From Bacteroidales bacterium (GTDB taxonomy: Bacteria; Bacteroidota; Bacteroidia; Bacteroidales; UBA932), in NCBI GenBank assembly GCA_017399865.1, contig JAFQAT010000058.1, forward strand, positions 55,052 through 119,051: a stretch of DNA of 64,000 bases, read 5' to 3'. The notes under the pieces were generated by a model, which was not told where the DNA came from, did not search any database, and saw only the letters and a list, made by a program, of their open reading frames with translations. Positions 1 to 64,000 of the stretch are shown here, one piece after another; the stretch's first letter is position 1; each line of letters begins with the position of its first letter. The position numbers and the translations under genes were made by a program.

Positions 1-120
1 TGCGCTCTCATGATACAGCTCGCGGGCGTAATCGTTGGTCAGCATGAAGTCGTCATTGATGAACGGCTTTTCGCTCATGAGACCGTCAATGTTTTCCTTT
101 ACTTTTGATAAGAAATCCAT
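1..120 (-). CDS. uxaC: Uronate isomerase, N-terminal fragment (runs off the window)
   Basis: Only the first 40 codons are present. The reverse strand reads from an ATG at 120 and is open to the window edge. The peptide contains KPFINDDFMLTNDYARELYH, which matches the conserved start of uronate isomerases (a short lead, then FM.DDF.L....A..LYH). The enzyme converts D-galacturonate to D-tagaturonate and D-glucuronate to D-fructuronate in the cytoplasm. It is divergent from uxaB, which takes the next step, and this supports the call. An internal ATG at 78 is a possible alternative start, but the residues before it are compatible with a normal N-terminus. Confidence 0.8.
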   Translation of the reverse strand, partial: MDFLSKVKENIDGLMSEKPFINDDFMLTNDYARELYHESA

Positions 121-147
121 GTCTTTATGTTTTAGTGTTGTTTCATG

Positions 148-155
148 CAAAATTA
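148..155 (-). promoter_or_regulatory. Putative -7 promoter element for uxaC
   Basis: The reverse strand reads TAATTTTG, a full match to the Bacteroidetes -7 consensus TAnnTTTG, about 28 bases before the uxaC start. A second match, TACATTTG, lies at 222-229 on the same strand. No good -33 TTTG box was found for either, so this rests on the -7 element alone. Confidence 0.4.
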
Positions 156-263
156 GCATGTATGCATTGTCCCGAATGTGTAATTATTTCCAAAAATCTG
201 TGAAAAATTATCATTCGTTGACAAATGTACGAATTTTCCCTCGAAGCGCACCTGGAAATTTAT

Positions 264-271
264 TATATTTG
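264..271 (+). promoter_or_regulatory. Putative -7 promoter element for the uxaB operon
   Basis: TATATTTG matches the Bacteroidetes -7 consensus TAnnTTTG and lies 46 bases before the uxaB ATG, giving a short A-rich leader. No convincing -33 box is present. With the opposite element for uxaC, the 197-base gap 121-317 looks like a divergent promoter region. Confidence 0.45.
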
Positions 272-317
272 TATCATTATAGAACCGCAGGATAATCACA
301 TAAAATAACAGAATAAT

Positions 318-1757
318 ATGGAAGCACTAAACAGAAAGACGGCCTCTGCCGCTCTGTACAAGGAAAAGGTAATCCAGTTCGGAGAAGGAAACTTCTTGAG
401 GGCATTTGTAGACTGGATCATTTGGAATACAAACCAGAAGACCGACTTCAACGCAGGCGTTGTAGTCGTACAGCCTATCGACAGGGGAATGGTAGACATG
501 CTCAACTCCCAGGACGGTCTCTATCATGTGAACCTTCAGGGAATCGACAAGGGCGAGCCTGTGGACTCGATCCAGATGATCGATGTGATCACCAGGGGAC
601 TGAACCCATATGCCGAATTCGACCAGTATATGGCTCTCGCAGAGAATCCGGACATCCGTTTCGTGATTTCCAACACGACTGAGGCCGGCATCGCATTCGA
701 CCCTTCATGCAAGCTTGAAGACAGACCGGCTTCCTCATATCCGGGCAAGCTGACCCAGCTTCTCTACCGCAGATACCAGCATTTCGGTGGCGACATGTCG
801 AAGGGATTCATCATCCTTCCTTGCGAACTGATCTTCCTTAACGGAAAGGAACTCAAGAAGTGCATATATCAGTACATCGACCTCTGGAATCTCGGAGAAG
901 GTTTCAAGACATGGTTCGAGCAGGCATGCGGAGTGTACTGCACGCTCGTTGACCGCATCGTGCCTGGATATCCGAAGGATACGATCGACCAGATTCATGA
1001 GCGCATCGGCTACAAGGATAGTCTTGTAGTAAAGGGCGAGATCTTCCATCTCTGGGTGATCGAGGCTCCTGAGTCTGTGGCTGCGGAGTTCCCTGCAGAC
1101 AAGGCAGGCCTGAACGTGCTCTTCGTTCCAAGCGAGGCTCCTTACCACGAAAGGAAGGTAACCCTCCTGAACGGCCCTCACACGGTGCTTTCTCCAGTAG
1201 GCTATCTTTCAGGACTTGACACAGTTAAGGAATGCGTGGAAGACCCTGAAGTGGGACGCTTCGTCCGCAAGGTGATGTACGAGGAACTTCTCGAGACCCT
1301 CAATCTTCCTAAGCCGGAGCTTGAAGCATTCGCCGATTCTGTTGTGGAACGCTTCGTGAATCCATATGTGAAGCATTTCGTGACCAGCATCATGCTGAAC
1401 TCGTTCCCTAAATACAAGACACGTGACCTTCCTGGACTCAAGACATATCTTGAGCGCAAGGGAGAGCTTCCTATGGGTCTGGTTCTCGGTCTTGCTGCGA
1501 TCATTACCTATTACAAGGGCGGAAAGAGAGGCGATGTGGAGATCGTTCCTAACGACGATGCCGCAATCATGGGCCTTCTCAAGGAACTCTGGATGTCAGG
1601 TGACGTGCGCAAGGTTGCAGAAGGCGTTCTCGCTGCTGAATTCATCTGGGGCGAAGACCTGAACAATGTGCCTGGCCTTACTGATATGGTTGCAGGATAT
1701 CTCGACCTTATCCAGAAGGAAGGCATGCGCGCAGCAGTACGTACTGTAATAGAATAA
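318..1757 (+). CDS. uxaB: Tagaturonate reductase (altronate oxidoreductase)
   Basis: The 479-residue protein has the full length expected of the family. It starts with a dinucleotide-binding region (VIQFGEGNFLRAFVDWII, near residues 18-35) typical of mannitol dehydrogenase-type polyol/uronate oxidoreductases. Known family members carry out NADH-dependent reduction of D-tagaturonate to D-altronate. It has no signal peptide, so it is cytoplasmic. The stop is followed two bases later by the uxaA start, so the two genes are almost certainly cotranscribed and act in sequence. UxaB is favoured over fructuronate reductase because the partner is UxaA and the divergent gene is UxaC. Confidence 0.92.
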   Translation: MEALNRKTASAALYKEKVIQFGEGNFLRAFVDWIIWNTNQKTDFNAGVVVVQPIDRGMVDMLNSQDGLYHVNLQGIDKGEPVDSIQMIDVITRGLNPYAEFDQYMALAENPDIRFVISNTTEAGIAFDPSCKLEDRPASSYPGKLTQLLYRRYQHFGGDMSKGFIILPCELIFLNGKELKKCIYQYIDLWNLGEGFKTWFEQACGVYCTLVDRIVPGYPKDTIDQIHERIGYKDSLVVKGEIFHLWVIEAPESVAAEFPADKAGLNVLFVPSEAPYHERKVTLLNGPHTVLSPVGYLSGLDTVKECVEDPEVGRFVRKVMYEELLETLNLPKPELEAFADSVVERFVNPYVKHFVTSIMLNSFPKYKTRDLPGLKTYLERKGELPMGLVLGLAAIITYYKGGKRGDVEIVPNDDAAIMGLLKELWMSGDVRKVAEGVLAAEFIWGEDLNNVPGLTDMVAGYLDLIQKEGMRAAVRTVIE

Positions 1758-1759
1758 CT

Positions 1760-3253
1760 ATGGCAGATTTCATAAAGATAAATGCCGCTGACAATGTAGC
1801 GGTAGCCATCCACGATGTCGAGGCCGGAACGGGCTTCGACATCGATGGTGTACAGGTGACAGCCCTGACAAGGATTCCGGCAGGCCATAAGATGGCCCTG
1901 AGGAATCTGGCGGAAGGGGAGAATGTGGTCAAGTACGGATTTCCGATAGGCCATATGCTTTCACCCGTTGCCGAAGGAGGGCTGGTAGACCATACCAATA
2001 TAAAGACCAACCTCGAAGGCCTTCTTGACTATACCTATCAGCCAGATCTGGCGGAAATCGCTCCTGCGGCTGAAAAGGCTTTCTTCAAGGGATACAGAAG
2101 GAAGGACGGCAGGGCTGGTGTACGCAACGAACTCTGGATCATCCCGACTGTGGGGTGTGTGAACGGAGTCGCGCAGGGCATTCAGAAGCTTTTCGAAAAG
2201 GAACTTCATAACTACCCTTCAATCGAAAAGGTTATCGCATTCCCTCATAACTACGGCTGTTCGCAGCTGGGAGGAGACCATGAGAACACAAGGAACATCC
2301 TTGCGGATATGGTTCATCATCCGAATGCGGCAGGCGTGCTTGTCGTTGCCCTCGGATGTGAAAACAACCAGCTTGGAGCCTTCAGGGAACTTGTCGGCGA
2401 GGTTGACGAGTCAAGGGTGAAGTTCATGGAGTCGCAGAAGATTGCTGGGGACGAGGTTGAGTACGGACTGAACCTGATTCGTGAGATCGCTCAGGCTGCG
2501 AAAGACGACAGACGCGAGGACGTCCCTGTGAGCGAACTGAAGGTAGGCCTCAAGTGCGGAGGCTCTGACGGCTTCTCCGGCATAACTGCAAATCCTCTTC
2601 TGGGACGCTTCTCTGACTGGATCGTATCTCAGGGAGGCACTACTGTCCTTACAGAAGTTCCTGAAATGTTCGGTGCAGAGACCATACTGATGGCCCGCTG
2701 CCAGGATGAGGAGACATTCGGTAAGACCGTCCGTCTGATAAATGACTTCAAGGCATATTTCATGAAGAACGACCAGCCGGTCTACGAGAATCCTTCACCT
2801 GGAAACAAGGCCGGTGGCATCTCGACCCTTGAGGAAAAGTCTCTCGGATGCACCCAGAAGTCCGGCAACTCCATTGTCCGTGATGTCCTTCATTACGGAG
2901 AGAGGCTGAAGACCAAGGGTCTCAATCTGCTCAGTGCCCCCGGAAATGACCTGGTGGCCTCTACCGCTCTTGCAGCCTCAGGCTGTCAGATAGTGCTTTT
3001 CACTACAGGACGCGGAACTCCGTTCGGAACCTTTGTGCCTACTGCTAAGATCTCTACCAACAGCACCCTGGCTTCCAACAAGCCTCTTTGGATAGACTTC
3101 AATGCCGGCGCTATAGTTGACGGAACACCTGCCGCGGAAGTTGATCAGGCTTTCATAGACTTCGTAATCGGAGTGGCTTCCGGAGTCCATGTATGCAATG
3201 AGAAGTCGGGATACAGCGAGATAGCCATATTCAAATCAGGCGTGACGCTTTAG
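1760..3253 (+). CDS. uxaA: Altronate dehydratase
   Basis: The 497-residue protein has the two parts of the D-altronate/D-galactarate dehydratase family. An N-terminal SAF-like domain (about residues 5-95) contains AGHKMALRNLAEGENVVKYG. A long catalytic C-terminal part contains GYRRKDGRAGVRNELWIIPT and FPHNYGCSQLGGDHENT, with conserved cysteines. It dehydrates D-altronate to 2-keto-3-deoxygluconate, completing the Uxa branch of galacturonate breakdown. It is cytoplasmic. The glycan enzymes start 25 bases downstream, so catabolic and depolymerising genes appear to share one transcript. Confidence 0.93.
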   Translation: MADFIKINAADNVAVAIHDVEAGTGFDIDGVQVTALTRIPAGHKMALRNLAEGENVVKYGFPIGHMLSPVAEGGLVDHTNIKTNLEGLLDYTYQPDLAEIAPAAEKAFFKGYRRKDGRAGVRNELWIIPTVGCVNGVAQGIQKLFEKELHNYPSIEKVIAFPHNYGCSQLGGDHENTRNILADMVHHPNAAGVLVVALGCENNQLGAFRELVGEVDESRVKFMESQKIAGDEVEYGLNLIREIAQAAKDDRREDVPVSELKVGLKCGGSDGFSGITANPLLGRFSDWIVSQGGTTVLTEVPEMFGAETILMARCQDEETFGKTVRLINDFKAYFMKNDQPVYENPSPGNKAGGISTLEEKSLGCTQKSGNSIVRDVLHYGERLKTKGLNLLSAPGNDLVASTALAASGCQIVLFTTGRGTPFGTFVPTAKISTNSTLASNKPLWIDFNAGAIVDGTPAAEVDQAFIDFVIGVASGVHVCNEKSGYSEIAIFKSGVTL

Positions 3254-3278
3254 GCAGAAACATAATAATGACATTACT

Positions 3279-4880
3279 ATGACCAGACTTTACAGATTGG
3301 CGATGCTGGCCTTTTCAGCTATCATGATCGCCTCATGCGGCTCGGACTACGAGTTTGCATATCTCTATGAAGACCTTCCTTTCGAAATGGAAAAGGTGGA
3401 ACGTCCTCAGATACCTGCGCGCGAAGTCGATATCCGCGACTTCGGTGGCGTTGGTGACGGCGTGACCTTGAATTCCGATGCATTCGCCAAGGCGATTGAG
3501 ACATTGAGCGGCCTCGGCGGAGGACGCCTTGTCGTGCCTACAGGCGTATGGCTTACCGGTCCGATAACAATGAAGGACAATATCGACCTGCATGTCAGGC
3601 CGGATGCGATCCTGCTTTTCTCTACTGACCGCGACCTGTATCCTATCGTCGAGACAGTGTTCGAAGGTCTGGACACAAAGCGATGCATCTCTCCGATCAA
3701 TGCTGTGGGAGCGAAGAATATCGCCATCACCGGTGGCGGTACCATAGACGGCAACGGAGATTCATGGCGTCAGGTAAAGAAATCGAAGATAGCTCCTTCG
3801 CAGTGGAAGGAACTCCTCAAGAGCGGCGGATTCACCAATGCGAAGGGAGACCTCTGGTATCCGGATTCCTCTTCATTCAGGGGAGCGGTTGTAAGCGACG
3901 CGTTCAATGTGCCGCAGGGCCTTTCTACTGAAGAGGAATGGAACAGCGTGAAGACATATCTGCGTCCTGTGATGATAAGTTTCAAGGAGTGTGAGAATGT
4001 ACTCCTCGAAGACTGCCTTTTCCAGAATTCTCCATGCTGGAATATCCATCCGCTGATGTGTAAGAACGTGATAATCAATAATGTCACTGTGCGTAACCCT
4101 TGGTATTCGCAGAACGGAGACGGTCTGGATGTGGACTCATGCGAGAATGTGCTTGTTATCAACTCCAGCTTTGATGTCGGCGACGATGCGATCTGCATCA
4201 AGTCCGGAAAGAACGAGGACGGCCGCAGAAGGGCAAGGCCTTGCCGCAACCTTATCGTCGACAACTGCATCGTCTTCCATGGACATGGCGGATTCGTGGT
4301 AGGCAGTGAAATGTCGGGCGGCGTGCAGAACATCAAGGTGACAGACTGCCGTTTCCTCGGAACAGACGTGGGCCTGCGCTTCAAGAGCTGCCGTGGAAGA
4401 GGCGGAGTCGTCGAGAACATATACATCGAGGACATCGTGATGATGAACATCCCTACTGAACCTCTGCTCTTTGACCTCCATTATGGCGGAAAGTCTGCTG
4501 TAGAGGCTGCTGCTGAAGGAGCATCTCCATATGATGTGGAATATGTTCCTGCAGACGAGACCACCCCTCAGTTCAAGGATATCCATATCAAGGACGTAAA
4601 GTGTTCGGGAGCTGCCAGGGCGATGTATTTCAACGGCATACCTGAAAAGAATATTGAGAACATCGTAGTGGAAGACTGCCATATCGTATCCGACAAGGGA
4701 GCCGATCTCCGCTATTCTACGAATGTAGTGCTCAGAAACGTCCGGATAAATCAGGCGGAAGGCGCAGGATATTCTGTAGCGAACTGCAACAATGTCGTGA
4801 TCGATGACTGCACTGACGCTGCTGGAGGCAAGCTTCCGGAAGTATTTGAATATAATTCACATAATCTTGTAATCGACTGA
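3279..4880 (+). CDS. GH28 polygalacturonase, lipoprotein
   Basis: The 533-residue protein opens with a lipoprotein signal ending in MIASC (Cys20), so it is probably membrane-anchored outside the cytoplasm. A GH28 right-handed beta-helix follows. The catalytic motifs are visible: NGDGLD near residues 279-284, GDD at 301-303 and GHG with His336. The start resembles family members (FGGVGDGVTLNSDAFAKAI, about 55-73). The family hydrolyses alpha-1,4-galacturonan or trims galacturonate from oligomer ends. Endo or exo action cannot be told here, though the inserted loop region around 165-220 is common in exo-acting members. Its TGA overlaps the next ATG by one base. Confidence 0.9.
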   Translation: MTRLYRLAMLAFSAIMIASCGSDYEFAYLYEDLPFEMEKVERPQIPAREVDIRDFGGVGDGVTLNSDAFAKAIETLSGLGGGRLVVPTGVWLTGPITMKDNIDLHVRPDAILLFSTDRDLYPIVETVFEGLDTKRCISPINAVGAKNIAITGGGTIDGNGDSWRQVKKSKIAPSQWKELLKSGGFTNAKGDLWYPDSSSFRGAVVSDAFNVPQGLSTEEEWNSVKTYLRPVMISFKECENVLLEDCLFQNSPCWNIHPLMCKNVIINNVTVRNPWYSQNGDGLDVDSCENVLVINSSFDVGDDAICIKSGKNEDGRRRARPCRNLIVDNCIVFHGHGGFVVGSEMSGGVQNIKVTDCRFLGTDVGLRFKSCRGRGGVVENIYIEDIVMMNIPTEPLLFDLHYGGKSAVEAAAEGASPYDVEYVPADETTPQFKDIHIKDVKCSGAARAMYFNGIPEKNIENIVVEDCHIVSDKGADLRYSTNVVLRNVRINQAEGAGYSVANCNNVVIDDCTDAAGGKLPEVFEYNSHNLVID

Positions 4881-6565
4881 TGAAAAGACTTGCATTATGG
4901 GCAGCAGCCCTTCTTATCTGTATCTCATCTGCTGCACAGGACAAGATTGTCCTGCGCCTTATGGGAGATTCGACGATGGCCGACAAGGACCTCTCATATG
5001 AAAATCCCGAAAGAGGATGGGGTCAGAGGTTGAAATCACATGTTGACACGAATGTCGTTGTGGCGAATTATGCCCAGAACGGCCGCAGCACCAAGAGCGT
5101 GCAGACCCTCGGCATATGGGACAGGGTCAAGAAGGATCTGAAGAAAGGGGAGTACCTTTTCATCCAGTTCGGCCATAACGACTCTAAAGAGTCCGATACG
5201 ACAAGATATGCTGCCGCCTTCGGAGCATATCAGGATAATATCCGCCTCTTCGTCGACCATGCACTGAGCGTAGGAGCCAAGCCGATACTGTTTACTCCGG
5301 TGTCGCGCAGGTGGTTTGACAGCGAAGGAAACCTCAAGACGAACTGCCACGGAGACTACCCTGCAGCAGTAAAGCAGGTGGCGGAAGAATACGGTCTCCC
5401 GCTCATCGATGCCAATGCGATAACACAGGAATGGCTTATCTCCCTTGGCGACGAGGCTACCAGAAAGTATTACATGTGGCTTGAGGAAGGTACGAACCCG
5501 AAGCATCCGAAGGGACTTCAGGACAATACCCATACGAATGTGGCAGGAGCACGCCAGATCGTGAACCTCCTCCTTCCGGCTATAGTGAAGACCATCCCTG
5601 AACTGGCGGCTCATGTCGTTGACTATGATTTCGTAGTGGCGAAGGACGGAAGCGGAGATTTCTTTACCGTCCAGGAGGCCATAAATGCCGCACCGGACTA
5701 TTGCAAGCACGATGAAACCACGATTTATATTAAGGACGGAGTCTATAAGGAGAAGGTTACGATACCTGTAAACAAGCAGAGGCTCCATCTGATCGGCCAG
5801 TCTGCGGAAAATACCGTGATCACATGGGACGATTATGCAAAGAAGATCGGACCTACAGGATATGAGATGGGAACTTCTGCGACCTCGACAGTCTTCCTTT
5901 ATGCATCGGATTTCCTTGCAGAGAATCTTACCATCGAGAACTCGTCAGGCGAAGGACATGACATAGGCCAGGCGTGCGCGATTACAGTCGACGGAGACAG
6001 GGTGGCATTCATAAACTGCCGTTTCGTGGCAAACCAGGATACCATCTATACATATGGAAAGGGCCAGAGGCAGTATTTCAGGAACTGCTGGATAGAAGGA
6101 ACCACCGACTTCATCTTCGGAGCATCAACCTGCTGGTTCGAGGACTGCACGATACTCAGCAAGAAGAACAGCTATGTGACGGCTGCGTCTACTCCTGAGA
6201 ATGAGGAGTTCGGATATGTCTTCATGAATTGCCGCCTCATCCATAATGAGGATGCGCAGAAGGTATATCTCGGCCGCCCGTGGAGGTCATATGCAAAGAC
6301 CGTCTTCATCGGCTGTGAACTTGGAGACCATATCCTTCCTGAAGGATGGCATAACTGGAGCAAGCCGTATGCGGAGAAGACCACCTTCTATGCTGAGTAC
6401 GGCAGCAAGGGACCGGGAGCTGCCGGAGAGCGTGTGAAATGGTCACATGTCATAAAGGAGAAGGACATCAAGAAGTATACTCCTGCAAACGTGCTCAGAT
6501 GTGGCACGGAGCAGGACAAGAACGGAAAGGATGTAAGGACAGTATGGTATTTTAAAGTCTTTTAA
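4880..6565 (+). CDS. Fused SGNH acetylesterase (CE12-like) and pectin methylesterase (CE8)
   Basis: A signal peptide (about residues 1-19) is followed by two catalytic domains. Residues ~22-245 form an SGNH hydrolase like rhamnogalacturonan acetylesterase: GDST with Ser31, the FGHND block, and DNTHTNVAGA with the Asp/His pair. Residues ~250-555 are a pectinesterase: VVAKDGSGDFFTVQEAI opening, NQDTIY with Asp387, GTTDFIFG with Asp410, and YLGRPW with Arg466. One secreted protein would thus remove both acetyl and methyl esters and open pectin to the neighbouring hydrolase and lyases. It overlaps by one base the genes on both sides, indicating translational coupling. The CE12 label is less certain than CE8. 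Confidence 0.88.
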   Translation: MKRLALWAAALLICISSAAQDKIVLRLMGDSTMADKDLSYENPERGWGQRLKSHVDTNVVVANYAQNGRSTKSVQTLGIWDRVKKDLKKGEYLFIQFGHNDSKESDTTRYAAAFGAYQDNIRLFVDHALSVGAKPILFTPVSRRWFDSEGNLKTNCHGDYPAAVKQVAEEYGLPLIDANAITQEWLISLGDEATRKYYMWLEEGTNPKHPKGLQDNTHTNVAGARQIVNLLLPAIVKTIPELAAHVVDYDFVVAKDGSGDFFTVQEAINAAPDYCKHDETTIYIKDGVYKEKVTIPVNKQRLHLIGQSAENTVITWDDYAKKIGPTGYEMGTSATSTVFLYASDFLAENLTIENSSGEGHDIGQACAITVDGDRVAFINCRFVANQDTIYTYGKGQRQYFRNCWIEGTTDFIFGASTCWFEDCTILSKKNSYVTAASTPENEEFGYVFMNCRLIHNEDAQKVYLGRPWRSYAKTVFIGCELGDHILPEGWHNWSKPYAEKTTFYAEYGSKGPGAAGERVKWSHVIKEKDIKKYTPANVLRCGTEQDKNGKDVRTVWYFKVF

Positions 6566-9500
6566 TGAGGATATTGCGCCTGACATATGTACTGTTGCTT
6601 CTTGCCTTGGCATCGGCTTTCAGCCATGCCAAGGCAGAACCTCTTGAATTCATCTTCGAGCATTACTCGTCAGATGAAGGCTTGCCGCATAATTCCATAT
6701 GCGACATCCATCAGGACAGCAGGGGCTATCTCTGGCTTTGTACATGGTACGGACTGAGCCGTTATGACGGAAGAAGTTTCGTCAACTATACCATGCGTCC
6801 GGGAGACTATTCGAACCTTTCGCACAACAGGATACTGTCCATAGATGAAGATTCATCCGGTTATCTGTGGGTAACCACCTACGATATGCATCTGTACAGG
6901 TTCGACGTCGATGAAGAGGTCTTCATCGACGTGTCTGATGTCCTGAAGGATCTCCCTTTCGGCAACTCGAAGGTAAGCCATGTGTTCTGCGATTCTGCAG
7001 GAAGGGTCTGGGTCGCGCTTTCCGGAGCGGGACTCGTCCGTTTCGATGAGGACCTGTCGTTCCATACATTCCTGAACAATTCGATAAGCAATGTGGGAGG
7101 CGAAGTTGCCGGAGTGTACGAAGACTCTGAGGGAAACATCTATGTCGCATCAGAAGTCGGCCTGACGATGATCAGCGGTGAAGCATCTTCCCTGCTGGCA
7201 AGAAATGTCGATGTCGTTTCCTTTGCGGAAAAGGACGGACATCTTCTCTTTGCCTGCCGTGACCAGCTTCTCTCTGTAGATATGGCTACAAGGGAACAGA
7301 GGAAGGTTGACTTTGTCGGATTGGGCGTAGGAGAAGCTGTGACGATGACCCTTACCGGTCCTGAAGAAACGCTATATGTGGGCTTCAAGGACAATGCGGT
7401 AGCTTCATTTGATCCGGAAACCCTTCAGCCAAGATTGAAGAGCACAAGGATGGGACGTGTAAGGTATCTTTTCCCGGATCCGGAAGGTCTCTTGTGGATT
7501 GCGACAGAAAAGACAGGAATATGGTCATATGACAGCCGCAAGGATGCGTTCAGGCATTATGAGCACAGCAGCAATGTGATGTCGTATTATGTCGATACTT
7601 TGGCGAATGTTACCGAACACGAAGGAAGGCTTTGGATAAAGATGAACAACTACGGCTTCGGATATTACGACCGCAATGCTGACGAAATCGTACCTCTCGA
7701 CAATGTGAAGGAACTGCCGGACTGCCGCTTCATGAACGGAGTCGCATGTTTCCATGTCGATGATACCGGCGTGCTGTGGATGTCGACCGTAGGCCGAGGC
7801 CTCGAGCGTGTCACCATCATCGACTCCAAGGTGGATGTCATCGTACCGCCTTCAAGGTCAGAAGATTCGATGTCCTCATCGGAGGTAAGAGCCATGCTCA
7901 GAGACAGCAAAGGAAACCTGTGGGTCGCAGCCAAGAGCCGCGAACTTTTCCGATATTCGCCGGATCTGAGCTCATGCGTCCGCTTTCCTGATGATTCCGG
8001 AATCGATGTGGGTGTAATATATTCAATATTCGAGGATTCCGACGGAAACATATGGCTTGGGACCAAAGGTGACGGCCTGATACGCATGACCCCTGACGGC
8101 GACGGATGGGACTGGAAGCATTTCAGACATAATCCGGGAGACCGCAATTCATTAAGTTCCAATAATATATACTCGATAGCGCAGGACCATGACGGAAGGA
8201 TATGGATAGGAACATACGGAGGTTCTCTCTCCATGCTTCGTGATCCCGACAGCGAGGAGTTCATTACAGTCGGCAACAGCTTCCCGGACTATCCGCAGGA
8301 ACTGTGCGACAGAGTCCGATACCTCCATTGCATGCCGGACGGACGCATGCTTGTAGGCACGGTAGGTGGACTCATAGTATTTGACCCGTCGGACAATCCG
8401 GAACTCACTGTGTTCAATCTTGTGAGGAAGATACCGGGTGACATAGGTTCACTGGGAAATAATGACATAATCCATATCTTTACCGACAGCGCCGGCAATA
8501 CATGGCTCAGCACTTTCGGCGGAGGTCTCAACCGACTCTACTTCGAGAACAGTCAGCCGCGTTTTGAAGTGATAAGCACCGAACACGGCATGGTCAGCAA
8601 TATCGTCCACTCGGCAGTAGAAGCAAAGGACGGAACCATATGGATATCCACCGAGGCAGGACTGTCCGTGTACGACCCCAAGACCGGGATCGTACGCAAC
8701 TTGACAAGATATGACGGCGTCACTCCGACATCGTACAGCGAAGCTACATGCGCCAGGGCATATGACGGAAGCCTGCTGTTCGGCACATATGACAACATTT
8801 ATCGTATACTGCCGGAAAGATTTGCGGAAAGAGCCAATGGCGGCCGCATAGAGTTTTCCGGACTTTATATCGACGGAGTGAGAACTCCATTCAATGGAAA
8901 GATGACCATTCCGGCCGACTATTCGTTCTTCAGGATAGATTTCTCAGCTCTCGACTTCAGCGTAAGCGGGACCCGGACATTCTCATACAAGCTGGAAGGC
9001 TATGACAAGAACTGGATTTCCGGATCGGGAAGCAGCGCAACATATTCGCGTATTCCTGCCGGTAATTACGTGTTCAAAGTGACTGATTCTTTCCCTGTCG
9101 GTTCCGTTGAGGGCAGAGAAGCAAGCATAGATATAAGGGTACGCCCTTCTGCATGGACCTCGACTGCAGCTGTCCTGATATATATTGTACTGGGACTCAG
9201 CATTGTGGCGCTTCTTGTCAGGATGCTCGTGACTTCGATGAAGCTTCGCGCGAACATCAGGCTTGAAAAGGACCTGAATGTGATCAAGTCAAGGTTCTTT
9301 ACCAATGTTTCGCATGAACTCAGGACTCCTCTTACTCTTATTCTCGGCGGTATTGACGAGATACGCCGCAGGATGCCGGAAGAATCACCTAACGAGTATA
9401 GCGTGAATATCGTGCAGAAGAATGCGCGAAGGATGCTGACGCTTGTGAACCAGCTTCTTGATACGAGGTCCATCGCGGATGGAAAGATGCGTCTGAATGT

Positions 9501-10836
9501 GACCAGCTTCGACGTAGTGAAGCTCGTCCAGGATGTATATGATGATTTCAGGGATGTCTCGCGTGAGCGCCAGATGGAGATGCGTATCATACGTTCCGTT
9601 GACTCGCTTATGGTCGGAGGCGATGCGATGCGTCTGGAAGCTCTTGTTTACAATCTTCTGTCCAATGCATTCAAATATACTTCCGACGGAGGAAAGATCG
9701 AGGTCGGAGTCCTGTACCGTGCAGGAGATCCGGAGTACCGCATCATGGTCAAGGACAATGGTATAGGTGTGGCCAAGGAGAATCAGAAGGCTATCTTCGA
9801 GCCTTTTACCAAAGGCACAACATCGGCATTCAAGGGAATGGCAAGCAACGGTATCGGTCTTGCCTTCTGCAAGGATATCGCAGACATCCACGGAGGTGAG
9901 ATCTGGGTGGAAAGCGACGGAAAGAGCGGATCCAAGTTCTTTGTTCGTCTTCCTGTAATGGAAGTGGATGAGACCGCACCTCAGACCGAATCTTACGGAT
10001 TGAGCAAATATAAGGCGGAAGCATCCCATCCGGAAGGTGCCCTTAAGGTCCTTGTCGTGGAGGACAACGCCGAGCTCAGGATATACATGTACAACAATCT
10101 TGTCGAAAGATATGAGGTGCGTGATGCATCGAACGGCAAGGAGGCCCTGCAGATAATAAAGGATGGCTGGATGCCGGATATGGTCGTGACTGACCTGATG
10201 ATGCCTCAGATGGATGGAATGGAGCTGATTGACAACTTACGTAATGATTTTACTACCAGCCATATACCGATCGTGATGATAACGGCAAAGCATGAGGACG
10301 ATACCCAGGTGAAGGCCTTGAAATACGGTGCTGACGGATATATAGCCAAGCCGTTTACGATGGAGCTTCTCAATGCAAGGATAGACAGCATGCTGGAAAG
10401 AAGACGCAAGCTTATGTCCATGCTTTCTGAGAGCCGTCCAGCAGAGAAAGGAAAGGTTGATATCGTGCCTGAAGAGATCGTCATCACCGACAGGGACGAG
10501 AACCTTATAAAGAAAGTGATGGCATGGCTGGAGGATAATGTCTCGAATGCTGATGTAACTGTGGACCAGCTTGCTGTCCATGTCGGCATGGGACGAACCT
10601 CCATGTACAACAAGATAAAGGGACTGACAGGAAAATCCCCGGTGGAACTTATACAGGAGTTCAGGATGAAGAAGGCTGCGTCTTATCTTAAGAGTGGCCA
10701 GCTGTCTGTGTCTGAAACTTCCTACAAGGTCGGATTCTCGGATCCGGGTTATTTCAGCAGGACATTCAAGAAGCATTTCGGAATGTCTCCTGCCGATTAC
10801 ATTAAGCACTGCCGTGCAGAGGAACATGAACAATAA
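6565..10836 (+). CDS. Hybrid two-component system sensor/regulator (HTCS)
   Basis: This 1423-residue protein joins sensor, kinase and DNA-binding parts. After a signal peptide come repeated beta-propeller strands (DSRGYLWL, DSSGYLWV, DSDGNIWLG and others, to ~720), then a Y_Y_Y domain (~745-845) ending before one membrane segment near 866-890. In the cytoplasm are HisKA with NVSHELRTPL (His917), an ATPase domain with DNGIGV and SNGIGLAFC, a receiver with the acceptor Asp1210 in VVTDLMMPQMDG, and an AraC-type HTH at the C-terminus (~1325-1420). Family members sense imported oligosaccharides in the periplasm and activate their own PUL, so this one likely responds to pectic oligomers. It sits inside the operon. 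Confidence 0.95.
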   Translation: MRILRLTYVLLLLALASAFSHAKAEPLEFIFEHYSSDEGLPHNSICDIHQDSRGYLWLCTWYGLSRYDGRSFVNYTMRPGDYSNLSHNRILSIDEDSSGYLWVTTYDMHLYRFDVDEEVFIDVSDVLKDLPFGNSKVSHVFCDSAGRVWVALSGAGLVRFDEDLSFHTFLNNSISNVGGEVAGVYEDSEGNIYVASEVGLTMISGEASSLLARNVDVVSFAEKDGHLLFACRDQLLSVDMATREQRKVDFVGLGVGEAVTMTLTGPEETLYVGFKDNAVASFDPETLQPRLKSTRMGRVRYLFPDPEGLLWIATEKTGIWSYDSRKDAFRHYEHSSNVMSYYVDTLANVTEHEGRLWIKMNNYGFGYYDRNADEIVPLDNVKELPDCRFMNGVACFHVDDTGVLWMSTVGRGLERVTIIDSKVDVIVPPSRSEDSMSSSEVRAMLRDSKGNLWVAAKSRELFRYSPDLSSCVRFPDDSGIDVGVIYSIFEDSDGNIWLGTKGDGLIRMTPDGDGWDWKHFRHNPGDRNSLSSNNIYSIAQDHDGRIWIGTYGGSLSMLRDPDSEEFITVGNSFPDYPQELCDRVRYLHCMPDGRMLVGTVGGLIVFDPSDNPELTVFNLVRKIPGDIGSLGNNDIIHIFTDSAGNTWLSTFGGGLNRLYFENSQPRFEVISTEHGMVSNIVHSAVEAKDGTIWISTEAGLSVYDPKTGIVRNLTRYDGVTPTSYSEATCARAYDGSLLFGTYDNIYRILPERFAERANGGRIEFSGLYIDGVRTPFNGKMTIPADYSFFRIDFSALDFSVSGTRTFSYKLEGYDKNWISGSGSSATYSRIPAGNYVFKVTDSFPVGSVEGREASIDIRVRPSAWTSTAAVLIYIVLGLSIVALLVRMLVTSMKLRANIRLEKDLNVIKSRFFTNVSHELRTPLTLILGGIDEIRRRMPEESPNEYSVNIVQKNARRMLTLVNQLLDTRSIADGKMRLNVTSFDVVKLVQDVYDDFRDVSRERQMEMRIIRSVDSLMVGGDAMRLEALVYNLLSNAFKYTSDGGKIEVGVLYRAGDPEYRIMVKDNGIGVAKENQKAIFEPFTKGTTSAFKGMASNGIGLAFCKDIADIHGGEIWVESDGKSGSKFFVRLPVMEVDETAPQTESYGLSKYKAEASHPEGALKVLVVEDNAELRIYMYNNLVERYEVRDASNGKEALQIIKDGWMPDMVVTDLMMPQMDGMELIDNLRNDFTTSHIPIVMITAKHEDDTQVKALKYGADGYIAKPFTMELLNARIDSMLERRRKLMSMLSESRPAEKGKVDIVPEEIVITDRDENLIKKVMAWLEDNVSNADVTVDQLAVHVGMGRTSMYNKIKGLTGKSPVELIQEFRMKKAASYLKSGQLSVSETSYKVGFSDPGYFSRTFKKHFGMSPADYIKHCRAEEHEQ

Positions 10837-10846
10837 AACGAATGCT

Positions 10847-13219
10847 ATGAATATGAAGAGGCTAATAGCGCTTATGGCAGTCTTGTCTGCCCTTACAGTA
10901 TACGGTCAGGATCCTTATTCCGTGCGCATGATACGTTCGGAGATGCAGAGGAACCCTGATGCAACCTGGCTTGACGGGCGTAAGGGCGAGCGCAAGTGGA
11001 ACTATACCACAGGACTTGAACTCAAGTCATTCCTTGACGCATCGCGCAGGTATGAACTTCCGGAAGTCGTGGATTATGTCCGTGCCTGGGCTGATACGAT
11101 GGCTACGGAGAAAGGCGAGGTATACAAGTACAAGAGATCTAACTATAACGTCGACCATATCTGCCCGGCGAGAATATATTTCGACCTCCACGACATGTAC
11201 GGAGACCAGGACAAGCGCTATCGCCGGGTGACCCGCATGATCCGAGAGCAGCTTGACACCCATCCGCGTACCGAGTCGGGAGAATTCTGGCACAAGCAGA
11301 TTTATCCGCATCAGGTATGGCTCGACGGCTTCTATATGGCTCTTCCTTTCTATGCGGAATATACGAAAAGATATGCTCCGAAAGAGCAGAAGGACTCTCT
11401 GTTCGCAGACATCGTCCATCAGTTTACCGCAGGTGCGCAGAATACATTGGATCCGAAGACCGGACTCTTCCGCCATGCGTGGGACGAGTCGAAGTCCATG
11501 TTCTGGTGCGACCCTCAGACGGGTCTTTCCGAGCATGCCTGGGGCCGTGCGAACGGCTGGTATGCCGTTGCTCTGGTCGAGGTGCTGGACTATCTTCCGA
11601 AGTCGCATCCCGGACATGACGTCCTTGTCGACCAGCTGAACTATTTCCTGGAGGTCCTGCCGAAATGGGCTGACCCGCAGACCGGTATGTGGTACCAGGT
11701 CCTTGACTGCCCTGGCAGAGAAGGAAACTATCTCGAAGCCACATGCTCGATAATGTTCACCTACGCATTCCTCAAGGGACTCCGCATGGGTTATATCGAC
11801 AGGTCGCATGAGGATTACATTCTGGGCCTTTATCCGAAGTTCATAGACCGTTTCATCAGGGAGAATCCTGACGGAACCATTTCGATGACAGACTGCTGCG
11901 CTGTCGGCGGACTCGGCGGCAAGCAGATGAGGAAGGGCGATTTCGAGTACTATCTCAGCGAACCGATAATTGAGAACGACTGCAAGGGCGTAGGCCCTTT
12001 CATCTGGGCATCGCTGGAATGGGAAGCCCGGCATAACATCGACTGGCATCCCGACAGGGAAGGCCGTCCTGTAGCTTTTGAAGGCGCAGAAGGCTGTGGT
12101 AAATATTCCATCGGCGGCAGGGGAGGAAAGGAATATTTTGTTACCTCCCTCGTTGATGACGGTTCGGAAGGCACCCTCCGCCACGCCGTTGAGGCAGAAG
12201 GCCCCCGCATCGTGAAGTTCGCCGTGAGCGGAGACATCCATCTTACCGCCCCGTTGAACATCGAGAATCCTTATCTCTCGATCTTGGGCGAGACCGCCCC
12301 GGGAAAAGGGATTACCCTTCGTGACCATAACGTCTTCATCGAGGCCGACCATGTGGTCATGCGTTATCTGCGCATACGTCTCGGATCTTCGGCCGGCGTG
12401 GAAGCGGATGCATTGGGAGCCAAGAGATGCTCGAATATCATCATAGACCACTGCTCGATCAGCTGGGCTGTGGATGAGAATGCTTCCTTCTATAATATAA
12501 ACGATGCCACAGTACAGTGGTGCATCATTTCGGAAGCCCTCAATTCTTCTGTCCATCATAAGGGAAACCATGGATATGGCGGCATCTGGGGAGGAAGGAA
12601 TGTCTCTTACCACCACAATCTCTTCGCCCACAACAACAGCCGCAACCCACGTTTCGACCATCCGCGCATCTACAGCGGCCAGGAACTGCTGACCGGCCGT
12701 GGCACGGTCGAATTCGTGAATAATGTGGTGTATAACTGGGGAATGAAGGCGATATACGGCGGAGAAGAAGGCTGGTACAACCTGATAGGCAACTGTTTCC
12801 GCCCAGGTCCGGCAACTCGCAGTCTTGATGGAGAATGGCTTGAAATCAGCACTTCAAAGACGACTTCCTTGATTCCGGGAAACTTCTGTGCATACGGGAA
12901 CGTATATGACATAAGCGCCGTTGAAGACGGCGGATACGAAGACAGGAAACCTGACATGGATAAGATAGCCTCCATGGAAGAGTATTATGCTGAAGCCTGT
13001 CAGGAGGATCCGTTTGCCGTGAGCGTACCGCTTGAATCCATGGCTCAGAGTGCCAAGGATGCTTACAAGGCGGTACTCAAGCATGCCGGGGCTTCAAAAA
13101 AACGTGATCCGGTCGACAAGAGGATCATAAGGGAAGCGAAGAAAGGAACAGCGACATACAAAGGTTCCGTGACCGGCTATCCGGGCATAATCGACCATGA
13201 AGAAGATGTACTGAAATAA
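10847..13219 (+). CDS. Fused GH105 unsaturated galacturonyl hydrolase and PL1 pectate lyase
   Basis: A signal peptide (MKRLIALMAVLSALTVYGQ) precedes two enzymes. Residues ~25-400 are GH105: WNYTTGLELKSFLDA, the conserved HQVWLDGFYMALPF and HAWGRANGWYAVAL, which belong to an alpha/alpha barrel removing terminal unsaturated galacturonate by hydration. Residues ~405-785 are a PL1-type beta-helix: IGGRGGKEYFVTSL, IIDHCSISWAVDEN and NNSRNPRFDHPR. The lyase makes the 4,5-unsaturated ends that GH105 releases, so the fusion couples successive steps. Start 10847 was chosen because the longer open frame runs back inside the HTCS gene; 10826 and 10853 are also possible. Lyase activity is inferred from motifs. 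Confidence 0.88.
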   Translation: MNMKRLIALMAVLSALTVYGQDPYSVRMIRSEMQRNPDATWLDGRKGERKWNYTTGLELKSFLDASRRYELPEVVDYVRAWADTMATEKGEVYKYKRSNYNVDHICPARIYFDLHDMYGDQDKRYRRVTRMIREQLDTHPRTESGEFWHKQIYPHQVWLDGFYMALPFYAEYTKRYAPKEQKDSLFADIVHQFTAGAQNTLDPKTGLFRHAWDESKSMFWCDPQTGLSEHAWGRANGWYAVALVEVLDYLPKSHPGHDVLVDQLNYFLEVLPKWADPQTGMWYQVLDCPGREGNYLEATCSIMFTYAFLKGLRMGYIDRSHEDYILGLYPKFIDRFIRENPDGTISMTDCCAVGGLGGKQMRKGDFEYYLSEPIIENDCKGVGPFIWASLEWEARHNIDWHPDREGRPVAFEGAEGCGKYSIGGRGGKEYFVTSLVDDGSEGTLRHAVEAEGPRIVKFAVSGDIHLTAPLNIENPYLSILGETAPGKGITLRDHNVFIEADHVVMRYLRIRLGSSAGVEADALGAKRCSNIIIDHCSISWAVDENASFYNINDATVQWCIISEALNSSVHHKGNHGYGGIWGGRNVSYHHNLFAHNNSRNPRFDHPRIYSGQELLTGRGTVEFVNNVVYNWGMKAIYGGEEGWYNLIGNCFRPGPATRSLDGEWLEISTSKTTSLIPGNFCAYGNVYDISAVEDGGYEDRKPDMDKIASMEEYYAEACQEDPFAVSVPLESMAQSAKDAYKAVLKHAGASKKRDPVDKRIIREAKKGTATYKGSVTGYPGIIDHEEDVLK

Positions 13220-13239
13220 CTTAAATAATTTTTATACCA

Positions 13240-14688
13240 ATGAAAAAAGACACTAATCAACAACTCATGACCAATTGGCGCTGGTGGATGGTGGTGCTGC
13301 TTTTTGTAGCGACTACAGTCAACTACATGGACCGCCAGGTCCTTTCCCTCACTTGGAAAGAGTTCATCGCTCCTGAATTCCACTGGACAGACAGCGATTA
13401 CGGTACAATCACAGCCGTGTTCTCCCTCTTCTATGCATTTGCAATGCTTTTCGCAGGCAAGTTCGTGGACTGGATGGGCACGAAGAAGGGCTATCTCTGG
13501 GCTATCGGAATATGGTCGTTCGGAGCATGTGCGCATGCAATCTGCGGTTGGGCGACGATGCATATCGAGGGCTATGAGTCCATCGAGGCCATGAAGGCTG
13601 TCGAGGCCGGCACAGGCGCCGCTCTTGCAATCGCATCCGTAAGCGTATGGCTCTTCCTGGCTGCGCGAGGCATCCTTGCCCTTGGTGAAGCCGGAAACTT
13701 CCCTGCAGCGATCAAGACTACAGCCGAGTACTTCCCTAAGAAGGACCGTGCGTTCGCTACTTCAATCTTCAATGCCGGTGCGTCTGTAGGTGCCCTCGTC
13801 GCTCCTGCGACCATCCCGCCGCTCGCCGCATGGCTCGGATGGGAGATGGCGTTCATCATCATCGGTGCCCTCGGCTTCCTCTGGATGGCTTTCTGGGTGT
13901 TCATGTATGACAAGCCGCAGAACTCGAAGCATGTGAACGAGGCGGAGCTCGCCTACATCCGTCAGGATGAGGACGAGCAGGTCGTGACAGATGAGGCTGC
14001 AGAAGAGAAGAGCAGCATCCCGTTCCTGAAGTGCTTCACATACCGTCAGACATGGTCATTCATCGTCGGAAAGTTCTTTACCGACGGAGTATGGTGGTTC
14101 TACCTGTTCTGGGCACCGGCATACTTCCAGGATCAGTTCGGCTATAAGGCTTCTTCCGGCACAGGAATGATGCTCATCATCACCCTTTACGCCATAGTGA
14201 CCGTAATCTCCATCTTCGGAGGCTATCTGCCGAAGCTTTTCGTGGAGCAGAAGGGTATGCATCCGTACAAAGGAAGGATGCTTGCGATGCTCATCTTCGC
14301 ATTCTTCCCTCTTTTCGCCCTCTTCGCACAGCCTATGGGCCAGTATTCTGCATGGTGGCCTGCAATAATCATCGGTCTTGCCGGTGCGGGACATCAGGCA
14401 TGGTCTGCGAACCTGTTCTCTACTGTCGGCGACATGTTCCCTAAATCAGCGATCGCTACCATTACAGGTATCGGCGGAATGGCGGGAGGCATCAGCTCTT
14501 TCCTCATCAACAAGGGAGCCGGTGTCCTTTTCACCTATTCTGAAAATGCAGGCGCAGCCTTCACATTCCTCGGATTCGAAGGCAAGGAAGCAGGATATAT
14601 GATCGTATTCTGCTTCTGTGCAGTGGCTTATATCCTGGCATGGACAATCATGAAGGCTCTGGTACCTGAATATAAGAAGATCGGATAA
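13240..14688 (+). CDS. exuT: MFS hexuronate transporter
   Basis: This 482-residue membrane protein has about 12 hydrophobic segments. Its first helix region holds RWWMVVLLFVATTVNYMDRQ, the signature start of the anion:cation symporter branch of MFS that includes ExuT. AGKFVDWMGTKKGY after helix 2 is the conserved cytoplasmic loop. The likely substrate is galacturonate, and perhaps glucuronate, taken across the inner membrane to UxaC/UxaB/UxaA. It lies 20 bases after the GH105/PL1 gene and its TAA overlaps the next ATG by one base. Substrate is inferred from family and context. Confidence 0.9.
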   Translation: MKKDTNQQLMTNWRWWMVVLLFVATTVNYMDRQVLSLTWKEFIAPEFHWTDSDYGTITAVFSLFYAFAMLFAGKFVDWMGTKKGYLWAIGIWSFGACAHAICGWATMHIEGYESIEAMKAVEAGTGAALAIASVSVWLFLAARGILALGEAGNFPAAIKTTAEYFPKKDRAFATSIFNAGASVGALVAPATIPPLAAWLGWEMAFIIIGALGFLWMAFWVFMYDKPQNSKHVNEAELAYIRQDEDEQVVTDEAAEEKSSIPFLKCFTYRQTWSFIVGKFFTDGVWWFYLFWAPAYFQDQFGYKASSGTGMMLIITLYAIVTVISIFGGYLPKLFVEQKGMHPYKGRMLAMLIFAFFPLFALFAQPMGQYSAWWPAIIIGLAGAGHQAWSANLFSTVGDMFPKSAIATITGIGGMAGGISSFLINKGAGVLFTYSENAGAAFTFLGFEGKEAGYMIVFCFCAVAYILAWTIMKALVPEYKKIG

Positions 14689-16562
14689 TGAAGCTGCACT
14701 CAGACAGATTTCTGCCTTTGATCCTGGGCGCATTCCTGATTCTTGCAGGATGCGGCCAGGACGAGCCTGTGGTCCTCCCGGAAGACCTTGACGCTCCGTC
14801 TGGAGTCAGACTCGTGTCTTCTGACGGAACTTCGCTGGTATTCTCATGGGATGAAGTCAAGGATGCGGAGTATTATGTCGCGCGTCTTGAGACATCCGCG
14901 GGAGACCTTGTCCCCGGCGGACAGACGACCACAAAGGAAACGACTATCGGCTTCAGCGGACTTCAGGCGGATGCCGCATATAAGTTCAAGGTAAGAGTCC
15001 GGGCAGGCGGCGTTGATTCTCCTTTTTCCGAGCCCCTGGATGCCGTAACGACGGAGAACGAAGGACCTGGTCCCGGCCCGGGCACGACTCCGAAGCCGGA
15101 ACCGTCCGAGTCGTATGCTGAATTCAAGATACCGGCGGTGGAAGATGAGCACATGCTTCCTCTGGCCTTTCCAGGCGCTGAAGGCGGCGGAATGTATACA
15201 ACCGGCGGTCGAGACGGCAAGGTCATTCATGTGACGACCCTTGCCGACAGCGGCAGCGGGTCCCTTAGGGCAGCTCTTTCAGAGTCCGGCCCAAGGACAA
15301 TCGTCTTCGATGTCGCCGGCGTAATCGAGCTCAAGAGCACACTGAACATCAAGAACGGAGATGTGACCATCGCCGGTCAGACTGCTCCCGGGGACGGTAT
15401 CTGCCTCAAGAATTACTCTACGGTAATCAATGCCGACAATGTGGTGATACGTTTCGTCAGGTTCCGTATGGGAGATGAAGCGAAGCAGGAAAACGACGCG
15501 ATCTGGGGCAGATATCACAGGAACATCATCCTTGACCACTGCTCGATGTCATGGTCTACCGATGAATGCTCTTCTTTTTATGCCAATGAATTCTTCACGA
15601 TGCAGTGGTGCATACTGACCGAAAGTCTGCGCAACTCTGTCCATGGCAAGGGCAAGCACGGATATGGCGGAATCTGGGGCGGAAAGAACGCTTCCTTCCA
15701 TCATAACCTTCTTTCATGCCATGACAGCCGCAATCCGAGGATAGACCATCCTCAGATATATGGCGACTATGTGACTACACACCGAGGAAACGTCGACTAC
15801 AGGTGCAATGCCGTGTATAACTGGGGATCGAACCATACATATGGAGGAGAAGACGGCTGGTTCAACATCGTGAATAACTACTATAAGCCAGGTCCTGCAT
15901 CTTCGGACAGGAAGTATTTCGTCGATGCATACGGCTCATATGTGAAGGATGGGGTTACATATGCCGACAGCTATGCCGAGATGTACCTCAGCGGCAACGT
16001 GCATGAGAAGTATCCTGAACTTGGAGCTGCCAACGACGCTTCGACGATCTATTGGCATAACGGCTCATCATACGGCAACTACAATCTTACCCTGTCTTCT
16101 CCATTGATGTTGGAAGGTCCTGCAGGCGGCGATATCTATACGACCACCCACTCTGCTGCGGATGCTTTTGCACGCATCTGTGAAGTCGGTGGAGCATCCC
16201 TGTCCCGTGACTCAGTGGATGAGAGAGCGTGCTCCGATGCGAAGAACGGAACGGCTACCGTCACGGACGGAGGTAACGGCTCTAAGAACGGAATCATCGA
16301 CACCCAGACTGCTGCGGGAGGCTGGCCTTCATACGAGGCGTCGGCAGATGAACTTTCCAAGGTGAAGGATACCGACGGCGACGGAATGCCTGACTGGTTT
16401 GAAGATAAGTACTCCCTGGATGCTTCTAAGGCGGACGACGGGAATAAGAAGAACCTTGATTCCTATGGACGATATACCAATCTGGAAATGTATCTCCACT
16501 ATCTCGTCCGTGACATAGTAGATGCTCAGAATGCGGGAGGACGATATGTTAACCTGCAGTAA
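14688..16562 (+). CDS. PL1 pectate lyase lipoprotein with FN3 domain
   Basis: The 624-residue protein has a lipoprotein signal (LILAGC, near Cys22), one fibronectin type III domain (~35-125: LVFSWDEVKDAEYYVARL), a Pro/Gly-rich linker (~127-145) and a PL1 beta-helix (~155-560). Matching the lyase half of the GH105/PL1 protein, it has GGRDGKVIHVTTLADSGSGS, IILDHCSMSWSTDECSSFY and CHDSRNPRIDHPQ. The C-terminus holds a calcium-binding-type repeat, DTDGDGMPDWFEDKY. It probably sits on the cell surface and makes unsaturated oligogalacturonides for SusC/SusD. It ends the upstream string; a 136-base gap follows. Confidence 0.9.
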   Translation: MKLHSDRFLPLILGAFLILAGCGQDEPVVLPEDLDAPSGVRLVSSDGTSLVFSWDEVKDAEYYVARLETSAGDLVPGGQTTTKETTIGFSGLQADAAYKFKVRVRAGGVDSPFSEPLDAVTTENEGPGPGPGTTPKPEPSESYAEFKIPAVEDEHMLPLAFPGAEGGGMYTTGGRDGKVIHVTTLADSGSGSLRAALSESGPRTIVFDVAGVIELKSTLNIKNGDVTIAGQTAPGDGICLKNYSTVINADNVVIRFVRFRMGDEAKQENDAIWGRYHRNIILDHCSMSWSTDECSSFYANEFFTMQWCILTESLRNSVHGKGKHGYGGIWGGKNASFHHNLLSCHDSRNPRIDHPQIYGDYVTTHRGNVDYRCNAVYNWGSNHTYGGEDGWFNIVNNYYKPGPASSDRKYFVDAYGSYVKDGVTYADSYAEMYLSGNVHEKYPELGAANDASTIYWHNGSSYGNYNLTLSSPLMLEGPAGGDIYTTTHSAADAFARICEVGGASLSRDSVDERACSDAKNGTATVTDGGNGSKNGIIDTQTAAGGWPSYEASADELSKVKDTDGDGMPDWFEDKYSLDASKADDGNKKNLDSYGRYTNLEMYLHYLVRDIVDAQNAGGRYVNLQ

Positions 16563-16698
16563 ACATGCTTCTGTAGTGTGACGGTGTTAAAAAATACATG
16601 CAAAGCGATAAAATATCCATGCATACTTGATGATGATTTGGTATTTTCGCATTATGAAATTATTGTTAACAACTAAATAATAACCAAAACAATCTTTT
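16563..16698 (+). promoter_or_regulatory. Leader region of the susC operon
   Basis: This 136-base AT-rich gap separates the first gene string from susC. TATTTTCG at 16642-16649 is a 7-of-8 match to the -7 consensus. A perfect 10-bp palindrome TTGTTAACAA lies at 16663-16672, between that element and the susC ATG. No clear -33 box or terminator hairpin for the upstream gene was found. It is the most likely place for an HTCS-responsive promoter, but that is inference. Confidence 0.35.
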
Positions 16699-19600
16699 AT
16701 GAAAAATCTGACGTACAAGATTTCTCTGCTGATCTTAGGTCTGTTTGCGGCAGCTGCTGTGAACGCACAGGAGATCAGAGGTGTCGTGTCAGACGTCAAC
16801 GGAGAGCCTCTGATAGGCGTGTCCGTTTTCGTGGATGGCACTACTTTGGGTACTGCGACAGGTGTTGACGGCGATTATGTCATCGACATTCCTTCCGCAA
16901 AAGGAAAGACCCTCGTATTTTCGATGATCGGACTCTCTGAGAAGAGGGTGACCATCGGAAACACTACAACCATCAATGTGACTCTTGAAGAGGATTCGAA
17001 CTTCCTTGATGAGACTGTCGTCATCGGTTATGCTTCTGTAAAGCGCCGCGACCTCATGGGTTCTGTGACTTCGGTAGGAAACGAAGCGCTGACCCAGGTT
17101 CCTGTTGCAAGCGTAGGCGAAGCACTTGCCGGTAAGATGGCGGGTGTGCAGGTTACCACAACTGAGGGTGACCCTGATGCCGAGATCAAGATCCGCGTCC
17201 GCGGTGGCGGCTCGATCACGCAGGATGCCTCTCCTCTCTACATCGTGGACGGTTTCCCTGTTGCAAGCATTTCGGATATTCCGGCATCCGACATCCAGTC
17301 GATAGACGTCCTCAAGGATGCCTTCTCGACAGCTATCTACGGTTCACGTGGTGCGAACGGTGTAGTTCTCGTGACTACAAAGTCTGGTGCATCCGGAAAG
17401 ATCTCCGTAAGCTACAACGCATACTGGGGCCAGAAGAAGATGGCCAATGCAGATGCAATCCAGACAGGCTCTCCATACGACTTCGTACGTAACCAGTACG
17501 AGCTTTCTGTACTTCGCGACGAGCTCGAGGATAACTATATCCCTACATTCGGCGTGTTCGAAGACATGGATCTCTACAAGAACGTACAGAAGAACGACTG
17601 GGTGCAGAAGGTATTCGGCAATGTAGGTTCTACATTCAGCCATAACCTCTCTGTTTCAGGCGGTTCGGACAAGGTGAAGTGGACAGCGAGCTATGCGCAT
17701 GTAGGCGATGACGCGATCATGCTCGGCTCTGACTTCAAGAGAGACAACCTTACCTTCAAGACACAGTACAAGCCTATCAAGCAGATCACTGTGGACATCA
17801 ATGCGAGATATTCACGCACTGAAGTCCTTGGAGCAGGCGCAAACTCGATGAATGACGGCGGATCGACTTCAAGCAACGGCCGTCTCAAGCATTCGGTTCA
17901 GTATACTCCGTTCCCTATCACAGGTGTGGCGACTGATTCTGACCTTGCAGAGGACTATGGCGACAACGCTCCGCCTCTCAAGTCTGTAGCAGACAACGAC
18001 AACAAGAGGATCCGTAAGAACTGGACCCTCAACGGTGCGGTTACATGGCATATCATCGACAACCTCAATCTCAAGGTAGAGGGCGGTATGGATGACTATT
18101 CTCAGGAAGACAACCGTTACTATGGACTTACGACATACTATGTAGGCAACAGCGCAACCATCAAGGGCCAGCCTGCAACTCAGTACAAGAATGCTTTCCG
18201 CACAAAGTACCGTAACACAAATACCATCAACTACAACTTCGAGAATCTTCTGGACGAAAAGCATAAGCTTGATGTCCTTCTCGGACAGGAGTACATCATC
18301 ACGAAGTCGAACACCCTTTCTTCTACAATCGAGGGATTCCCTGTGTTCTTCGACTCTCAGATGGCATGGAACTTCATGGCTTCAGGAACACCTGTTGCAT
18401 CAAACAACTTCTACAATCCTGATGAGCGCCTCCTTTCATTCTTCGGAAGAGCAAACTACGAGTACGACGGACGCTATGCTGTATCGGCTACAGTACGTGC
18501 CGACGGTTCTTCAAAGTTTGTAAAGGGCAACCAGTGGGGCATCTTCCCATCAGCTGCAGCATCTTGGACCATCTCGAACGAGGGCTTCCTCGAGGATGCT
18601 TCATGGCTCGACAACCTGAAGCTCCGCTACAGCTACGGTACTGCAGGTAACAACAACATTCCTTCAAATGTGGCATCGCTTCTTTTCCAGGCGAACCAGA
18701 CCCAGTGGATCTCGATGGGCAACACATGGTGGGGACCTACAACAGTAGGCGGAAAGTCCATCATGCCTAACCCTGACCTTACATGGGAGACAACGGTTTC
18801 TCATAATATAGGTCTCGACTATGCATTCCTCAGAAGCCGCATCAACGGATCGTTCGAGGTTTACCACAATACAACAAACGACCTCCTCATCCAGTTCCCT
18901 GTTGCCGGTTCAGGATATGACTACCAGTACCGCAACCTCGGATCGGTACAGAACCGCGGTTTCGAGGCAACAGTGAACTTCGTGGTATTCGAGAAGAAGA
19001 ACTTCGGACTCACAATCGGCGGAAACATCAGCTTGAACGAGAACAAGGTTACAAGCCTTGGAGGACTCGACAAGATCGAGGCTGCTTCAGAGTGGGCTTC
19101 TACCGAGATCGGACCTGACTATATCGTGACTGTAGGCCGTCCTCTCGGCGACATGTACGGCTATGAGTCTGACGGACGCTATTCAGTTGATGAATTCACT
19201 CACGACGGAACATCATGGGTTGCAAACGAAGGAACTGTAGATGCTTCAGACATCCTCGGAAAGGAATTCTTCCGTCCGGGTGCTATGAAACTCAAGGACC
19301 AGAACGGTGACGGCAAGATCACTGTGGACGACAAGGTGATCATCGGTAATGCACAGCCTCTCGGCGTAGGCGGTTTCAACCTTTCAGGATACCTCTACGG
19401 CTTCGACTTCTCTGCAAACTTCAACTATGTGTTCGGCAACAATATCTACAATGCCAACAAGATCGAGTTCAACCACTCGAGGAAGTATTCAAACCGTAAC
19501 CTCCTTACAACAGCAAACGTAGAGAACCGCTGGACCAACATCGACTGGGAGACAGGTGAGGAAATCACTGATCCTGAAGTCCTCAAGCAGGTCAATGCAG

Positions 19601-19908
19601 GTACCACAATGTGGAACCCTGGCGTAAACAAGGCGATCTTCTCTGACTGGGCTGTCGAGGACGGCTCGTTCCTCAGACTTCAGTCTGCTACAATTGGTTA
19701 CACCCTTCCTGAGAAGCTGACCATGAAGATAAAGATGCAGAAGCTCCGCGTCTATGTGACCGGTACAAACCTCTTCTGCCTGACCAAGTATTCAGGCTAC
19801 GACCCTGAAGTCGACACAAGACGTAAGACTCCTCTTACTCCAGGTGTAGACTGCTCGGCTTATCCGAAGAGCACAGGATTCGTTGTCGGAGTAAACGTGA
19901 CATTCTAA
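16699..19908 (+). CDS. susC: SusC/RagA family TonB-dependent outer-membrane transporter
   Basis: The 1069-residue protein has the standard SusC layout. A signal peptide ending AAAVNAQ is followed by a carboxypeptidase-like beta-sandwich (~25-105: IRGVVSDVNGEPLIGVSVFV), a plug domain (~115-225) with the hallmark YGSRGANGVVLVTTKSG, and a long beta-barrel ending in the aromatic GVNVTF. It pairs with the SusD lipoprotein 20 bases downstream to import oligosaccharides across the outer membrane using TonB energy. The surrounding enzymes make pectic (homogalacturonan) oligomers the expected cargo. The symbol denotes the family and is not a starch assignment. Confidence 0.97.
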   Translation: MKNLTYKISLLILGLFAAAAVNAQEIRGVVSDVNGEPLIGVSVFVDGTTLGTATGVDGDYVIDIPSAKGKTLVFSMIGLSEKRVTIGNTTTINVTLEEDSNFLDETVVIGYASVKRRDLMGSVTSVGNEALTQVPVASVGEALAGKMAGVQVTTTEGDPDAEIKIRVRGGGSITQDASPLYIVDGFPVASISDIPASDIQSIDVLKDAFSTAIYGSRGANGVVLVTTKSGASGKISVSYNAYWGQKKMANADAIQTGSPYDFVRNQYELSVLRDELEDNYIPTFGVFEDMDLYKNVQKNDWVQKVFGNVGSTFSHNLSVSGGSDKVKWTASYAHVGDDAIMLGSDFKRDNLTFKTQYKPIKQITVDINARYSRTEVLGAGANSMNDGGSTSSNGRLKHSVQYTPFPITGVATDSDLAEDYGDNAPPLKSVADNDNKRIRKNWTLNGAVTWHIIDNLNLKVEGGMDDYSQEDNRYYGLTTYYVGNSATIKGQPATQYKNAFRTKYRNTNTINYNFENLLDEKHKLDVLLGQEYIITKSNTLSSTIEGFPVFFDSQMAWNFMASGTPVASNNFYNPDERLLSFFGRANYEYDGRYAVSATVRADGSSKFVKGNQWGIFPSAAASWTISNEGFLEDASWLDNLKLRYSYGTAGNNNIPSNVASLLFQANQTQWISMGNTWWGPTTVGGKSIMPNPDLTWETTVSHNIGLDYAFLRSRINGSFEVYHNTTNDLLIQFPVAGSGYDYQYRNLGSVQNRGFEATVNFVVFEKKNFGLTIGGNISLNENKVTSLGGLDKIEAASEWASTEIGPDYIVTVGRPLGDMYGYESDGRYSVDEFTHDGTSWVANEGTVDASDILGKEFFRPGAMKLKDQNGDGKITVDDKVIIGNAQPLGVGGFNLSGYLYGFDFSANFNYVFGNNIYNANKIEFNHSRKYSNRNLLTTANVENRWTNIDWETGEEITDPEVLKQVNAGTTMWNPGVNKAIFSDWAVEDGSFLRLQSATIGYTLPEKLTMKIKMQKLRVYVTGTNLFCLTKYSGYDPEVDTRRKTPLTPGVDCSAYPKSTGFVVGVNVTF

Positions 19909-19927
19909 TCTCTAATACAGGAATCAT

Positions 19928-21796
19928 ATGAAACTGATAAATAAAATACTTCTTGGTGTAGGAATGTTAGCGGCTGCGTCTCTGACTTCATGCGAGGACG
20001 GCCTCACTACTCCGACCCAGTCTTCTTTCGACGAGTCTGTGGTCTTCTCAAACTACACCCTTGCTGAATACAATGTATTCGGAATCTACGAGGTGTTCGG
20101 ACACACGAACTGCCATCGTGGACGCTACCTGCCTTGGTACGGCTTCAATACCGACATCGAGCTCTACAACAATACCAATGTGGATGAAAAGTCACAGATT
20201 CCGAGATATTCGATGACAGTGACAAACGGCCAGCTGAATCTTGCCAACGGTCCGTACAACGAACTCATGGGCGGTATCGAAAGGGCAAACCTTTCAATCC
20301 GCGGCATCCGCCAGTACGGAAACCCTGAAGGCAATCCTGAGATGGCAGCCCTTCTGGGTGAGGCTCTCTGTGCACGCGCTCTCCTTTATACTGAGCTCCT
20401 CAAGGCTTACGGAGAGGTCCCTGCACGTTTCGAGCCTATTTCTCCTGAGACCATATATATCAATAAGTCTGACAAGGACGTGATCTACAAGCAGCTTCTC
20501 GCTGACCTTGAAGAGGCTTTCGGCTACATGAGCTGGCCAGGTCAGAGCAAGCAGACAGCGACTACCGACCGTCCAAGCCTTGCTTTTGCGAAGGGACTTT
20601 ATGCACGTCTTGCCCTCATGGCATCCGGCTACTCCCTCCGTCCTGGCGAAGGACTCGTCGGAACCGGTGATCCTGGTACAGTAAGACTTTCAAGCGATCC
20701 TGATCTCCAGAAGGATGTACTCTATCCTAAGGCACTTGCTGCGCTTAAGGACGTCATCAACAATGCAGGTCTTTCCCTCATGGATTATGAGACTCTTTGG
20801 AGAGAGTTCAACAATATGGACACAGCTGCAGGCAAGGAAGTCATCTATGTGATCCCTTCATCTGATACCCGCGGACGCTGGAACTATACATTCGCCATCA
20901 GGACAGAAGGTAACCCTGCATGGTCACAGGGCCCTACATCATCGCGTGGAGGTACTGCAGGCCCTGTTCCTACCCTCTACTGGAAATATGGCAAGGAGGA
21001 CGTTCGCCGCGACATGAGCTGCGTCAACTGGAAGTGGGTCAAGGGTGACGGTGCGAACGTTGCCGAACTCGCTGGACCTAACGACTGGTATTTCGGAAAG
21101 TTCCGTCTCGAGTGGCAGACCAAGTCTCCATACAACGGAGGTAATGACGACGGTATCAAGCCTGTATACATGAGATATGCTGACATCCTTCTCATGGCTG
21201 CTGAAATCGCCAACGACCCTGCCTGCGGTTCACGTGACGAGGATTTTGCGAAGAAGTGTCTTCTCGAAGTACGTAAGAGAGCTTACAAGGGCAACGAAGG
21301 TCTTGCTACAGCTTACGTGAACGGTCTTTCAGGACAGGATGCGGTATTCAATGCAATCGTTGACGAGCGTGCCCTCGAGTTCGTGGGCGAGATGCTCCGT
21401 AAGAACGACCTTATCCGCTGGAACCTCCTCAAGACCAAGATGGACGAGTCTCAGGCAGAACTCAAGAAGTATCTTGAGAGAACTGACAAGTATGCTGATT
21501 TCGGTCCTTCGATCTGGTACAGGACAAATGCTGACGGCAGCATCCAGTTCTACGGATATGATGCTAAGACTTCAGTAGATGCCGCTCCTGCAGGCGACGG
21601 CTGGATCTGCGATATCGACTATTTCAAGTTCACAAGCGAGGACAAGGAGACTGGCGAGACTGTAATGAGCGAGTCTGCGACAAAGAAACTCAACTCGTTC
21701 TATGACAATGATCCTAATACCCGTCAGTGGTGGCCTATTCCTGAGGCAACCCTTACAAACAGCCAGGGTACCCTCGTAAATGACTACGGCTTCTAA
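19928..21796 (+). CDS. susD: SusD/RagB family outer-membrane glycan-binding lipoprotein
   Basis: The 622-residue protein starts with a lipoprotein signal (lipobox LTSC, Cys22). It has SusD features: ALCARALLYTELLKAYGEVP (TPR-like helices), KPVYMRYADILLMAAEIAND and FNAIVDERALEFVGEMLRKNDLIRWNLLK in the C-terminal part, and a family-typical end (RQWWPIPEATLTNSQGTLVND). It acts on the cell surface as the lid of the SusC transporter and binds the oligosaccharide. Its position directly after susC and its length fit. The ligand is inferred to be a pectic oligomer. Confidence 0.96.
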   Translation: MKLINKILLGVGMLAAASLTSCEDGLTTPTQSSFDESVVFSNYTLAEYNVFGIYEVFGHTNCHRGRYLPWYGFNTDIELYNNTNVDEKSQIPRYSMTVTNGQLNLANGPYNELMGGIERANLSIRGIRQYGNPEGNPEMAALLGEALCARALLYTELLKAYGEVPARFEPISPETIYINKSDKDVIYKQLLADLEEAFGYMSWPGQSKQTATTDRPSLAFAKGLYARLALMASGYSLRPGEGLVGTGDPGTVRLSSDPDLQKDVLYPKALAALKDVINNAGLSLMDYETLWREFNNMDTAAGKEVIYVIPSSDTRGRWNYTFAIRTEGNPAWSQGPTSSRGGTAGPVPTLYWKYGKEDVRRDMSCVNWKWVKGDGANVAELAGPNDWYFGKFRLEWQTKSPYNGGNDDGIKPVYMRYADILLMAAEIANDPACGSRDEDFAKKCLLEVRKRAYKGNEGLATAYVNGLSGQDAVFNAIVDERALEFVGEMLRKNDLIRWNLLKTKMDESQAELKKYLERTDKYADFGPSIWYRTNADGSIQFYGYDAKTSVDAAPAGDGWICDIDYFKFTSEDKETGETVMSESATKKLNSFYDNDPNTRQWWPIPEATLTNSQGTLVNDYGF

Positions 21797-21820
21797 TCTT
21801 AACAAGACAAAAGAAAAAAT

Positions 21821-24800
21821 ATGAAAAGAATATTTTCAGCAATCTTAGGAGTAGCGCTTATCGCTTTCGGAGCCGTCTTTACAGGCTGTACTCCGGAGGA
21901 GATAATGATCCAGGACGAGATCGCCCTTGGAAGATGCCTCACTCCGACTGAACTCTCTGCCAAGATCATCAACGGAGAGATCATTGAATTCGACTGGACA
22001 AAGTCGAAGGGAGCGACAGACTTCGTTCTCGAACTCTATTCTGATGAGGCCATGACCGCATTGGAGGAGACTGCAACAATCCCTGCCGACCAGGTACCAT
22101 ACAAATGGGATCTCGAGGCTGACATGACATATTATGCACGTGTAAAGGCAATCGACCAGAGCGAAAACGGCCTTCAGGAATCAAACTGGGCTGTCTTCGA
22201 GGAAGGTCTCAATACATATGCGATCAAGTCGTCGCTCAATCCTGAGCTTGTCGACAGGTCTGAGTCATCCATTACCATCAAGTGGACAAAGGATCCTGAA
22301 GTAGACCATGTCCGCATCACACCTGCCCTCAAGGCAGAAGACGGAGCATATACACGTTTTGATGTATCTGCTGACGCTGCGGCTGCAGCACAGGTTGAGG
22401 TTACAGGTCTTAACCCTTCAGTGAAGTATACCCTCGCGGTTCATTTCAAGAGCGCGCAGAGAGGTACTGTCGCTGCATGGACACGTCCTTCGATTCAGGG
22501 TGCTACTGAAGTCTCTACAGCAGAAGCTCTTACACAGGCAATCGCTGACAAGGCGGCTGTGATCAAGGTCGCTTATTCAGAGGCTCCGTATGTAATCGGA
22601 AGCGTCGTTCTCGGCGGACCGGTAGAAATCTACGGTGACGCTACCGCACAGGGTGCACAGCCTGTGATCCAGGGCGGACTCAAGATCGGTGCCGGTGTGA
22701 CCAAGGTACACCTTGAGGCCATCACATTCGAGGGAGCCTCTATGGCAGATTATCCTCACAACCTCACATTCGATGCGGCTGCTGAAGTTGAGAGCATCAC
22801 AGTTGTCAACTGTACTCTCAACAACTACCTCCGCGGCATCATGTATGAGAACAGCAAGGGACCAAAGGTAGGAAACATCGTATATGATGATGTTGTAGTA
22901 AACAATGTAGGCGGAGACGGTGGCGACTGCTTCGACTTCCGTGGTTCAGCTACTGTAAACAGCATCTCGTTCACGAACTGTACACTCAATGGCGGTGCAC
23001 GTACATATTTCCGTATCGACGCGAAGACTGTCCTCGAGTCCATCTCGATGACAAACTGTACATTCAATAACCTTTGCTTTGCAAACAACGGAAACAACAA
23101 CGGTATCTTCAATATCCGTGCTCTGAATGCTGCAGGTGCAGCTCCTGCTTTCGTCCTCAAGAAGAACGTATTCCTCAACATGAACGACGAAAACAAGAGA
23201 TGCTGCCTCATCGCGAAGAACTCTACTTCAGCCTTCCCTTCAGAGATCGCTGACAACTTCTTCTTCAACTGCTATGACAGATTCTTCATTCCTCAGAAGG
23301 ACGGTTCGTCGCTTTCAGGTGACGACTTCAAGAAAGCAGTAGAAGATGGAAAGGCTCTTATCGTAGTTAATGGAAGCGCCGTGCTTGATAACGACCCATG
23401 CGTCGACAGCGTACGCGACAAGCTCAACGTCACTGACAAGGCTGTCCTTGAGGCACAGGCCGGTGACCCACGCTGGTATGCGGCATATGTTGAGATTCCT
23501 GAAGACCTTACCCAGGGCGTTACCGCAACAGGCAAGGAGTGGGATCTTACTGACGGACAGACATTCAAGAAGCTCGCTGACAAGGATATGGTACGTGACG
23601 GCATCCGCTTCTATGTGAAGAATACTCCTATCAACTTCACCAAGGAAGGATTCGAGTTCTCTGGCGAGGCTACCCTCGGAACAGACGGTGTCCCTACAGA
23701 CGGAGCCATCGGAATCAAGGTGAATGAACCTGGTTCGATCATCATCTCTGTTGCTGAGGCTGCAGGTCATTCGAACCTTACTGTCAGCCTTGACGGAAAG
23801 GTTTCTGCATCAGTTGCTGCTGGCGCCGAGTACCAGAAGGTTACATTCGCTTCAATCGCACAGGAAAGCATGATCTACATCTATGGCTGCCACCCTGCAA
23901 CCATGACATTCCTCCAGTGGACATCAGACATCGAGGTGCTTGACAAGGTTCTTGCAACTCCTGTCGTGAAGATGGACAAGAAGACTGTAAACGAAAGGGC
24001 AGAGGATGCCATCACCCTTACATGGGATGCGATCGACTATGCAGGTTCATACAACGTGACAGTTGACGGAAAGGTTAAGAATGTTACCGAGACGACATAT
24101 GTCATCAACACAGCAGCCTTCGTCGTTGAAGAGGCTGGAGCAGACTTCGCAGTTCAGGTGACAGCCGTTCCTGCAAAGGATGACTATACACGCGTAGAGT
24201 CACAGCCAGCAGAGCTTTCATTCCATGTGAATGATGTTCCTGAGGAACCAGGTGTCAAGATCGTTACATATGACCTTGTATTCCCGACCCCTGATGCTGA
24301 ACAGAAGGTTACTGACGCAAAATTCGTATGTGAGAATAATGAAGGTTTCTATGTAAGTACTACCGGTGAATGGAAGTATGATAAGAATTCACAGAAATTT
24401 GCTGTGTCTGCAACAGATGCTGAGCCAGTAGCTTACACAAGCCGTCTAAAGGGTGGTAAGACCTCTGATAGCAAGACAATGACCATTACTGTCCCTAACG
24501 ACGGAAAACTTTATATTGCGGCGCGTTCGGCAAACAGTACTGCTATCGATCGTACGATGAAGCTTATGCAGGGAGAGAAGGTTGTATTCGAAGAGACAGT
24601 AATCAAAGATGCTGACAAGTTCGATACTGGCGCATTCCCATTCGTGGTTGTAGACGTGAAGGCTGGCGACGTTCAGGTAATCCTTAACAACGGAATCAAC
24701 TTCTACGGTATCAGATATGATGCGATCGAAGGATCTGCTGCAGAGCCTGTGAACAAGGTATGGGATTTCTCATCGACAGCGTGGGTAGATGCAATGAACA

Positions 24801-25201
24801 ACAGCGGAATTGCAGCGAATACCAACGACTCCAACTGGAATCTTGAGGTAGATGGTCTCAAGGTGGTTTCAGGTGGCGGATCCATCAAGTGGAACAAGTC
24901 CGGAGACGTATACTACTGGCAGCCAGGCGGAAAGAGCGATGGTACGACACGTTACTTCGAGTTCACAGCGGACGTGGCTGGAAAACTCACTGTCTACGCA
25001 TCTAATACCGGAAGTTCAGAAGACCTGACCCGTATGGTGACAGTAAAGGTCGGCGATGGTGAGCCGGAGTCTCTCCCTGGAGGATATTCGAGCTCGAACG
25101 GCCCTGTAGCTGTAGACTTCAACATCACTCCTGGTGTCGTGAAGATCTATCCTACCGGAAACGGACTCCGTTTCTACAAGATCGAATACCATTCGAATTA
25201 G
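21821..25201 (+). CDS. Large surface lipoprotein with FN3, DUF4957/DUF5123-like beta-helix and three C-terminal modules
   Basis: This 1126-residue protein occupies the SusE/F position. It has a signal with lipobox FTGC, two FN3-like domains (~45-130 and ~135-225), and a right-handed beta-helix (~235-560) with repeated ITVVNCTLNN, ISFTNCTLNG and ISMTNCTFNN rungs like the DUF4957/DUF5123 proteins of pectin PULs. The rest has three similar modules (~570-700, ~810-970, ~977-1126), with an FN3-like domain after the first. They open with WDL, YDL or WDF; the last two close with FYGIRYD and FYKIEYH. A pectin-binding role is inferred; I see no convincing lyase active site. Part of module two is more AT-rich than its surroundings. 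Confidence 0.75.
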   Translation: MKRIFSAILGVALIAFGAVFTGCTPEEIMIQDEIALGRCLTPTELSAKIINGEIIEFDWTKSKGATDFVLELYSDEAMTALEETATIPADQVPYKWDLEADMTYYARVKAIDQSENGLQESNWAVFEEGLNTYAIKSSLNPELVDRSESSITIKWTKDPEVDHVRITPALKAEDGAYTRFDVSADAAAAAQVEVTGLNPSVKYTLAVHFKSAQRGTVAAWTRPSIQGATEVSTAEALTQAIADKAAVIKVAYSEAPYVIGSVVLGGPVEIYGDATAQGAQPVIQGGLKIGAGVTKVHLEAITFEGASMADYPHNLTFDAAAEVESITVVNCTLNNYLRGIMYENSKGPKVGNIVYDDVVVNNVGGDGGDCFDFRGSATVNSISFTNCTLNGGARTYFRIDAKTVLESISMTNCTFNNLCFANNGNNNGIFNIRALNAAGAAPAFVLKKNVFLNMNDENKRCCLIAKNSTSAFPSEIADNFFFNCYDRFFIPQKDGSSLSGDDFKKAVEDGKALIVVNGSAVLDNDPCVDSVRDKLNVTDKAVLEAQAGDPRWYAAYVEIPEDLTQGVTATGKEWDLTDGQTFKKLADKDMVRDGIRFYVKNTPINFTKEGFEFSGEATLGTDGVPTDGAIGIKVNEPGSIIISVAEAAGHSNLTVSLDGKVSASVAAGAEYQKVTFASIAQESMIYIYGCHPATMTFLQWTSDIEVLDKVLATPVVKMDKKTVNERAEDAITLTWDAIDYAGSYNVTVDGKVKNVTETTYVINTAAFVVEEAGADFAVQVTAVPAKDDYTRVESQPAELSFHVNDVPEEPGVKIVTYDLVFPTPDAEQKVTDAKFVCENNEGFYVSTTGEWKYDKNSQKFAVSATDAEPVAYTSRLKGGKTSDSKTMTITVPNDGKLYIAARSANSTAIDRTMKLMQGEKVVFEETVIKDADKFDTGAFPFVVVDVKAGDVQVILNNGINFYGIRYDAIEGSAAEPVNKVWDFSSTAWVDAMNNSGIAANTNDSNWNLEVDGLKVVSGGGSIKWNKSGDVYYWQPGGKSDGTTRYFEFTADVAGKLTVYASNTGSSEDLTRMVTVKVGDGEPESLPGGYSSSNGPVAVDFNITPGVVKIYPTGNGLRFYKIEYHSN

Positions 25202-25221
25202 GAAATTACCAATTTCAATCA

Positions 25222-25264
25222 TAACTTTGCGGAGCAGTGGCAGCGAAGCTGCTGCTCCGCTTTT
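25222..25264 (+). terminator. Hairpin terminator overlapping a -7 promoter element
   Basis: GCGGAGCAG at 25229-25237 pairs perfectly with CTGCTCCGC at 25252-25260. More pairing lies inside (GCAGC GAA GCTG), and four Ts follow at 25261-25264. This looks like the terminator of the susCD-lipoprotein transcript. The sequence TAACTTTG at 25222-25229, a full TAnnTTTG match, ends on the first base of the hairpin, so a transcript for kduD starting here would carry much of the hairpin in its leader. Confidence 0.6.
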
Positions 25265-25280
25265 CAAATATATAAGTACA

Positions 25281-26075
25281 ATGGTCAATTTTTCACTTGA
25301 AGGTAAGGTTGCTCTTGTAACCGGAGCAGCTTACGGAATAGGATTCGCCATGGCCCAGGCACTTGCCGAGGCCGGCGCAAAGATAGCGTTCAACTGCCGC
25401 ACGCAGGCTAACATGGACAAAGCCATGGAGGCATACAAAGCCATCGGTATTGATGCAAGAGGCTATATCTGCGACTGTACTGACGAGGCCGGAGTGAAGG
25501 CGATGGTCGAAGACATCGCCAGGACCCTCGGCCCTGTGGACATCCTGGTCAACAATGCAGGTATCATCAAGCGCATCCCTATGCATGAAATGGCAGCGGA
25601 AGAGTTCCGCCAGGTCGTGGACATCGACCTCATCGCACCATACATCTGCGCAAAGGCAGTCCTTCCAGGCATGATGGAAAAGAAGGCGGGAAAGATCATC
25701 AATGTATGCTCCATGATGTCCGAGCTTGGACGTGAGACCGTTTCGGCTTACGCTGCTGCGAAGGGCGGACTCAAGATGCTGACAAGGAACATCGCATCCG
25801 AGTACGGCCAGTACAACATCCAGTGCAACGGTATCGGTCCCGGTTATATCGCGACACCTCAGACAGCTCCGCTTCGCGAGCCTCAGGCTGACGGAAGCCG
25901 TCATCCTTTCGACTCGTTCATCGTCGCAAAGACTCCTGCAGAGCGCTGGGGTACCCCTGAAGACCTCATGGGACCTGTAGTGTTCCTCGCTTCAAATGCT
26001 TCTGACTTCGTGAACGGCCATGTCCTTTATGTGGACGGAGGTATCCTTGCATATATCGGAAAGCAGCCAAAGTAA
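25281..26075 (+). CDS. kduD: SDR dehydrogenase, probable 2-deoxy-D-gluconate 3-dehydrogenase / DKII reductase
   Basis: The 264-residue classical SDR has the nucleotide-binding motif TGAAYGIG (~14-21), NNAG near 90 and the catalytic YAAAK. No signal peptide is present, so it is cytoplasmic. Family members are annotated as gluconate 5-dehydrogenase or KduD. Because kduI, KDG kinase and KDPG aldolase follow, the KduD reaction is favoured: reduction of 2,5-diketo-3-deoxygluconate to 2-keto-3-deoxygluconate. The ATG at 25281 was chosen over an upstream frame extension because it gives the usual SDR N-terminus (FSLEGKVALVTG). The next gene starts two bases after the stop. Confidence 0.88.
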   Translation: MVNFSLEGKVALVTGAAYGIGFAMAQALAEAGAKIAFNCRTQANMDKAMEAYKAIGIDARGYICDCTDEAGVKAMVEDIARTLGPVDILVNNAGIIKRIPMHEMAAEEFRQVVDIDLIAPYICAKAVLPGMMEKKAGKIINVCSMMSELGRETVSAYAAAKGGLKMLTRNIASEYGQYNIQCNGIGPGYIATPQTAPLREPQADGSRHPFDSFIVAKTPAERWGTPEDLMGPVVFLASNASDFVNGHVLYVDGGILAYIGKQPK

Positions 26076-26076
26076 T

Positions 26077-27471
26077 ATGGAACAGGTATTCGGATACATA
26101 ATCGGTCTGGGCGCCGCGGTGATGATGCCTATCATCTTCACCATCCTCGGCGTCTGCATCGGCATCAGGTTCAGCAAGGCCCTCAAGAGCGGACTTCTTG
26201 TAGGCGTCGGCTTCGTCGGCCTTTCTGTCGTCACATCGCTTCTTACCAGCACCCTCGGACCTGCATTGAGCAAGGTCGTTGAGATCTACGGGCTTCAGCT
26301 CAAGGTATTCGACATGGGATGGCCTGCGGCCGCATCAGTCGCATACAACACATCTGTCGGAGCCCTCATCATCCCGGTATGTCTGGGAGTGAACATTCTC
26401 ATGCTCGTCACGAAGACGACAAGGACAGTGAACATCGACCTCTGGAACTACTGGCATTTCGCATTCATAGGTGCAGTCGTATATTTTGCGGCAGACAATA
26501 TATGGTGGGGCTTCTTCGCGGCAATCATCTGCTATATCCTTACCCTTATTCTTGCCGACTATACGGCCGACAGGTTCCAGAAGTTCTATGACGGAATGGA
26601 AGGAATATCCATCCCGCAGCCTTTCTGCGCTGGTTTCGTGCCTTTTGCAGAGGTCATCAACAAGGGTCTCGACAAGATCCCCGGCATGGACAAGCTGGAA
26701 ATCGATGCGGAAGGAATGAAGAAGAAGTTCGGCCTTCTTGGCGAACCTCTCTTCCTCGGAATCCTCGTCGGAATCATCATCGGCTCCCTCTCATGCGAGT
26801 CATGGAAGGAAGTGGTGGACAAGATTCCTTACATCCTCGGCGTCGGCATCAAGATGGGTGCGGTCATGGAGCTCATTCCTCGCATCACATCCCTTTTCAT
26901 CGAGGGTCTGAAGCCTATTTCGGAGGCAACCCGCGATATGATCGACAGAAAGTTCAAGGGAGCAAAGGGTCTGAACATCGGAATGAGCCCGGCTCTTGTG
27001 ATCGGCCATCCTGCGACCCTCGTGGTTTCGCTCCTGCTGATTCCGGTGACCCTCATTCTTGCGGTCATCCTGCCGGGCAATGAATTCCTCCCTCTGGCAT
27101 CCCTTGCCGGAATGTTCTACATCTTCCCTTTGGTCCTTCCTATAACCAAGGGAAATGTAGTCAAGACATTCATCGTGGGACTGGTTGTGATCCTGATCGG
27201 ACTTTACTTCGTTACTGACCTGGCTCCGTTCTTCACACAGGCAGCCCAGGATGTGTTCGCAAAGACCGGTGATGCAGCTGTGGCCATACCTGCAGGATTC
27301 GAAGGCGGATCTCTTGATTTCGCATCCAGTCCTCTTGCATGGGTGATATTCCACCTCTCGTACTCGCTCAAGTGGATCGGTGCAGGAATTCTGGTCCTCC
27401 TTACAATGGGACTTGCAATCCTCAATCGCCGTGCAATCATCAGATATCAGAAACAAAATACCAACATATGA
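26077..27471 (+). CDS. Orphan PTS EIIC of the galactitol type (GatC-like permease)
   Basis: This 464-residue integral membrane protein has about 9-11 hydrophobic segments and GatC-family features ([20 protein letters not shown] near the start, then [18 protein letters not shown] and [11 protein letters not shown]). No EIIA, EIIB, HPr or enzyme I gene occurs anywhere in the window, so phosphorylating transport looks unlikely. It lies between kduD (two-base gap) and kduI (four-base overlap). That suggests uptake of an unsaturated-uronate product such as 5-keto-4-deoxyuronate or its isomer. Family is clear; substrate and mechanism are inference. Start 26077 was chosen because the longer frame runs back into kduD. 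Confidence 0.85.
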
Positions 27472-28409
27472 AAAAAATAGTTTTACTGACAGCAATGACA
27501 CTTATGACTCTTGCAGCAAACGCACAGCTGAACTACACCGTTCAGACAGCATGTCATCCTGATGACGTGAAGCATTACGACACGGAGCGCCTCCGCAGCG
27601 CCTTCCTTATGGAGAAAGTCATGTCTCCTGACGAGATCAACCTTACATATACCCTTTACGACCGTCTTATATATGGTGGCGTGATGCCTGTGACCAAGAC
27701 CCTCGTGCTCGAGGCATTCGACGAACTGAAGGCTGAGCATTTCCTTGACAGGCGTGAGCTGGGAGTCATCAATGTAGGCGGCCCGGGCGTCGTTACAGTG
27801 GACGGCAAGGAGTATCCTATGATCTTCAAGGAAGGACTTTATGTGGGTTGCGGTAAGAAAGAGGTTACTTTCAGAAGCGTTGATCCTGCAAACCCTGCAA
27901 AGTTCTACATCAACTCGACTCCAGCATACAAGGAGTATGTGACCCAGCTCATCACTACAGACAAGAACGCCGATCCGAAGAAGTATGCGATCGCTCAGTC
28001 GGACAAGTACGGAAAGATGGAGGACAGCAACGACCGCGTCGTTAACCAGCTCATCGTAAGCTCTGTGCTCAGCAAGGTGAAGGGCGGCGGAACAAACCAG
28101 CTCCAGATGGGCCTCACAGAGCTCAAGCCGGGTTCAGTATGGAACACAATGCCTGCACACACCCACACCCGCCGTATGGAGGCATACTTCTACTTCAACG
28201 TGACTCCGGGCAACGCAATCTGCCACCTCATGGGCGAGCCTAAGCAGCAGCGTCTCGTATGGATGCAGAATGAGCAGGCCATCACTTCTCCTGAATGGTC
28301 CATCCATGCTGCGGCAGGAACCAGCAACTACATGTTCATCTGGGGAATGGGTGGCGAGAACCTTAACTATGGTGACAAGGACGAGATTCCATACACTGAA
28401 ATGAGATAA
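27468..28409 (+). CDS. kduI: 4-deoxy-L-threo-5-hexosulose-uronate ketol-isomerase with an apparent signal peptide
   Basis: The 313-residue protein matches KduI over its length. It has [43 protein letters not shown] and the metal-binding cupin motif [15 protein letters not shown], where His and Glu residues hold zinc. The family isomerises 5-keto-4-deoxyuronate to 2,5-diketo-3-deoxygluconate. The oddity is the N-terminus: [20 protein letters not shown] is a textbook signal peptide with an ANAQ cleavage site, about 20 residues before the normal KduI start. It would place the enzyme in the periplasm. The start overlaps the EIIC stop (ATGA), so no shorter start in that overlap is likely. Confidence 0.92.
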
Positions 28410-28425
28410 TAAAAAACACATAATC

Positions 28426-29466
28426 ATGGCAAAAGTCATTACATTCGGTGAGATCATGCTCAGGCTTTCGACTCCTGGCTATCTCCGATTCAATCAGGCA
28501 AAACAGTTCGAAGCGACTTTCGGCGGCGGAGAGGCAAACGTGGCCGTATCTCTTGCAAACTATGGCATAGAGACTGAATTCGTGACCAGATTCCCGAAGA
28601 ACGACATAGCACAGAGCTGCATCAAGGACCTCCACAGCTATGGCGTAGGCACGAAGCATTGCGTGTTCGGCGGTGACCGTCTCGGAATCTACTTCCTTGA
28701 GACTGGAGCGGTAGCACGTCCGAGCAAGGTCGTTTATGACCGCGCACATTCGTCCATCGCCCAGATCGAGAAGGGCATGATCGATTGGGAGAAGGTCTTC
28801 GAAGGAGCAGACTGGTTCCATTGGACAGGAATCACCCCTGCAATCAGCCAGGGCGCCGCAGACGTATGTCTTGAGGCGATTCAGGCTGCCAACAGGCTCG
28901 GAATCACCGTTTCATGCGACCTTAACTATCGCAAGAACCTCTGGAAGTACGGCAAGACAGCATCTGAAGTGATGCCGGAACTCGTGGCAGGCTGCGATGT
29001 GATCCTTGGAAATGAGGAAGATGCAGAAAAGGTGTTCGGAATCAAGCCTGAAGGATTCGATGTTACTGCGACAAAGGGCGAGGTAAATGCAGCTGAGTTC
29101 GAAAGCGTATGCACCCAGCTCATGGCGAAGTTCCCACGTGCAAAGAAGGTGATCATCACCCTGCGCGGCTCGATCAACGCGAACCACAATACATGGGGAG
29201 GCGTCCTCTACAGTAACGGAACTCTTTATCAGTCGCCTCGTTATGACATCACCCATATCGTTGACCGCGTAGGCGGCGGCGATTCGTTCATGGGCGGTCT
29301 CATTTACGGTCTTCTTACTTACACAGATGACGACCAGAAGGCACTCAATTTCGCTGTTGCGGCATCATGCCTCAAGCATACGATTTTCGGAGATTTCAAT
29401 CAGGTTACCGTTGCCGAGGTGGAGAACCTCATGAAGGGTGACGGATCGGGACGTGTATCACGTTAA
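28426..29466 (+). CDS. kdgK: 2-keto-3-deoxygluconate kinase (PfkB family)
   Basis: The 346-residue sugar kinase has the PfkB start (MAKVITFGEIMLRLSTPGYL), a GGGEANVAVSLANYG substrate region near residue 30 and the C-terminal catalytic motif VGGGDSFMGGL with the base Asp. It phosphorylates KDG to KDPG with ATP in the cytoplasm. Its place between the KDG-forming kduI/kduD genes and the KDPG aldolase makes this substrate much more likely than fructose or another sugar. It follows kduI by 16 bases. Confidence 0.9.
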   Translation: MAKVITFGEIMLRLSTPGYLRFNQAKQFEATFGGGEANVAVSLANYGIETEFVTRFPKNDIAQSCIKDLHSYGVGTKHCVFGGDRLGIYFLETGAVARPSKVVYDRAHSSIAQIEKGMIDWEKVFEGADWFHWTGITPAISQGAADVCLEAIQAANRLGITVSCDLNYRKNLWKYGKTASEVMPELVAGCDVILGNEEDAEKVFGIKPEGFDVTATKGEVNAAEFESVCTQLMAKFPRAKKVIITLRGSINANHNTWGGVLYSNGTLYQSPRYDITHIVDRVGGGDSFMGGLIYGLLTYTDDDQKALNFAVAASCLKHTIFGDFNQVTVAEVENLMKGDGSGRVSR

Positions 29467-29470
29467 CGTC

Positions 29471-29493
29471 ATCCCCGACATGATATCGGGGAT
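29471..29493 (+). other. Intergenic hairpin between kdgK and eda
   Basis: ATCCCCGA at 29471-29478 and TCGGGGAT at 29486-29493 form a perfect 8-bp stem with a seven-base loop. No T-run follows, so it is not a typical terminator. It may be an mRNA processing or stabilising structure that sets different levels of kinase and aldolase. Confidence 0.5.
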
Positions 29494-29509
29494 CTAATAT
29501 GCATTGGAA

Positions 29510-30175
29510 ATGGCAAAGTACAATAAACAACAGGTGATAGCGGCAATGAAGGAGACAGGAATGGTTCCTGTCTTCTACAATGCCGACCTTGAGACCGCAA
29601 AGGCGGTAGTAAAGGCTTGCTATGAAGGCGGCGTACGTGCCTTCGAATTCACAAACCGCGGAGATTTCGCCCATGAAGTGTTCGGCGAGCTCGTGAAGTA
29701 TGCGAACAAGGAGCTTCCTGGAATGATTCTGGGCATCGGTTCCGTTGTCGACGCTCCAACGGCTGCGCTTTACCTTCAGCTCGGAGCAAACTTCGTTGTA
29801 GGACCTCTCTTCAATCCTGACATCGCTCCTGTCTGCAACCGTCGTCTGGTGCCTTACTGCCCTGGATGCGGAACCGTATCGGAAGTAGGAAAGGCTCAGG
29901 AACTGGGATGCGACCTATGCAAGGTCTTTCCTGGAGATGTCCTCGGACCTGCATTCGTGAAAGGACTCAAGGCTCCTATGCCTTGGAGCCAGATCATGGT
30001 GACAGGAGGAGTGAAGCCTACCAAGGAGAATCTTGAAGGCTGGTTCAAGGCCGGAGTGACCTGCGTCGGCATGGGAAGCAACCTCTTCCCTAAGGAAGCG
30101 ATAGCTGCCAAGGACTGGGCTGCAATAACCGCCCTCTGCCGCGATGCCCTGGCAATTATCAGCGAAGTCAGATAA
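29510..30175 (+). CDS. eda: KDPG / 4-hydroxy-2-oxoglutarate aldolase
   Basis: The 221-residue protein is a class I aldolase of the Eda family. It has [14 protein letters not shown], the catalytic Glu in AFEFTNRG (Glu46) and the Schiff-base Lys138 in [10 protein letters not shown]. It splits KDPG into pyruvate and glyceraldehyde 3-phosphate, the end of the pathway served by both the galacturonate and unsaturated-uronate branches here. ATG 29510 was chosen; a TTG six bases earlier and an out-of-frame ATG at 29499 were rejected. Confidence 0.93.
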
Positions 30176-30181
30176 ATTCGC

Positions 30182-30189
30182 TATATTTG
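30182..30189 (+). promoter_or_regulatory. Putative -7 promoter element for the M28 peptidase gene
   Basis: TATATTTG is a full TAnnTTTG match placed just after the eda stop and 19 bases before the M28 peptidase ATG. No clear -33 box precedes it. It suggests that the peptidase is transcribed apart from the pectin operon. Confidence 0.45.
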
Positions 30190-30208
30190 CGCGCTAAAAC
30201 CTACAGAT

Positions 30209-31933
30209 ATGAATAGATTCAGACCATTGATTCTTGCGTTCGTGGCAGTTGTTGCGGCCTTGCTGGCCTACGGCCTCTGGACGCAGCCGAAGCCGCAGCC
30301 TGCTGATGCCCAAGGGTTTTCAGCGGCGCGCGTGGTGAATGACATTGAAGTCATCTCAAAGGAAAACCATTCAGTAGCCCACCCTGAAGAGCGTACCCGC
30401 GTAAGGGAGTATCTTGTTCAGAGGCTTGAAGGACTTGGAGCGGATTCTGTCCGTCTTTTCGAATATGACTCCCTCGTCAGCCCGTCGAACAGACCGTTCG
30501 TCTATACTTTCGATGCTGTGGACGTGCTCGCTGAGTTCCCTCCGTTGAATCCGTCGGAAGATGATACATACCTCATGTTCATAGCCCATTATGATTCGAG
30601 ATATGCCCAGATAATGCCGAAGGATACCGTATGGTCATACGGCGCAGCCGACGACGGATATGGTGTCGGAGTGACTCTTGAGACTGTATCGCAGCTGCTC
30701 AAGCAGCGCGAGCATTGGCATCAGGGTGTGAAGGTGCTCTTCACCGATGCTGAAGAGGTCGGAATGATGGGAATGAAGGCCATCTGGGAGAACGACAGGG
30801 AAGTCTTCGACAATGTAGGTCTGGCTATCAACATCGAAGCGCGCGGACCTTTCGGACCTGCACTCCTTTTCGAGGCATGTCCGGGCAATGAAAAGGTGAT
30901 GAAGCTGTATGCAGACGCTGCGAAGTATAAATATACATATTCCCTTACTACCGTAGTATACGGATTCATGCCTAACTTCACAGACTTCACCATCATAAAG
31001 GATGAGATTCCCGGCTTGAACTTCTCTACGATCGCAGATGTGAACCATTACCACACCGATCTGGACAACTTCAGCAACGTGAATCCGAAGTCCATCCAGC
31101 ATTATGGCGCACAGGTTCTTCCTGTTGCGATGAAGTATCTTACGACAGCGGAGTATTCGGACAAGGATTACTTCAGGGCAGACAGCGATGCTACAAACTT
31201 CAGCATTCCTGCCCTCGGCCTGTTTAACTTCACCAAGATCCAGTATGTGATTCTCAATGCAGTCATCTGCCTGCTGTTCCTCATCCTCTTCGGCCTTGAA
31301 GGCGTAAGAGGCAGGATAAAGGCATCGAAAGTGTTCAAGAACTCCTTGTCTGTATTGCTTGTCGGCATAGGCATCCTTGCCTTCGGCGAGCTGGTGGCAT
31401 ACCTCTGCTCTCTGATTGCCGGAGCGAAGTTCAAGCCGTTCGGCATCGTTCAGGGAATCACTTTTGACAATGTGGCGATGATTGCGACGACTGTCGTTAT
31501 GGCTGCTGTATCTGTACTCGTGTATTGGGCAAACAGGAAGAAGGCAGTCCGTCAGGTGTCAGGCTCCATGAGGGCAAGCGCAGCTGTGAATGCTGCTTCA
31601 AAACATGCCTACAATGTGCTCTATGGTACTCTGGCGCTTATGCTTGTGCTGAATGTGGCTCTTCTTATCGCCATAGGCGAGAACCTGATGTTCCTCATCC
31701 CGCTGGCGTTTGCAACGGTAGCGATGATCCTGTATCATATGACCTCGATGAAGGCATGGCTGGTGATCTCGATAGGACTTGTCCTTCTCCATGCGTTCTC
31801 GTTCTATTATGCCCTTGCAATGGCCCTTACAATCGGAGCCTACGGAGCGGTCGCAATGCTTGCGTTCTTCGACCTTATGGTCCTTATCCCGCTTGCCGAC
31901 CTCTACCTCATCTCTCCAGCCAAGAAGAAGTAA
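30209..31933 (+). CDS. M28 family zinc peptidase with C-terminal membrane segments
   Basis: The 574-residue protein has an N-terminal membrane anchor (~5-22) and an M28 aminopeptidase-like domain (~40-320). Zinc-ligand motifs are in order: AHYDS (His127), GAADDGYG (Asp148/149), DAEE (Glu182/183), NIEARG and YHTDLDN. The C-terminal ~250 residues contain six or seven hydrophobic segments, as in the ER-aminopeptidase-like branch. The domain likely faces the periplasm and trims peptides. The promoter element just upstream and the strong terminator just downstream make it a single-gene unit unrelated to pectin. Confidence 0.85.
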   Translation: MNRFRPLILAFVAVVAALLAYGLWTQPKPQPADAQGFSAARVVNDIEVISKENHSVAHPEERTRVREYLVQRLEGLGADSVRLFEYDSLVSPSNRPFVYTFDAVDVLAEFPPLNPSEDDTYLMFIAHYDSRYAQIMPKDTVWSYGAADDGYGVGVTLETVSQLLKQREHWHQGVKVLFTDAEEVGMMGMKAIWENDREVFDNVGLAINIEARGPFGPALLFEACPGNEKVMKLYADAAKYKYTYSLTTVVYGFMPNFTDFTIIKDEIPGLNFSTIADVNHYHTDLDNFSNVNPKSIQHYGAQVLPVAMKYLTTAEYSDKDYFRADSDATNFSIPALGLFNFTKIQYVILNAVICLLFLILFGLEGVRGRIKASKVFKNSLSVLLVGIGILAFGELVAYLCSLIAGAKFKPFGIVQGITFDNVAMIATTVVMAAVSVLVYWANRKKAVRQVSGSMRASAAVNAASKHAYNVLYGTLALMLVLNVALLIAIGENLMFLIPLAFATVAMILYHMTSMKAWLVISIGLVLLHAFSFYYALAMALTIGAYGAVAMLAFFDLMVLIPLADLYLISPAKKK

Positions 31934-31948
31934 TATGGCTATTATATG

Positions 31949-31986
31949 AAAAATGCCGTCCGGTCGACGACCGGACGGCATTTTTT
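31949..31986. terminator. Strong bidirectional intrinsic terminator
   Basis: A perfect 13-bp stem starting ATGCCGTCCGGTC, with loop GAC, spans 31953-31981. It has an A-run before and a T-run after. It can end the M28 peptidase transcript on one strand and the M16 peptidase transcript on the other; the latter gene stops two bases beyond. Confidence 0.95.
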
Positions 31987-31987
31987 G

Positions 31988-34885
31988 TTAATATCCGAAG
32001 ATCTCTTCAAGCGTCAGAACTTGAACAGGACCCAAAGTCCTGAGATACTTCGTATCAAGGTCCTTGATGTCACCAAGGATTCCATATACATATGTGCGGT
32101 CCTTCACCCACTTCTCCTGGGTTGCCTTCACATCTTCGAGGGTAAGCGTCTGAACGGTCTCATAGATATTCCTGTCACGGGTCTCGGTAAGCCCCATGTC
32201 GCGATCGTCGAGATATGCATAGATCACATTCTCGCCTGTAGTGCGTGCAGTACGCATACGTGCGATGAGGGCGTCCTTCGCCACTTCGAACGCCGCCTGT
32301 GACTCAGGCATGTCGTTGATGATCTCGTCGAACGCCTCGATGGCGGTCTTCATCTTGTCGTTCTGTGTAGCGATGAAAGCGAAGAATGTATAAGGATGGT
32401 CTTCATAATACGGATTCCTGAGGATGGCCTGTGACGAATATGCAAGACCGCGTGCCTCACGCATCTCCTGGAATACGATGGCGTTCATTCCTCCTCCGAA
32501 ATACTCGTTGTACATAGCGATGTATGGATCGGCAGCTACATCGAACTTCTCTCCTCTGTTCGAATTCTGGATGTAATAGAGCTGCTTTGCGTCATACTGT
32601 ACGAGGTATACCTTGCTTTCAGGTGTCTCGACGAACTTTGAGTTGAATGGCTCGAGAGGCTTCAGCTCTGCAGCGGTCTTATGACCGGCAGCGAGAAGTT
32701 CAGTCACTTCCGCAGTGTTGTCAGGACCATAATATATCACTTCATGTTGGCATCCGAGAAGCTCGCGCACCTTGCCGAGAAGCTCTTCTGAGGTCAGGGC
32801 AAGAAGCTCATCGTCTGAAAGATTGATCTTCTGGATGAACTCCGGACCGTAGAACACATACCTCTGGAGTGCGTTGAAGCAGCTTGACTGGTTCAGCTTC
32901 GCATCTGCGCGTGACTTGAGCATGTCGTCCTTAAGAGCTGCCAGGATGTCCTCGTCAGGAACAGCATTGTATGCGAGGTCCTCTACGATCTTCATCGCTT
33001 CAGGAAGATTCTCGTTCAGACCGCTGAGGGAAATGTTTGTAACGGAGCTTCCTGCGCGGAGGCTGAACGAGCAAGCAATCTGATACATCCTCTGTGCGAT
33101 CTCTTCAGCCGACATGTCCGGAGTTCCGAGGTAGCTGAGGTAAGTGAAGGCCAGATTAAGGGCAGGGTCCTTTTCTGTACCTGTGTTGAAACGGTAAGTA
33201 AGGCTTGCAATGTCGTTCACTGTGTTTTCTGCATAAAGGACTTCGAGGCCGTTTGCCTGGAATTTCTTCATGTCCTTCTCATAATCAACGAATACGGGTT
33301 CGATAGGTTCTACTTCCGAAGCCTTGATCTCAGCCAGGAAGGCGCTCTGTGCGTCACGGTTTGCCTTGATCGGAGTGATCTTCGGAGCGCTGACTTTCTG
33401 GACGTTCTTGTCTTCGCCCATGCGCTTGTACACGACAGCATAGCTGTTCTCGCCGAGATACTTGTTCGCCCAGTCGATCACATCCTGCTTAGTGACCTTG
33501 CTCAGGTTATCGATCCATGCTACTTCGTCAGCCCAGTCTGTACCGTTGATGAATGACTGAACGAACATGTCAGCTCTGCTTGAATTGTCCTCCAGCTGGT
33601 ACATCTGGCCAAGCTTGAGGTTGTTGATGGTACCTTCCATCACAGCCTCGTCAAATTCGCCGTTGCGGAGCTTGGCCACTTCTGCAAGAAGAAGATCGCG
33701 GACCTCTTCCAGAGTCTGTCCCTGCTTAGGGTTTGCCATGAGGATGAATTCTCCTGCATCAGGTCTTGTATATGCCTCCGACTGTGCTCCAAGCACCTTC
33801 TGCTGCTGGTTCAGGTCGAGGTCGATCAGACCTGCCGATCCGTTGTAGAGGATATAAGAAACGACAGATGCGACAAGTGCGTCGTCAGTGCCTGCGCCCG
33901 GATACTTCCAGCCCATCATGAGGGTCTCTGCATCAAGGCCGTATACTTCCTTCTCCTGCGGAGTCTCGATTACGCTCTTTGTCTCAAGCTTCAGCTGAGG
34001 GAGGTCCTTGTTAGGCTCCATCTGGCCGAAGTACTTCTCTATGATGCCTACCATTTCATCAGGATCGAAGTCGCCGCTGAGGCAGATCGCCATGTTGTTA
34101 GGCACATAGTATGTCTTGTGGTAGTTCTTGATGTTCGTGATTGAAGGATTCTTTAGATGCTCCTGGGTTCCGAGGACAGTCTGTGTTCCATAAGGATGGT
34201 CAGGGAAGAGCATTCCGTCCATAGCTTCCAGAGCCTTTCTGAAATCTCTTGTGAGGGACATGTTCTTCTCCTCATATACTGTTTCGAGCTCTGTGTGGAA
34301 GCCTCTGATGACAGGATTCATGAACCTGTCCGCCTCTACGCGTGCCCAGTTCTCGATCTGGTTAGAAGGGATGTCCTCTACATAGACGGTCATGTCGGTA
34401 GAAGTGTAGGCATTTGTGCCGTTCGCTCCGATCACAGACATGAGCTTGTCGTATTCGTTAGGAATCGCATAGCCTGAAGCCACATAGCTGATTGAGTCGA
34501 TCTTGTGGTAGATCGCTGCCCTTTCTGCTTCATCCGTAGTGTTACGGTATACTTCGAAGAGGGCTTCGATCTCGTCGAGAAGCGGTTTCTCCGCTGCATA
34601 GTCGGTCGTTCCGAATTTCTGCGAGCCCTTGAACATCAGGTGCTCGAAATAGTGGGCGAGACCTGTTGTCTCTGATGGGTCGTTCTTTCCTCCGACCTTT
34701 ACCGCGATGTAGGTCTGGATGCGGGGAGTCTCCTTGTTTACGCTCATGTAGACCTTGAGGCCGTTGTCGAGCGTGTAGATCTTCGTTCCAAGAGGATCAC
34801 CTTTCACAGTCTCATACTTGTACTGTGAACATGAAGCGAGCAGAAGCATCATGGCTCCTGCTGCCAGAAGTAAGATTCGTTTCAT
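31988..34885 (-). CDS. M16 family zinc metallopeptidase (pitrilysin-like), lipoprotein
   Basis: The 965-residue protein has the double-length M16 form. A lipoprotein signal (lipobox LASC, Cys19) is followed by an active N-terminal half with the inverted zinc motif HYFEH (His78, Glu81, His82), the downstream ELETVYEEKN carrying the third ligand, and a degenerate C-terminal half without the motif. It likely degrades peptides in the periplasm or at the outer membrane. ATG at 34885 gives the cleanest signal peptide; an in-frame ATG four codons earlier, at 34897, is equally possible. Confidence 0.9.
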   Translation of the reverse strand: MKRILLLAAGAMMLLLASCSQYKYETVKGDPLGTKIYTLDNGLKVYMSVNKETPRIQTYIAVKVGGKNDPSETTGLAHYFEHLMFKGSQKFGTTDYAAEKPLLDEIEALFEVYRNTTDEAERAAIYHKIDSISYVASGYAIPNEYDKLMSVIGANGTNAYTSTDMTVYVEDIPSNQIENWARVEADRFMNPVIRGFHTELETVYEEKNMSLTRDFRKALEAMDGMLFPDHPYGTQTVLGTQEHLKNPSITNIKNYHKTYYVPNNMAICLSGDFDPDEMVGIIEKYFGQMEPNKDLPQLKLETKSVIETPQEKEVYGLDAETLMMGWKYPGAGTDDALVASVVSYILYNGSAGLIDLDLNQQQKVLGAQSEAYTRPDAGEFILMANPKQGQTLEEVRDLLLAEVAKLRNGEFDEAVMEGTINNLKLGQMYQLEDNSSRADMFVQSFINGTDWADEVAWIDNLSKVTKQDVIDWANKYLGENSYAVVYKRMGEDKNVQKVSAPKITPIKANRDAQSAFLAEIKASEVEPIEPVFVDYEKDMKKFQANGLEVLYAENTVNDIASLTYRFNTGTEKDPALNLAFTYLSYLGTPDMSAEEIAQRMYQIACSFSLRAGSSVTNISLSGLNENLPEAMKIVEDLAYNAVPDEDILAALKDDMLKSRADAKLNQSSCFNALQRYVFYGPEFIQKINLSDDELLALTSEELLGKVRELLGCQHEVIYYGPDNTAEVTELLAAGHKTAAELKPLEPFNSKFVETPESKVYLVQYDAKQLYYIQNSNRGEKFDVAADPYIAMYNEYFGGGMNAIVFQEMREARGLAYSSQAILRNPYYEDHPYTFFAFIATQNDKMKTAIEAFDEIINDMPESQAAFEVAKDALIARMRTARTTGENVIYAYLDDRDMGLTETRDRNIYETVQTLTLEDVKATQEKWVKDRTYVYGILGDIKDLDTKYLRTLGPVQVLTLEEIFGY

Positions 34886-34949
34886 ATTATCTGACATTTA
34901 GTTGTTAATGTATTTTCAGTCAACATATCACATGGTTCGAGGGCGTGAA

Positions 34950-35621
34950 TTAGTCGCGGCGGGCGATACCTATGTAATATAGTAGGGTGGCGAGAGAGCC
35001 GAGTGCGGCGATCACATATGTGTAAGCCGCCCATTTCAGTGCGTCGATCGCCATCGGACGTGTCTGGCCGTCGGTGATTCCTGTCTGCGCGAGCCATGTT
35101 ATGGCCCTGCTGCTGGCGTTGATCTCGACCGGAAGGGTCACGAAGCTGAAGAGGGTAGTGGTGGCGAACAGGATGATTCCGAACCAAAGGAGGCCTGGGA
35201 ACACGTTCATGAGTATTACTCCGAGAAGGAGAACCCACTGCACGATGTTCGACGCGAAGTTCACCACTGGAACGAGCGCCGAACGCATCCTCAACGGGGC
35301 ATAGCCCATTGCATGCTGCACGGCATGGCCGCACTCATGTGCGGCAACCGCAGCAGCCGCAACGCTCCTGCTCGAGTAGACGCCCTCGCTGAGGGCTACT
35401 GTCATTGTCTGAGGGTTGAAATGGTCGGTGAGCATACCTCTTGTAGGAACGACCTTCACATTGTATATGCCATGGTCATGGAGCATCTTCTGAGCGACTT
35501 CCGCTCCTGTCATTCCGCTTGGAAGACCGACCTTCGAGTACTTGTTGAAACGGCTCTGGAGCATCTGCTGCACGATAAAGCTCAGCACCGTTATGGCTAT
35601 CAATATAAACCAGATGTTCAT
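34950..35621 (-). CDS. YugP-like zinc metallopeptidase, membrane protein
   Basis: The 223-residue protein has a short N-terminal membrane helix (~2-18), the zinc motif HECGH at residues 95-99 (AAHECGHAVQHAMGYAPL) and three or four hydrophobic segments in the C-terminal half. This is the layout of the neutral zinc metallopeptidase family named after YugP. Its substrate is not known from the sequence. It lies 64 bases upstream of the M16 peptidase gene on the same strand. TATATTTA, a 7-of-8 promoter match, lies at 35653-35660 on the reverse strand. Confidence 0.85.
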   Translation of the reverse strand: MNIWFILIAITVLSFIVQQMLQSRFNKYSKVGLPSGMTGAEVAQKMLHDHGIYNVKVVPTRGMLTDHFNPQTMTVALSEGVYSSRSVAAAAVAAHECGHAVQHAMGYAPLRMRSALVPVVNFASNIVQWVLLLGVILMNVFPGLLWFGIILFATTTLFSFVTLPVEINASSRAITWLAQTGITDGQTRPMAIDALKWAAYTYVIAALGSLATLLYYIGIARRD

Positions 35622-35733
35622 GTTTAAAAACGGTTTTATTGTTAATAATCTGTAAATATAGTCTTAATAACTGACAAAATGTCCGAAAGCAGTAATTATT
35701 TTGCCGGCGCATATATATGCAAAATTTATTCCG

Positions 35734-35741
35734 TATATTTG
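35734..35741 (+). promoter_or_regulatory. Putative -7 promoter element abutting the alanine racemase start
   Basis: TATATTTG is a full consensus match that ends only four bases before the alr ATG at 35746. In Bacteroidetes, transcription starts a few bases after this element, so the mRNA would have little or no leader. No -33 TTTG box lies at the usual spacing. Confidence 0.45.
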
Positions 35742-35745
35742 CGAC

Positions 35746-36855
35746 ATGTATATCAACAGTGACTTCTCAAGGCTTGAGATCAGTCTCAAAGGCTGCCTTG
35801 ACAATTATAGATACTTCCGCTCGAAGCTCGAGGACAGGACTAAGCTCCTTGTCCTGGTAAAGGCCAACGCCTATGGCCATGGAGCCGTCGAGTTCGCCAC
35901 CCTCATGGAAGATGCGGGTGCAGATTATCTGGCGGTCGCCTATCCCGTAGAGGGCATAGAGCTGCGCCAGGCAGGCATCAAGTCGCCTATCATAGTTCTT
36001 ACCGCCGGTACTGATTCGTTCGAGCAGATTGTGAATTACGGACTCGAACCGGGCATCCCTAACCTTTTTTCGCTCAAGGAGCTATGCTCCGTGCTCGAAA
36101 AAAGGGGAATGCGTGATTTTCCGGTGCATATCAAGCTCGATTCGGGAATGCACCGTCTCGGATTCGTGACAGAGGAACTCAAGGAACTGGAAGATTTCCT
36201 GAAGGACTGTCAATATGTCAAGGTTAAATCCATCTACTCGCACCTCGCAGCGGCGGACGATCCTTCTTGTGATGACTTCACCCTTGGCCAGATAGAACTT
36301 TTCAAGAAGAATGCGGATTCGCTTTCAGAGACTTTAGGCTACAGGCCGATGTACCATATCCTCAATTCTGCCGGCATAGAGCGGTTTCCGCAGTATCAGT
36401 TCGACATGGTACGTCTGGGAATCGGCATCTACGGAGTGAGCGCCATCCCTGGCAATCATCTCTCTCCGGTTGCGTCATTCAAGTGCAAGGTGCTTCAGGT
36501 CAAGAACCTCGCCCCAGGAGACGGAACCATCGGCTACGGCCGTCATGGAAAGATTGCTCCTGAAGGCACGGTAATAGCAACGATACCGGTAGGTTATGCT
36601 GACGGAGTGGACAGGCATCTGAGCTGCGGCAAGGCATGCTTCTCGATAAACGGCCGCCGCGTACCGACCATAGGAAACATCTGCATGGACATGTCGATGC
36701 TCGATGTGACCGGCCTAGATGTAAAGGTAGGGGACACCGTGACCATCTTCGGTGAAGATCCGACCATCTCCGAGCTTGCCGACATCCTCGGTACCATCCC
36801 ATACGAGATCCTCACCTCCGTCCCACGCCGCATCGAGCGCATTGTCGTAAAATGA
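35746..36855 (+). CDS. alr: Alanine racemase
   Basis: The 369-residue protein is of typical length. It has the PLP-binding lysine motif LVLVKANAYGHGA (Lys39), FPVHIKLDSGMHRLGF, the catalytic-tyrosine region GYGRHG and the C-terminal GNICMDMSMLDVT. It interconverts L- and D-alanine for peptidoglycan synthesis in the cytoplasm. The ATG at 35746 puts the lysine at the usual distance from the start. A longer frame opening with TTG at 35701 was rejected because it would cross the promoter element. The next gene overlaps by four bases. Confidence 0.95.
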   Translation: MYINSDFSRLEISLKGCLDNYRYFRSKLEDRTKLLVLVKANAYGHGAVEFATLMEDAGADYLAVAYPVEGIELRQAGIKSPIIVLTAGTDSFEQIVNYGLEPGIPNLFSLKELCSVLEKRGMRDFPVHIKLDSGMHRLGFVTEELKELEDFLKDCQYVKVKSIYSHLAAADDPSCDDFTLGQIELFKKNADSLSETLGYRPMYHILNSAGIERFPQYQFDMVRLGIGIYGVSAIPGNHLSPVASFKCKVLQVKNLAPGDGTIGYGRHGKIAPEGTVIATIPVGYADGVDRHLSCGKACFSINGRRVPTIGNICMDMSMLDVTGLDVKVGDTVTIFGEDPTISELADILGTIPYEILTSVPRRIERIVVK

Positions 36856-37388
36856 TGGAAAAAGCAAACAGCAGATACAAAGTCCTTTTCGTGTGCCTGG
36901 GGAATATCTGCAGGTCTCCTGCGGCTCAGGCTGTCTTTGAGCATTATGTCCGCGAAGCCGGTCTGCAGGACCGGATTCAGGCGGACTCAGCCGGCATCTA
37001 CGGCGGGCACAGGGGTAACCCGCCCGACCGCCGCATGCGCACCGCAGCCCTCTACAGAGGCTTTGCGGTGACCCATATCGCCCGTCAGGTCCGTGCCATG
37101 GACTTTCCTGACTTTGACCTTGTCATAGCCATGGACGACCAGAATTATGAAGACCTCATGCAGCTGGCTCCTTCGGTAGAAGACTCGCGCAAGATCAGGA
37201 GGATGGCAGATTATCTTACCACCCATAAGATTTCATATATTCCTGATCCATATTATATGGGAGCTGAAGGATTTTCACATGTCCTGGACCTTCTGGAGGA
37301 AGCTTGTCAGAATCTTTTGCTATCTTTGTCCCGGGATCCTGGGACAGGGGAATCCGGTGAAAGCCCGGAGCTGTGCCCGCAACGGTAA
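36852..37388 (+). CDS. Low-molecular-weight protein-tyrosine phosphatase with a riboswitch-encoded tail
   Basis: The 178-residue protein has the P-loop CLGNICRS near the N-terminus (Cys15, Arg21) and the general-acid motif IPDPYY. The fold ends around residue 158 (LLEEACQNLLLSLS). The last ~20 residues, rich in Gly, Glu, Ser and Pro, are encoded by the cobalamin riboswitch aptamer that follows, and the stop codon lies inside a conserved aptamer box. It may dephosphorylate tyrosine kinases of polysaccharide export or act on other phosphoproteins; no partner is visible here. It overlaps alr by four bases, so the two are probably cotranscribed. Confidence 0.9.
   Translation: MMEKANSRYKVLFVCLGNICRSPAAQAVFEHYVREAGLQDRIQADSAGIYGGHRGNPPDRRMRTAALYRGFAVTHIARQVRAMDFPDFDLVIAMDDQNYEDLMQLAPSVEDSRKIRRMADYLTTHKISYIPDPYYMGAEGFSHVLDLLEEACQNLLLSLSRDPGTGESGESPELCPQR
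37320..37327 (+). promoter_or_regulatory. Putative -7 promoter element for the cobalamin-regulated transcript
   Basis: TATCTTTG fits TAnnTTTG and lies inside the 3' end of the phosphatase gene, immediately before the riboswitch. It would let the btuB leader be transcribed independently of alr. No -33 box at the standard spacing was seen. Confidence 0.45.
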
Positions 37389-37470
37389 GTTCTGCAACGC
37401 GATAGCGGAAACGAGTCCGAATACCTGCCAGGATAAGTCAAACAGGTGAAGCCCGGGGACAGGTTTCCGT
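37327..37470 (+). ncRNA. Cobalamin riboswitch
   Basis: The conserved B12-box elements are present in order: GGTGAAAGCC near 37355, GCCCGCAACGGTAAG at 37374-37389, and GAGTCCGAATACCTGCC at 37413-37429. The outer segments GTCCCGGG (37327 on) and CCCGGGGAC (about 37452-37460) can pair as a closing stem. The downstream gene, a BtuB-type receptor, is a classical target: adenosylcobalamin binding would lower its expression. Outer boundaries are approximate. The first ~60 bases overlap the end of the phosphatase reading frame. Confidence 0.93.
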
Positions 37471-37484
37471 GAAGGCGTTATATA

Positions 37485-39296
37485 ATGTTATCAACAATTC
37501 TTCTTTCCGCAGGTCTGCTGGTTTCGGATCTGCCTGCCGGTTTTGAAGAACCGGTCCTTGACTCGCTTCATGCGGTCACGGTCACAGCCGACAAAGGTCT
37601 TACTGTTTCGAGGACAGATACGCTCAAGGTCGGCAATTCATTTTCAGTATCAGACATCCTGCTTCAGAGCTCCGGCTTTCATGTCGGTGACAACGGAGGC
37701 TCTGCCGGTCTGAAGACCGTGAGCCTCAGAGGCCTCGGAAGTGCCCACACTGCCGTCTATGTCGACGGACTTCGTGTCGGCAATGTCCAGTCCGGACAGA
37801 ATGACCTTGGAATGGTCATGTCTGACAATCTTGGTTCTGTCGTCGTGGACTACGCCCAGAACAGCGTTTCCTTCAACACAGCGCGTCCGGTCTTTGCGGA
37901 CGGGCCGGTAGCCGCCCATGTCCGTATGTCGGGAGGTTCTTTCGGTACATGGCTTCCATATGCAAGACTTGACTTCCGTCTGTCTGACAGGCTCTCTCTT
38001 TCAGCAAACACCTCCGGAGTATTCAGCAAAGGTGATTTCCGGTATGGAGAAGGAGCAGTGCGTCAGAACAATGACGTGAGTCAGGTACGCGCCGGCATAG
38101 ACCTCTTTGGGACGCTCACCGGCGGTGATTATCATGTAAAGGCATATTTCAACGGGGTCGAGCGCGGAACGCCGGGCTCGACCGCCTGGCCATCAGAAGA
38201 CCGCCAGGCCGACCGCAACGCCTTTGTCCAAGGTGTCCTGCGCAAGAATTTCTCCCATCTCTATACACTCCATCTGAGCGGAAAGGCTTCGTATGACGAC
38301 ATATTCTATTCAAGCGCATGGGGAGACAGCAGATACGGCCAGACAGAGTTCCAGCTGAACTCCGCCCACGACTTCCGGATCAGGCGCTGGTGGAAGCTTT
38401 CCCTTGCAGCCGACCTTCAGTGGGATGGGCTTAAATCCACGAACTATGAGGCCTCGCGCCTGACGGCTTTTTCGGCCCTTGCCTCATCTTTCAGTGCAGG
38501 AAGGTTCTCGGCTGATGTTGCATTGGAATATAACGGAGCATTCGACCGCGGCGCCCTCTCGCGCCATGCATTCTCTCCGTCAGCTAACCTCCGCCTGAAC
38601 CTGTCCGACGGGCTTGATCTTGTCGCATTCGCGCGCCGCGCCTATCGCGTTCCGACATTCAACGAACTGTATTATGTAGGCTACGGGAATCCGGATTTGA
38701 AGCCTGAAGATGCATGGCTGACCGATATTGCCGTAGACTATGTACGCTCATTTGGAGATTCATGGTCTCTCAAGGCAAGGCTCGACGGATTCCTGAATCT
38801 TCTGACAGACAAGATAACCTCTGCGCCGACTCCTGAAGATCCTGCAGTATGGGCTCCATACAATATCGGCAAGGTGCGTTCGGCGGGCATTGATGCCGCC
38901 GCCGGCCTTGCCCATGAAGGGGAGTGGGGCTACTCGCTCGATCTGAAATACTCATACCTGTCAGCTATAGACAAGACCCCGGATTCATATTCATACGGAC
39001 AGCAGATTCCTTATATTGCCCGCCATGTCATCGTCGTGAACCTAGACGTAGCATGGAAGGGATGGACCCTTGATTCTGTGTGGCAGATGAGGGCAGGCAG
39101 AAGCGACGGAACAGGAGAACTTCCGGACTGGAATACATTGGACCTGACCCTTGCCAGGTCATTCTCTCTCAAGAAGTATGGCAATGTATTGCTTAAAGCT
39201 TCTGCTCGCAACCTTCTGGACTGCAGGTATGAGACAGTCAGCGGCTATCCTATGCCGGGCAGAAATTTCATTGCAGGTGTCGAATTCAAATTCTAG
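37485..39296 (+). CDS. btuB: TonB-dependent cobalamin receptor
   Basis: The 603-residue protein has a short signal peptide, a plug domain (~30-150: SVSDILLQSSGFHV, VSLRGLGSAHTAVYVDGLRV) and a beta-barrel with the late motif AYRVPTFNELYYVGYGNPDLKPE and a C-terminal aromatic residue (GVEFKF). The length is close to BtuB. With a cobalamin riboswitch in its leader, vitamin B12 or a related corrinoid is the expected cargo. An imported corrinoid would need an ABC importer; only a shortened permease follows. Confidence 0.93.
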   Translation: MLSTILLSAGLLVSDLPAGFEEPVLDSLHAVTVTADKGLTVSRTDTLKVGNSFSVSDILLQSSGFHVGDNGGSAGLKTVSLRGLGSAHTAVYVDGLRVGNVQSGQNDLGMVMSDNLGSVVVDYAQNSVSFNTARPVFADGPVAAHVRMSGGSFGTWLPYARLDFRLSDRLSLSANTSGVFSKGDFRYGEGAVRQNNDVSQVRAGIDLFGTLTGGDYHVKAYFNGVERGTPGSTAWPSEDRQADRNAFVQGVLRKNFSHLYTLHLSGKASYDDIFYSSAWGDSRYGQTEFQLNSAHDFRIRRWWKLSLAADLQWDGLKSTNYEASRLTAFSALASSFSAGRFSADVALEYNGAFDRGALSRHAFSPSANLRLNLSDGLDLVAFARRAYRVPTFNELYYVGYGNPDLKPEDAWLTDIAVDYVRSFGDSWSLKARLDGFLNLLTDKITSAPTPEDPAVWAPYNIGKVRSAGIDAAAGLAHEGEWGYSLDLKYSYLSAIDKTPDSYSYGQQIPYIARHVIVVNLDVAWKGWTLDSVWQMRAGRSDGTGELPDWNTLDLTLARSFSLKKYGNVLLKASARNLLDCRYETVSGYPMPGRNFIAGVEFKF

Positions 39297-39299
39297 ATT

Positions 39300-40088
39300 A
39301 TGCTCAGTTTTTTATATGTTCTTATTTCCGGCATTGCCCTGCCGATAGGCGGAGTGCAGATGCAGTATCTCTGGAGAAACCAGCTAGGAGACGTCTACAG
39401 CCTGGGTCTCGGCAGCGCCGCCTGCCTTGGGGCAGCCGCTGCCACGATGTCAGGCTGGTGCTCCCTTACCGTGGGAAGTTTCATATGTACCCTCATCTGT
39501 ACGGCTGTCTGCTTTTTCGTGACTCTGAAAGTCAGTACACTGAACCTCATCACATTCGGAATCCTCTTCGGAACCTTCATAGGCTCCCTTGGAACCATAG
39601 TCGTGACCAACGCTCCGAACGGAGACCTCCTGAAGCAGTATTATCTGTGGGGAGCAGCCAACTTCAATCTTGAAGGAGTCACAGCGGGAGACATAGTGTT
39701 CTCGCTTGTCCTCTTTGCCGCCGGCCTTGCGGCGGCCCTTTGGACAGCCGGAGAACTGACCAGACATATGAAGGGGGAAATCGAGCTCAGCCGCATGCGC
39801 AAGGCACTTTTACTGCTGGCCATCATGTTCCTCGTGACCAGCTCCGTATCGATCTGCGGTCCGATAGGATTCATATCCCTTGGCGTGCCGAACCTCAGCC
39901 GCATCCTCTGCAAGAGCACCGATATCAGGAAACATTACCTGATATCCAGCGCCATGGGCGTGGGCCTGCTGCTGATAACCTATCTTGTGGCGACCCATGT
40001 GAATTTCGGGATTTACCTCCCTATAAGCGCAACGATGGCCATCATAGCGCTTCCGCTGATGGCCATCCTCTTCATCAGACAGTCTTAG
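39300..40088 (+). CDS. Short BtuC/FecCD-type ABC permease
   Basis: The 262-residue membrane protein resembles FecCD permeases (IALPIGGVQMQYLWRNQLGDVY, GPIGFISLGVPNLSRI, a hydrophobic end). Complete members have about 320-350 residues. About 60 residues at the N-terminus, including the first membrane helix and the R-L-P-R stretch, are absent, and an in-frame TAG (the btuB stop) sits two codons upstream, so the gene cannot be extended. The cytoplasmic coupling loop also looks shortened. No ATPase (BtuD) or binding protein (BtuF) is nearby. It may be a remnant or a minimal variant. Confidence 0.75.
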   Translation: MLSFLYVLISGIALPIGGVQMQYLWRNQLGDVYSLGLGSAACLGAAAATMSGWCSLTVGSFICTLICTAVCFFVTLKVSTLNLITFGILFGTFIGSLGTIVVTNAPNGDLLKQYYLWGAANFNLEGVTAGDIVFSLVLFAAGLAAALWTAGELTRHMKGEIELSRMRKALLLLAIMFLVTSSVSICGPIGFISLGVPNLSRILCKSTDIRKHYLISSAMGVGLLLITYLVATHVNFGIYLPISATMAIIALPLMAILFIRQS

Positions 40089-40365
40089 ATATATAATGAC
40101 TGATGTATTTCCTCAGGGTCTCTGCGTCTGTCTTGCCCATATGCTTGAAACAGATTTTGCCTTTTATCCTGCTGTAGCCGAATTCATCGATAAGTCTTCC
40201 TATGGATGTGTTCAGCATAAGTGTGGGAATACCTCTTACGTTCTCTGAATCAATGATAATCTGTTCATCTTGAAGATTACTGACGATTTCAGCGTATAAT
40301 GCGGTGCCGGCATCAGGATAGTGCTGGTGCCGCTTCATTATATCTTCCAATCTGATAATGCACAT
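40075..40365 (-). CDS. STAS-like DUF4325 protein
   Basis: This 96-residue protein (from MCIIRLEDIM) fits the STAS-like DUF4325 family: GTALYAEIVSNLQ, IIIDSENVRGIPTLMLNTSIGRLID and a basic end. Family members usually sit beside a histidine-kinase-like ATPase, as here, where the ATPase gene ends four bases upstream. By analogy with STAS/anti-sigma pairs, the ATPase could bind or phosphorylate it, but that is inference. The longer open frame reading back into the ATPase gene was rejected. Its 3' end overlaps the convergent permease gene by 14 bases. Confidence 0.75.
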   Translation of the reverse strand: MCIIRLEDIMKRHQHYPDAGTALYAEIVSNLQDEQIIIDSENVRGIPTLMLNTSIGRLIDEFGYSRIKGKICFKHMGKTDAETLRKYISHYISKTV

Positions 40366-40369
40366 AATA

Positions 40370-41155
40370 CTATATTTCTTCAAATATGTCTTCGTCCTCC
40401 GGCAGCATGTATATTGAAATTTCAAAATATAAAAGCGTGCCCGGAAAATCGTAGTCAAGTGCAAAAGTACTGATTTTATCGTTTACAGCAATATATGATG
40501 CTCCATTTGAAATTATTTTGAACGTATCATCATCGTTGCAGCATGACAATATGTTGTCCAGACCGTATCCTCTGTTATGCTTTCTTGATTTGGTCGTGAA
40601 ACTGTTTTCTACTGCCATGGCCACAGCCTTTGTGTCGTTCAGTATTTCAGGGAAATGGCTTCTGATTTTCTTCGCTATGCCCAATCCAAGGTCGCATACT
40701 GCAACACAGAGCCTGTCAGTAATCGGATCTAATGATAAACATATGAATGCAATGTCTTTTGCTTCTGCATGATCAAATACGTTGTATAGTGCCTCATTAA
40801 GACATCCTTTGACCGCAGAGAGATCCTTATCCGGATAAAAACTTTGTTTAAGAATCCTACATATGTTGTGTGAATATGTTTCCAGATATGCTTTGTCCAG
40901 TTGCCATAAGTTAAAACCTTTTGAAATACTCAAAGTCGGCCTAGGCACATGCTGACAACTGCATTTGATCCCTCGCTTTTCCAGAAAGCACTTCACACAT
41001 GCGATTGATGAGATGTGGATAGGAGTAAACTGTTCGTACGGAATCTCTTTGAAGTCGATCTGTACTTCATCGTTGGCGGAAAAATCTGCTGTGATGATTT
41101 TTGTGATTGCGGGCAGCCACTGGCTGATGTCGCTGATTCTGATTGAATGTTTCAT
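40370..41155 (-). CDS. Bergerat-fold (histidine-kinase-like) ATP-binding protein
   Basis: The 261-residue cytoplasmic protein has an N-box around NEALYNVFDHA (Asn120, Asn125), a G1 box CDLGLGIA (Asp155) and a G2 box GYGLDN (Gly196, Gly198). There is no dimerisation His box or membrane helix, so it is not an ordinary sensor kinase. An N-terminal Cys cluster (Cys53, Cys56, Cys65, Cys67, His69) could bind a metal. Together with the DUF4325 gene it forms a two-gene unit more AT-rich than its surroundings. A partner-switching regulator is the best guess; the target is unknown. Confidence 0.75.
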   Translation of the reverse strand: MKHSIRISDISQWLPAITKIITADFSANDEVQIDFKEIPYEQFTPIHISSIACVKCFLEKRGIKCSCQHVPRPTLSISKGFNLWQLDKAYLETYSHNICRILKQSFYPDKDLSAVKGCLNEALYNVFDHAEAKDIAFICLSLDPITDRLCVAVCDLGLGIAKKIRSHFPEILNDTKAVAMAVENSFTTKSRKHNRGYGLDNILSCCNDDDTFKIISNGASYIAVNDKISTFALDYDFPGTLLYFEISIYMLPEDEDIFEEI

Positions 41156-41159
41156 AGCA

Positions 41160-41188
41160 AAATGATTTTTAGGGTTTAAAAATCATTT
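41160..41188. promoter_or_regulatory. Operator-like inverted repeat upstream of the ATPase gene
   Basis: AAATGATTTTTA at 41160-41171 and TAAAAATCATTT at 41177-41188 are perfect 12-bp inverted repeats with a five-base centre. They lie five bases upstream of the ATPase start on the reverse strand. The site could be an operator or an RNA hairpin in the leader. Confidence 0.55.
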
Positions 41189-41221
41189 CACTATCCATTT
41201 ATAAAGGTAGGTCAAAAAAGG

Positions 41222-41261
41222 AAAATGTGACGGAAAGCGTTGCCGATTTTCGTCACATTTT
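41222..41261 (-). terminator. Terminator hairpin downstream of the DJ-1 gene
   Basis: AAAATGTGACG (41222-41232) and CGTCACATTTT (41251-41261) form an 11-bp stem with an 18-base loop. Read on the reverse strand it is followed by a T-rich run (TTTTCCTTTTTTG), fitting a terminator for the esterase-SDR-DJ-1 operon. The remaining gap up to 41313 is T-rich on the plus strand and shows nothing else. Confidence 0.7.
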
Positions 41262-41313
41262 TCTTTTTTTTATTCTTTTTTCCGTTTTTTATTGTTCTGA
41301 AACAGAATTACGG

Positions 41314-41889
41314 TTACAGCATCAGACCTGCCTTGACTTTGTCGGCGACTTCCTGGCCCTTGAGTTTGGCCAGGATCGCCAGGCCGAAATCGACGGCCCA
41401 GCCGGGACCACGTCCTGTAATGATCTGTCCGTCAACGACTACGCCTTCCTTGACATACTCAGCTCCCTTGGCGGTCAGAGCCTCTTCAAAGCCGTCGTAG
41501 CATGTCATCCTCTTGCCCTGAAGGTCATGGAGAAGGCTCAATACGACGCTAGGAGCTGCGCAGATCGCAGCAACCGTTCCGCCTTCGGTGTAATGCTGCT
41601 GCATGATGTCCATCAGCTTGCCGAATGCCGCAAGGTTCGATGAACCCGGCATTCCCCCCGGAAATATCATCACATCCGAAGGAAGGCATGGACCGAAGGA
41701 AGTCGAAGCTCTGAATTCCCCGAAAGCCATGTCGGCCACAACAGGAATCCTGTTTGAACTTGTAACGATCCTGTCGTCATAGATGGAAACCGTCTTTACA
41801 TTGACTCCGCCCCTGCGAAGCATGTTCACTGTAGTAAGTGCCTCCGAAACTTCGAAACCGTCGGCAAGAAAAATATAAACTCCTTTCAT
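41314..41889 (-). CDS. DJ-1/PfpI family protein
   Basis: The 191-residue protein has the flavodoxin-like DJ-1 fold: MKGVYIFLADGFEVSEAL at the start, the FPGGMPGSSNL block and the nucleophile elbow AAICAAPSVVL with the conserved Cys near residue 110. Members are reported as protein or nucleotide deglycases, glyoxalases or chaperones. It is the last gene of an operon with an SDR oxidoreductase and an esterase, six bases after the SDR stop. Its role with uronate catabolism may be protection from reactive dicarbonyls; this is inference. Confidence 0.85.
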   Translation of the reverse strand: MKGVYIFLADGFEVSEALTTVNMLRRGGVNVKTVSIYDDRIVTSSNRIPVVADMAFGEFRASTSFGPCLPSDVMIFPGGMPGSSNLAAFGKLMDIMQQHYTEGGTVAAICAAPSVVLSLLHDLQGKRMTCYDGFEEALTAKGAEYVKEGVVVDGQIITGRGPGWAVDFGLAILAKLKGQEVADKVKAGLML

Positions 41890-41895
41890 GTCAGG

Positions 41896-42708
41896 CTACA
41901 TTGCAAATGTATTGAATCCTCCGTCCACGACAGCGACGGTTCCTGTTACGAACTTCGAAGCGTCGCTGATAAGATAATGGATGGTTCCGCAAAGTTCCTC
42001 CGGCTCACCCATGCGTCCGAACGGAGTCTGGCGGATCACGTCAGCGCCTCTCTGAGTCCATGAACCGTCAGGGTTTGTGAGAAGGGTGCGGTTCTGCTCG
42101 GTGAGGAAGAATCCCGGAGCGATCGCATTCACGCGGATCTTCTCTCCGAATTTCTTCGCAACCTCTGTAGCGAGGAATGCTGTGAAGTTGCTGATGCCGG
42201 CCTTGGCTGCTGCATAGCCTGCCACGCGCGTCATAGGACGGAAAGCCGCCATGCTTGAGAAGTTCACTATCGTTCCTTCTCCCTGCTCCACCATCTGCTT
42301 CAGGAACACCTGTGAAGGGATCACGGTTCCTGTCAGGTTGAGGTCAAGCACCTTCTGGAATTCCTCCGGCTTGAGGTCGAAGAATGTTCCGGTCGGAGCA
42401 ATTGTCGCTCCCGGCATGTTTCCGCCTGCGGCGTTGAGGAGCGAATCCACGCGGCCGTAAGCTGCAACGATGTCCGCAAGATTCTGCTTGAGAACCTCCT
42501 GGTTCATCACATCAGTCTTGAGGAACATTGCCTCTCCGCCTTCAGCCTTGATGTCAGCTACGATAGCTTCGCCAGCCTCAGCCCTGCGGCCGAGAATAAC
42601 CACTTTGGCACCTTCGAGCGCCAGATACTTTGCGATTGCCTTACCGAGGATACCTGTACCTCCGGTGATTACAACGACTTTTCCTCTAATGTCAAAAAGC
42701 TTGTTCAT
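41896..42708 (-). CDS. SDR oxidoreductase, probable D-fructuronate reductase (mannonate oxidoreductase)
   Basis: The 270-residue SDR has TGGTGILG (~15-22), NAAGGN (~92) and the YAAAK catalytic motif, without a signal peptide. The long loop containing APTGTFFDLKPEEF is seen in Bacteroidetes SDR enzymes annotated as D-mannonate oxidoreductase. The divergent neighbour is mannonate dehydratase, so reduction of D-fructuronate to D-mannonate is the expected step. It is unrelated to the mannitol-dehydrogenase-type UxuB of enterobacteria, so no symbol is given. It follows the esterase gene by 13 bases. Confidence 0.8.
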   Translation of the reverse strand: MNKLFDIRGKVVVITGGTGILGKAIAKYLALEGAKVVILGRRAEAGEAIVADIKAEGGEAMFLKTDVMNQEVLKQNLADIVAAYGRVDSLLNAAGGNMPGATIAPTGTFFDLKPEEFQKVLDLNLTGTVIPSQVFLKQMVEQGEGTIVNFSSMAAFRPMTRVAGYAAAKAGISNFTAFLATEVAKKFGEKIRVNAIAPGFFLTEQNRTLLTNPDGSWTQRGADVIRQTPFGRMGEPEELCGTIHYLISDASKFVTGTVAVVDGGFNTFAM

Positions 42709-42721
42709 ATGTCTGTTTCAT

Positions 42722-44170
42722 TTATTTGTCCAACTTTACCCAGAATGGTGCGACCGGCATGCCGTCAGAGTTCTTGAGGTTGCCAGGGTTGAAGTCTCCC
42801 CATCCGTAACGGACCTCGCAAGGATCCCACACTTTTTCGCATCTGATTCTCAATACTTTAGGTTCATATTCGAAATATGCGTAAGTGACTGGATAGAAGA
42901 TGCCTTCGCTGCCTGCTACCTCGAGTCCCTCGATCTCCATCCATCTGCTGGTGCCGTTTTCCATGTTCGTGAACTCCACAGCGAGCTCGTTCGGCAGGTC
43001 TCTGTAGTTGTAGCATTTCACGGCTTCAGGGCTGTAGCATGCGACTGCATCGAATCCGTAGTCACGGTTGAGGGCAAGGCGCGCAAGCCTGTCGCCCACC
43101 TCGAACTTCTTCGCAGGGTGGATGTTGTCCTTCTCATAACTCTCCACGAGGTCGTTCGTCACGACGATTGCGCTGTTAGGAATAGCCTTCGCGGCATCGT
43201 GCTGCGCCTGACGGAGCAGGGAAGCGTAGCTGACTGCAGTTTCTGGTTTATAGCGGTATGGAGCAATCTCCACCATATAGAACGGAAGCTCTGCTTCTGT
43301 ATCGTTCCAGCATTCTCTCCAATGGTTCACCATATTGCCCATGCGCTCTACGAACTGCTCGTGGAAGCTCACGTTAGAGCATCCCTGGTACCAGATGAAT
43401 CCCTTGATGGTATAGCCCTTTACCGGATTCAGCATCGCGTTGTATGCCAGATATGGCCTTACGTAATGTGTGAGCGACTCGATGTGAGCCTTGTCAAGGT
43501 TTTCGTCCGGATATGTCTCGAGAATCTCCTTCGGAGTCCAGCTTTCGACACGTGCTCCGCCATAAGCGATTGAAACGATGCCTACAGGGACGTCAAGCAT
43601 TCTGTTCAGCTGGTGCGCAAAGAAATATGCAGTCGCGCTCATCCACTGAATGGTAGATGGCTCCGCACCTTCCCATCTGCAGTTCTCTGCATTGTCAAGA
43701 GGCTCGTAAGACTGGGTAGGGCGTATGGTGAACATCCTGATCTTCTCCTTTGCAGCAGGGGCGCAGATGTATGCCTGGGCATTCTCGACAGGGCAGTTGT
43801 AGAAGCCTTTCATCGGCATCTCCATGTTGCTCTGTCCGGAAGCAAGCCATACTTCTCCGACGAGAACGTCGTTTATCTTGAGGCTCGAACCGTCGCCCTT
43901 TACAGCGACTGTATACGGCTTGTAGCTTGCTGCCGGAGTCGCGACTTTTGCTGTCCATCTTCCGTCAGCGTCAGCCTTCGCACGATAGGTCTTTCCGTCC
44001 CATGACGGGGTCACGCTGACCTGTGCGCCAGGCGTTGCAAATCCCCAGATTGCGGCCTCAGTCTTCTGCTGGAGCACCATTCCGTCGCTGCATAAGCTTG
44101 AAAGGGTAAGCTTTGCCTCCGCAGCCATGCACATGCAGGCAAGGAGGATGATTGTGATGATTCTTTTCAT
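42722..44170 (-). CDS. Sialate O-acetylesterase-family esterase, secreted
   Basis: The 482-residue protein has a signal peptide (ending near Ala19), an N-terminal beta domain and an SGNH esterase domain with the family motif ASGQSNMEMP (Ser114) and a late DNIHPAKKFEVG with the catalytic Asp/His. The sialate O-acetylesterase family also includes acetyl-xylan esterases. Its location beside uxuA and near GH10 and GH43 xylan genes favours removal of acetyl groups from glucuronoxylan. The substrate is inferred. Confidence 0.85.
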   Translation of the reverse strand: MKRIITIILLACMCMAAEAKLTLSSLCSDGMVLQQKTEAAIWGFATPGAQVSVTPSWDGKTYRAKADADGRWTAKVATPAASYKPYTVAVKGDGSSLKINDVLVGEVWLASGQSNMEMPMKGFYNCPVENAQAYICAPAAKEKIRMFTIRPTQSYEPLDNAENCRWEGAEPSTIQWMSATAYFFAHQLNRMLDVPVGIVSIAYGGARVESWTPKEILETYPDENLDKAHIESLTHYVRPYLAYNAMLNPVKGYTIKGFIWYQGCSNVSFHEQFVERMGNMVNHWRECWNDTEAELPFYMVEIAPYRYKPETAVSYASLLRQAQHDAAKAIPNSAIVVTNDLVESYEKDNIHPAKKFEVGDRLARLALNRDYGFDAVACYSPEAVKCYNYRDLPNELAVEFTNMENGTSRWMEIEGLEVAGSEGIFYPVTYAYFEYEPKVLRIRCEKVWDPCEVRYGWGDFNPGNLKNSDGMPVAPFWVKLDK

Positions 44171-44211
44171 TGTATGTATCAGTTTCAGTGTTAATCTTCC
44201 GTTAAATCATA

Positions 44212-44219
44212 CAAATTTA
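44212..44219 (-). promoter_or_regulatory. Putative -7 element for the esterase operon
   Basis: The reverse strand reads TAAATTTG, a full TAnnTTTG match 41 bases before the esterase start. It lies 12 bases from the opposite element at 44232-44239, so the two divergent uronate transcripts would share one control region. Confidence 0.45.
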
Positions 44220-44231
44220 ATAAAAAACTTG

Positions 44232-44239
44232 TAATTTTG
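44232..44239 (+). promoter_or_regulatory. Putative -7 element for uxuA
   Basis: TAATTTTG matches the -7 consensus and lies 19 bases before the uxuA ATG. It is preceded by an A-rich stretch but no clear -33 box. Confidence 0.5.
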
Positions 44240-44258
44240 GGGAGATTAATCGTACAAT

Positions 44259-45488
44259 ATGGAAAGAACATGGAGATGGTTCGGCAAGAAGGATAAGATC
44301 ACTCTTGCCATGTTAAGGGAAATCGGAGTCGAAGGCATAGTAACCGCACTGCACGATGTTCCTAACGGTGAAGTGTGGACACGCGAAAGGATACGTGACC
44401 TGCGCGAATACATAGAGAGCTACGGTATGAGGTGGTCGGTTGTGGAAAGCCTTCCGGTATGCGAAAGCATCAAATACGGCGGAGCAGACCGCGACCAGCT
44501 GATAGAGAACTACAAGCAGAGCCTCCGCAACCTGTCTGCCGAAGGCATACATACTATCTGCTATAACTTCATGCCGGTGCTGGACTGGGCCCGTACAGAC
44601 CTTGATCACCCTAACCCGAACGGCACGACAAACCTCTACTTCTCCTACTCTGAATTCGCCTATTTCGACATATATATCGTAGGTAGGGAAGGCGCAAAGG
44701 AAGAATGGGCGTCGTTCAAGGTTCCCGGTCTGGAAGTAGAGCGCGATATCCTTGCAGAGGTCGAGGAACTCCGCGCGAAGATGACTCCGGAAGGGGAGCA
44801 CAAGCTCGTCGAGAACATCATCGTGAAGACCCAGGGCTTCGTCAGCGGCAATATCCGCGAAGACGACGAGCATCCGATCGAGCTCTTCCGCCAGCTTCTC
44901 TCCCTATACGACGGCATCACGAAAGACCAGCTTCGCGAGAACATGCGCTACTTCCTCTCGGCCATCATGCCGGTCTGCGAGGAATGCGGAATGAACATGT
45001 GCGTCCATCCTGACGACCCTCCGTTCCCTGTGCTCGGCCTTCCGCGCATCGTGACATCGGACGAGGACATCGAATGGTTCCTGGGAGCAGTCGACAATCC
45101 TCATAACGGTCTGACCTTCTGCGCAGGATCATTGTCTGCCGGCGCACAGAACAATGTCGTGGAAATGGCCCGCAAATACGCTTCGCGCACCCATTTCGTC
45201 CATCTGCGCTCATGCCATATCTTCGAAAACGGAGACTTCACTGAAGCCAGCCATCTCGGCGGACGCGCTGACATCATCGAGCTTGTCCGCATCTTCGAAA
45301 AAGAGAATCCGGCCCTTCCGATGCGTGTAGACCATGGAATGACCATGCTCGGAGACGGCGACAAAGGCTATAACGCAGGCTATTCCTTCCTCGGCAGAAT
45401 GTTCGCAATGGCCCAGGTCCAGGGCATCCTCGCCACAGTCGACCGCGAGCTCAATCTTCCATACCGCCTGACCGGTTTCTATCAGTAG
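44259..45488 (+). CDS. uxuA: Mannonate dehydratase
   Basis: The 409-residue cytoplasmic TIM-barrel enzyme starts with the family-typical MERTWRWFGKKDKITLAMLR and has GIVTALHDVPNGEVW, CEECGMNMCVHPDDPPFPVLGLPRI and THFVHLRS blocks containing metal-binding Cys/His residues. It dehydrates D-mannonate to 2-keto-3-deoxygluconate, joining glucuronate catabolism to the KDG kinase and aldolase of the pectin locus. It is divergent from the esterase/SDR/DJ-1 operon and ends at a long stem-loop. Confidence 0.95.
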   Translation: MERTWRWFGKKDKITLAMLREIGVEGIVTALHDVPNGEVWTRERIRDLREYIESYGMRWSVVESLPVCESIKYGGADRDQLIENYKQSLRNLSAEGIHTICYNFMPVLDWARTDLDHPNPNGTTNLYFSYSEFAYFDIYIVGREGAKEEWASFKVPGLEVERDILAEVEELRAKMTPEGEHKLVENIIVKTQGFVSGNIREDDEHPIELFRQLLSLYDGITKDQLRENMRYFLSAIMPVCEECGMNMCVHPDDPPFPVLGLPRIVTSDEDIEWFLGAVDNPHNGLTFCAGSLSAGAQNNVVEMARKYASRTHFVHLRSCHIFENGDFTEASHLGGRADIIELVRIFEKENPALPMRVDHGMTMLGDGDKGYNAGYSFLGRMFAMAQVQGILATVDRELNLPYRLTGFYQ

Positions 45489-45497
45489 ATAGTATAA

Positions 45498-45600
45498 ATA
45501 AAACAAGCCGGTATTGATGTAAGTGACATGCCACCCCCGGCTAGGGGGACCCTGCCGCAGGCAGGAGGGGGTCACTGTAATCAATACCGGCTTGTTTTAT
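45498..45600. terminator. Composite bidirectional terminator with GC-rich palindromic element in its loop
   Basis: A perfect 21-bp stem (45498-45518 with 45580-45600; outer end ATAAAACAAGCC) joins the convergent uxuA and GH43 genes. Its 61-base loop is structured: AGTGAC pairs with GTCACT, CCCCC with GGGGG across GGCTA, and CCTGCC with GGCAGG across GCA. A-rich and T-rich flanks suit termination on both strands. The loop looks like an inserted repeat of the same design as the one at 53371-53472. Confidence 0.75.
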
Positions 45601-45612
45601 AATCGGTGCAGA

Positions 45613-46593
45613 CTACTCGTCAAGACCTTCGATAGGCAGGATGTTGCCGTTCTCGTCATACTGGAGCTCGCAGACCTTGAGGCTCCTGAGCCATGTCTTT
45701 CCGCCTGAAGGAACGCTGTCGTGGTGGAAGAGCCACCATTTTCCGCCGAACTCGACGATAGAGTGGTGGGTTGTCCATCCTACAACAGGAGTCATGATCA
45801 CGCCCTTGTAAGTGAAAGGTCCGTAAGGGTTGTCACCTACCGCGTAGCAAAGGTAGTGGGTGTCACCTGTCGAGTATGACAGATAGTACTTGCCGTTGTA
45901 CTTATGCATCCATGATGCCTCGAAGAATCTGTATGGGTTGTCAGCTGTAAGTGGCTGTCCCTCCTCGTCAAGGATCTGAACAGGCTTTGGCTCTTCAGCA
46001 AAGCCGAGCATGTCCTCGCTCAGACGTACGACCCTGCTAGGAAGCGCAGGCTCCTTTCCTTCAGGAAGGTATGCGCTCTCGAGAGCCTTGTTGTCCTTGT
46101 AACGCTGAAGCTGTCCGCCCCAGAGACCGCCGAAGTACATATAGTATTCGCCATCCTCTTCGAATACGGCGAAGTCGATGCTGTAGCTGCCTCTTACAGG
46201 ATCTGGCTGAGGGATGAAAGGTCCTTCAGGCTTGTCGCTGATGGCAACTCCGAGACGGAAGATGTCGTTTCTGTCCTTAAGAGGGTAGTACATGTAGTAC
46301 TTGCCGTTCTTTCTTGCTACGTCGCAGTCCCAGAGCTGGCGTCCTGCCCATGGAATGTCAGCAACGTCGAGTACCTTGCCATGGTCAACTACCTCGGATG
46401 TCATTGGATCATCACCGTTAAGGCTGAGTACGTGGTAGTCCTTCATGTTGAAGTGGTCTCCGTTGTCGTTCTCTACGAAGTCAGCTGGTTCCCAGTCGTG
46501 TGAAGGGTAGATGTAAAGCTTACCGTCCCATACGTGTACGGAAGGGTCTGCCATATAGTCCCAAGGACAAAGATATCTTTTTTCAGTTTTCAT
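45613..46593 (-). CDS. GH43 family glycosidase (beta-xylosidase/arabinofuranosidase type)
   Basis: The 326-residue protein is a single five-bladed propeller. Catalytic residues fit GH43: Asp16 in MADPSV, Asp140 in YSIDFAVF and Glu225 in RFFEASWMHKY. No signal peptide is present, so it would act in the cytoplasm on imported oligosaccharides. It follows the GH10 gene by 18 bases in an operon with a GPH transporter, which fits xylo-oligosaccharide breakdown. Xylosidase or arabinofuranosidase activity cannot be decided from sequence. Confidence 0.88.
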   Translation of the reverse strand: MKTEKRYLCPWDYMADPSVHVWDGKLYIYPSHDWEPADFVENDNGDHFNMKDYHVLSLNGDDPMTSEVVDHGKVLDVADIPWAGRQLWDCDVARKNGKYYMYYPLKDRNDIFRLGVAISDKPEGPFIPQPDPVRGSYSIDFAVFEEDGEYYMYFGGLWGGQLQRYKDNKALESAYLPEGKEPALPSRVVRLSEDMLGFAEEPKPVQILDEEGQPLTADNPYRFFEASWMHKYNGKYYLSYSTGDTHYLCYAVGDNPYGPFTYKGVIMTPVVGWTTHHSIVEFGGKWWLFHHDSVPSGGKTWLRSLKVCELQYDENGNILPIEGLDE

Positions 46594-46611
46594 GTTTTAT
46601 GTGATTAACGA

Positions 46612-47694
46612 TTAATATTCTTTAAGGAAAGGTTTCATTTCGAGGTTGCGGTCGAAGAGGAGAGGGTAGTCTGTACGTCCCTCGACAGGCCAGTCGTTCT
46701 TCCATGAGTCGCCGTCGCTCACGCCCCATGCGGTCACGCGTGTGATCTTGTCAGCATGCTTGAGGAAGAGGTCCATCGAAGTCTTCATACGTGCGTTCCA
46801 CTCTGCTGAAACCTCTGCAGGAAGACCTTCTGCGTAAGGGTCAAGAGCCTTCTTGTACTCCTCTGTGTCAGCAACGTTGGCACCTGTGTTGACAGTCGGA
46901 ATTGCAGACATGTCCCACTCTGTGATCATCACGTTGACGCCTGTGCCGGCAAATGCGAGAAGGCTTTCCTCGAACTCTCCGAAGTCAGGATAGTCCATAC
47001 CCATATGGGCCTGCATTCCGATTCCGTCGATGCGGAGACCGCGTGCCTGGAGGTCCTTGATGATCTTTACATATGTTTCGCGTCTGCCCTTTACATTCTG
47101 ACCGTAGTCGTTCAGATAAAGCTCTGCATCAGGGTCAGCCTCGTGTGCATACTGGAATGCGAGAGGGATGAACTCCTCGCCGAGGATCTGGTAGAACGGG
47201 CTGTTCCTGTATGAGCCGTCCTCCACAATCGCCTCGTTCACCACGTCCCATCCGTTTACACGGCCCTTGTAACGGGTCACGATGGTGGTGATATGGTCCT
47301 TCATCCTCTGCTTGAGGACTTCTGAGGTCACGAAATCACCTTTTTCGTCGTATACGAACCAAGGTGCGAGCTGCGAGTGCCAGATGAGACAGTGACCGAT
47401 GATGAACATGTCGTTCGCCTCACCGAACTCCACGAACTTGTCGGCAAGTTCGAAGTTGTATACGTTCTCTTCAGGATGGATCTCTTCCGACTTCATGCAG
47501 TTCTCAGCCACGATAGAGCTGAAATGCTTCTTCAGAAGTTCCACTCCCTCCACGTCAGTTCCGCGGATCTCAGCCTCGTTGATAGCAGCTCCGATGTAGA
47601 ACTTGTCAGCGAAGGTGTCCTTCAGCGCCTTTTCTTCAGGGGCGCCGCATGATATTACGGCAGCAAGTGCTGCGATTATTGAAATCCTTTTCAT
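46612..47694 (-). CDS. GH10 endo-beta-1,4-xylanase, lipoprotein
   Basis: The 360-residue protein has a lipoprotein signal (lipobox VISC, Cys16) and one GH10 barrel. The acid/base is Glu154 in GWDVVNEAI and the nucleophile Glu259 in [22 protein letters not shown] is also characteristic. It cleaves the xylan backbone at the membrane or cell surface. It lies in order transporter-GH10-GH43, a common small xylan operon in Bacteroidetes. No carbohydrate-binding module is present. Confidence 0.95.
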
Positions 47695-47709
47695 AGTCAG
47701 GTCTGATCT

Positions 47710-49131
47710 TTATGCGTTCTTTGCTCTTGCTTCGATCTCAAGGTTGATCTTGTCGATCACGTCGTCCTCAAGCTCATACTTCGAGATGATGAACATTGCA
47801 AGGAAGAGAAGGGCTGCAGGAATTACGCATACAAGCCAGAGAATACCCTGCTCTGCAAGGGCTGTCTGCTGAGGAAGGGCTGCGTCAAAGCCTACGACTG
47901 CAAGCACGAGGCCAGGAACTACACCACCGAGGGCCATGCCGGCCTTGAAGAAGATACCTGTAAGAGCGTTCACGATACCTGCGATACGTCTTCCTGATGT
48001 GTACTCGCCGTATGAAACGACCTCAGGAACGAGGGCCCACATGTAGCCTGTAGCCACGATGATACCTGTACTCTTGACGAACTGAGCGATGCAGAGGAGC
48101 CAGAACTGCTTGAGAGCCTCTACCTGTACGAATATGTACATCATCGCCATGCCGACTACGGCTGTGCCGAGGAAGAGGTAGAACATTCCCTTCTTTCCGA
48201 TCTTGCGCTTGATTGCAGGGACGAGCGGCATGAAGATGAATGCCGGGATTGTTCCGAGCCACATGAATGCTGTGGTCATCATCGGAGTCGCACCTACATT
48301 ATATGTCATGAAATATGCATCTGCTGCATTTCCTACGCTCATCATGGCGAATGCAGTGATGAAGAAGAATGCGAGGACTCTCAAAGGACGGTTGCGGAGG
48401 AACTCCATCCAGAGGTCGCTTACCTTCACATTCTCAGACTCCTTGGCATCCATCACGACTCTTTCCTTGCACTGTGAGAAACAGAAGATCAGGAGGGCGA
48501 GGCCTGCGATGCCGAAGATGGTCATTGTGATGAACCATGCCGGTGCAGACTCAGGCTTGTCTGTGATTGCAGTGCCGTCAGCTGCGATCGGAGCGAAGAT
48601 GGCGATGACCATCGGAAGTGACTTCACGATGAGGGCTCCGAGGTTGGCCATGAACATACGTGTCGAAGTGAGGATTGTGATTTCCTCTGTATCACGTGTG
48701 AGAGATGAGTTGAGTGCGCCGTAAGGTACGTTGACCAAAGTGTAGCACATGCTCATGCCGACATATGTGATGTATGCATAAAGAAGCGAGCCGTTGAACT
48801 GGTTCCAGAAGCAGAGGATCGCGAGGCCTGCGAGCGGAATACCGCCGAGGATAAGCCATGAACGGTATTTTCCCCACTTAGGATTTCCCTTGTCGACGAA
48901 TGCTCCTACGATAGGGTCCCAGAGTACATCAACCAGACGGACGATGAGGAACATGAGCGCTGCTGCGCCTGGAGAAAGACCGAAGACATTTGTGTAGAAG
49001 AACAGAAGCCAGATGCTGACTGTCTGGTAGATGAGGTTCTGCGCCATGTCTCCGCTGCCGAAGCCGATGCGCTGAATCCATGAAAGCTTGTAGAAGCCTT
49101 TAGCTTCATTTGCATTGTTGTTCTGTGCCAT
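47710..49131 (-). CDS. GPH-type (MelB-like) sugar:cation symporter
   Basis: The 473-residue protein has about 12 membrane segments and GPH-family motifs: LSWIQRIGFGSGDMAQNLIY at the start, LWDPIVGAFVDKGNPKWGKY after helix 2, and a Gly/Arg-rich loop GYMWALVPEVVSYGEYTSGR. The family moves glycosides, pentosides and hexuronides with a cation. As the first gene of the GH10/GH43 operon, xylo-oligosaccharides are the likely substrate. Confidence 0.9.
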   Translation of the reverse strand: MAQNNNANEAKGFYKLSWIQRIGFGSGDMAQNLIYQTVSIWLLFFYTNVFGLSPGAAALMFLIVRLVDVLWDPIVGAFVDKGNPKWGKYRSWLILGGIPLAGLAILCFWNQFNGSLLYAYITYVGMSMCYTLVNVPYGALNSSLTRDTEEITILTSTRMFMANLGALIVKSLPMVIAIFAPIAADGTAITDKPESAPAWFITMTIFGIAGLALLIFCFSQCKERVVMDAKESENVKVSDLWMEFLRNRPLRVLAFFFITAFAMMSVGNAADAYFMTYNVGATPMMTTAFMWLGTIPAFIFMPLVPAIKRKIGKKGMFYLFLGTAVVGMAMMYIFVQVEALKQFWLLCIAQFVKSTGIIVATGYMWALVPEVVSYGEYTSGRRIAGIVNALTGIFFKAGMALGGVVPGLVLAVVGFDAALPQQTALAEQGILWLVCVIPAALLFLAMFIISKYELEDDVIDKINLEIEARAKNA

Positions 49132-49166
49132 GGTATTTAGTTTTAGCTATTATATTCTTCTTCATA

Positions 49167-49174
49167 CAAAGTTA
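49167..49174 (-). promoter_or_regulatory. Putative -7 element for the xylan operon
   Basis: The reverse strand has TAACTTTG, a full TAnnTTTG match 35 bases before the transporter ATG. No convincing -33 box was found. Confidence 0.45.
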
Positions 49175-49280
49175 TGTATTTTTATTTGTAAGTCTGATAA
49201 GATTGATTTCAATTTATATCAATATCGTAACATTTGACCCTTCTGTGACGGTTTCTGTTTACAAAGTCGAAGAAAATGCT

Positions 49281-49288
49281 TATCTTTA
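49281..49288 (+). promoter_or_regulatory. Putative -7 element for transketolase
   Basis: TATCTTTA fits seven of eight consensus positions, 48 bases before the transketolase start. With the xylan element on the other strand it explains the AT-rich 205-base gap 49132-49336, where nothing else was seen. Confidence 0.35.
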
Positions 49289-49336
49289 TTCGATTTTTAA
49301 AATACATGTAACTAAACTAATCCTAATTATAATAAC

Positions 49337-51352
49337 ATGAACGACAAGAAAGTTATGAACATGGCTGCGGACAATATCAGGATTCTCGCAGCTTCAATGG
49401 TGGAAAAAGCAAAGTCAGGCCATCCTGGCGGAGCCATGGGAGGAGCCGACTTCATCAACGTGCTCTATTCGGAGTATCTCCAGTATGACCCTGAAAACCC
49501 TAAGTGGGAAGGTCGTGACCGTTTCTTCCTGGATCCGGGCCATATGGCACCGATGCTTTATTCGCAGCTTGCTCTCGCAGGTAAGTTCTCTCTTGAAGAG
49601 CTCCAGCAGCTCCGCCAGTGGGAGTCTCCGACTCCGGGCCATCCTGAAGTGGACATCATGCGCGGAATCGAGAATACATCAGGTCCTCTCGGACAGGGTC
49701 ATGTATTCGCAGTGGGAGCGGCGATCGCTGCCAAGTTCCTTGCAGCCCGCACAGGAAACCCTACCTTCGCAAAGGAGACAATCTATGCATATATTTCTGA
49801 CGGCGGCGTCCAGGAAGAGATCTCTCAGGGAGCCGGCCGCATCGCAGGCCACCTCGGCCTCGGCAACCTCGTGATGTTCTACGACTCGAATGACATCCAG
49901 CTCTCTACAGAGTGCGGTGAAGTGATGACCGAAGACACAGAGATGAAGTACCGCGCATGGGGATGGCATGTCATCACCATCAACGGTAACGACTGCGACC
50001 AGATCCGTGCAGCCCTCGACGAGGCAAAGACAGTGAACGACCGTCCTGTCCTCATCATCGGAAAGTGCGTGATGGGCAAGGGAGCCCTCAAGGCAGACGG
50101 CTCGTCATACGAGCGCAACTGCAAGACCCACGGCGCACCTCTCGGCGGCGACGCTTTCAAGAATACAGTGGCGAACCTCGGCGGCGATCCTGAGAATCCA
50201 TTCGTGATCTTCGACGAAGTGAAGGCTCTCTATGCAAAGCGTGCTGAAGAGCTCAAGGCAGTGGTTGCAGAGCGTTATGCAGAGGAGAAGGCATGGGCAG
50301 AGGCAAATCCTGAAAAGGCTGCCGCACAGGCAGAGTGGTTCAGCGGAGCTGCTCCTAAGGTAGACTGGTCTGCAGTACAGCAGAAGGCCGGCGATGCTAC
50401 AAGAAACGCATCTGCAGCCGTTCTCAGCCAGCTCGCAAAGCAGGTTCCTAACATGGTCTGCGCATCAGCTGACCTCTCTAACTCAGACAAGACCGACGGC
50501 TTCCTCAAGGAGACCAAGGCATTCACATCTGGTGACTTCAGCGGAGCATTCTTCCAGGCAGGTGTCGCAGAGCTTACAATGGCATGCTGCTGCATCGGTA
50601 TGGCTCTCCACGGCGGTGTGATCGCGGCTTGCGGTACATTCTTCGTATTCTCTGACTACATGAAGCCGGCGGTTCGTATGGCTGCCCTCATGGAGCTCCC
50701 AGTGAAGTTCATCTGGACACATGACGCATTCCGCGTAGGTGAAGACGGCCCTACTCACGAGCCTGTAGAGCAGGAGGCGCAGATCCGCCTCATGGAGAAG
50801 CTCAAGAACCACCATGGAAAGAACTCTGTTCTCGTGCTCCGTCCTGCAGACTCAATCGAGACAACGCAGTGCTGGAAGATGGCGATGGAGAATGTAGACA
50901 CTCCTACTGCCCTCATCTTCTCACGCCAGAACATCGAGCAGCTTCCTGAAGGAAACGACTATGCCCAGGCAGAAAAGGGTGCATACATCGTTGCCGGTTC
51001 AGAGGAGAATCCTGACGTCATCCTCGTGGCATCTGGCTCTGAGGTCGCTACCCTCGTGGCAGGCGCAGCCCTTCTCCGTGAAGACGGCCTCAAGGTGCGC
51101 ATCGTAAGTTGCCCTTCAGAAGGACTCTTCCGCACCCAGCCTAAGGAGTACCAGCAGGCAGTCCTCCCTTGCGGAGCGAAGATCTTCGGTCTTACGGCAG
51201 GTCTTCCTGTGAACCTCGAAGGTCTCGTAGGATGTAACGGAAAGGTATTCGGTCTTGAAAGCTTCGGCTTCTCAGCTCCTTACAAGGTGCTTGACGAGAA
51301 GCTTGGCTTCACTGCTCAGAATGTCTACAATCAGGTAAAGGCTATGTTCTAG
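49337..51352 (+). CDS. tkt: Transketolase
   Basis: The 671-residue protein is full length. The TPP-binding and N-terminal motifs are present (KSGHPGGAMGGADFINVLYS, GPLGQGHVFAVGAAIA, YISDGGVQEE), as are the pyrimidine-domain blocks (ELTMACCCIGMALHGGVIAA, THDAFRVGEDGPTHEPVEQ) and a C-terminal domain. It moves two-carbon units between sugar phosphates in the pentose phosphate pathway. Its placement beside a xylan operon fits the use of xylose-derived pentose phosphates, though it may simply be the housekeeping copy. GH97 follows 14 bases later. Confidence 0.96.
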   Translation: MNDKKVMNMAADNIRILAASMVEKAKSGHPGGAMGGADFINVLYSEYLQYDPENPKWEGRDRFFLDPGHMAPMLYSQLALAGKFSLEELQQLRQWESPTPGHPEVDIMRGIENTSGPLGQGHVFAVGAAIAAKFLAARTGNPTFAKETIYAYISDGGVQEEISQGAGRIAGHLGLGNLVMFYDSNDIQLSTECGEVMTEDTEMKYRAWGWHVITINGNDCDQIRAALDEAKTVNDRPVLIIGKCVMGKGALKADGSSYERNCKTHGAPLGGDAFKNTVANLGGDPENPFVIFDEVKALYAKRAEELKAVVAERYAEEKAWAEANPEKAAAQAEWFSGAAPKVDWSAVQQKAGDATRNASAAVLSQLAKQVPNMVCASADLSNSDKTDGFLKETKAFTSGDFSGAFFQAGVAELTMACCCIGMALHGGVIAACGTFFVFSDYMKPAVRMAALMELPVKFIWTHDAFRVGEDGPTHEPVEQEAQIRLMEKLKNHHGKNSVLVLRPADSIETTQCWKMAMENVDTPTALIFSRQNIEQLPEGNDYAQAEKGAYIVAGSEENPDVILVASGSEVATLVAGAALLREDGLKVRIVSCPSEGLFRTQPKEYQQAVLPCGAKIFGLTAGLPVNLEGLVGCNGKVFGLESFGFSAPYKVLDEKLGFTAQNVYNQVKAMF

Positions 51353-51366
51353 CATTTTCTGAAACT

Positions 51367-53361
51367 ATGAAAAGATTGATTTCTACAATATTGGTGGCCG
51401 TGGTGAGTTTCTCCGCGGCCATCGTGCTGAAAGCGGGTCAATACGATGCTTATATCGCCAGTCCGCGCGGAGAGACCACAGTCTTGGTCTTTACACAGGA
51501 CGGCAAAGCCTATTATCAGGTTGAGCATCATAGTGATCCCTTTATTTCCACTTCACGCCTTGGCCTTCGTACGAATGCCTTTGATTTTTCCGAACTTGAA
51601 TTTGTCTCAATGGACAAGGAACACATCAGCGGTACATATCAGATGGACAGGAGCAAGGCTTCGGAGATGTCGTATGATGTTACAAAGGCTGTTTGTACAT
51701 TCAGGAATAAGGAAGGCAAGACTCTTCAGGTAGAGTTCAGGGTAGGGAGCAATGATGTCGCTTTCCGTTACTTCATTCCGAAGGAAGGGGAGACAGGAAG
51801 CGTCAGGATCCTTGAAGAGCTTACCGAGTTCAGCTTCAATGATACGCCGGAACATGACTTTCTGAAGACATATCTTACCCCTCAGAGCCACGCTCTGATC
51901 GGCTGGAAGCGTACGAAGCCTAGTTATGAGGAGTATTATGGCATAGGAAAGCCTGTGACAGCGCCGAGCGGTTATGGCCACGGCTATACGTTCCCGGCTC
52001 TTTTCCAGCTAGGTGGAAACGGATGGGTGCTTGTCAGCGAGACAGGAGTGGACGGACGTTTCTGCGGTTCAAGGCTGAGCGAGCATTATCAGACTTCTGG
52101 AAACTTCCAGGGCTGTGTCGGCGCTTCGTACAAGATCGAATATCCTATGGCGGAAGAGAACAACGGCAATGGAACATCCGAGCCCGGAATCGCAATCCCT
52201 GGCGGAACGCCTTGGAGGACAATAACTTTGGGTGAGACTCTGGCTCCGATAGTGGAGACGACAGTCGCGTGGGACCATATCGAGCCTCTCTACAAGACCG
52301 ACAAGAACTATCAGTTCGGCAAGTCGGCATGGAGCTGGATCGTATGGCAGGATGCCAGCATGAACATGCAGGACCAGAAGACATATGTGGATATGGCCTC
52401 GGAGATGGGACTACCTTATCTGCTTGTAGACGCCCTCTGGGACCAGAACCTCGGCTACGAAGGCATCGAGGAGCTTGCTGCATATGCGAAGTCAAAGAAT
52501 GTCGACCTCTTCCTGTGGTACAGCTCGAGCGGATGGTGGAACGACATAGTCCAGGGACCGTACAACGTGATGAGCAACCCCATCCTCCGCAAGAGGGACA
52601 TGCGCTGGATGAAGGAGATCGGTGTGAAGGGTATCAAGGTGGACTTCTTCGGAGGCGACAAGCAGGAGACCATGCTTTATTATGAGTCGATTCTCAGCGA
52701 CGCAGACGACAACGGTCTTATGTGTATCTTCCATGGAGCGACCCTTCCTCGCGGTTGGGAGAAGCTTTATCCTAACTATGTGGGAAGCGAGGCGGTACGC
52801 GCTTCTGAAAACCTCGTATTCTCTCAGTATGAATGTGACCAGGAGGCACAGGCGGCCTGCCTGCATCCTTTCATCCGCAATACTGTCGGATCCATGGAGT
52901 TCGGAGGCTGTTTCCTCAATGAGCGTCTAAGCCGCGGCAATAACCGCGGTACCACACGCAGGACTACAGATGTATTCCAGATCTCGACTCTCGTCCTCTA
53001 TCAGAACGCAGTTCAGATGCTGGCGATCGCCCCTAACAACCTGACAGACGCGCCTCAGCTTTGTCTGGACTTCATAAAGGAAGTTCCTACTACATGGGAT
53101 GAGACGCGTTACATCGCAGGTTTCCCGGGAGAGAATGTCGTAGTGGCGCGCAGGAACGGCGACAAATGGTATGTTGCGGCAGTAAATGCTGTCGACAGAC
53201 CGGTTGAATTCAAGGTAAGGGATATCCTTGAGAAGCTTGGAGTTGAGGATGTTCCTGTACGTCTGATTGACGGAGGCAATGAGCCTGTCGAGTCATCTGT
53301 CAAGGCTTCGAAGAAGGTTTCCGTAGCAAAGAATGATGCGGCTGTCCTGATTATCGGATAG
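51367..53361 (+). CDS. GH97 glycoside hydrolase, secreted
   Basis: The 664-residue protein has a signal peptide (about 1-24), the GH97 N-terminal beta-sandwich (~30-270), a catalytic barrel with YLLVDALWDQNLGYEGIEEL and GIKVDFFGGDKQETMLYYE, and a C-terminal beta domain. Known members are alpha-glucosidases (inverting) or alpha-galactosidases (retaining). The Asp in GIKVDF sits where retaining members have their nucleophile, so the retaining alpha-galactosidase type is favoured, but this is inference. It follows transketolase closely and ends at a long stem-loop. Confidence 0.88.
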   Translation: MKRLISTILVAVVSFSAAIVLKAGQYDAYIASPRGETTVLVFTQDGKAYYQVEHHSDPFISTSRLGLRTNAFDFSELEFVSMDKEHISGTYQMDRSKASEMSYDVTKAVCTFRNKEGKTLQVEFRVGSNDVAFRYFIPKEGETGSVRILEELTEFSFNDTPEHDFLKTYLTPQSHALIGWKRTKPSYEEYYGIGKPVTAPSGYGHGYTFPALFQLGGNGWVLVSETGVDGRFCGSRLSEHYQTSGNFQGCVGASYKIEYPMAEENNGNGTSEPGIAIPGGTPWRTITLGETLAPIVETTVAWDHIEPLYKTDKNYQFGKSAWSWIVWQDASMNMQDQKTYVDMASEMGLPYLLVDALWDQNLGYEGIEELAAYAKSKNVDLFLWYSSSGWWNDIVQGPYNVMSNPILRKRDMRWMKEIGVKGIKVDFFGGDKQETMLYYESILSDADDNGLMCIFHGATLPRGWEKLYPNYVGSEAVRASENLVFSQYECDQEAQAACLHPFIRNTVGSMEFGGCFLNERLSRGNNRGTTRRTTDVFQISTLVLYQNAVQMLAIAPNNLTDAPQLCLDFIKEVPTTWDETRYIAGFPGENVVVARRNGDKWYVAAVNAVDRPVEFKVRDILEKLGVEDVPVRLIDGGNEPVESSVKASKKVSVAKNDAAVLIIG

Positions 53362-53370
53362 TCCTTATAC

Positions 53371-53472
53371 AAATTCCAGCAGCCTGCTGTTTTTGAGCGA
53401 CATTGTCTCCCGAAAAGGGAGGGGACCCACGGAGTGGGGAGGATCGCCGGAAACAGCAGGCTGCTGGAATTT
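53371..53472. terminator. Composite bidirectional terminator with GC-rich palindromic element in its loop
   Basis: A perfect 22-bp stem (53371-53392 with 53451-53472; outer end AAATTCCAGCAGCC) lies between the convergent GH97 and S24-like genes. The 58-base loop contains CTCCC/GGGAG and GACCC...GGGGAGG palindromes, the same design as the loop at 45498-45600. The right arm ends just before the S24-like gene's stop. Confidence 0.75.
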
Positions 53473-53481
53473 TGTCGTGTG

Positions 53482-54171
53482 CTAGATGTTCGTGATGAGG
53501 ACTCCGACCACACGGAAGACATTGATGATGTCGCTGTATGGGAGTTCGAAGTCAGGGAAGTCCTGATGGTTCTCTGCTATGAATGTCAAGGTTCCGGCTT
53601 CCGGACCGTTGTCCACAATCCTTCGGAGGAACATTCCGCTGGACTTGGTGTCCACTACGTAGATCTCTCCGTTGATGATTGTAGATCCCTTAGGCATTCT
53701 TCTGAGGGCTACAAGATAGCCTCTGCAGATTCTTGGGGCCATTGCGTCGCCCGGGCAGGTCGCGAACATGTCGTGCTTCTGGAAGTGCGGAACAGGCGGC
53801 AGCCTGTCTACAGAAGACGATGTGACCACATAATCGTAAATATTGATATCAGGTGCTCTGAAAAGTCTTGCGGGAACTACAGGGATGTCATCTTCATGGT
53901 TAAGTTCAGGATGGTCGTCAAGCATGCCGTCGGTATGGGGCATTTCCTGCGGATCGAACATAGGGCCTTCTCCTGTCAGTAGCCAGTTAGATCTGAACCC
54001 GAATGCATTGCTCCATTTTGCTGCGGAGTTCTTTCCGAAGGGGCGGCCGTTAAGCTGATTGCTCACGGCCGCAGGCTGGACGTCAAGCATCTTGGCCACA
54101 TCTGTCTGGGAGATTCCGGCCTCGGAGAAATACTCCTTGATTTTTTTGCCTATTTCCAGTGCGTTTAACAT
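53482..54171 (-). CDS. XRE-type regulator with degenerate S24 (LexA-like) domain
   Basis: The 229-residue protein has an N-terminal helix-turn-helix (~5-65: GISQTDVAKMLDVQPAAVSN) and a C-terminal S24 domain (~110-225). In self-cleaving members a Ser follows GD and a Lys lies downstream; here the motif reads CPGDAMAPRI with Ala143, and the Lys position reads LRRI (Arg183/184). It therefore looks unable to cut itself and may be a plain dimeric repressor. It is divergent from a small membrane protein gene across a promoter-rich gap that is its likely target. Confidence 0.88.
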   Translation of the reverse strand: MLNALEIGKKIKEYFSEAGISQTDVAKMLDVQPAAVSNQLNGRPFGKNSAAKWSNAFGFRSNWLLTGEGPMFDPQEMPHTDGMLDDHPELNHEDDIPVVPARLFRAPDINIYDYVVTSSSVDRLPPVPHFQKHDMFATCPGDAMAPRICRGYLVALRRMPKGSTIINGEIYVVDTKSSGMFLRRIVDNGPEAGTLTFIAENHQDFPDFELPYSDIINVFRVVGVLITNI

Positions 54172-54349
54172 ACTTAGTGATGTACTTTACAAAAAATGTG
54201 TATAAAAATTCACAAAAGTGTTGTGAGTTTACGGATTTGGTGTTATGTTTGCATAACTCTTTTGCAACTGGGTGCAAATATAACACATTTTGTGAATATT
54301 CCCCCGAAAATAGAGCAAAAAGTATACATAAAGTGTAAATATTAGTGTT
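54172..54349. promoter_or_regulatory. Divergent promoter/operator region
   Basis: On the plus strand TTG (54221-54223), a 20-base spacer and TATGTTTG (54244-54251) make a good -33/-7 pair for the small membrane gene. On the reverse strand TATATTTG (54275-54282) faces the S24-like gene. Two TGTG-type palindromes flank them: CACAA-N5-TTGTG at 54211-54225 and CACA-TTT-TGTG at 54284-54294. They are plausible operators for the S24-like protein, which is inference. Confidence 0.55.
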
Positions 54350-54565
54350 ATGGCTAAGACTATCAATATCAGAAACAAGCCGATCCGCATTACTCTGGAG
54401 AAGGTGCTGGCTTCGATATGCTTCCTTGCGGGATTTGTTTTCCTTGTTGTTGCTTTGCTTGGTCTTTGGCGTCATTTCTTTACCATGGGAATATGCTTCG
54501 CTGTAGGAGTCATGGCTTCTGACGAACTTCCTGAGGTAGTGGACGAAAAAAAGCGTCACATGTAG
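54350..54565 (+). CDS. Small membrane protein, unknown function
   Basis: This 71-residue protein has a basic N-terminus (RNKPIRITLEKVL) and one long hydrophobic stretch (~20-52) that could be one or two membrane helices, then an acidic/basic tail. I do not recognise the family. It has a good promoter match upstream, starts with a clean ATG and is divergent from the S24-like regulator, so it is probably real. Its last codons form part of the terminator of the facing peptidase gene. Confidence 0.6.
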   Translation: MAKTINIRNKPIRITLEKVLASICFLAGFVFLVVALLGLWRHFFTMGICFAVGVMASDELPEVVDEKKRHM

Positions 54566-54571
54566 TGACGC
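54545..54571 (-). terminator. Terminator of the S9 peptidase gene, inside a facing gene's 3' end
   Basis: GCGTCAC (54553-54559) and GTGACGC (54565-54571) form a 7-bp stem with a five-base loop. On the reverse strand it is followed by a run of seven Ts. It lies ten bases after the S9 peptidase stop and overlaps the last codons and stop of the small membrane protein gene. Confidence 0.8.
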
Positions 54572-54580
54572 CTTCTGTCT

Positions 54581-56848
54581 TTACAGCCATTCATTCAGCC
54601 ATCTGAAATACTCCCTGTGCCACAGCATCGCGTTCTGCGGCTTCAGTATCCAGTGGTTCTCGTCCGGGAAGATCAGAAGTCTTGACGGAACTCCCATCAT
54701 CTGTGCGGCGTTGTATGCCGCCATACCTTCGTCTACCGGAACCCTGTAGTCCATTCCTCCGTGTATCACCATCAGCGGCGTATGCCACTTCGTCACGAGC
54801 TTGTGCGGAGACAAAGCGTAATGGCGTACAGCCTTCGGATCATTGCTCCATGGCGATCCGCCCTGCTTTATTCCTCCGAAAGTCACTCCGTCTCCCGCAG
54901 GTCCGACCGGTCCATCCGGTGTTCCGACCCTCGGGTCGATTACGGTCTCGTGCAGACCTCCGTTGTCGAAGTTAGGGAACCACATCTCTTCTGTGGTCAT
55001 GTACATATGCTCCACATTGAATATTCCCGCATGCGCGATGAATGCGTCGAATGTGTTCTCATGTGTGCCGCAGAGGTAGTATACCGAATAGCCGCCGTAA
55101 CTTGCTCCGCACGCCGCCATCTTGCCCACATACGGCTCTGCCTTCAGCTCGCGGGCTGCGGCCAGATAGTCCTGCATGTTGAGGCCCGGGTAGTCGCCCG
55201 AGATCTGCTCCGTCCATTCCTGGCCGAACGCCGTTGTTCCGCGACGGTTAGGAAGCACGACCACATAACCCTGCGATGCCATCAGACGGTAGTTCCACCG
55301 GTATGACCATCCCTGGCTCAATGTACCCTGCGGACCGCCGAGGCAGATCAGGATCGAAGGATACTCCTTCGAAGGATCGAATTGAGCCGGATAGAGCACC
55401 CATGTCAGCATGTCCTTGCCGTCCACGGTCTTGACATATCGTGCCTCTGTCTTGTGCTCGGCCAGCTGGCTGAGGATATGGCCGTTCTCGTCGGTTATCT
55501 GATCGCATGACAGTTCCTTGCCGTTGATGTTTACGGCCACCAGTTCGGTAGGGAAGTCCATGCTGCACCATGTGGTGTAGAGCGTCTTTCCTCCGTCTCC
55601 GTTCTCCGATACGAAGAATGGAGAGCCGAAGTCGTACCAGAGGTCGTCTCCGGTAATGCGCTCGATATCCCAGCTTTCTGCGTCCTCGTATGCCCTGAAG
55701 ATCCCCTGAAGGCCTTCGGCGAGACTCGCGAACCATATGCTCTTCGAATCCTCGGCCCATACCGGCGACGAGGCGTTGTATTTGAAGTCCACGGTGACGT
55801 CCTGGATTTTCTCCGCCTTCGGCATCTGTCCTTCTTCGGCTGTCATTTCGGCGACGATAAGCCTCTGCTTGTCGGCCTCATAGCCGTCCCTCTCCATGCT
55901 TATCCAGCACAGCTTCTTTCCGTCCGGGCTCCATACAGGATCTGTATCGTATCCTCCGCCCATCTCGATCATCTCTGTCTGGCCGGTCTCTACATCATAT
56001 ATGTATATCTCCGTGTTGGTCGAGAAGGCGTACTTCTTTCCTGCCAGCTTGCGGCATGAATATGCTATGTATCTGCTGTCAGGACTCCATGAAAGCTGCT
56101 CCAGACCGCTGAAAGGCTCTGTAGGAAGCTCGTACAGTTCATTCTCACCATCGAGGATATCCTTCGGAGCGCCTATGCTGCCTCCGTCAAGGTCGAGATC
56201 TGCTACGAAGGTGTGGGGAATCTCCATCACGGTATGGTCCCAATGGCGGTACATCAGGTCGTCGGTCGTGTAGGCGGTCGCCTTGTCCAGGTCGCTGTAA
56301 CAGTCGGTAGGGGACTTTACAGCGCTCTTTATGTAGCTGATGTACATTACCTTCTTTCCGTCAGGAGATATCTTGAACTCGCCGATTCCGTTGGCCACAT
56401 CGCTGATCTTCTTCAGGTTCTTAAGGCTCCAGCCCTTCTTCCCATGCCTGATGCCCGCCGTCCAGATCTGGCCTCCGTAGAGGAACGCCAGCTTCTTGCC
56501 GTCATTGCTCCATCGTGCGTTGGAGATGCTTTTGCCGGCAGTGGTGAGCAACTGGTTGTCTGAGCCGTCCAGACTGCAGATGTAAAGGTTGCGTACGCTG
56601 CGGTTCTCTTCCACAGACGTGTAGCTTACACCATATATGATATGCTTTCCGTCAGGGGAGACCTGCGGGTCCGACACTCGGCCGAAGGCCAGGAGTGCCT
56701 CCGGACCCATCTTGCCGTCTTCGACGGCGATCGTGCTTCTGCCTATGAAGCCTTCGCTGCTGATTGCCTGTCTGTCCTTTTTCATAAAAATAAATAATCC
56801 GATTACGATTGCTGCCAATAAAGCCAGCCTTAAAACTTTACCTTTCAT
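54581..56848 (-). CDS. S9 family serine peptidase (prolyl oligopeptidase type)
   Basis: The 755-residue protein has an N-terminal membrane anchor or signal (about 5-22), a beta-propeller with repeated SPDGKKV/WSPDSRY blades (~65-480), and an alpha/beta hydrolase domain (~490-755). The hydrolase motifs are the nucleophile elbow CGASYGGY, the Asp in HGGMDYRVP and the His in DENHWIL. Known members release dipeptides or blocked amino acids from peptides in the periplasm. ATG 56848 was chosen because it starts the hydrophobic leader; a longer frame reads into the WYL gene. Confidence 0.9.
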   Translation of the reverse strand: MKGKVLRLALLAAIVIGLFIFMKKDRQAISSEGFIGRSTIAVEDGKMGPEALLAFGRVSDPQVSPDGKHIIYGVSYTSVEENRSVRNLYICSLDGSDNQLLTTAGKSISNARWSNDGKKLAFLYGGQIWTAGIRHGKKGWSLKNLKKISDVANGIGEFKISPDGKKVMYISYIKSAVKSPTDCYSDLDKATAYTTDDLMYRHWDHTVMEIPHTFVADLDLDGGSIGAPKDILDGENELYELPTEPFSGLEQLSWSPDSRYIAYSCRKLAGKKYAFSTNTEIYIYDVETGQTEMIEMGGGYDTDPVWSPDGKKLCWISMERDGYEADKQRLIVAEMTAEEGQMPKAEKIQDVTVDFKYNASSPVWAEDSKSIWFASLAEGLQGIFRAYEDAESWDIERITGDDLWYDFGSPFFVSENGDGGKTLYTTWCSMDFPTELVAVNINGKELSCDQITDENGHILSQLAEHKTEARYVKTVDGKDMLTWVLYPAQFDPSKEYPSILICLGGPQGTLSQGWSYRWNYRLMASQGYVVVLPNRRGTTAFGQEWTEQISGDYPGLNMQDYLAAARELKAEPYVGKMAACGASYGGYSVYYLCGTHENTFDAFIAHAGIFNVEHMYMTTEEMWFPNFDNGGLHETVIDPRVGTPDGPVGPAGDGVTFGGIKQGGSPWSNDPKAVRHYALSPHKLVTKWHTPLMVIHGGMDYRVPVDEGMAAYNAAQMMGVPSRLLIFPDENHWILKPQNAMLWHREYFRWLNEWL

Positions 56849-56940
56849 ATTATCTGTCGTTGTTTCTTTTATATGATGTGCGTGCTCCCTCTTGGCGGCA
56901 CGCATTTCTTGTAAGGTGCTGAGTGTTAGTATATTATATT

Positions 56941-57888
56941 TTAGGGTTCTGGATCGTAATATTGTACGGCGGCTTTGCGGAGCTCGCCGGCGACCGCTTC
57001 GCGTACGCTCGCCGGAGAGATGACCTCCAGCCTGCCTCCATGCTTGCAGAACTCCATGACCAGAGAGTCGTTCGGGCAAACGAATATCTCGAAATAGACT
57101 CTTTCATCCAGCGGAGTCAGCCCCGGCACATGCTTCCGTGCTTCTGCCGCCGACAGCTCCTTCTGGCTGTCGTGGACCGGCAGGTCGCGAAGGAAGTTCG
57201 CCTCCTTCCGCGTCGTGCGGAACACGACCGTCTGCCCCTTCGATTCGGGTATGTACGGACCGAAGCTCGTCGCGAAAATCCGGTCCACATCGAAGTCCTT
57301 CGGCATCTTGAACCTGTTTCCTGTGATATCCAGACTCATGATTCGGTCCAGTCCGTAGATCCTCATCGCGTCGCGTTCGATGCAGTATCCGACAAGATAC
57401 CATCTCTTCGCGAACTCCTTGACAGCGTAAGGACGCAAAGTGTATGTGCCAGTCTCCTCGCTGGTGTATTTGCGGTATCCGATGACCATCTCGCAGTTTT
57501 CGGTCATCGCCTCCATTATGCTGGTAAGGTGCCTGTGGCCCGACGGGATGTCCTCCACAGAGATTCTTCCGGAAAGCCTTTCCTTTCCCATCGAGAGCAT
57601 GCTGTTGACGGTGAAAGTGTTTATGAGCCAGGCGGTCTCTGCGTTCTCATCAGCCACATCGTCGGAGTATTCGATGAAGTAGCGGTTCGTGCTCCTGTTG
57701 CATTTTATGTCGATTCCGAAGACGTCGAACACAGCCTCCCTGTGGTTGTTGAACGTGCGGCGCGAATAGTCAGTGCCGAACCTGTCCTCCCAGCGGTATG
57801 TGATCTCGTCAAGGCTGAGACCTCTCTCTCCTGCGCGGATGAAGGTCTGTACCAGCCATAGATATTTCTTCAACAGTTCCGTTACCAT
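56941..57888 (-). CDS. WYL-domain transcriptional regulator
   Basis: The 315-residue protein has an N-terminal helix-turn-helix-like region (~15-75) and a WYL domain (~135-215: YTLRPYAVKEFAKRWYLVGYC, where WYL itself is present), plus a C-terminal extension. WYL proteins sense nucleic acids or nucleotides and often control DNA-repair or defence genes. It starts five bases after recG stops, so it belongs to the same operon and may respond to DNA damage, but no target site was identified. Confidence 0.88.
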   Translation of the reverse strand: MVTELLKKYLWLVQTFIRAGERGLSLDEITYRWEDRFGTDYSRRTFNNHREAVFDVFGIDIKCNRSTNRYFIEYSDDVADENAETAWLINTFTVNSMLSMGKERLSGRISVEDIPSGHRHLTSIMEAMTENCEMVIGYRKYTSEETGTYTLRPYAVKEFAKRWYLVGYCIERDAMRIYGLDRIMSLDITGNRFKMPKDFDVDRIFATSFGPYIPESKGQTVVFRTTRKEANFLRDLPVHDSQKELSAAEARKHVPGLTPLDERVYFEIFVCPNDSLVMEFCKHGGRLEVISPASVREAVAGELRKAAVQYYDPEP

Positions 57889-57892
57889 AGGC

Positions 57893-60850
57893 CTAACTGA
57901 TTTTGCTATAGTCCTTTATCTGATATTTGTCCTTTCTCAGTTCCTTACGCAGCAGCTGGTTGCGGTCTGAAGAAAGGGTCGGGTCTTCCTTTAGAATAGC
58001 TTCCGCGCAGTCGCGTGCGGCGTTAAGTATCAGGCCGTCCTTTGCAAGGGATGCGATGTTGAGGCTGATAGGGAGTCCGCTCTGCTGCGTTCCTTCAAGG
58101 TCTCCCGGGCCCCTCATCTTCATGTCTTCCTCGGCCAGCTCGAAGCCGTTTTCCGTCGCGCACATCAGCTCTATCCTGTGCTTCGATTCCTTGCTGAGCT
58201 TATGGCCTGTCATCAGCACGCAGTATGATTTCTCACTGCCTCGTCCCACGCGGCCTCTCAGCTGGTGGAGCTGGCTGAGTCCGAATCTCTCTGCGCTCTC
58301 TATTATCATTACGGAAGCGTTCGGGACATCCACGCCGACCTCGATCACCGAGGTCGCGACCAGGATGTCCGCCCTGCCTTCCGCGAAGGCATCCATATTG
58401 AATTTCTTGACATCGTTCAGCTGCTTTCCGTGCACGACAGCCGTCTTGTAATCAGGGAACGGGAATTTCTGCATGATCTCCTCCGCTCCGGCTTCAAGAC
58501 TTTGATAGTCAAGCTTTTCTGTCTCGTTTATCAACGGGTATACAATGAATATCTGCCTTCCCTTCGCTATTTCCTCCTTCATGAAACGGTACATCGCAGG
58601 ACGCTTTCCTTCCGTCGCATGAATCGTCTGTACGGGCTTTCTTCCCGGAGGAAGCTCGTCGATCACGGACACATCCAGGTCGCCGTACAGGGTCATGGCC
58701 AATGTCCTCGGAATCGGCGTAGCCGTCATGACGAGGACATGAGGCGGCGCCCCGCATGAAGCTTTCCGCCAGAGCTTCGACCTCTGCTCTACGCCGAACC
58801 TGTGCTGTTCGTCGATGATCGCAAGGCCGAGGTTGCGGAATACCACGTTGTCTTCTATCAGGGCATGCGTGCCGACAATTATGCCTATGGAGCCGTCCTC
58901 CAGGCCGGCATGGACCTCGCGCCTCTCGGAAGCCTTGCTGCTTCCGGTCAGAAGCGCGGACTTCACGCCCGTCGGTGCAAGGAACTTCTGTATGTTCTTG
59001 AAATGCTGCTGTGCGAGGACCTCGGTAGGAGCCATTATGCATGCCTGGAAACCGTTTCCTATCGCTATCAGAGCCGTAAGTACCGCCACCATGGTCTTTC
59101 CGCTGCCCACGTCTCCCTGAAGCAGGCGGTTCATCTGATGGCCGCTCTTCATGTCGTTCCTTATCTCTGTGATCACCCTCTTCTGTGCTCCCGTGAGAGG
59201 GAAGGGGAGGGCATTGTAGCATAGGTTGAACGCCTCGCCTACCTTCGGCATGGCGATTCCCTGCTCGGCCCTGCTGCGGATATATTTCTGTTTCAGAAGC
59301 GAGAGCTGGAGATAGAACAGCTCTTCGAACTTCAGTCTGTATTTAGCCTTCTCAAGCGCAAGCATGTCGGTAGGGAAGTGGATGTTGCGGAGCGCATAAT
59401 GCAGAGGCACAAGCCCGCACTGCTTCATGACGTACTCCGGAAGCGACTCCTCGATGTAAGGAAGCCCCCGGTCCAGCGCCGCCTCCATCATCTTGTTCAT
59501 AACCTTCCCCGTAACCCCAGCATTCTTAAGCTTCTCCGTACTGGCATACACCCCGGTCAAGGTTCCTCCGGGTCTTCCCGTCCCAATTGCTCCCTGTACG
59601 GTCATTCTTGTTCCTTGAACTTCTGGTCGGACCTGCGGCCCGGATGTCCCCGTTCCTGCAGCTCCCGTCCCTCTCAGTTCCGTTCCTGGGCTGGTTTCCG
59701 CTCCATGACTGGTTGTTCCATATCTTCCCATTCTAGGGTCGGTTCCATGTCCTCCCGGTCCTGTCCCCGTCATGTTTCCTCCGCTTCCCGGGACGGTCCC
59801 ATGTCCTCCCGGTCCTGTCCCCGTCATGTTTCCTCCGGTTCCCGTGACGGTCCCATGTCCTCCCGGTCCTGTCCCCGTCATGTTTCCTCCGGTTCCCGAG
59901 ACGGTCCCATGTCCTCCCGGTCCTGTCCCCGTCATGTTTCCTCCTGTTCCCGGAACGGTCCCATGTCCTCCCGGTCCGGGGCTTGCCATGGTTACCCGGG
60001 CTGGATCTGCAGCCGTCACTGCCGGTGCGGCGTCGACTTCCGGATGGACCATGTTGATGCGCCCGTTGAACGCCGTCGGCTTGCCGAAGAAAATGAACTC
60101 CGCGCCCGGCTTCAGCTTCTCGTACATCCACTTGATCCCCTTGAAGAACACCATCTCCATCTCCCCGGTCCCGTCGCTGATCCAGACGCTCATCCTGCGT
60201 ATCGTGTTGAATTTAAGCGCATTGGCCTTGCTGCCATTCTTTGCGTCGGCCAGCTTCCCAGTCCGCTCCTGCACCCCCTGATCTCCGGCCCGGAAGTTCT
60301 GCGAGCCAGTCTGCACACACTGATCTCCGGCTCGGAAGCTCTGCGAACCGGTCTGCACACTCTGGTTTCCAGCCTGAAAGCCTGGCGAACTAGCCTGCAC
60401 CCCCTGATCTCCGGCTCGGAAGCTCTGCGAACCAGTCTGCATTCCCTGGTTTCCGGCCTGCATTCCCTGGTTTCCGGTCTGAAAGCCCGGTGAACTTGCC
60501 CGCATTTCCTGTTCTCCAGCCCGGAAACTCTGCGAGCCAGTCTGTGTGCCCTGGTTTCCGGTAGGTGATCCAGTCTGTGTGCCATTGGCCGGCTGCGGTG
60601 TGTCTAGGTTGACCAGGCCGCCGGCGCCATACAGGTCCACCCTCATGACCCTGGCGCGGATCTGAAGATAGGCCATATCCGGCCTCGCGTCACAGATCCT
60701 TACAATGGAACTCTTGTTGATATACCTGAACGGATACAGACGCAGAAGATCGCCGACGGTCTCCACCGCCAGCTCCTTCCGCAGAAGCTCGGCCCTCTTA
60801 GGCCCCACTCCAGGCAGAAACTGAATCTCCATATCAACTCCATGTGCCAT
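57893..60850 (-). CDS. recG: ATP-dependent DNA helicase RecG with two large repeat insertions in the wedge domain
   Basis: RecG reverses stalled replication forks and unwinds recombination junctions. The helicase core is intact: RLLQGDVGSGKTMVAVL (Walker A), IIDEQHRFGVEQR (DEQH), TATPIPRTLAMTLYGDL and QLRGRVGRGSE. Counting from Met at 60832, about 979 residues are predicted against ~700 for most RecG. The excess lies at residues ~77-200 (14-residue TGSQSFRAGDQGVQ-type repeats) and ~266-424 (18-residue Gly/Thr-rich repeats), between conserved wedge strands (RRMSVWISDGTGEMEMVFF and NMVHPEVD). Start 60850 or 60832 was preferred; the longer frame crosses the promoter. Confidence 0.9.
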   Translation of the reverse strand: MAHGVDMEIQFLPGVGPKRAELLRKELAVETVGDLLRLYPFRYINKSSIVRICDARPDMAYLQIRARVMRVDLYGAGGLVNLDTPQPANGTQTGSPTGNQGTQTGSQSFRAGEQEMRASSPGFQTGNQGMQAGNQGMQTGSQSFRAGDQGVQASSPGFQAGNQSVQTGSQSFRAGDQCVQTGSQNFRAGDQGVQERTGKLADAKNGSKANALKFNTIRRMSVWISDGTGEMEMVFFKGIKWMYEKLKPGAEFIFFGKPTAFNGRINMVHPEVDAAPAVTAADPARVTMASPGPGGHGTVPGTGGNMTGTGPGGHGTVSGTGGNMTGTGPGGHGTVTGTGGNMTGTGPGGHGTVPGSGGNMTGTGPGGHGTDPRMGRYGTTSHGAETSPGTELRGTGAAGTGTSGPQVRPEVQGTRMTVQGAIGTGRPGGTLTGVYASTEKLKNAGVTGKVMNKMMEAALDRGLPYIEESLPEYVMKQCGLVPLHYALRNIHFPTDMLALEKAKYRLKFEELFYLQLSLLKQKYIRSRAEQGIAMPKVGEAFNLCYNALPFPLTGAQKRVITEIRNDMKSGHQMNRLLQGDVGSGKTMVAVLTALIAIGNGFQACIMAPTEVLAQQHFKNIQKFLAPTGVKSALLTGSSKASERREVHAGLEDGSIGIIVGTHALIEDNVVFRNLGLAIIDEQHRFGVEQRSKLWRKASCGAPPHVLVMTATPIPRTLAMTLYGDLDVSVIDELPPGRKPVQTIHATEGKRPAMYRFMKEEIAKGRQIFIVYPLINETEKLDYQSLEAGAEEIMQKFPFPDYKTAVVHGKQLNDVKKFNMDAFAEGRADILVATSVIEVGVDVPNASVMIIESAERFGLSQLHQLRGRVGRGSEKSYCVLMTGHKLSKESKHRIELMCATENGFELAEEDMKMRGPGDLEGTQQSGLPISLNIASLAKDGLILNAARDCAEAILKEDPTLSSDRNQLLRKELRKDKYQIKDYSKIS
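59741..59977 (-). repeat. 54-bp in-frame tandem repeat inside recG (insert 2)
   Basis: About four copies of a 54-bp unit encode 18-residue repeats of the form GPGGHGTVPGTGGNMTGT. Copies differ by only a few bases, mainly at the fourth position after GHGT (Pro, Ser, Thr). Because the period is a multiple of three, copy-number change keeps the frame. Shorter degenerate Gly/Thr-rich sequence continues to about 59561. Confidence 0.9.
60269..60544 (-). repeat. 42-bp in-frame tandem repeat inside recG (insert 1)
   Basis: Six full and one half (21-bp) unit of a 14-residue repeat occur, alternating forms such as TGSQSFRAGDQGVQ and ASSPGFQAGNQSVQ. The units diverge more than those of insert 2. Period 42 bp preserves frame. 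Confidence 0.88.
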
Positions 60851-60857
60851 ACTCTGG

Positions 60858-60865
60858 CAAATATA
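60858..60865 (-). promoter_or_regulatory. Putative -7 element for recG
   Basis: The reverse strand reads TATATTTG, a full consensus match ending seven bases before the Met at 60850. The transcript would start close to or at that codon, making Met at 60832 an alternative first codon with a short leader. Confidence 0.45.
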
Positions 60866-60918
60866 ACTAAAAATCCTGAATGTTGGAATCGCTCGTACAG
60901 CCTTTATAGGAGAATGAT

Positions 60919-60926
60919 TATCTTTG
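60919..60926 (+). promoter_or_regulatory. Putative -7 element for the TSCPD gene
   Basis: TATCTTTG matches the consensus. It overlaps an in-frame upstream ATG at 60924, so translation must start later, at 60942 or 60948. Confidence 0.45.
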
Positions 60927-60941
60927 CATGAGAATAACGAA

Positions 60942-61229
60942 ATGCATATGAAGATAATCAACGATACATTCAACTGCGGTTTGAGGACGGTCGTAGCAAA
61001 ACCAGAAGGAGTATGCTCCCAGATGATCGAACTTAAACTGTTTGGTGATGAGATAGTTGACGTTGCCTTCTATGGCGGATGCAACGGCAACCTTAAAGGC
61101 ATCGCCGCCCTGGCCAAAGGTCATAAGATCGCAGAAGTGAAGCAAAGACTCTCCGGCATCACCTGCGCCTCAAAGATGACATCATGCCCCGACCAGTTCG
61201 CTCAACTCCTTGCCGCACTGGAAAACTGA
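60942..61229 (+). CDS. TSCPD-domain protein (ribonucleotide reductase-like C-terminal domain)
   Basis: The 95-residue protein has the conserved C-terminal TSCPDQFAQLL that names the family, with GGCNGNLKGIAALAKG and SGITCASK before it. Cysteines in these motifs resemble the zinc-binding end of class II ribonucleotide reductases, but no reductase domain is present and the family function is unsettled. Starts at 60942 and 60948 are both possible; the promoter element rules out 60924. It is divergent from recG and borders the repeat array. Confidence 0.8.
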   Translation: MHMKIINDTFNCGLRTVVAKPEGVCSQMIELKLFGDEIVDVAFYGGCNGNLKGIAALAKGHKIAEVKQRLSGITCASKMTSCPDQFAQLLAALEN

Positions 61230-61258
61230 TTCGCGTCGTTTTCTATTAGAATCTCGCG

Positions 61259-62146
61259 TGTCCATCCTGCATTGAAACTGTCAGGCTGTACACGGGGTGT
61301 TTTGTAACCTGTTGCTTGTTAATGGTTTGCGACACCCTGCGTGTACATCCTGCCTGTCCAGAATCATGATAGCCACATCTGTAACTCGCTCAGGTTCACT
61401 TTCTATTGTAACCTCCATATTGACTGTCTGACGTGTGATCTGTCACATCCTCCTGTGATATTTAACTCCTTCAGGCAGACTTTTCTATTGTAATCTCCAT
61501 ATTGACTGTCTGACGTGTCGTCCGTCACGGTCTCATGTGGTATATATGTCCTGTAATGTGTACATCCTGCATTGAAATTGTCAGGCTGTACACGGGGTGC
61601 TTTGTAACCTATTGCTTGTTAATGGTTTGCGATACCCTGCGTGTACATCCTGCCTGTCCAGAATCAGGATAGCCACATCTGTAACTCGCTCAGGCTCACT
61701 TTCTATTGTAACCTCCATATTGACTGTCTGACGTGTCATCTGTCAGGGTTCCCTGTGGTATGTAACTGGCTCAGTTTGACTTTTCTATCGTAACTTCCAT
61801 GTTGTCCGTCTGAAGTGTGATCTGTCACATCCTCCTGTGATATTTAACTCCTTCAGGCAGGTAATCTCCATGCCGACTGTTTGACGTGTCATCTGTCACT
61901 GTTCCCTGTGGTATGTAACTCGCTCAGGTTCACTTTCTATTGTAACCTCCATATTGACTGTCTGACGTGTCGTCCGTCACGGTCTCCTGTGGTATATATG
62001 TCCTGTAATGTGTACATCCTGCATTGAAACTGTCAGGCTGTACACGGGGTGCTTTGTAACCTGTTGCTTGTTAATGGTTTGCGACACCCTGCGTGTACAT
62101 CCTGCCTGTCCAGAATCATGATAGCCACATCTGTAACTCGCTCAAG
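61259..62146. repeat. Degenerate repeat array with ~136-bp and ~82-bp units beside a RAYT gene
   Basis: The ~886 bases between the TSCPD and RAYT stops hold no gene. Three 136-bp units (61259-61394, 61559-61694, 62011-62146) start with TGTACATCCTGC or a close variant and are nearly identical. Between them are six more diverged ~82-bp units sharing the core TTCTATTGTAACCTCCATAT, near 61401, 61483, 61701, 61783, 61861 and 61935. The last 136-bp unit overlaps the final codons and stop of the RAYT gene, so the other copies carry duplicates of that gene end. Short palindromes (TCACA-N6-TGTGA, paired TGTACA) recur. It is not CRISPR: no constant short repeat with unique spacers. Confidence 0.85.
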
Positions 62147-62979
62147 TTGACTTGGATGATTCTGGCCAGCTGTTTCGGAGGGGAATTGAATTGTCTTTTA
62201 AGCAGCAATGCCACGTCCTTCCTTGCCGGCTCGTTTAATTCTTCTATTCTGACAACATCATATTTCTTGACAAGAATCTCCTTAAGACCAGCCAGTACCA
62301 GTTCGTCGCTGAATTCGACTGGGCCTTCCTTAGAACGTTGACTGCTGATTTTAAATACGTGGTAATCCAGTGATTGAGGCCTTCCAAAGCATGCTTCGAC
62401 AATGTCTGTACGGATATATGATGCCGGCTCGATGTAACCTTTACAGTTCAACATGTACGAAGGCTTTACTACAGTTCTTGTCCGCATTATTCTCCTGTAC
62501 TCTCGTGTGCCTAGTCTTGTGACCGGAGTGGTTCCTGACAAATGATCTATCCCGCTGAAATAACAACGTCCGCTGCTCCATTCGTATCCCTGAATCGTTT
62601 GGTTGATTCCTGCCTTTATGTGATTCCTGAGAATATATGCGATGAGTGTCCTTAATGCATCGCTGGTGTTCTCAATGCTCTTGCAATCCGTCTCGATCCG
62701 TCTCAGCAGACTCTCTGTTCCATACTTGTGACGTATGTATCTGGAAATGTGAAACTTGAAGAGGTCGATGAATCTTTTGCATTTCTCCGATTCTCCCAAA
62801 GCGGCAAAATGGAAATGATTCGACATCAAGGTAAAAGCGAGCAAATCTATGCCGCAGACGAATATGCATAATGCAATATAGTTCATGCCCACCGTATAGT
62901 CTTCACGATCCTTGAAGATTATATTGTTCTCCAATCCTTTTGTGTATAAATGGTGGACTTTGCTCTCATTGTATTTCAT
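62116..62979 (-). CDS. REP-associated tyrosine transposase (RAYT, Y1_Tnp family)
   Basis: The 287-residue protein has the Y1 transposase motifs: the HUH metal site in TLMSNHFHFAALG (His55, His57) and a catalytic Tyr115 in LIAYILRNHIKAG. RAYTs nick single-stranded DNA at palindromic repeats and are usually single chromosomal genes associated with dispersed REP elements rather than mobile copies. The repeat arrays on both sides fit this. The C-terminal ~170 residues include a helical, DnaA-like part ending in LARIIQVNLSELQMWLS, whose codons are duplicated in the array. Confidence 0.88.
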   Translation of the reverse strand: MKYNESKVHHLYTKGLENNIIFKDREDYTVGMNYIALCIFVCGIDLLAFTLMSNHFHFAALGESEKCKRFIDLFKFHISRYIRHKYGTESLLRRIETDCKSIENTSDALRTLIAYILRNHIKAGINQTIQGYEWSSGRCYFSGIDHLSGTTPVTRLGTREYRRIMRTRTVVKPSYMLNCKGYIEPASYIRTDIVEACFGRPQSLDYHVFKISSQRSKEGPVEFSDELVLAGLKEILVKKYDVVRIEELNEPARKDVALLLKRQFNSPPKQLARIIQVNLSELQMWLS

Positions 62980-63002
62980 TTCGTATACCAGGAGTTATCT
63001 TG

Positions 63003-63395
63003 TCAGTATTCGGATGTGATCTGGAGTATCTGCTGTCCATATTTTTCCCATTTGGCCTCTCCGAATCCGTGAATGGCCAGCAGTTCCTCCCTCGTCTTCG
63101 GGATTTTCGTCGCGATTTCCAGTAAAGTTCTCTGGTGCATTACCATGTATGCGCGGACGTTGGCTGCCTTATATTGTTCAGCCCGCCATGTGATGAGCCT
63201 GTCTTTCAATTCTTCGTTAACCTTACTTTCAGTATTCAGAATCTCCGTTTCGTTCAGTCCGGTAAACAACTGGATTTCCTCGAAACACAGTCCCGCCTCA
63301 AGCATTTTTCCTGCAATTTCTGCCTTACCTTCCTCCTTACCTTTCGCCCTGGCTTCTGCCAGAACCTTGATCAATAATTCCTGTTCGTAGTTCAT
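63003..63395 (-). CDS. HRDC-domain protein with Rpn/PDDEXK-transposase-like tail at its N-terminus
   Basis: The 130-residue protein has two parts. Residues ~5-55 (ARAKGKEEGKAEIAGKMLEA, then IQLFTGLNETEI) look like the coiled tail of Rpn/PD-(D/E)XK family transposases, but the nuclease domain is missing. Residues ~62-130 (LITWRAEQYKAANVRAYMVM, REELLAIHGFGEAKWEKYG) are an HRDC domain, a nucleic-acid-binding module usually found at the end of RecQ helicases. It lies 23 bases upstream of the RAYT gene. A few residues before Met at 63395 are also open but were left out. Confidence 0.7.
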   Translation of the reverse strand: MNYEQELLIKVLAEARAKGKEEGKAEIAGKMLEAGLCFEEIQLFTGLNETEILNTESKVNEELKDRLITWRAEQYKAANVRAYMVMHQRTLLEIATKIPKTREELLAIHGFGEAKWEKYGQQILQITSEY

Positions 63396-63436
63396 GATAG
63401 TGTGTTTTATGGTTACTGCAGGCAAAGTTCCGGAGT

Positions 63437-63552
63437 AATATCCGCATACCGAAAATGTATGCGGATATTTTCAAAAAACGGCTCTCTGTGCATCCCAGAG
63501 AGCGATTTGAGGACATAAATTTGTTTGATTTTTACAAAAAATCAAACAAATT
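63437..63552. repeat. Three consecutive perfect hairpins
   Basis: Stem 1: AATATCCGCATAC (63437-63449) with 63457-63469, 13 bp, seven-base loop. Stem 2: GCTCTCTG (63481-63488) with 63496-63503, 8 bp, seven-base loop. Stem 3: AATTTGTTTGATTTTT (63518-63533) with 63537-63552, 16 bp, three-base loop. They sit just upstream of the HRDC gene on its strand. T-runs after stems 1 and 3 could give termination, but three in a row is unusual. From 63553 to 63661 nothing further was seen. Confidence 0.8.
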
Positions 63553-63661
63553 CAGGGCAGCCTTTCATAGCGATTGTGTTCTGGACCCCGGTACATGATA
63601 TGCGTTTTCAGGTTGCTGTGGCGGCATAATTACTGGTCTTGCCCGGTACGGGATTGGTGCT

Positions 63662-64000
63662 GGTGGGCTTGTACAGGGAGATTCGGTGGTTCCAAGAAGA
63701 TGGTGTGTCTATCCTGCTTTTCCCGATGCAGGATGTACATCGGTGGGCTTGCAAAGTGATGAGGTTCAGTGGGTTCCAAGAGGGTGCGTGTCTATCCTGC
63801 GCTTTTGGGTACAGGATGTACATTGACGGGCTTGTAAGGGGTTGATATTCAGCGGGTTCCAAGAGGGAGCGTGTCTGTCCTGCGCTTTTGGGTACAGGAT
63901 GTACATTGGTGGGCTTGTACGGGGAGATTCGGTGGTTCCAAGAAGATGGTGTGTCTATCCTGCTCTTCCCGATGCAGGATGTATATCGGTGGGTTTGCAA
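63662..64000. repeat. 80/83-bp tandem repeat array, continuing past the window edge
   Basis: Four units and part of a fifth are present: 63662-63741 (80 bp), 63742-63824 (83), 63825-63907 (83), 63908-63987 (80) and the fragment 63988-64000. All contain GGTTCCAAGA and end near GCAGGATGTACAT or a close variant. The two outer units are one subtype and the two inner ones another, a higher-order pattern. GCAGGATGTACA is the reverse complement of TGTACATCCTGC from the array on the other side of the RAYT gene. The reverse-strand open frame across it changes frame between units and is probably not a gene. Confidence 0.85.

Follow-up and report, generated by a model that had tools for sequence, protein, structure and literature searches.

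Known pathways and carriers

The KduI-KduD pathway of Dickeya and Escherichia coli is entirely cytoplasmic. The operon described here shares with it the isomerase family, an SDR reductase, and the enzymes KdgK and KdgA. It differs in that the isomerase is predicted to be exported, and an intermediate would have to pass the inner membrane on its way from the isomerase to the reductase. The same isomerase and reductase families occur in the kduI-dhuD hybrid clusters of Bacteroidota, described in a survey of 3,550 strains (PMC12838403). In the accessible part of that survey, the main text does not contain the term "signal peptide" and has "periplasm" once, with reference to Dickeya. It states that the dhuD-dhuI cluster is absent from Bacteroidota; one sentence names type H (kduD-dhuI) among the Bacteroidota types, whereas by its counts Pseudomonadota account for 40 of the 41 strains of type H.

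The second partner is a permease related to the phosphotransferase system (PTS) proteins GatC (PDB 9u82) and UlaA, the ascorbate EIIC (4rp9). Unlike those, it is accompanied by no match to EIIB or enzyme I, and it carries Ser for Asp at residue 304. An orphan galactitol IIC of Bacteroides, TC 4.A.5.1.4 (PMC6281302), apparently belongs to the same protein group. In the portion of that paper available to us, one homologue is listed in five of seven Bacteroides strains as incapable of PTS function and maybe a secondary carrier; its genes are called monocistronic, and neither a substrate nor a KduI partner is named. Mutants of E. coli GatC, or galactitol-type EIIC, reportedly pass glucose or xylose without phosphorylation (PMC12089948 and PMC10989795, both available in part). 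These resemble the carrier proposed here in being uncoupled from phosphorylation, but they are laboratory mutants rather than a natural, conserved lineage.

No report of an exported KduI, or of its pairing with EIIC, was found in the open-licence PMC literature; the accessible parts of PMC12269599, PMC9067506, PMC5306329, PMC6045597, PMC4769552, and PMC8993927 do not mention an exported KduI. The idea of an orphan IIC as secondary carrier is already in print.

The locus

The window (the whole 64,000-nucleotide stretch of Bacteroidales DNA that was analysed) comes from a 2.19 Mb draft genome, 78% complete. It contains a pectin utilisation locus followed by a short operon (Table 1). Members of the pectin locus include a tagaturonate reductase, an altronate/galactarate dehydratase family protein, GH28, a pectinesterase with a GDSL domain, a hybrid two-component regulator, a GH88/GH105-family hydrolase, an ExuT-like MFS carrier, SusC and SusD (both named by eye), and two fibronectin-domain proteins. 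The operon order is: KduD/DhuD-type reductase, EIIC-GAT permease, kduI, kdgK, and kdgA, all closely spaced on the same strand (16 bases between kduI and kdgK, 43 between kdgK and kdgA). The permease start agrees with homologues, an earlier in-frame ATG at 26020 also being listed by the ORF tool; its stop shares four bases with the kduI start in the sequence ATGA (27468-27471).

Table 1. Features of the window, in positions of the whole stretch
Feature	Positions	Strand	Remarks
Pectin utilisation locus	318 to 25201		Upstream of the reductase-EIIC-kduI operon
GH88/GH105-family hydrolase fused to pectate lyase	10826..13219	+	PF07470, E 8.3e-91
ExuT-like MFS permease	13240..14688	+	MFS_1; TIGR00893 161.7 bits, under cut-off 395
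SDR reductase (KduD/DhuD-type; NF005488), without signal peptide	25281..26075	+	ATG 25281; Pfam adh_short
Orphan EIIC-GAT permease, 464 aa	26077..27471	+	ATG 26077; PF03611; PTS partners not found
EIIC codon 304	26986..26988	+	Ser in 43/43 Bacteroidales orphans aligned; Asp in 15/15 plasmid EIIC relatives aligned
kduI	27468..28409	+	ATG 27468; NF002091 369.5 bits, cut-off 250; PDB 9kd0, E 1.2e-137
KduI signal peptide (predicted)	27468..27524	+	Cleavage predicted before Q20
kdgK	28426..29466	+	PF00294
kdgA, KDPG aldolase	29510..30175	+	PF01081; NF005499 above cut-off

An earlier note, made from the window alone, had placed the permease between KduD and kduI, with a four-base overlap into kduI. 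The coordinates and the overlap are confirmed; the naming of the reductase changes by family score. Against the kduD model TIGR01832 the reductase scores 224.8 bits, under the cut-off of 338.85, and it passes NF005488 (gluconate 5-dehydrogenase) with 476.1 bits against a cut-off of 369. By family score it is DhuD-like, which fits the kduI-dhuD hybrid type of Bacteroidota as set out in the accessible part of PMC12838403. The note had also given the reductase no signal peptide, which was upheld, and had named a GH105 enzyme acting in the periplasm; a GH88/GH105-family hydrolase is present upstream. The reductase N-terminus enters a Rossmann-type segment directly, with no leader ahead of it. From its likely start, ATG 10853, the upstream hydrolase opens with a predicted signal peptide that has Q at +1, and its carboxyl-terminal part matches the solved pectate lyase 9buj (E 6.4e-73). 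This exported hydrolase-pectate lyase is the predicted source of periplasmic unsaturated galacturonate, and the ExuT-like permease next to it probably imports saturated galacturonate.

KduI and its predicted export

The window protein matches seven KduI sequences in the PDB (E 1.2e-137 to 4.5e-76) and carries the KduI residue patterns, as HTHTRRME and WSIH. The pattern HxH....E recurs in 75 of 79 KduI copies linked to EIIC; 68 of the 79 have both patterns, and the four without HxH....E are incomplete, ending 105-171 residues past the domain start.

That KduI bears a signal peptide, as the earlier note had read from its N-terminus, agrees with the sequence form: a basic n-region, a hydrophobic core, an AxA-type site (ANA/Q), and Q at +1, which is the Sec/SPase I form of the Bacteroidetes "Q-rule". 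Q at +1 is described for Bacteroidetes SPase I substrates in the available part of PMC5837995, and is present in 69 of the 80 KduI leaders called here. A solved structure bears on the same point. Over 287 aa, the identity of PDB 9kd0_A to the exported B. xylanisolvens KduI (locus L046) is 100%; the 9kd0_A chain begins one residue ahead of the predicted mature Gln, which is chain residue 2. It follows from this starting point that the mature form of an exported KduI has already been prepared by others; no paper on 9kd0 was found in the open-licence PMC literature. Overall, KduI is very probably periplasmic.

Samples and signal-peptide calling

Signal peptides were called with a simple custom script. 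Its first version was positive for 41 of 92 KduD, false calls that arise because the Rossmann glycine loop looks hydrophobic. A tightened rule (K/R among residues 2-6 and an early hydrophobic window) reduced the positives to 1/92 KduD, 0/35 KdgK, and 0/31 KdgA, and still called 15/77 EIIC, a membrane protein. The distance from start to domain is 29-35 in linked and 4-17 in unlinked KduI, a contrast that is partly built in (the nearest start is taken for leaderless copies) and is not relied on.

The EIIC loci, taken from named genomes, are the best 80 of 581 relatives and are biased toward the window's own kind; the fair test is given by the even samples. Several kinds of entry were dropped before counting: KduI without an N-terminus; identical copies; three sub-cut-off fragments in the 247-genome search; and sub-cut-off rows in the wider-phylum search.

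Exported KduI is paired with EIIC

An even sample of 247 Bacteroidales genomes gave KduI matches in 57, with 59 KduI above the cut-off, and EIIC in seven. KduI adjoins EIIC by coordinates in all seven. Signal peptides were called on 7/7 linked KduI (the script gave six, and the window is the seventh) and on 0/52 unlinked copies, a count made with the first script version in which the N-termini were also read by eye. Over all loci the call was positive for 79/79 linked copies and 1/160 unlinked; the unlinked total combines 1/63 with a further 0/97 from the wider phylum, for which the distance limit of the tightened rule was relaxed slightly. Prediction on homologues thus returned a leader on every EIIC-linked copy. 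The only unlinked KduI with a leader (locus L158) is from a genome that has its EIIC on another contig. Two genomes (G078 and G182) contain both kinds of KduI: the exported copy beside EIIC, and a leaderless copy elsewhere. The possibility that the contrast is an artefact of start choice was tried and rejected: some start codon yields a leader in 79/79 linked copies, and none does in 159/160 unlinked copies.

In genome G262 the exported KduI is unlinked from the genome's EIIC. Five of the best 80 EIIC loci lack KduI by BLAST: L021 and L079 stop within about 250 bases of EIIC; L069 ends about 1.6 kb beyond it; L028 has KduI on another contig; and L068 belongs to a genome (G278) with EIIC and no KduI match. 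At L008, KduI is in pieces. Among 395 genomes from the wider phylum, three have an EIIC above the cut-off, and all three belong to the same order as the window. (One further genome in that search, G311, has an EIIC match under the cut-off.)

The neighbourhoods also differ. Searched by BLAST with the window's proteins, 58 EIIC loci of at least 17 kb gave an ExuT-like gene in 27, a GH88/GH105-family gene in 18, and CE8 in 16; the corresponding numbers for 16 loci of about 14 kb with an unlinked KduI are 2, 0, and 0.

As judged from sequence, the exported KduI and the PTS-free EIIC form a module that is conserved in some of the Bacteroidales (7/247 in the even sample). The predicted arrangement is common to many gut Bacteroidales and no peculiarity of the source genome. 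These comparisons support KduI export, a cytoplasmic reductase, and a stable KduI-EIIC partnership across Bacteroidales, each as predicted. The linkage could stem from co-regulation instead of a shared substrate.

Search for PTS partners

The earlier note had seen no enzyme I, HPr, or EIIB gene in the window, an observation that extends to the whole source genome: one EIIC-GAT was found there, and no enzyme I N-domain, HPr, or PF02302 EIIB. By itself this absence is weak, since the draft is 78% complete. Full-genome searches of 41 EIIC-bearing genomes (40 distinct, as G025 and G266 have identical match coordinates and look like one genome) gave no match to enzyme I (0/41) and none to PF02302 EIIB (0/41). 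The same searches do give matches in the controls, E. coli and Bacillus subtilis among them, and the 41 include three genomes at 99% completeness (G025, G059, and G151). The scope is thus enzyme I and EIIB in 41 genomes, and HPr in the source genome. These searches support the absence of a working PTS from the EIIC-bearing genomes, and the candidate role of EIIC as a working PTS permease was rejected.

History of KduI and EIIC

Of the 41 EIIC-bearing genomes, 26 (25 distinct) have no KduI match besides the exported one. A second match is present in 13, with a signal peptide on none of the 13 second copies, so an all-cytoplasmic route may coexist in some genomes. The remaining two have one KduI in pieces and no match, respectively. 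In a KduI tree (103 rows, quick method), two changes of signal-peptide state suffice. Exported KduI group together in 49 rows (SH-aLRT 93), of which just one is leaderless. This one reversal is the second copy at L004, which has no EIIC link and lies 4.8 kb from EIIC beside UxuA- and UxuB-like genes (named by eye). The history is most simply explained by a single acquisition that was inherited from then on. Given this shared descent, the 79 linked copies are not independent events, and no significance test is claimed.

The permease belongs to the EIIC-GAT family by its PF03611 match and its GatC/UlaA fold (VIA-align rows ranking lower than GatC and UlaA were set aside as unrelated). Its score against TIGR00827, the galactitol-specific PTS IIC model, is 390.7 bits, under the cut-off of 542.2. 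Identity to five plasmid EIICs is at most 46%. The Asp that the 15 aligned plasmid EIIC relatives have at the equivalent of residue 304 is also present in PDB 9u82. A tree of 37 rows was built by the careful method from a set that included 22 of the 43 orphans; it was rooted at the midpoint and drew warnings of long branches. In it, Bacteroidales EIICs lie on one side of a branch (100/100), apart from plasmid EIICs; nearest to them is a plasmid-borne EIIC of Clostridioides difficile (97/93). Because the root is a midpoint, any statement that the orphans are nested among PTS EIICs hinges on it. Of 16 plasmid EIIC regions, 14 are annotated, and 13 of these have IIA or IIB beside IIC (the one with neither listed is from Staphylococcus); the two unannotated regions include a Bacteroidota plasmid record.

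We lean slightly toward the following history: a PTS permease would have been taken once into Bacteroidales, would then have lost its phosphotransfer partners and the conserved Asp (now Ser304), and would have co-evolved with a KduI that gained a signal peptide into a two-gene module, with EIIC a dedicated DKII carrier.

A model and its alternatives

Probably, periplasmic KduI turns DKI into DKII, which then enters through the decoupled EIIC and is reduced in the cytoplasm. The exported hydrolase-pectate lyase would free unsaturated galacturonate in the periplasm, where it would open to 5-keto-4-deoxyuronate (DKI). Exported KduI would turn DKI into DKII (3-deoxy-2,5-hexodiulosonate). The orphan EIIC, in the window the gene that overlaps kduI, would take DKII through the inner membrane unphosphorylated, working either as a facilitator or as a secondary carrier. 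The cytoplasmic reductase would then make KDG, and KdgK and KdgA would complete the pathway; saturated galacturonate would enter separately, through the ExuT-like carrier.

The argument is one of topology. If a genome has no KduI match but the exported one, DKI could not become DKII inside the cell, barring another isomerase (e.g., DhuI); and because the reductase acting on DKII has no leader, DKII would have to cross the inner membrane. In genomes where the exported KduI is the only isomerase, phosphorylation-free inward transport of DKII would follow. The reactions assigned to KduI, the reductase, KdgK, and KdgA are those of the established biochemistry of their families. What the sequences contribute is the predicted signal peptides, the gene order, the lack of PTS partners, and the fact that EIIC and exported KduI occur together and apparently share a history; the substrate, direction, and energetics of EIIC we infer from topology and the pairing of the genes. 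Isomerising outside may bring either of two gains: removal of the reactive DKI aldehyde, or supply of the form that EIIC binds.

An alternative retains the periplasmic KduI and lets EIIC carry DKI, KDG, galacturonate, or some other product, the linkage reflecting joint use of pectin. The pectin genes around many EIIC loci mean that other pectin-derived sugar acids would fit, and one genome has EIIC without KduI. However, galacturonate is already served by the ExuT-like carrier of the same locus; imported DKI could not be isomerised inside the 26 genomes with the exported copy only, barring an unrelated isomerase such as DhuI; and the signal peptide tracks EIIC. We regard this alternative as rather unlikely. 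That exported KduI acts mainly on another periplasmic uronate (galacturonate or glucuronate), with the DKI step cytoplasmic, would agree with a report, in the accessible part of PMC3578941, that E. coli KduI helps to convert both sugars. Yet the same 26 genomes offer no other KduI for the DKI step, and the locus encodes an exported GH88/GH105-family hydrolase as likely source of DKI, which makes this very improbable.

The remaining alternatives question one or other partner of the module. The KduI leader is a prediction, so the N-terminus might be no working signal peptide, or KduI might go to the surface or to vesicles, and no periplasmic step would feed EIIC. The prevalence of Q at +1, in the SPase I form noted above, the chain start of 9kd0_A, and the confinement of leader-giving start codons to linked copies (with one exception) all make this very improbable. 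Import coupled to phosphorylation, by a PTS with its other parts elsewhere or unassembled, would suit the PF03611 membership and GatC-like fold of EIIC and the incompleteness of the window's genome. It is close to refuted by the enzyme I and EIIB searches, which cover 41 genomes, three of them nearly complete, and by the accessible part of PMC6281302, where seven Bacteroides strains are reported to lack PTS phosphoryl-transfer proteins.

Implications

On the preferred reading, periplasmic isomerisation followed by DKII import, it appears that a step of pectin-sugar catabolism takes place between the membranes of gut Bacteroidales, and that a decoupled transporter imports the product. A textbook cytoplasmic pathway would be split across the inner membrane. 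Under the history outlined above, transport and isomerisation would have changed places, the enzyme having moved across the membrane to suit the transporter. This would offer a function and a candidate substrate for an orphan IIC found in many gut Bacteroidales. It would also make testable the general question of how a group translocator turns into a plain carrier, with residue 304 as the one site to probe and, as natural controls, the genomes of relatives that have or lack the module. Finally, it would bear on which pectin intermediates could leak from, or pass between, gut bacteria.

The gene beside the window's EIIC permease had been read as KduD, the reductase of the DKII route. Its protein falls below the kduD cut-off, scoring instead as gluconate 5-dehydrogenase (NF005488).

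Some compared EIIC loci lack partners. The L068 locus contains the reductase, EIIC, KdgK, and KdgA and no KduI, and a search of that genome likewise found no KduI match. Two others, L142 (genome G211) and L143 (genome G151), contain EIIC-KduI pairs; inspection by eye of 14 kb ORF lists recognised no KduD, KdgK, or KdgA neighbours, and one other SDR is present in L143.

Other loci lie on unexpected records. EIIC (83.6% identity) also occurs in L187, part of an 82 kb record whose label gives it as a plasmid of Phocaeicola massiliensis: either a true mobile copy or a wrongly labelled contig. EIIC-KduI loci L026 and L074 come from draft genomes whose titles name Paenibacillus sp. and Clostridiales. 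In the KduI tree the proteins from both loci fall with Bacteroidales, so these titles probably are wrong.

Locus L004 encodes a second KduI, which by BLAST shares about 81% identity with the exported KduI of the window. It lacks a signal peptide, does not adjoin EIIC, and has UxuA- and UxuB-like neighbours. This copy seems to have reverted to a cytoplasmic location.

The window also encodes a single exported protein in which a GH88/GH105-family hydrolase is fused to a pectate lyase. This fusion may therefore couple cleavage by the lyase with the release of unsaturated galacturonate.

Coordinates of the features discussed
Feature	Record	Position	Strand
Gene read as KduD	window	25281-26075	
Hydrolase-lyase fusion	window	10826-13219	
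Second KduI	L004	14201-15124	minus
Reductase to KdgA locus	L068	7207-11119	
EIIC	L187 (OY725991.1)	4458-5846
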